A stretch of DNA of 14,239 nt from an uncultured Bacteroidales bacterium (lineage in GTDB: Bacteria; Bacteroidota; Bacteroidia; Bacteroidales; UBA932), in the NCBI GenBank assembly GCA_946408295.1, contig CAMJRT010000012.1, positions 1-14,239 on the forward strand, given 5' to 3'. A program made the translations under genes and the position numbers. Positions 1 to 14,239 of this stretch are shown here, in pieces. Within the stretch, counting starts at the first letter, position 1. The number at the start of each line of letters is the position of its first letter. The notes beneath the pieces were generated by a model. It worked only from the letters and a program-made list of their open reading frames with translations. It did no database searches and had not been told where the DNA came from.

Positions 1-1
1 T

Positions 2-562
2 ACCGCGATTTTCGCGAATGACCGGGCCTATCGGTATCCGTTCAACCAAGGCATTTTCATCGATATTTTTCCGATAGACCATGTTCCGGCCGATTCTCGG
101 GAGCGCAGTGGTTTCTACAAGGAACTGACCCGTTTGGGTAACCGCGCGTGGCAGTGGCGGAATATGATTCATTTCTATCGGCCCAAGAAGGGAAAGGGGG
201 TTGTGAAGCGCGTGGTTTATGGCTTGAAGCATTTCTACTACAAGTATTTCTTCAAAGGAGGCTATCGGTATTACTTGGATAAGCATCACGAGATGATTAC
301 GAAATATGATAGTGAAGAAACCGGCTGGGTGGGAGAGTCTGTCATATATCCTTTGGGGAGGCATTTGTGGCGGTCAGAGTGGTTCCGAGAGACAGTTAAT
401 GTCCCGTTTGAGATGCTGCAAGTTCCGGTTCCCGTTGGTTATGAAGAGTGTCTTTCCGCATCTTTCGGTTCAGACTGGAGAACGCCGAAACATGCTCCCA
501 CAATGCACGGAGATACTTTTTTCGATCCGGAAAAGCCCTACACTTTCCATTTGAACCAGTAG
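2..562 (+). CDS. LicD-family phosphotransferase, 5'-truncated by window edge
   Basis: This is the C-terminal 186 residues of a LicD-family protein; its start lies left of the window. LicD proteins (related to the fukutins) transfer a phospho-group such as phosphocholine or a phospho-alditol from a CDP carrier to a sugar. The visible part opens with the family motif NQGIFIDIFPID at residues 15-26, and continues through a basic stretch (FYRPKKGKG) and PLGRHLW, to a C-terminal GYEECLSASFGSDW segment and a typical HGDTFFDPEKPY end. All of these recur in the next gene, so the two are tandem paralogs. The nucleotidyltransferase-fold motif (DDDID) would lie upstream and cannot be checked. The reading frame is open from base 2; the internal TTG at 134 is not a start because homology continues upstream of it. 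Family certain, transferred group unknown. Confidence 0.9.
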   Translation, partial: TAIFANDRAYRYPFNQGIFIDIFPIDHVPADSRERSGFYKELTRLGNRAWQWRNMIHFYRPKKGKGVVKRVVYGLKHFYYKYFFKGGYRYYLDKHHEMITKYDSEETGWVGESVIYPLGRHLWRSEWFRETVNVPFEMLQVPVPVGYEECLSASFGSDWRTPKHAPTMHGDTFFDPEKPYTFHLNQ

Positions 563-594
563 ATTCCGACTTATACACATACACCAATTGGCCC

Positions 595-1530
595 ATGGTA
601 CCGCTTCGTTTGCAGATCGATGATTCCTTCTTCCTGCCGGAAGAGAGGGATGGGTATCTGGTTTCCGCAGAGATGAAAAGAATCTGGGCCGTAGAGTTGG
701 ACCTCCTTCATGCATTCGCGCAGGTTTGCGAGAAATACCATTTACAATGGTTTGCCCATGCCGGAACGATGCTGGGAGCGGTGCGTCATCACGGGTTCAT
801 TCCCTGGGATGATGATATCGATATCGTCATGCCCAGGAAGGATTATGACAGGCTGTGCGAGGTTGGCCCGTCCGTTTTTTCCGCTCCGTATTTTTTCCAG
901 AATGAATCGACGGACCGTTTTTTCTGCCGTACATTCTCCCGGCTTAGAAACAGCGATACGACGGGTATCCAGATTTCAGAAAGGGAGTATCGCTATCCTT
1001 TCAACCAAGGTATTTTCATCGACATTTTCCCTTATGACAATGTGTCGGACAACGATGAGGAATTAAGGGACGATATCCGGAAAATGGAAGCGCTTCTGAA
1101 CAAGAGATGGTATTTCAGAAAACTGGTCTATTTCTACCGACCTCTCAAGGGGAGAGGGCCGGTCAGGAGATTGGGCTATTTCGTCCGGCACCTTTGGTAC
1201 AAGTACGTGAATAAAACCGCCGGTGATTATCAGGTTTTGCTATATGAGCACCAGCGGTTGCTGACTGCACACAATAATGAGGAAACCAAACGTGTCGGTG
1301 AAATGCTCGTCCTTCCTTTGGGACGCCATATCTGGAATAAAGAGTGGTTTGAAGGAAAGGTCGATATGCCGTTTGAGATGATCAGCGTTCCCGTTCCCAT
1401 CCATTATGAAGAGTGCCTGGCTTCCTCCTTTGGGAATGACTGGCGGATTCCCAGGCAAGTTGGAAATTGCCATGGCCAGGTCTTTTACGACGTTGACCGT
1501 CCTTATACTGATTATTTAAACAAACCATAA
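595..1530 (+). CDS. LicD-family phosphotransferase (second copy)
   Basis: A complete LicD-family protein of 311 residues, predicted to move a phospho-group from a CDP donor to the nascent glycan at the cytoplasmic face. It carries the N-terminal VSAEMKRIWAVELDLL helix (23-38), the nucleotidyltransferase-like motif AGTMLGAVRHHG (56-67) with the metal-binding PWDDDIDI (70-77), and NQGIFIDIFPYD (137-148). The C-terminal half closely matches the truncated gene before it (FYRP-KG-G, PLGRH-W, PFEM--VPVP, YEECL-SSFG-DW). I chose ATG 595 because the LicD region begins soon after it and it lies 32 bases past the upstream stop; the frame stays open back to 448, but that extension overlaps the upstream coding region and looks unlike LicD. 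The next gene starts two bases after the stop. Substrate not determinable. Confidence 0.93.
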   Translation: MVPLRLQIDDSFFLPEERDGYLVSAEMKRIWAVELDLLHAFAQVCEKYHLQWFAHAGTMLGAVRHHGFIPWDDDIDIVMPRKDYDRLCEVGPSVFSAPYFFQNESTDRFFCRTFSRLRNSDTTGIQISEREYRYPFNQGIFIDIFPYDNVSDNDEELRDDIRKMEALLNKRWYFRKLVYFYRPLKGRGPVRRLGYFVRHLWYKYVNKTAGDYQVLLYEHQRLLTAHNNEETKRVGEMLVLPLGRHIWNKEWFEGKVDMPFEMISVPVPIHYEECLASSFGNDWRIPRQVGNCHGQVFYDVDRPYTDYLNKP

Positions 1531-1532
1531 CC

Positions 1533-1988
1533 ATGTACAACAACAGAGTAGTCGTTTATACTTCCGGAACATTCGACATGTTCCACTCCAATCATCTCAA
1601 GATGATTGAATATGCCCGCGGATTGGGTGACACGCTCATTGTCGGGGTCAGTACCGACGAGTTGGTCTCCAGTTACAAGAATCCGCCCATCATCCCGTTC
1701 GAGGAGCGGATTGCGATCATCAAGGCGCTCAAGTTTCCGGATATCGTGATTCCGCAGAAGACCCTGGACCACACGGAGGCTGTCCGGAAATTGAACATTG
1801 ACGTGTTTGTCGTCGGGGATGACTGGGTTGGGAAATACGATTATCTGAAAGAGTTGGGTGTTTCCGTGTTCTATTTCCCCAGGGGAGAAGGGGCATCCAC
1901 GACCGAAATCAAGAAGACCATCCTGGAACGGTACGAAGGAACTATCCGTCAAATCGATCATCAACCTAATCCCGACGTTGTAAAATGA
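1533..1988 (+). CDS. TagD-like glycerol-3-phosphate/phospho-alditol cytidylyltransferase
   Basis: A 151-residue single-domain nucleotidyltransferase of the cytidylyltransferase family that includes TagD/TarD, which makes CDP-glycerol from CTP and glycerol-3-phosphate. The N-terminal strand and first catalytic motif are SGTFDMFHSNHLKMI (11-25); VVGDDWVGKYDYL (93-105) and the RGEGASTTEIKKTI end (117-130) match the TagD pattern, where the last is the second nucleotide-binding motif. Length agrees with TagD (about 130 residues) plus a short tail. The usual HxGH signature reads HSNH here (18-21), with Asn in place of Gly. Sitting between two LicD genes and an oxidoreductase, it probably makes the CDP-linked donor for the LicD proteins. 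The SDR gene begins inside its stop codon (ATGA), so the two are likely co-translated. Family is well supported; CDP-glycerol as product is an inference. Confidence 0.87.
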   Translation: MYNNRVVVYTSGTFDMFHSNHLKMIEYARGLGDTLIVGVSTDELVSSYKNPPIIPFEERIAIIKALKFPDIVIPQKTLDHTEAVRKLNIDVFVVGDDWVGKYDYLKELGVSVFYFPRGEGASTTEIKKTILERYEGTIRQIDHQPNPDVVK

Positions 1989-2704
1989 AGAATGCGATTG
2001 TAACCGGGGCCACCCGTGGAATTGGTCTTGCGACGGCGGAGATGCTGTTGCAGGAGGGATATCATGTTACGGTGACCTATGCTTATGACGAGGATTCCGT
2101 ACAGCCCTGCAAAGAAAGGCTGGGCGCCGTCAGCGATGCGTTTGAAATCTTGTGGGTGGATCAGACCAGCAAGCAGGAAATGCATGATTTCGCCATGAAG
2201 ATGCGGGAGAAAGGGCATATCGACTGTATCGTCTGCAATGCCGGCATGACTTTGCGGAAAGGGCTGCAGGAAATCGATGACGAAGGTTGGGAACGCGTGA
2301 TGCAGATGAATGTCAACAGCAATGTTTATCTAATCCGTGACTTGTTCGATGTCATTCCTCACGGTTCCCGGATAGTTTTTACCGGTTCCCTGATGGGTAT
2401 TCTCCCGCATAGCGTTTCCTTGTCGTACGGTGTGACAAAGGCGGCCGTCCTGGCTCTCGCCAAGAACTTGGTGAAGTTCTTTGAGGACACTGATACGACG
2501 GTCAATGCCATCGCTCCCGGATTCGTGGAGACGGAATGGCAGAAGAACAAGCCGCAGGAAATCAGGAATAACATCTACAACAAGACAGCCATCAAGCGTT
2601 TTGCCGATCCCAAGGAGATTGCGGATGCAGTGAGATTTTGTATCAACAACGCGTTTGTAAATGGGAGTATTATTGAGGTGAGCGGTGGTTATTGTTTCAA
2701 ATGA
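1985..2704 (+). CDS. Short-chain dehydrogenase/reductase (FabG-like)
   Basis: A 239-residue classical SDR: an NAD(P)-dependent oxidoreductase with a Rossmann fold. Visible motifs are the cofactor loop TGATRGIG (7-14), CNAG (84-87), the structural/catalytic Asn in MNVNSN (109), the catalytic Ser in FTGSLMG (135) and YGVTK (Tyr148, Lys152), then the usual APGFVETEW and VNGSIIEVSGGY end. All catalytic residues are present. Resemblance to FabG is generic and does not set a substrate. It overlaps the cytidylyltransferase stop by ATGA at 1985-1988 and the acyltransferase start by ATGA at 2701-2704. The context suggests it reduces a keto-sugar phosphate, or a CDP-bound product, on the way to the group that LicD transfers, by analogy with the cytidylyltransferase/reductase pairs of ribitol-phosphate teichoic acids (TarI/TarJ). 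That role is inference. Confidence 0.9.
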   Translation: MKNAIVTGATRGIGLATAEMLLQEGYHVTVTYAYDEDSVQPCKERLGAVSDAFEILWVDQTSKQEMHDFAMKMREKGHIDCIVCNAGMTLRKGLQEIDDEGWERVMQMNVNSNVYLIRDLFDVIPHGSRIVFTGSLMGILPHSVSLSYGVTKAAVLALAKNLVKFFEDTDTTVNAIAPGFVETEWQKNKPQEIRNNIYNKTAIKRFADPKEIADAVRFCINNAFVNGSIIEVSGGYCFK

Positions 2705-3804
2705 AATCGGAGAGAGGTTTTAGTAGGTCTCTTTTAATCAACTCTGAGGAAGTGGTTGTTTCTGGCAGTGAGGTCCCTACCCAGACGGAGCGAAGCAGAA
2801 ATCGCAATCCGGTATATGATATTATGAAAGGGATTGGTATTATCTTAATGCTGATCGGTCATATACCACCAGGACAGCGGTTGTTCCACTTTATTTATTC
2901 ATTCCACATGCCTCTGTTTTTTATCGTAGCAGGTTTTTTTGCGAGTACGACGAAGTTGAGTTGGAGTGTAATAAAGAAATATGCATCTCGGTTGTTGCTT
3001 CCTTTTCTAGTGACAATGTTGGCAATCATTATTCTTTCACCGATGCGCTATCTTTTCGATGGAAATTTCAATTTTGCGATTGCTCAAGTCCTCTCGCTTT
3101 TCTGGGCAGGTGATGCACTTCCGACCCGATTTGGCAAATTATCGTTAGAAGCAGTGTGGTTTTTGGTCGCTTTGTTTTGGGCAAAGTGTTTCTTTCAAAG
3201 TTTGGGCTATTTTGTGAATAAGTCTTTTACTCGATACAAAGACGAGATAGTACTTGCCCTTTGTTTTGCCATCTCTGGTGGAGCGATCTTTTTACACAAA
3301 CTTTTTCCTTTTGTTCCGTGGGGGCTTATGAGGGGGTTGTCCGCTGTTATGTTTCTGGCAATAGGATGGTATGCAAAACGACATCCGATTCCTATATACG
3401 TTTGGATTGCATTCGTCTTCTGTTGGCTTATCGCTCTACGATTCGGATTATTGGACATGTCGACATATACATATAAGATTTTTCCAATGGAGGTTTTAGG
3501 TGCGGTAGGTGCTACTTGGCTCGTTTATTTGTTGAGCAGAGTCATTCAGAATCATACTGTTTTAACATGTAAACTGCTTCGCTGGTTCGGTATGAATTCT
3601 CTTTTGATATTGTGTGTAAATACCCTGGATAGAAGGTCAGTTTTGGTGCGCGTCATCAAAGGAATCCTGGATGTCCATCCTTCAGGATTGTATTTGAATA
3701 CTTTGATTCATTACTCTATCGGGTTGACTTTGGTCATTTTTTTAATCAGCATTCCATATACAAAACGATTGTTTGGTGCTGTAAGATGGAGCGATTTGGG
3801 ATAA
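2701..3804 (+). CDS. Membrane acyltransferase, acyltransferase_3 family (O-acetylase-like)
   Basis: A 367-residue polytopic membrane protein of the acyltransferase_3 family, resembling fucose-4-O-acetylase-type enzymes that transfer acetyl or other acyl groups to sugars. After a polar leader of about 38 residues comes the signature YDIMKGIGI (39-47) with the expected His54 (MLIGH), then FIYSFHMPLFFIVAGFF (64-80) including His69. About ten hydrophobic segments follow across the rest of the protein. ATG 2701 gives the ATGA overlap with the SDR stop. Base composition is unlike the neighbours: 25 G+C of 60 in 2821-2880 against 35 of 60 in 4921-4980, and codons favour A/T third positions and T-runs. 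It therefore looks like a later acquisition that decorates the polymer. The family is secure; the acyl group and acceptor are not known. Confidence 0.88.
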   Translation: MKSERGFSRSLLINSEEVVVSGSEVPTQTERSRNRNPVYDIMKGIGIILMLIGHIPPGQRLFHFIYSFHMPLFFIVAGFFASTTKLSWSVIKKYASRLLLPFLVTMLAIIILSPMRYLFDGNFNFAIAQVLSLFWAGDALPTRFGKLSLEAVWFLVALFWAKCFFQSLGYFVNKSFTRYKDEIVLALCFAISGGAIFLHKLFPFVPWGLMRGLSAVMFLAIGWYAKRHPIPIYVWIAFVFCWLIALRFGLLDMSTYTYKIFPMEVLGAVGATWLVYLLSRVIQNHTVLTCKLLRWFGMNSLLILCVNTLDRRSVLVRVIKGILDVHPSGLYLNTLIHYSIGLTLVIFLISIPYTKRLFGAVRWSDLG

Positions 3805-3822
3805 TTACGTAAGTTCGATGTA

Positions 3823-4749
3823 ATGATGAACCTTGAGGAAGAGATTCGTAGAGGATATACGATTACTGTTGAGATGAAAAGGGTTTGGAAGGTCCAGATG
3901 GACCTTCTGAAGAAACTTCTGGCCGTTTGCGAGAAGCATCATCTGAGGATATGGGCAGAAGGGGGAACTTTACTAGGCACTGTGCGGGATCATGGATATA
4001 TTCCCTGGGACGATGACATCGACATGGCCATGCTTCGGGATGATTATGACAGACTGGTTGCCATCGCCCCTGAGGAGTTCACACATCCTTATTTCTTCCA
4101 ATGTGGTCTGACGGAAAAGGTCTATCCGAGGGGACATGCGCAAGTCAGGATGGATGGGACGGCTGCCATCAGTCATTCTGACGCTTTCATCCATACGCAC
4201 CAGGGCATTTTCATCGACATATTCCCTTATGATGCCGTGCCGGACAATGCGGAAGAGAAAAAGATGCTGATCAAAAAGCGAAACAAGCAGATGGCCTTTC
4301 TCCTGCATCTCTCATCCAACGATCCCCTTCATCCCTTCCGGACGCTGGGAATGATGCTGAGACGCCCGTTCTTCCCGCATTATTTTCGCCGATTCGAGGA
4401 CCTGCTCAGGTCCAATTCCTTGTCCGGGAACCAGCATGTTGCATGCCTTGGGTTTACGGATGACCTGAAGCACTATGAGCGTGACAAGAACTGGTATGCT
4501 GAGACATTGTACTTTCCGTTCGAGGACATGATGATGCCCGTTCCGTCAGGATATGACCTGATTCTCAGCACCCAGTACGGTGATTATATGGTTCCGCGCC
4601 AGGCCCCGACCTTGCATGGCGGCTTCTGGAAACTGGATCCCGAAAAGTCCTATGAATCGTTCATTCCTGAATTGCGTGTTTACTGCAAGCAACTTAGGAA
4701 GGCGAGAATCAAATCCCGCATCAACAAGTTTCTCAAAAGAATCAAATAA
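3823..4749 (+). CDS. LicD-family phosphotransferase (third, divergent copy)
   Basis: A complete LicD-family protein of 308 residues. It shows the same N-terminal pattern as the second copy (VEMKRVWKVQMDLL, 16-29), the motif EGGTLLGTVRDHG (46-58) with PWDDDIDM (61-68), and HQGIFIDIFPYD (126-137). The middle differs: the FYRP-KG-G block of the first two copies is absent and a different basic stretch (LRRPFFPHYFRRF) takes its place. The end keeps FPFEDMMMPVP, YGDYMVPRQAPTLHG and DPEKSY, followed by a basic tail (KARIKSRINKFLKRIK) that could hold it at the membrane. The divergence suggests a different acceptor or donor from the tandem pair. ATG 3823 is followed at once by a second ATG (3826); either could start the protein. 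The gene follows an 18-base gap after the acyltransferase. Confidence 0.93.
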   Translation: MMNLEEEIRRGYTITVEMKRVWKVQMDLLKKLLAVCEKHHLRIWAEGGTLLGTVRDHGYIPWDDDIDMAMLRDDYDRLVAIAPEEFTHPYFFQCGLTEKVYPRGHAQVRMDGTAAISHSDAFIHTHQGIFIDIFPYDAVPDNAEEKKMLIKKRNKQMAFLLHLSSNDPLHPFRTLGMMLRRPFFPHYFRRFEDLLRSNSLSGNQHVACLGFTDDLKHYERDKNWYAETLYFPFEDMMMPVPSGYDLILSTQYGDYMVPRQAPTLHGGFWKLDPEKSYESFIPELRVYCKQLRKARIKSRINKFLKRIK

Positions 4750-4758
4750 CTATCTGCC

Positions 4759-5760
4759 ATGGATAAATTGCTGACCATCGTCATCCCTGTTTACAAGGTC
4801 GAGGACTATATCAACAAGTGTCTTGATTCGCTGATTATTGCACCGGATCTCATGGAGAAGATGGATGTCCTGATCATCAATGACGGGACGCCGGACCGGT
4901 CGGCGGAGATGAGCCGGGAGTATGTCAAGCGTTTCCCCGGGATTTTCCGCCAGATCGACAAGGAGAACGGCGGTCACGGGAGTGTATGGAACCGGGGTGT
5001 GAAGGAGGCGTACGGAAAGTATGTCAAATTCCTGGACTCGGATGACTGGCTGGAGAATCTCGATATCATGGTCCGGAAACTGGACCAGACGGATGCCGAC
5101 CTGATCATTACTTCCTGCATCTGCCACTGCCCCGGTGACGAACTTTGGAAGTTGAAGATCAGGGACATGGAGTTCGACCATGTCTATGATGCGGACCGCT
5201 TCGACTGGCTGGGCAACCGTAGCCACTGGAATTACATCTTCCATCATTGCGCCATCTATAAGACGGAGATGTTCCGGCAGTATCTTCCCCTTTTCCTGGA
5301 GAAGCAGCCTTACGATGATGTGATTTTGGGTGCAGCCCCCATCATTGGCGCGAAGACGCTGGTCGCTTGGGATCTGGAAGTCTATCACTATCTGATGGAC
5401 CGTGAAGGGCAGAGTATTTCTTCGGCCATGCAACGGAAGCATATCGATGCCAAGATCCGCGTCCATCAGAGTTCCATCGACTTTATTGAATCTCACCCGG
5501 TCAAGGATCCGACATCCACGAAGAAGGCCTATTTCGACGTGAAGTTGCCGAGATTGTATAGTTTCGGCTATCGGTTCCTGACGAACAAACTTCCGTATGA
5601 AGACGCCAAGCGATACACGAAAGAATGGGACAAGTGGGTTCGTGAACGGCATCCGAGCGTGCATCCTTTCTGGATGAGGTTGTATCGGATTCTTCCCTTC
5701 CGGACTTACAGGTGGGTTTTTCGTCGTTTCCTGAAGATGCGCAAGAAATACAAAGGATGA
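4759..5760 (+). CDS. Family 2 glycosyltransferase
   Basis: A 333-residue GT-A fold glycosyltransferase of family 2, probably adding one sugar of the repeat unit at the cytoplasmic membrane face. Evidence is the N-terminal TIVIPVYKVEDYINKCLDSL (6-25), the nucleotide-binding NDGTPD (41-46), the ENGGHGSVWNRGV loop (69-81) and the metal-binding LDSDDWLEN (92-100). The C-terminal end is rich in basic and aromatic residues (FRRFLKMRKKYKG), typical of a membrane-associated tail. No transmembrane helix is seen. It starts 9 bases after the third LicD gene, and the next gene, UDP-galactopyranose mutase, begins within its stop codon. That coupling makes a galactofuranosyltransferase role conceivable, but this region does not show the GlfT2-type signature and the donor cannot be read from sequence. 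Confidence 0.92.
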   Translation: MDKLLTIVIPVYKVEDYINKCLDSLIIAPDLMEKMDVLIINDGTPDRSAEMSREYVKRFPGIFRQIDKENGGHGSVWNRGVKEAYGKYVKFLDSDDWLENLDIMVRKLDQTDADLIITSCICHCPGDELWKLKIRDMEFDHVYDADRFDWLGNRSHWNYIFHHCAIYKTEMFRQYLPLFLEKQPYDDVILGAAPIIGAKTLVAWDLEVYHYLMDREGQSISSAMQRKHIDAKIRVHQSSIDFIESHPVKDPTSTKKAYFDVKLPRLYSFGYRFLTNKLPYEDAKRYTKEWDKWVRERHPSVHPFWMRLYRILPFRTYRWVFRRFLKMRKKYKG

Positions 5761-6899
5761 AAACGGAAGGTATGTATGACTATTTGATTGTCGGCTCCGG
5801 CCTGTTCGGCGCCACTTTCGCCCATCTCGCGCATCAGGATGGCAAGCATTGCCTGGTTATTGAGAAACGCCCGCAGTTGGGTGGAAATGTGTTCTGCGAG
5901 GAGGTGGAGGGAATCCATGTCCATAAGTACGGTGCGCATATCTTCCATACCAACAACAAGGGGATTTGGGATTTCGTCAATGGAATCGTTCCCTTCAATC
6001 GTTATACCAATTGCCCTGTCGCCAATTACAAGGGAAGCCTCTACAACCTTCCTTTCAACATGAACACGTTCTATCAGATGTGGGGAGTGAGGACTCCGGA
6101 TCAAGCGAAGGCAAAGATTGAAGAGCAGAAGGCGGAGGCCCTTGCGAGGATGAAATCGGAGGGTGTCCAGGAGCCGCGGAATCTGGAGGAGCAAGCCCTG
6201 TTGCTGGTTGGAAAAGACATCTACGAGAAACTGATCAAAGGATATACCGAGAAGCAGTGGGGAAGACCTTGCACGGAACTTCCTGCTTTCATTATCAAGC
6301 GGTTGCCGGTTCGCCTTGTTTTTGACAACAATTATTTCAACGACGCCTATCAGGGTATTCCGGTCGGCGGATACAACCGGTTGATTGAAGGACTGCTTGA
6401 AGGAGTCGAGTGTCGGGTAGATACCGATTTCTTCGAGGATCGTTCCCATTGGATGTCCGTTGCCGACAAGGTGGTTTTTACCGGGCCGATCGACGCTTTC
6501 TACGACTACCGCTTTGGCCAGTTGGAATGGAGGACCGTCCGGTTCGAACAGGAAACGCTGGATACGCCCAATTATCAAGGTAACGCCGTTATCAACTATA
6601 CCGACCGGGAAACTCCCTATACACGTATTATCGAGCATAAGCATTTCGAGAGTTTCGGCAATGCCGTGTACGATAATCCGCACACGGTTATCTTCCGTGA
6701 GTACAGTACGGAATGGAAGCCGGGAATGGAGCCTTTCTACACGGTCAACGATGAAAAGAACAGTCAACTGTATTTGAAATACAAGGCTCTGGCGGACGCG
6801 GAAGACCGCGTCATATTCGGCGGAAGGTTGGCTGAGTACAAGTATTACGATATGGCCCCGGTGATGGAAAGGGCGTTTACGCTTTATAAGAATCAATAA
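5757..6899 (+). CDS. glf: UDP-galactopyranose mutase
   Basis: A 380-residue flavoenzyme that interconverts UDP-galactopyranose and UDP-galactofuranose, supplying the galactofuranose donor for the polymer. The FAD-binding loop is VGSGLFGA (12-19), followed by IEKRPQLGGNVF (35-46) and the hallmark KYGAHIFHT (57-65). The substrate region shows YNLPFNMNTF (96-105), KGYTEKQWG (161-169) and RLPVR (182-186). The C-terminus carries FGGRLAEYKYYDM, the end motif of bacterial mutases. Length fits the family (about 365-390). ATG 5757 is chosen because it forms an ATGA overlap with the upstream stop; ATG 5772 is an alternative that begins nearer the FAD fold, and the GTG at 5712 would overlap the upstream gene by about 50 bases. 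The 30 bases after the stop are A/T-rich and precede the exporter ATPase gene. Confidence 0.96.
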   Translation: MKTEGMYDYLIVGSGLFGATFAHLAHQDGKHCLVIEKRPQLGGNVFCEEVEGIHVHKYGAHIFHTNNKGIWDFVNGIVPFNRYTNCPVANYKGSLYNLPFNMNTFYQMWGVRTPDQAKAKIEEQKAEALARMKSEGVQEPRNLEEQALLLVGKDIYEKLIKGYTEKQWGRPCTELPAFIIKRLPVRLVFDNNYFNDAYQGIPVGGYNRLIEGLLEGVECRVDTDFFEDRSHWMSVADKVVFTGPIDAFYDYRFGQLEWRTVRFEQETLDTPNYQGNAVINYTDRETPYTRIIEHKHFESFGNAVYDNPHTVIFREYSTEWKPGMEPFYTVNDEKNSQLYLKYKALADAEDRVIFGGRLAEYKYYDMAPVMERAFTLYKNQ

Positions 6900-6929
6900 G
6901 TTACACATTTTCAATAGTTTTATTTCATT

Positions 6930-8237
6930 ATGGCAACTGCGATTGAATTCAACCATGTTGGTAAGCAGTATAGATTAGGACTTGTCTCCACCAAGACATT
7001 GTCTCACGACCTCGACCGTTGGTGGCAGACCGCAGTCTTGAAGAAGGAGGATCCCTATCTGAAGATCGGAGAGACGAACGACCGTTCCACGTTCGGTAAC
7101 AGCGAGTATGTGTGGGCGCTTCGGGATATTGATTTCAAGATTGAACAGGGAGACGTTGTCGGAATCATCGGCAAGAACGGCGCAGGGAAGAGCACGCTCC
7201 TGAAACTTCTTTCCAAGGTTACCGGACCGACCGTGGGGACAATCCGGGCCAAAGGCCGGATTGGTTCTCTTCTGGAGGTGGGTACGGGCTTCCATTCCGA
7301 AATGACCGGACGGGAGAACATCTATATGAACGGTGCTATCCTCGGCATGACGAAGGCGGACATTGGCCGCAGGTTGGATGACATTATCAGTTTCAGTGGC
7401 TGTGAGCGTTATATCGACACCCCTGTGAAGCGCTATTCCAGCGGTATGAAGGTTCGTCTCGGTTTCGCTGTCGCCGCTTTCATGGAGCCGGAAATCCTCG
7501 TGGTCGATGAGGTTCTGGCCGTGGGTGATGCCGAGTTCCAGAAGAAGGCCATCGGAAAAATGCAGGATGTGAGCCGTGGTGAAGGCCGTACGGTCTTGTT
7601 CGTGAGCCATAACATGACATCCATCCGGGCGCTTTGCAAGACGGGTGTCCTGCTGGAGAATGGAATGACCAAGCAGATAGGTGAAGTCAACGAGATCGTC
7701 AGCCAGTATTTGCTGGATAATGCGATTTTGGTTGGCGACTTGCAAAAAGTGGTGCGGGCGGACATGCAGAAGTTCAGACCGTATAAGTATGACGGTGCGA
7801 CACATCAACTTGAAATCGTTGAAATTGAGCGGTTGACTCCCTATAAGATTGATTCCAATGATTCTCCGGAGTTCCGTGTAAGGGTTAAACGGACTGAGCC
7901 GGCTATCAAAAAGATACAACTCGTCACGCTGGTCGATGACCTGAAGAGCCAGCAGAGAGTCGGATTGACTTGCAGTGATGAAATCTGGATCGGCGACCAG
8001 CCCGAAGAATTTGAACTGCATGTCAAGTTGAATCATCTGAATCTTACCCGGGGCATCTATATGATGAACTTCTGGGTGTGCCTGGGCGACATTCACAGTA
8101 ATCTGACCATCTATGATGCCGTGTACAATTCGCTGACTTTCCAGGTTGCCAAGGTCAATGACAAGATAGTGACGATGTGGTCGAAAGACTGGGGGTTCAA
8201 CTATTTCAGCGGTTGTGAGACGGAGTTAGTCAAGTAG
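6930..8237 (+). CDS. wzt: Polysaccharide ABC exporter ATP-binding protein with C-terminal glycan-binding-type domain (Wzt-like)
   Basis: A 435-residue ATPase subunit of an ABC exporter for capsule, O-antigen or teichoic-acid-like polymers. The nucleotide-binding domain (about 1-260) has Walker A GKNGAGKST (81-89), the family segment LLEVGTGFHSEMTGRENIY (114-132), signature YSSGMKVRLGFA (169-180), Walker B ILVVDE (189-194) and the H-loop SHNM (His227). The LLEVGTGFH..TGRENI segment is typical of Wzt/TagH/KpsT-type exporters. Residues 270-435 form a separate, probably beta-rich domain like the Wzt C-terminal domain that recognises the capped end of an O-antigen chain in other bacteria. No ABC-2 permease (Wzm) is present in the window. 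The gene starts 30 bases after glf and ends 17 bases before the WecF-like gene. Confidence 0.94.
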   Translation: MATAIEFNHVGKQYRLGLVSTKTLSHDLDRWWQTAVLKKEDPYLKIGETNDRSTFGNSEYVWALRDIDFKIEQGDVVGIIGKNGAGKSTLLKLLSKVTGPTVGTIRAKGRIGSLLEVGTGFHSEMTGRENIYMNGAILGMTKADIGRRLDDIISFSGCERYIDTPVKRYSSGMKVRLGFAVAAFMEPEILVVDEVLAVGDAEFQKKAIGKMQDVSRGEGRTVLFVSHNMTSIRALCKTGVLLENGMTKQIGEVNEIVSQYLLDNAILVGDLQKVVRADMQKFRPYKYDGATHQLEIVEIERLTPYKIDSNDSPEFRVRVKRTEPAIKKIQLVTLVDDLKSQQRVGLTCSDEIWIGDQPEEFELHVKLNHLNLTRGIYMMNFWVCLGDIHSNLTIYDAVYNSLTFQVAKVNDKIVTMWSKDWGFNYFSGCETELVK

Positions 8238-8254
8238 GGTCGGTTCGCTTCAGC

Positions 8255-9364
8255 ATGATTCTGCATTTACTGACAGACGAGAAGTTTACGGATTATGTAA
8301 TCGAACAGTTCTCCGAACCGGAGATGCGGTCGGAGTTTGTCCTGATTCCATCCAATGGCGCGTTGCATCTGGTAAAGAGAATCGATCAATGCCGGGTAAT
8401 AAGGGCACGTTCCAAAGCGTTCAAGGATCTTCTGGATGGATTGGGGGCCTATTCGGGGCTTGTTCTTCATGGATTGTTCTGGTCCAGGTGGCAAACCCCT
8501 GTTCTAAAAGCGGTTCCGAACCATGTCAAAGTGGCGTGGGTATGCTGGGGAGGAGAGATATACAGTTGCCGGGAAAGCGGTTATACCTTCAGGGCACCTT
8601 ATACCAGGCTTTACTTGAAAGTCCGTCATCTGTTCAAACGCGATAGTGACAAACGTTCTTTCGATTGGGAAGTTCCCAAGGAACTGTATAAACGGCTGGA
8701 TTATTGTACCACCAGTATAGAAGAGGAATTTGAGTATGCGAAATCGTTCTTCCAGAACGATATGCGGCATGTCTGGTACACGTATTATTCCATTGAGGAG
8801 ACAGTCGGTCCGTTGATGGAAGAACGCTGTCACGGCATTAACGTCTTGATGGGAAATTCTGCCGCGGTCTGTAACAACCATCTGGACATGATGTTTCTGT
8901 TGGCGAAGAAAAAATATCGTTCATCAATCAAAGGCCGGAAACTGGTCACTCCTCTCAGTTATGGAGAAGCCTGGATGCGGTCTATCGTGGACAGAGTCGG
9001 GCGTTTTTTGTTCAAGGACAGTTTTAAACCTTTGCGCCGTTTCTTGCCACGGGATAAATACAATGCTTTGATGCTGGATTGTTCCACCATGATTATCGGT
9101 GCGACGGAACCTTTGGCGCAGGGGAACATCATTACGGCATTGTGGCTTGGAATGCGGGTCTATCTGAGCGAGAAGAGCATGTCCTTCCATTTTTTCAATC
9201 GAATCGGTGCCGTAGTCTTTTCTTTGGAGAAGGATTTGCCTCAGTTCCTCTTCTCTCCATTGAGTAATGAGGAAGTCAGTATTAACAGAGAAGTCCTTTC
9301 CCGTGTCTATGGGAAGGCACATGTGATGCAGGGTGCCAGGGACCTGATACAGTCGTTGAGTTGA
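8255..9364 (+). CDS. WecF-like (GT56) 4-acetamido-fucose-type glycosyltransferase
   Basis: A 369-residue protein resembling WecF/RffT (GT56), which in enterobacteria transfers Fuc4NAc from its TDP donor to undecaprenyl-linked lipid II during enterobacterial common antigen synthesis. Matching features are WVCWGGEIY (95-103), the stretch VLMGNSAAVCNNHLDM (197-212, resembling the GNSxxxxNxH pattern of the family), VTPLSYGE (231-238) and the C-terminal QGNIITALWLGMRVYLSE (289-306). Length is close to E. coli WecF (359). The link is supported by a clear RffA/WecE transaminase two genes on, which makes the TDP-Fuc4N donor precursor in that pathway. Its stop codon abuts the start of the ATP-grasp gene with no spacer, so the two are probably translated together. 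The acceptor, and whether the sugar is N-acetylated or otherwise acylated, are open. Confidence 0.8.
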   Translation: MILHLLTDEKFTDYVIEQFSEPEMRSEFVLIPSNGALHLVKRIDQCRVIRARSKAFKDLLDGLGAYSGLVLHGLFWSRWQTPVLKAVPNHVKVAWVCWGGEIYSCRESGYTFRAPYTRLYLKVRHLFKRDSDKRSFDWEVPKELYKRLDYCTTSIEEEFEYAKSFFQNDMRHVWYTYYSIEETVGPLMEERCHGINVLMGNSAAVCNNHLDMMFLLAKKKYRSSIKGRKLVTPLSYGEAWMRSIVDRVGRFLFKDSFKPLRRFLPRDKYNALMLDCSTMIIGATEPLAQGNIITALWLGMRVYLSEKSMSFHFFNRIGAVVFSLEKDLPQFLFSPLSNEEVSINREVLSRVYGKAHVMQGARDLIQSLS

Positions 9365-10609
9365 ATGCGCGTGTCCGAATTGAATAAAATACTCATCTTG
9401 GGTGCAGGAGAAGGGCAGGTCTCGCTGATTCTTCGGGCGAAGGAAGCCGGCTGGTACACGGTGGTCGTTTCTCCCCAGGGGCATTATCCCGGCTTTGAAT
9501 TGGCAGACCGTTGCTGCTATCTGGATATTTCTGATGCCGAAGCGGTTCTCGGCCTGGCGCGGGAAATGAAGGTCCAGGCCATCGCTACCGACCAGACGGA
9601 TATTTCGATGCCGACAGTTGTGACTGTAGCAAAGGAGTTGGGGCTGCCCTGCATCGACTGTGAGAACATCTACCATTTCCAGTTCAAATCCTTGATGCGG
9701 GAGATCTGCCATCGGCAGGGAATTGCGACCATCGTTTTTTGCGTGACCGACAAGTTGGAGGAAGCCCAGGCTTTCTTCTTGTCTATTCCAAACGGGAAGG
9801 CGATTGTCAAGCCGGTGGATTCCCAAGGCAGCCGCGGTATCCACAAGGTCTGCTCGCCGGACGGGATTCCGGATGCTTACGCTTCCGCTCTGAAGTATTC
9901 ACGGAGTGGAAGAGTCATCATCGAACAGTTCATCGACGGGCATGAGATAGAGGTTGATACGGCGATGAAGGACGGGAAAACGGTATGTACGCTGATCGGT
10001 GATGTCTATAATTTCGGTTTCGAGGACACCTTCTCGGCCTATGAGCGTATTTATCCGGCCAGGATGGAACCCGAACTTGAGAAAAAGGTCCGTGCCTATA
10101 ACGAATCCGTCCTGAAAGCCTTGGGTTTGACGACCGGTTGGACCCATGGCGAGTACATTGTGACGGAAGAAGGGGATGTCTATCTGCTGGAAGTCGGATT
10201 GCGGGGAGGTGGCAATTTCATAGGCTCTGACATTTTGCGTGACAGGTTGGGGGTAGGGACGGATGAGATGGCCTTTCTGACCGCCATCGGCGACGATTCA
10301 TTCTATAATAGGATGGGTCCCCGGGAAGGATATTGCGCGTACAAGTGTTTCTACCTGCCGGAAGGTGAAGTGAAAACGGTTGATATCGACGAAGGTTTGT
10401 TGACCCGGCCGTTTGTGCTGAGGCATAATCTGGACGGCCTGTGTGTCGGTAGGCAGATTGGTAAAGCGACGGATAAGTCCAGTCGTTTTACCGTGGTAGT
10501 AAAGGCGGAGACAGCGGATGAATTGAGAAGGATCCTCGATGATATCGAGAACCGGATCCATGTGGGTGTCCTTACGGCTTCGGGAGTGCAGGGGGCTATT
10601 TGGAAATGA
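9365..10609 (+). CDS. ATP-grasp carboxylate-amine ligase
   Basis: A 414-residue ATP-grasp enzyme; such enzymes activate a carboxylate as an acyl phosphate and join it to an amine or other nucleophile. The N-terminal domain begins KILILGAGEGQ (8-18). The ATP-binding core contains IVKPVDSQGSRGIHKV (147-162), the glycine-rich lid, then EQFIDGHEIEVDTA (187-200), and HGEYIVTEEGDVYLLEVGLR (261-280), whose Glu263 and Glu276 are the likely metal ligands. The end of the family motif reads EVGLRGGG rather than the common E-N-P-R-GG. It is immediately downstream of the WecF-like gene and upstream of the Fuc4N transaminase, and no WecD acetyltransferase is seen. It is therefore a candidate for attaching an amino acid or other acyl acid to the 4-amino group. 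Family secure; that reaction is inferred. Confidence 0.88.
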   Translation: MRVSELNKILILGAGEGQVSLILRAKEAGWYTVVVSPQGHYPGFELADRCCYLDISDAEAVLGLAREMKVQAIATDQTDISMPTVVTVAKELGLPCIDCENIYHFQFKSLMREICHRQGIATIVFCVTDKLEEAQAFFLSIPNGKAIVKPVDSQGSRGIHKVCSPDGIPDAYASALKYSRSGRVIIEQFIDGHEIEVDTAMKDGKTVCTLIGDVYNFGFEDTFSAYERIYPARMEPELEKKVRAYNESVLKALGLTTGWTHGEYIVTEEGDVYLLEVGLRGGGNFIGSDILRDRLGVGTDEMAFLTAIGDDSFYNRMGPREGYCAYKCFYLPEGEVKTVDIDEGLLTRPFVLRHNLDGLCVGRQIGKATDKSSRFTVVVKAETADELRRILDDIENRIHVGVLTASGVQGAIWK

Positions 10610-10750
10610 ATTTGCTTGGATAAAAGCAAGAAGGACAAGGAAGCCTTGGAGAGAGTGTCTCATGGATTGATTATAATTCCATTGCATCCATAATCAAGTG
10701 TATGGAGAATACGTAAGTTATGATAGAGATCTGAACACGCAATTGTAGAA
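10610..10750 (+). promoter_or_regulatory. 141-base intergenic region with several inverted repeats
   Basis: This is the largest gene-free gap in the window and no credible reading frame is seen in it. It contains three potential hairpins: TTGCTT/AAGCAA (10612-10617 with 10624-10629, loop 6), CAAGG/CCTTG (10636-10640 with 10644-10648, loop 3) and TTGATTAT/ATAATCAA (10667-10674 with 10690-10697, loop 15). An alternative pairing TGGAT/ATCCA (10663-10667 with 10686-10690) shares bases with the third and would exclude it. None is followed by a T-run, so a simple intrinsic terminator is unlikely. I find no good match to the Bacteroidota promoter (TTTG then TAnnTTTG). It could be a processing site, an attenuator or an old rearrangement junction. 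Confidence 0.4.
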
Positions 10751-11890
10751 ATGATTGATTTTAACCGACCCCATTTTACGGGGCATGAACTGAAATACAT
10801 CCAGCAGGCCGTCGTAGATAATCACAGGATATCCGGCAATGGTCTGTTCACGAAACAGTGCCAGCATTTCTTCGAAGAGAAATACGGGTTCAAGAAGTGC
10901 CTTCTTACGACCAGTTGCACCGATGCGCTGGAGATGGCCGCCATCCTCTGTGATATCCAGCCGGGAGACGAGGTGATCGTCCCCAGTTACACGTTTGTGT
11001 CCTCGGCGCTTGCGTTCGTCCGTGCGGGAGCGAAGATTGTCTTTGCGGACAGCACGGGACGGAATCCGAACATCGATGCCGACCAGATTGAAGGGCTCAT
11101 TACAGACCGCACGAAGGTGATTGTTCCCGTTCATTATGCCGGCGTGGCCTGTGATATGGATCGGATCATGGAGATTGCCCATCGGCATGGGCTGTTGGTT
11201 GTGGAAGACGCCGCTCAGGCCATAGACTCTTTTTATAAAGGGCGGCCGCTGGGAAGCATCGGCCATCTGGCTGCATTTTCCTTCCATGAGACCAAGAATA
11301 TCATCTCCGGTGAGGGCGGTCTTCTGGCGGTCAATGATGAACGGTTCATCCGACGTGCCGAGATTATCTGGGAGAAAGGTACGAACCGGGCAGAGTTCTT
11401 CCGGGGGGAGGTGAATAAGTATGGCTGGTGCGATACGGGCAGTTCATTCCTTCCAAGCGAAGTCATTGCCGCTTTCCTGTGGGCTCAGTTGGAGGAGATG
11501 ACGGCTATCCAGGATAAGCGCAAATCGTTGTGGAATCAATATTACGGTCTTCTGAAACCCCTTTCGGAAAAGCGGTTCTTCCGTCTTCCCGACATCCCGG
11601 AATTCGCCACGAACAATGCCCACATGTTCTATCTCGTATGCAATTCCTTTGAAGAGCGTACTGCGTTGATCAAATGGCTGAAAGAGCATGATGTTCAGGC
11701 GGTCTTCCATTATCTGAGTCTGCATTCGAGCCCGTATTATCAGGACAGGCATGATGGCCGTGACCTGCCGAATTGTGATTTTTACGCCGATTGCCTGGTC
11801 CGTCTGCCCATGTATTATGATTTGACAGAAACGGATGTGGACGAGATATGTCATCTCATCGAAGCGTTCTATAACAGTGATAACCAATAA
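10751..11890 (+). CDS. rffA: dTDP-4-amino-4,6-dideoxygalactose transaminase (RffA/WecE)
   Basis: A 379-residue pyridoxal-phosphate enzyme of the DegT/DnrJ/EryC1/StrS family, and specifically of the RffA/WecE type, which converts TDP-4-keto-6-deoxy-glucose to TDP-4-amino-4,6-dideoxy-galactose (TDP-Fuc4N) using glutamate. From memory of E. coli RffA the match runs end to end: LLTTSCTDALEMAA (51-64), IQPGDEVIVPSYTFVS (69-84), VIVPVHYAGVACDMD (123-137), VVEDAAQA (150-157, with Asp153 for the PLP nitrogen), FSFHETKN (176-183, Lys182 as the Schiff-base lysine), EKGTNRAEFFRGEVNKYGW and NAHMFYL. Length equals the family. The TDP-sugar precursors (RmlA/RmlB) are not in the window and may be elsewhere in the genome. 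The PP-loop gene starts 9 bases downstream. Of all the genes here, this one gives the firmest substrate prediction. Confidence 0.95.
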   Translation: MIDFNRPHFTGHELKYIQQAVVDNHRISGNGLFTKQCQHFFEEKYGFKKCLLTTSCTDALEMAAILCDIQPGDEVIVPSYTFVSSALAFVRAGAKIVFADSTGRNPNIDADQIEGLITDRTKVIVPVHYAGVACDMDRIMEIAHRHGLLVVEDAAQAIDSFYKGRPLGSIGHLAAFSFHETKNIISGEGGLLAVNDERFIRRAEIIWEKGTNRAEFFRGEVNKYGWCDTGSSFLPSEVIAAFLWAQLEEMTAIQDKRKSLWNQYYGLLKPLSEKRFFRLPDIPEFATNNAHMFYLVCNSFEERTALIKWLKEHDVQAVFHYLSLHSSPYYQDRHDGRDLPNCDFYADCLVRLPMYYDLTETDVDEICHLIEAFYNSDNQ

Positions 11891-11899
11891 AGCCCAGCG

Positions 11900-12661
11900 A
11901 TGAAAAAAGTCAACATTTTGTGGACAGGCGGACTGGACTCCACCTATAGAGTTCTGGAATTGTCCATGTCGGAGGTTACGATTCAGCCCTATTATCTGGC
12001 CAATGTCAACCCCTCGACGCAACATGAGATCAATGCGATTTTACGAAACACGGAGGCCATATTGAGCCGGCCGGAAACAAAGTGCACCTTGCTCCCCCTC
12101 ATCGTTGTACATACTTCTCTGATTAAACCCAATGCGGAGATTACGGCAGCCTGGGAGAGATTGCATGCTTTATCCCGTCTGGGATCGCAATATGATTGGA
12201 TTGCCAGGTTTGCCGACCAATACAACCTGACGCTTGAACTTGGCATTGAAAAGGATGATAAGGAGAGTACGATTGTCAGATGTTTATCCCAATCCGGTGG
12301 GTATAGTATCCTGGACAATGAAGAAGTGGTCGTTTCGGAAGAAGGGACTGAAGACGCAAAGTTGGTATTCAAGAATATGAGATTCCCTCTTCCCTTGTTC
12401 AATATGACGAAGCAGGACGAGATTGAACAGTTCAAACGGTGGGGAGCCACCAAAGTCCTGAATCGGACCTGGTTTTGCTACAGGCCGGTGAATGGGAAAC
12501 CTTGCGGGCTCTGTGATCCTTGCCAGACCTATATCGAGGTCGGTCTCGAGAACCGTATTCCTAAGAATAGACGCAGATTATACTATCTGCGGAAGAATCA
12601 TAATAAGTTATTCAATTTCATACGCAACCTTAAGCATAGAATAAGGTCGCTTTTCAAATAA
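11900..12661 (+). CDS. QueC-like PP-loop ATPase with zinc-binding cysteines
   Basis: A 253-residue PP-loop (adenine-nucleotide alpha hydrolase fold) protein resembling QueC/ExsB, which converts 7-carboxy-7-deazaguanine to the nitrile preQ0 through ATP-dependent amidation and dehydration. The PP-loop is ILWTGGLDST (6-15). Near the C-terminus, RTWFCYRPVNGKPCGLCDPC (189-208) has Cys193, 202, 205 and 208, the same C-x8-C-x2-C-x2-C spacing and CGxCDxC form as the zinc site of QueC. A basic C-terminal tail (KNRRRLYYLRKNHNK...) extends past the usual end. The rest is diverged from housekeeping QueC, and no other queuosine gene (queD, queE, folE) is near. It lies between the Fuc4N transaminase and a TupA-like ligase, so a carboxylate-activating step on a sugar or its substituent is more likely than tRNA modification. 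Substrate unknown. Confidence 0.82.
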   Translation: MKKVNILWTGGLDSTYRVLELSMSEVTIQPYYLANVNPSTQHEINAILRNTEAILSRPETKCTLLPLIVVHTSLIKPNAEITAAWERLHALSRLGSQYDWIARFADQYNLTLELGIEKDDKESTIVRCLSQSGGYSILDNEEVVVSEEGTEDAKLVFKNMRFPLPLFNMTKQDEIEQFKRWGATKVLNRTWFCYRPVNGKPCGLCDPCQTYIEVGLENRIPKNRRRLYYLRKNHNKLFNFIRNLKHRIRSLFK

Positions 12662-12670
12662 TGACTGCCT

Positions 12671-13573
12671 ATGGTTTTTTACAAAAAGATCCCCCGCTTT
12701 ATCAAGCGTCAGTTCCGCAAGTTGGAGTATAACTTGTCCCATGCCATCAGCGGATCCTGGTTTGACAGTGTCCGATGCCGTCAAATCACAGGGAAAAGAA
12801 TGAACTGGCGAAATCCGGAAGGAATCACACAGAAATTATTATGGCTCAATCGCTTCTGGCAGCCTCAGATGAAGGTCGATTGCGCGGATAAATACAGGTC
12901 GAAGTTATATCTGGCAAAAATCGGATTGAATGAACTCGTCGTCCCGCTTCTGGGGGTATGGAAGACTCCTGAAGAAATCGATTTCGATAAACTTCCCAAA
13001 CAGTTTGTACTGAAAACAAACCACGGGTGCGGAACGAATATCATCTGCTTCGATAAGGACGATTTGGATATAAAGGCGACGAGAGACAAGTTGCGCGCCT
13101 GGATGGACATCGACTATGGGAAATTGTATAATGAGCGGCATTATAGTAAAATACAGAAGTGCATCATCGCCGAGGAGTTGTTGCATACCGGGGCTTTCCC
13201 CGTCGATTACAAGATACATTGTCTTAACGGAGAGCCATACTGTTTCTTGTTTTATCCTAAGCATACGGAAACGACATGCGAACGGATTTCTTTCTCCCTG
13301 GATTGGCAAAGAAGATATTATATAAAAGGAGAGGAGAAGTTCCATTACAATATTCCATGTCCCGATAATCTGGCTAAAATGTTGGAATATGCCAGGACGC
13401 TTTCCAAGCCATTTCCCTATGTTAGGATTGACTTTTATGAGTCCGACGGGCGGCTTTATTTGGGAGAATTCACATTTACCCCTTTCAGCAACATTATGGA
13501 CTATGTTTATAAGCCGGAGGTTTGCCAAGAAATGGGTGAGAGATTAGTATTACCTTTAACAACCGAGAAATGA
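12671..13573 (+). CDS. TupA-like ATP-grasp amidoligase
   Basis: A 300-residue protein of the TupA-like ATP-grasp family, named after TupA of the teichuronopeptide locus of alkaliphilic Bacillus and thought to form amide bonds between sugar acids or amino sugars and amino acids. Family features are MNWRNPEGITQKLLWLN (44-60), CADKYRSKLYLAKIGL (71-86), LPKQFVLKTNHGCGTNI (108-124, ATP-binding strand and lid), IIAEELL (165-171), DYKIHCLNGEPYCFLFY (179-195) and VRIDFYESDGRLYLGEFTF (251-269) with Glu266 a likely metal ligand. The basic N-terminal stretch has no clear transmembrane segment. ATG 12671 is the start of the only frame with this homology; a nearer ATG at 12661 opens a different frame of 23 codons. 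The last four bases overlap the next gene (ATGA). It is the second ATP-grasp enzyme in the locus and unrelated in subfamily to the first. Its acyl donor is unknown. Confidence 0.85.
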   Translation: MVFYKKIPRFIKRQFRKLEYNLSHAISGSWFDSVRCRQITGKRMNWRNPEGITQKLLWLNRFWQPQMKVDCADKYRSKLYLAKIGLNELVVPLLGVWKTPEEIDFDKLPKQFVLKTNHGCGTNIICFDKDDLDIKATRDKLRAWMDIDYGKLYNERHYSKIQKCIIAEELLHTGAFPVDYKIHCLNGEPYCFLFYPKHTETTCERISFSLDWQRRYYIKGEEKFHYNIPCPDNLAKMLEYARTLSKPFPYVRIDFYESDGRLYLGEFTFTPFSNIMDYVYKPEVCQEMGERLVLPLTTEK

Positions 13574-14239
13574 GCACAGCACCCATCGTCATTTTTGCTT
13601 ATAACCGCCCTTCTCACTTGAAAAGGACGATTGAGGCATTATCCAAAAATGAATTGGCTGAGGACAGCGTTCTTTATGTCTTCTGTGACGGGCCGAAGGC
13701 CAATGCAAACGAAAAACAACTGGCTCTTGTGGCAGAAGCAAGAGCCGTTGCCAAAAATGCTTCCGGGTTCAAGGAAATTCATGTGGTTGAGCGGGAAAGG
13801 AACTATGGTCTTGCCGACAATATCGTCGGTGCAGTCACTACCATTGTCAACCAATATGGGCGGGTAATCACGCTGGAAGATGACATCATCTCATCCACCG
13901 GCTTCCTGAAGTATATGAACGACGCGCTGGAATTGTATAAGGATGATCCTGCCGTCATGCATATTTCCGGTTATATGTTTCCCCACAAGGAAAAACTTCC
14001 GGAAACCTTCTTTTTCGAGGTCCCTTATCCCACCGGTGGATGGGCAACGTGGAAAAGAGCGTGGGATTTCTACAACAATGACATCGATTATCTTTACGAT
14101 TATTGGAGCAAGAGGTGGAAAGAGTTCAACAAGTTCGGGGACAATTATCTGCAACTGCAACTCGAGGCGAACAAGAACGGGACCCTCTATACCTGGTTCA
14201 TCAAATGGCATGCGGTGCTGTTAGAGCGAGGAGGATTAA
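13570..14239 (+). CDS. Glycosyltransferase, GT-A fold, 3'-truncated by window edge
   Basis: The first 223 residues of a glycosyltransferase; the frame is still open at the window end. It begins APIVIFAYNRPSHLKRTIEAL (4-24), a form shared by GT2-like enzymes and relatives of N-acetylglucosaminyltransferase I. It then has VFCDGPK (37-43), ERNYGLADNI (76-85) and the metal-binding TLEDDIISS (101-109). Downstream are HISGYMFP (131-138), GGWATWKRAWDFY (156-168) and KWHAVLLERGG (212-222), all of which recur in Bacteroidota capsule transferases of this group. The ATG lies within the stop codon of the TupA-like gene (ATGA at 13570-13573), suggesting translational coupling. The remaining C-terminal part, including the likely acceptor region, is missing, so neither donor nor linkage can be suggested. 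Confidence 0.9.
   Translation, partial: MSTAPIVIFAYNRPSHLKRTIEALSKNELAEDSVLYVFCDGPKANANEKQLALVAEARAVAKNASGFKEIHVVERERNYGLADNIVGAVTTIVNQYGRVITLEDDIISSTGFLKYMNDALELYKDDPAVMHISGYMFPHKEKLPETFFFEVPYPTGGWATWKRAWDFYNNDIDYLYDYWSKRWKEFNKFGDNYLQLQLEANKNGTLYTWFIKWHAVLLERGGL

Follow-up and report, generated by a model that had tools for sequence, protein, structure and literature searches.

A QueC-family branch with little prior description recurs in surface-polysaccharide loci across several bacterial phyla. In the 14,239-nucleotide stretch of uncultured Bacteroidales DNA analysed here (the window), a gene of this branch lies beside a gene for a TupA-like ATP-grasp amidoligase, and this QueC-like/TupA partnership is the newest part of our findings. 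The evidence divides four enzymes of the locus into two pairs, an ATP-grasp ligase with the transaminase RffA (accompanied by a WecF-like glycosyltransferase) and the QueC-like enzyme with the TupA-like ligase. An amide-bearing glycan is a plausible product.

The sequence-only reading had placed these four enzymes in a polysaccharide locus. All four ORFs are present exactly where it put them, on the plus strand; its span leaves out the adjoining upstream WecF-like gene, which belongs with them. A Pfam scan of 14 window ORFs, together with NCBIfam, identified a surrounding polysaccharide locus with Glf, a Wzt-like ABC ATPase, two LicD proteins, a cytidylyltransferase-like protein, an acyltransferase and glycosyltransferases. 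The features are as follows, with model cut-offs in brackets after the scores:

448..1530, + strand, LicD-family phosphotransferase; PF04991 137.2 bits
1533..1988, + strand, glycerol-3-phosphate-cytidylyltransferase-like protein; TIGR01518 112 bits, below the cut-off (165.4)
2692-3804, Acyl_transf_3 protein; Pfam
3823..4749, + strand, LicD-family phosphotransferase; PF04991 131.9 bits
5712..6899, + strand, Glf, UDP-galactopyranose mutase; TIGR00031 386.3 bits (303.75)
6930..8237, + strand, Wzt-like ABC transporter ATPase for polymer export; ABC_tran 76.9 bits, Wzt_C 26.0, below the cut-off (30.4)
8255..9364, + strand, WecF-like glycosyltransferase (divergent GT56); NF002756 119.7 bits (457), PF07429 23.1 (25)
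9365..10609, + strand, ATP-grasp ligase of the L-amino-acid-ligase type, 414 aa; ATP-grasp_4 PF13535 49 bits (27), Dala_Dala_lig_C 48.4 (24)
10751..11890, + strand, RffA/WecE, dTDP-4-amino-4,6-dideoxygalactose transaminase, 379 aa; NF008687 559.7 bits (375), TIGR02379 508.7 (434.85)
11900..12661, + strand, QueC-like PP-loop enzyme of the polysaccharide-locus subfamily, 253 aa; PF06508 31.4 bits (22)
11924..11941, + strand, PP-loop TGGLDS of the QueC-like enzyme (residues 9-14); W8, T9, G10, G11, D13 and S14 invariant in 33 sequences
12476..12523, + strand, predicted zinc site C193-x8-C202-x2-C205-x2-C208 of the QueC-like enzyme; four Cys invariant in 33 sequences
12671..13573, + strand, TupA-like ATP-grasp amidoligase, 300 aa; ATPgrasp_TupA PF14305 130.5 bits (25)
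13570..14238, + strand, glycosyltransferase; Glycos_transf_2 24.3 bits (23.3)

The last ORF overlaps the TupA-like stop and continues beyond the window, and the actual start of Glf is probably some codons inside the called ORF. By eye, most starts are not preceded by a Shine-Dalgarno-like stretch, which is consistent with the Bacteroidota origin suggested by the sequence-only reading.

Sequence comparison indicates that the QueC-like protein belongs to a distinct subfamily of the QueC family. Its PF06508 match spans residues 157-210 only; up to E = 1, NCBIfam yields just two matching models, both for QueC, with the canonical equivalog TIGR00364 scoring 24.5 bits against a cut-off of 150.3. Like canonical QueC (7-cyano-7-deazaguanine synthase), it has a PP-loop, a four-Cys site that aligns with the canonical one in a profile comparison, and a lysine (K171) aligned with a canonical K. 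Unlike canonical QueC, the subfamily carries TGGxDS, with the initial serine of SGGxDS substituted (33/33 relatives, all of which also have C(x)8-9CxxCxxC). The motifs YxQxHxxE, VPxRN and YPDC each occur in none of the 33 sequences, whereas they are found in 10, 9 and 9, respectively, of 12 ORFs at canonical QueC matches, chosen by position so that one or more may be the wrong ORF. Six other canonical sequences, used for the profile comparison and a motif check, were chosen by their SGGxDS motif. Because the canonical substrate motifs are missing, the reaction of the QueC-like enzyme cannot be read off its sequence. The nearest fold to its structural model by Z score is Cap9 (13.7; QatC, 9.8), and Foldseek ranks QueC (E = 1.7e-05) before Cap9 (3.2e-05); PDB sequence searches with the QueC-like and TupA-like proteins yielded nothing useful.

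The closest relative among 79 QueC-like loci is 45% identical. Within one family, 3 of 399 genomes carry the gene, two of them already in the set. The more distant QueC-like relatives have one and two shared contig sizes against 0.51 and 0.66 expected, and show no link by this measure.

The QueC-like gene ends at 12661 and the TupA-like gene starts at 12671. Consistent with this adjacency, 23 of the 51 Pfam TupA matches in 50 genomes carrying a QueC-like gene lie within 10 kb of it, against 0.35 expected under uniform placement; some pieces of one gene are counted separately, and the 23 fall in 18 genomes. Three ATPgrasp_ST rows above the cut-off only together with neighbours were excluded from this 10-kb count. 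Polysaccharide genes cluster and the uniform expectation does not, so control loci are the fairer yardstick. These stretches came from 40 of the 48 genomes in which an initiating transferase was found, the compared loci being at least 10 kb long; one stretch holding a QueC-like gene and one shorter than 10 kb were discarded, leaving 38. Neither TupA nor ST occurs in any of the 38, while two TupA matches and one ST match lie within 12 kb outside the control stretches. The TupA and ST profiles behind the 79-locus and 70-versus-38 counts were seeded from case loci, whereas the Pfam-based counts and control check do not depend on those seeds. Both TupA and ATPgrasp_ST are missing from 49 of the 79 QueC-like loci, so the QueC-like enzyme evidently can stand without either.

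Clustering of 1186 ORFs for a hidden conserved partner gave 16 other communities present in at least five loci; among the part of them named by Pfam, none suggested another obligate partner. Enrichment of PGA_cap with the QueC-like gene found no support (6/70 loci against 1/38 controls). Among 95 neighbour proteins (3 short ORFs of 98 having been removed, and loci L005, L017, L040 and L066 being without an anchor), Mur ligases are few (3/95; 2 loci by motif), and neither CD-NTase nor QatA/QatD appears among the 25 commonest of the 112 neighbour families.

In the other pair, the WecF-like stop (9364) abuts the ATP-grasp start (9365). Since both models score below cut-off, the WecF-like protein is regarded from its sequence as a divergent relative and is not called a WecF (GT56) member; it probably transfers a Fuc4N-type sugar, and has 480 relatives at E ≤ 0.001. 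The evidence for RffA is strong, with both NCBIfam models above their curated cut-offs and a DegT/DnrJ/EryC1 Pfam match of 281 bits. In the ATP-grasp ligase, K108, K149, E187, E276 and R280, which we take to be conserved catalytic residues, are invariant in 32 sequences. Its overall fold resembles a solved L-amino acid ligase, and its LAL_C2 domain falls below cut-off (20.4 against 29.4 bits). The two ATP-grasp proteins, called unrelated in the sequence-only reading, match different Pfam families.

Relatives of the ATP-grasp ligase and the WecF-like protein have 21 metagenome contig sizes in common, against 0.75 expected when sizes are shifted by up to 10%, and three sizes occur in all three lists when QueC-like relatives are included, placing the three together on some contigs. 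This coincidence is indirect and concerns the best 120 relatives per search (118 of 120 rows for the WecF-like list), one of the searches having ranked just the 7991 candidates with the most words in common. One independent operon, L191, carries RffA with such an ATP-grasp. Most RffA loci examined lack it: an ATP-grasp of the window type occurs in 1 of 20 Bacteroidia RffA loci (fetched from 20 of 99 genomes, with 28 of 78 RffA neighbours left out), and QueC-like, TupA and WecF-like proteins in none. At E ≤ 1e-40, the ATP-grasp was found in 0 of 395 Bacteroidia genomes (a scan without a positive control), in 0 of 2 genomes in another scan and in 1 of 70 genomes of a related family; at E ≤ 1e-10, 2 of 8 genomes gave weak matches with 24-29% identity. 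There was no DNA match in E. coli genomes. The search for close relatives also took in viral contigs, scanned twice with no match.

The two pairs each recur more often than simple expectation. The window's ATP-grasp and WecF-like protein occur in none of the 79 QueC-like loci; RffA is represented there only by weak DegT-type matches in 7 loci (79 to 124 bits), and no match above 250 bits occurs in the 70 loci that reach 10 kb. A general four-gene cassette was rejected on this basis. The earlier interpretation of an amide-forming module is supported in part: a ligase-type ATP-grasp lies beside RffA, and the Pfam scan of 14 window ORFs turned up neither a GNAT nor a hexapeptide acyltransferase. 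Recurrence as a single cluster is not supported.

Known systems offer partial parallels. The enterobacterial common antigen pathway runs RffA-RffC-WecF. The window shares RffA and a WecF-like transferase with it, but has an ATP-grasp where the acetyltransferase is expected, and its WecF-like protein scores well short of the equivalog cut-offs. The ATP-grasp is 17-19% identical to the L-amino acid ligases BL00235 (3vot), RizA (4wd3) and BacD (3vmm), from which it differs in its sub-threshold LAL_C2 and in its proposed acceptor, a sugar nucleotide amine. For CA_C2195 neighbourhoods, which likewise combine an ATP-grasp amino acyl ligase with aminosugar enzymes in surface-carbohydrate operons, transfer of an acyl group onto an amino sugar has been put forward; the surrounding genes differ, and the text of that paper mentions neither QueC nor PP-loop (PMC4000134). 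For TupA, the sequence-only reading had invoked teichuronopeptide. A capsule amidoligase does exist in the TupA-like family, and a better fit than teichuronopeptide alone is Campylobacter jejuni Cj1438, whose C-terminal TupA-like domain, according to the sections consulted, was shown to couple serinol phosphate or ethanolamine phosphate to a sugar carboxylate through an amide bond (PMC11800379). Cj1438 also lies in a capsule locus, but its amidoligase is fused to a GT2 domain and those sections name no QueC-like partner (PMC11800379). Cap9 (type IV CBASS) and QatC likewise reuse the QueC fold for ATP-dependent conjugation, but their substrates are a protein N-terminus and deazaguanine, in contrast to the polysaccharide context here, and Cap9 retains YxQ and YPDC variants that the QueC-like family lacks (PMC13329287, PMC13279940).

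Based on these data, we give about an even chance to the region being the section of a capsule or surface-polysaccharide locus that forms amides, working in two steps, with two enzyme pairs probably attaching amide-linked groups to sugars. First, RffA would produce dTDP-4-amino-4,6-dideoxygalactose (Fuc4N), an activity shown at the family level. In place of RffC, the ATP-grasp may convert a carboxylate, most likely an amino acid, to an acyl phosphate and join it to the free 4-amino group of Fuc4N; the WecF-like enzyme would then transfer the N-acylated sugar. In the second step, as fold and gene partnership suggest, the QueC-like enzyme would adenylate a carboxylate for ammonia or an amine to yield an amide or related group, and by homology the TupA-like ligase may form another amide, either on the carboxylate of a sugar or on the attached residue. 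The resulting polymer would carry amide decorations, probably contain phosphate, and be exported by the ABC transporter. More generally, and with slightly less confidence, we tentatively regard the TGGxDS/GxQY/WFCxxP/four-Cys QueC subfamily of several phyla as a glycan amide-forming enzyme working with TupA or ATPgrasp_ST amidoligases.

Alternatively, the QueC-like enzyme might use ammonia to make a plain carboxamide (uronamide) or amidine while TupA acts on an unrelated residue. The first half-reaction of QueC and the WbpG-type enzymes (TIGR03573 presumably being the model for WbpG-type N-acetyl sugar amidotransferases) are precedents, the PP-loop and four-Cys site are kept, QueC is among the nearest folds, and UDP-glucose/GDP-mannose dehydrogenases make up 6 of the 95 direct neighbours. 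However, QueC-like loci show no enrichment of UDP-sugar dehydrogenases over controls (11/70 against 7/38), and Pfam named no glutamine amidotransferase among the 14 window ORFs; nor was any ammonia-supplying partner named in the window. We consider this alternative unlikely, if still worth weighing. Somewhat less likely still is that the ATP-grasp makes a dipeptide or other precursor, and that Fuc4N receives its acetyl group from an enzyme whose gene lies elsewhere. Its solved fold relatives do make dipeptides, an acetylating enzyme could lie outside the window to which the scan was confined, and only one of the 20 other RffA loci has such a ligase; against this, the ATP-grasp sits between the WecF-like gene and rffA, and recurs with WecF-like relatives and, in L191, with RffA.

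A mosaic of unrelated tailoring genes assembled by recombination, with no joint pathway, would explain why none of the QueC-like or RffA loci examined brings the four families together, but is hard to square with the recurrence of each pair and appears improbable. Identity of the QueC-like protein with queuosine QueC or anti-phage Cap9/QatC is disfavoured, and we think it very improbable: despite the shared Pfam family and folds, a weak PADLOC QueC match (19.2 bits; 28/33 relatives at E ≤ 0.001) and the 26 of 50 genomes with the QueC-like gene in which no canonical QueC was detected, the protein scores far below the TIGR00364 cut-off, its relatives lack the substrate motifs, 24 of the 50 genomes encode a canonical QueC separately, and no relatives occur in phage or plasmid collections.

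When amide-linked amino acids or amino alcohols are attached, bacterial polysaccharides change in charge and antigenicity, and to our knowledge few of the enzymes responsible are known. The literature consulted in part on QueC with amides, capsular polysaccharide or ATP-grasp contains no description of this QueC-like branch. A 2026 survey of PF06508 has no word beginning polysaccharide, capsul or glycosyl, and in the sections consulted the sole surface-glycan member is WbpG (PMC13329287). A QueC branch travelling with amidoligases in polysaccharide loci would provide a sequence handle for finding amide-modified glycans and new chemistry on a well-studied scaffold, with QueC chemistry reused on surface polysaccharides alongside deazaguanine synthesis and protein conjugation.

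The four genes named by the sequence-only reading are present in the window at the positions listed here, all on the forward strand, and family scans back its names for them. An additional gene, which lay outside the span of that reading, is located upstream of the four.

8255–9364: divergent WecF-like protein
9365–10609, forward strand: ATP-grasp ligase
10751–11890, forward strand: RffA/WecE transaminase
11900–12661, forward strand: QueC-family (QueC-like) protein
12671–13573, forward strand: TupA-like ATP-grasp protein

The identities are established at the family level, and the ATP-grasp and PP-loop residues are conserved. RffA is the strongest of the four assignments (559.7 bits; equivalog cut-off, 375). 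The match to QueC covers only part of the protein: the Pfam alignment is confined to residues 157–210, and the equivalog TIGR00364 scores below its cut-off (24.5 vs 150.3). At E ≤ 0.001, 480 relatives of the WecF-like protein were found; among the best 120 of these, the PF07429 label is present on some and missing on others, indicating that the family extends past the PF07429 model. The window locus also encodes Glf, a Wzt-like ATPase, two LicD proteins and a cytidylyltransferase-like protein, and we infer from this set that its product is probably a surface polysaccharide containing phosphate and galactofuranose and exported by an ABC transporter. The two LicD proteins and the glycerol-3-phosphate-cytidylyltransferase-like protein (448–1988 and 3823–4749) suggest a teichoic-acid-like phosphopolymer. 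A third, partial LicD-like ORF was recognized by eye at 2–562.

A protein search with the QueC-like sequence returned 124 relatives. Among the best 120, 33 are nearly full-length at 60–93% identity, one is a 74% fragment, and the others share 32–47%. The 33 aligned members carry TGGxDS (33/33), GxQY (32/33), WFCxxP (32/33) and a four-cysteine site (33/33), while YxQxHxxE, VPxRN and YPDC, described as the catalytic signature of QueC in the 2026 PF06508 survey (PMC13329287), each occur in none of them. For comparison, 12 ORFs at canonical QueC hits were picked by position in the same genome set; these contain SGGxDS (10/12), YxQxHxxE (10/12), VPxRN (9/12) and YPDC (9/12), and TGGxDS, GxQY and WFCxxP are each found in 0/12. 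Judged by these alignments, the QueC-like relatives are a family with its own signature. In a profile comparison, the C-terminal zinc-site segment aligns with that of canonical QueC, as does the lysine K171. Structure prediction gave a model of high confidence (mean pLDDT 95.2), and its nearest solved structure by Z score is Cap9 (13.7; 164 residues, rmsd 3.0), followed by QueC (10.4 and 10.1), YcfA (10.0) and QatC (9.8); ranked by Foldseek E-value, QueC comes first and Cap9 second. Cap9 is described as attaching deazaguanine to the N-terminus of a partner protein (PMC13329287, section 7).

A genome-contig scan yielded 293 stretches encoding QueC-like relatives, from which 79 loci were kept. 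These span Bacteroidota, Bacillota, Pseudomonadota, Spirochaetota, the archaeal Methanobrevibacter and others, all at ≤45% identity to the window protein. TupA is encoded in 22 of them, the amidoligase family ATPgrasp_ST (ST) in 13, both in 5 and neither in 49; PGA_cap occurs in 6. The QueC-like and TupA genes are found together in cultured Bifidobacterium magnum LMG 11591 (L024), where a TupA ORF at 9100 immediately precedes the QueC-like ORF at 9962, and in Marinobacter sp. X15-166B (L013), where they lie on opposite strands. Among loci of at least 10 kb, 27/70 hold TupA or ST, vs 0/38 controls, taken around initiating sugar transferases of genomes that also carry the QueC-like gene (Fisher p 1e-6). 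With Pfam models in 50 genomes, a QueC-like gene is located at most 10 kb from 23/51 TupA hits and 9/33 ST hits (0.35 and 0.24, respectively, if uniform), and 28/61 QueC-like hits, in 23/50 genomes, have TupA or ST within that distance. The QueC-like gene thus often accompanies amidoligases in polysaccharide loci and stands without them in more than half. Its direct neighbours (n = 95 scanned) include six UDP-glucose/GDP-mannose dehydrogenases, six ATPgrasp_ST, three ATPgrasp_TupA and three Mur ligases. In two loci from other genomes (L028 and L059, both at 8274–9746) a Mur-ligase-type protein, a further amide-forming family, directly precedes the QueC-like gene; it was identified by Pfam in L028 and by motif only in L059. 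Sodium:solute symporter genes also adjoin it (5/95; e.g., locus L031, 1335–2930). Three loci (L001, L002 and L007) hold three or four QueC-like ORFs at several positions each, and L002 combines three with two ATPgrasp_ST genes; some of these ORFs, given low scores, may be gene pieces.

A role as a queuosine enzyme or as a plain defence gene was also considered. Of the 50 genomes with the QueC-like gene, 24 also carry a separate canonical QueC; in the other 26, which are possibly incomplete, none was found at E ≤ 1e-20. Searches of 50,697 phage and 72,556 plasmid records detected no QueC-like relative at E ≤ 1e-5. These results, together with the neighbour counts and locus context, disfavour both roles, and the QueC-like protein is therefore most likely neither.

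For surface-carbohydrate operons, ATP-grasp amino acyl ligases that transfer an acyl group to an amino sugar have already been proposed (PMC4000134), and the link of TupA to teichuronopeptide drawn in the sequence-only reading is in print (PMC8153356). The PF06508 survey contains no word starting with polysaccharide, capsul or glycosyl, and in the sections consulted names the WbpG group alone on the surface-glycan side (PMC13329287). We found no description of the QueC-like polysaccharide branch with its TupA/ST partnership in the literature searched; the branch belongs to a known family and is not a new kind of system.

Two gene partnerships are shown, that of the ATP-grasp ligase with WecF-like/RffA, indirectly, and that of the QueC-like with the TupA-like protein. 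Relatives of the QueC-like, ATP-grasp and WecF-like proteins coincide on metagenome contigs of three lengths (32739, 20847 and 29146). An independent operon (L191, 3496–10413) encodes RffA, a ligase-type ATP-grasp, a RidA-family protein, an Amidohydro_2 protein and a class I aminotransferase; this set resembles aromatic-acid catabolism and, speculatively, might make the acid to be attached. In Campylobacter jejuni, Cj1438 ends in a TupA-like ATP-grasp domain with demonstrated amide-forming activity, described as joining glucuronic acid to serinol phosphate or ethanolamine phosphate (PMC11800379); this domain is the best precedent for the window TupA-like protein. Our explanation of the proposed amide-forming region, in which we infer both what the QueC-like enzyme acts on and the sequence of steps in the pathway, is evenly balanced as a whole. 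Within it, the TupA-like protein quite probably acts as an amidoligase, the ATP-grasp ligase would, on a reading we moderately favour, place an acyl group on the amino group of 4-amino-4,6-dideoxygalactose (Fuc4N), and the QueC-like protein, with a slight preference, may perform amide or amide-like chemistry.
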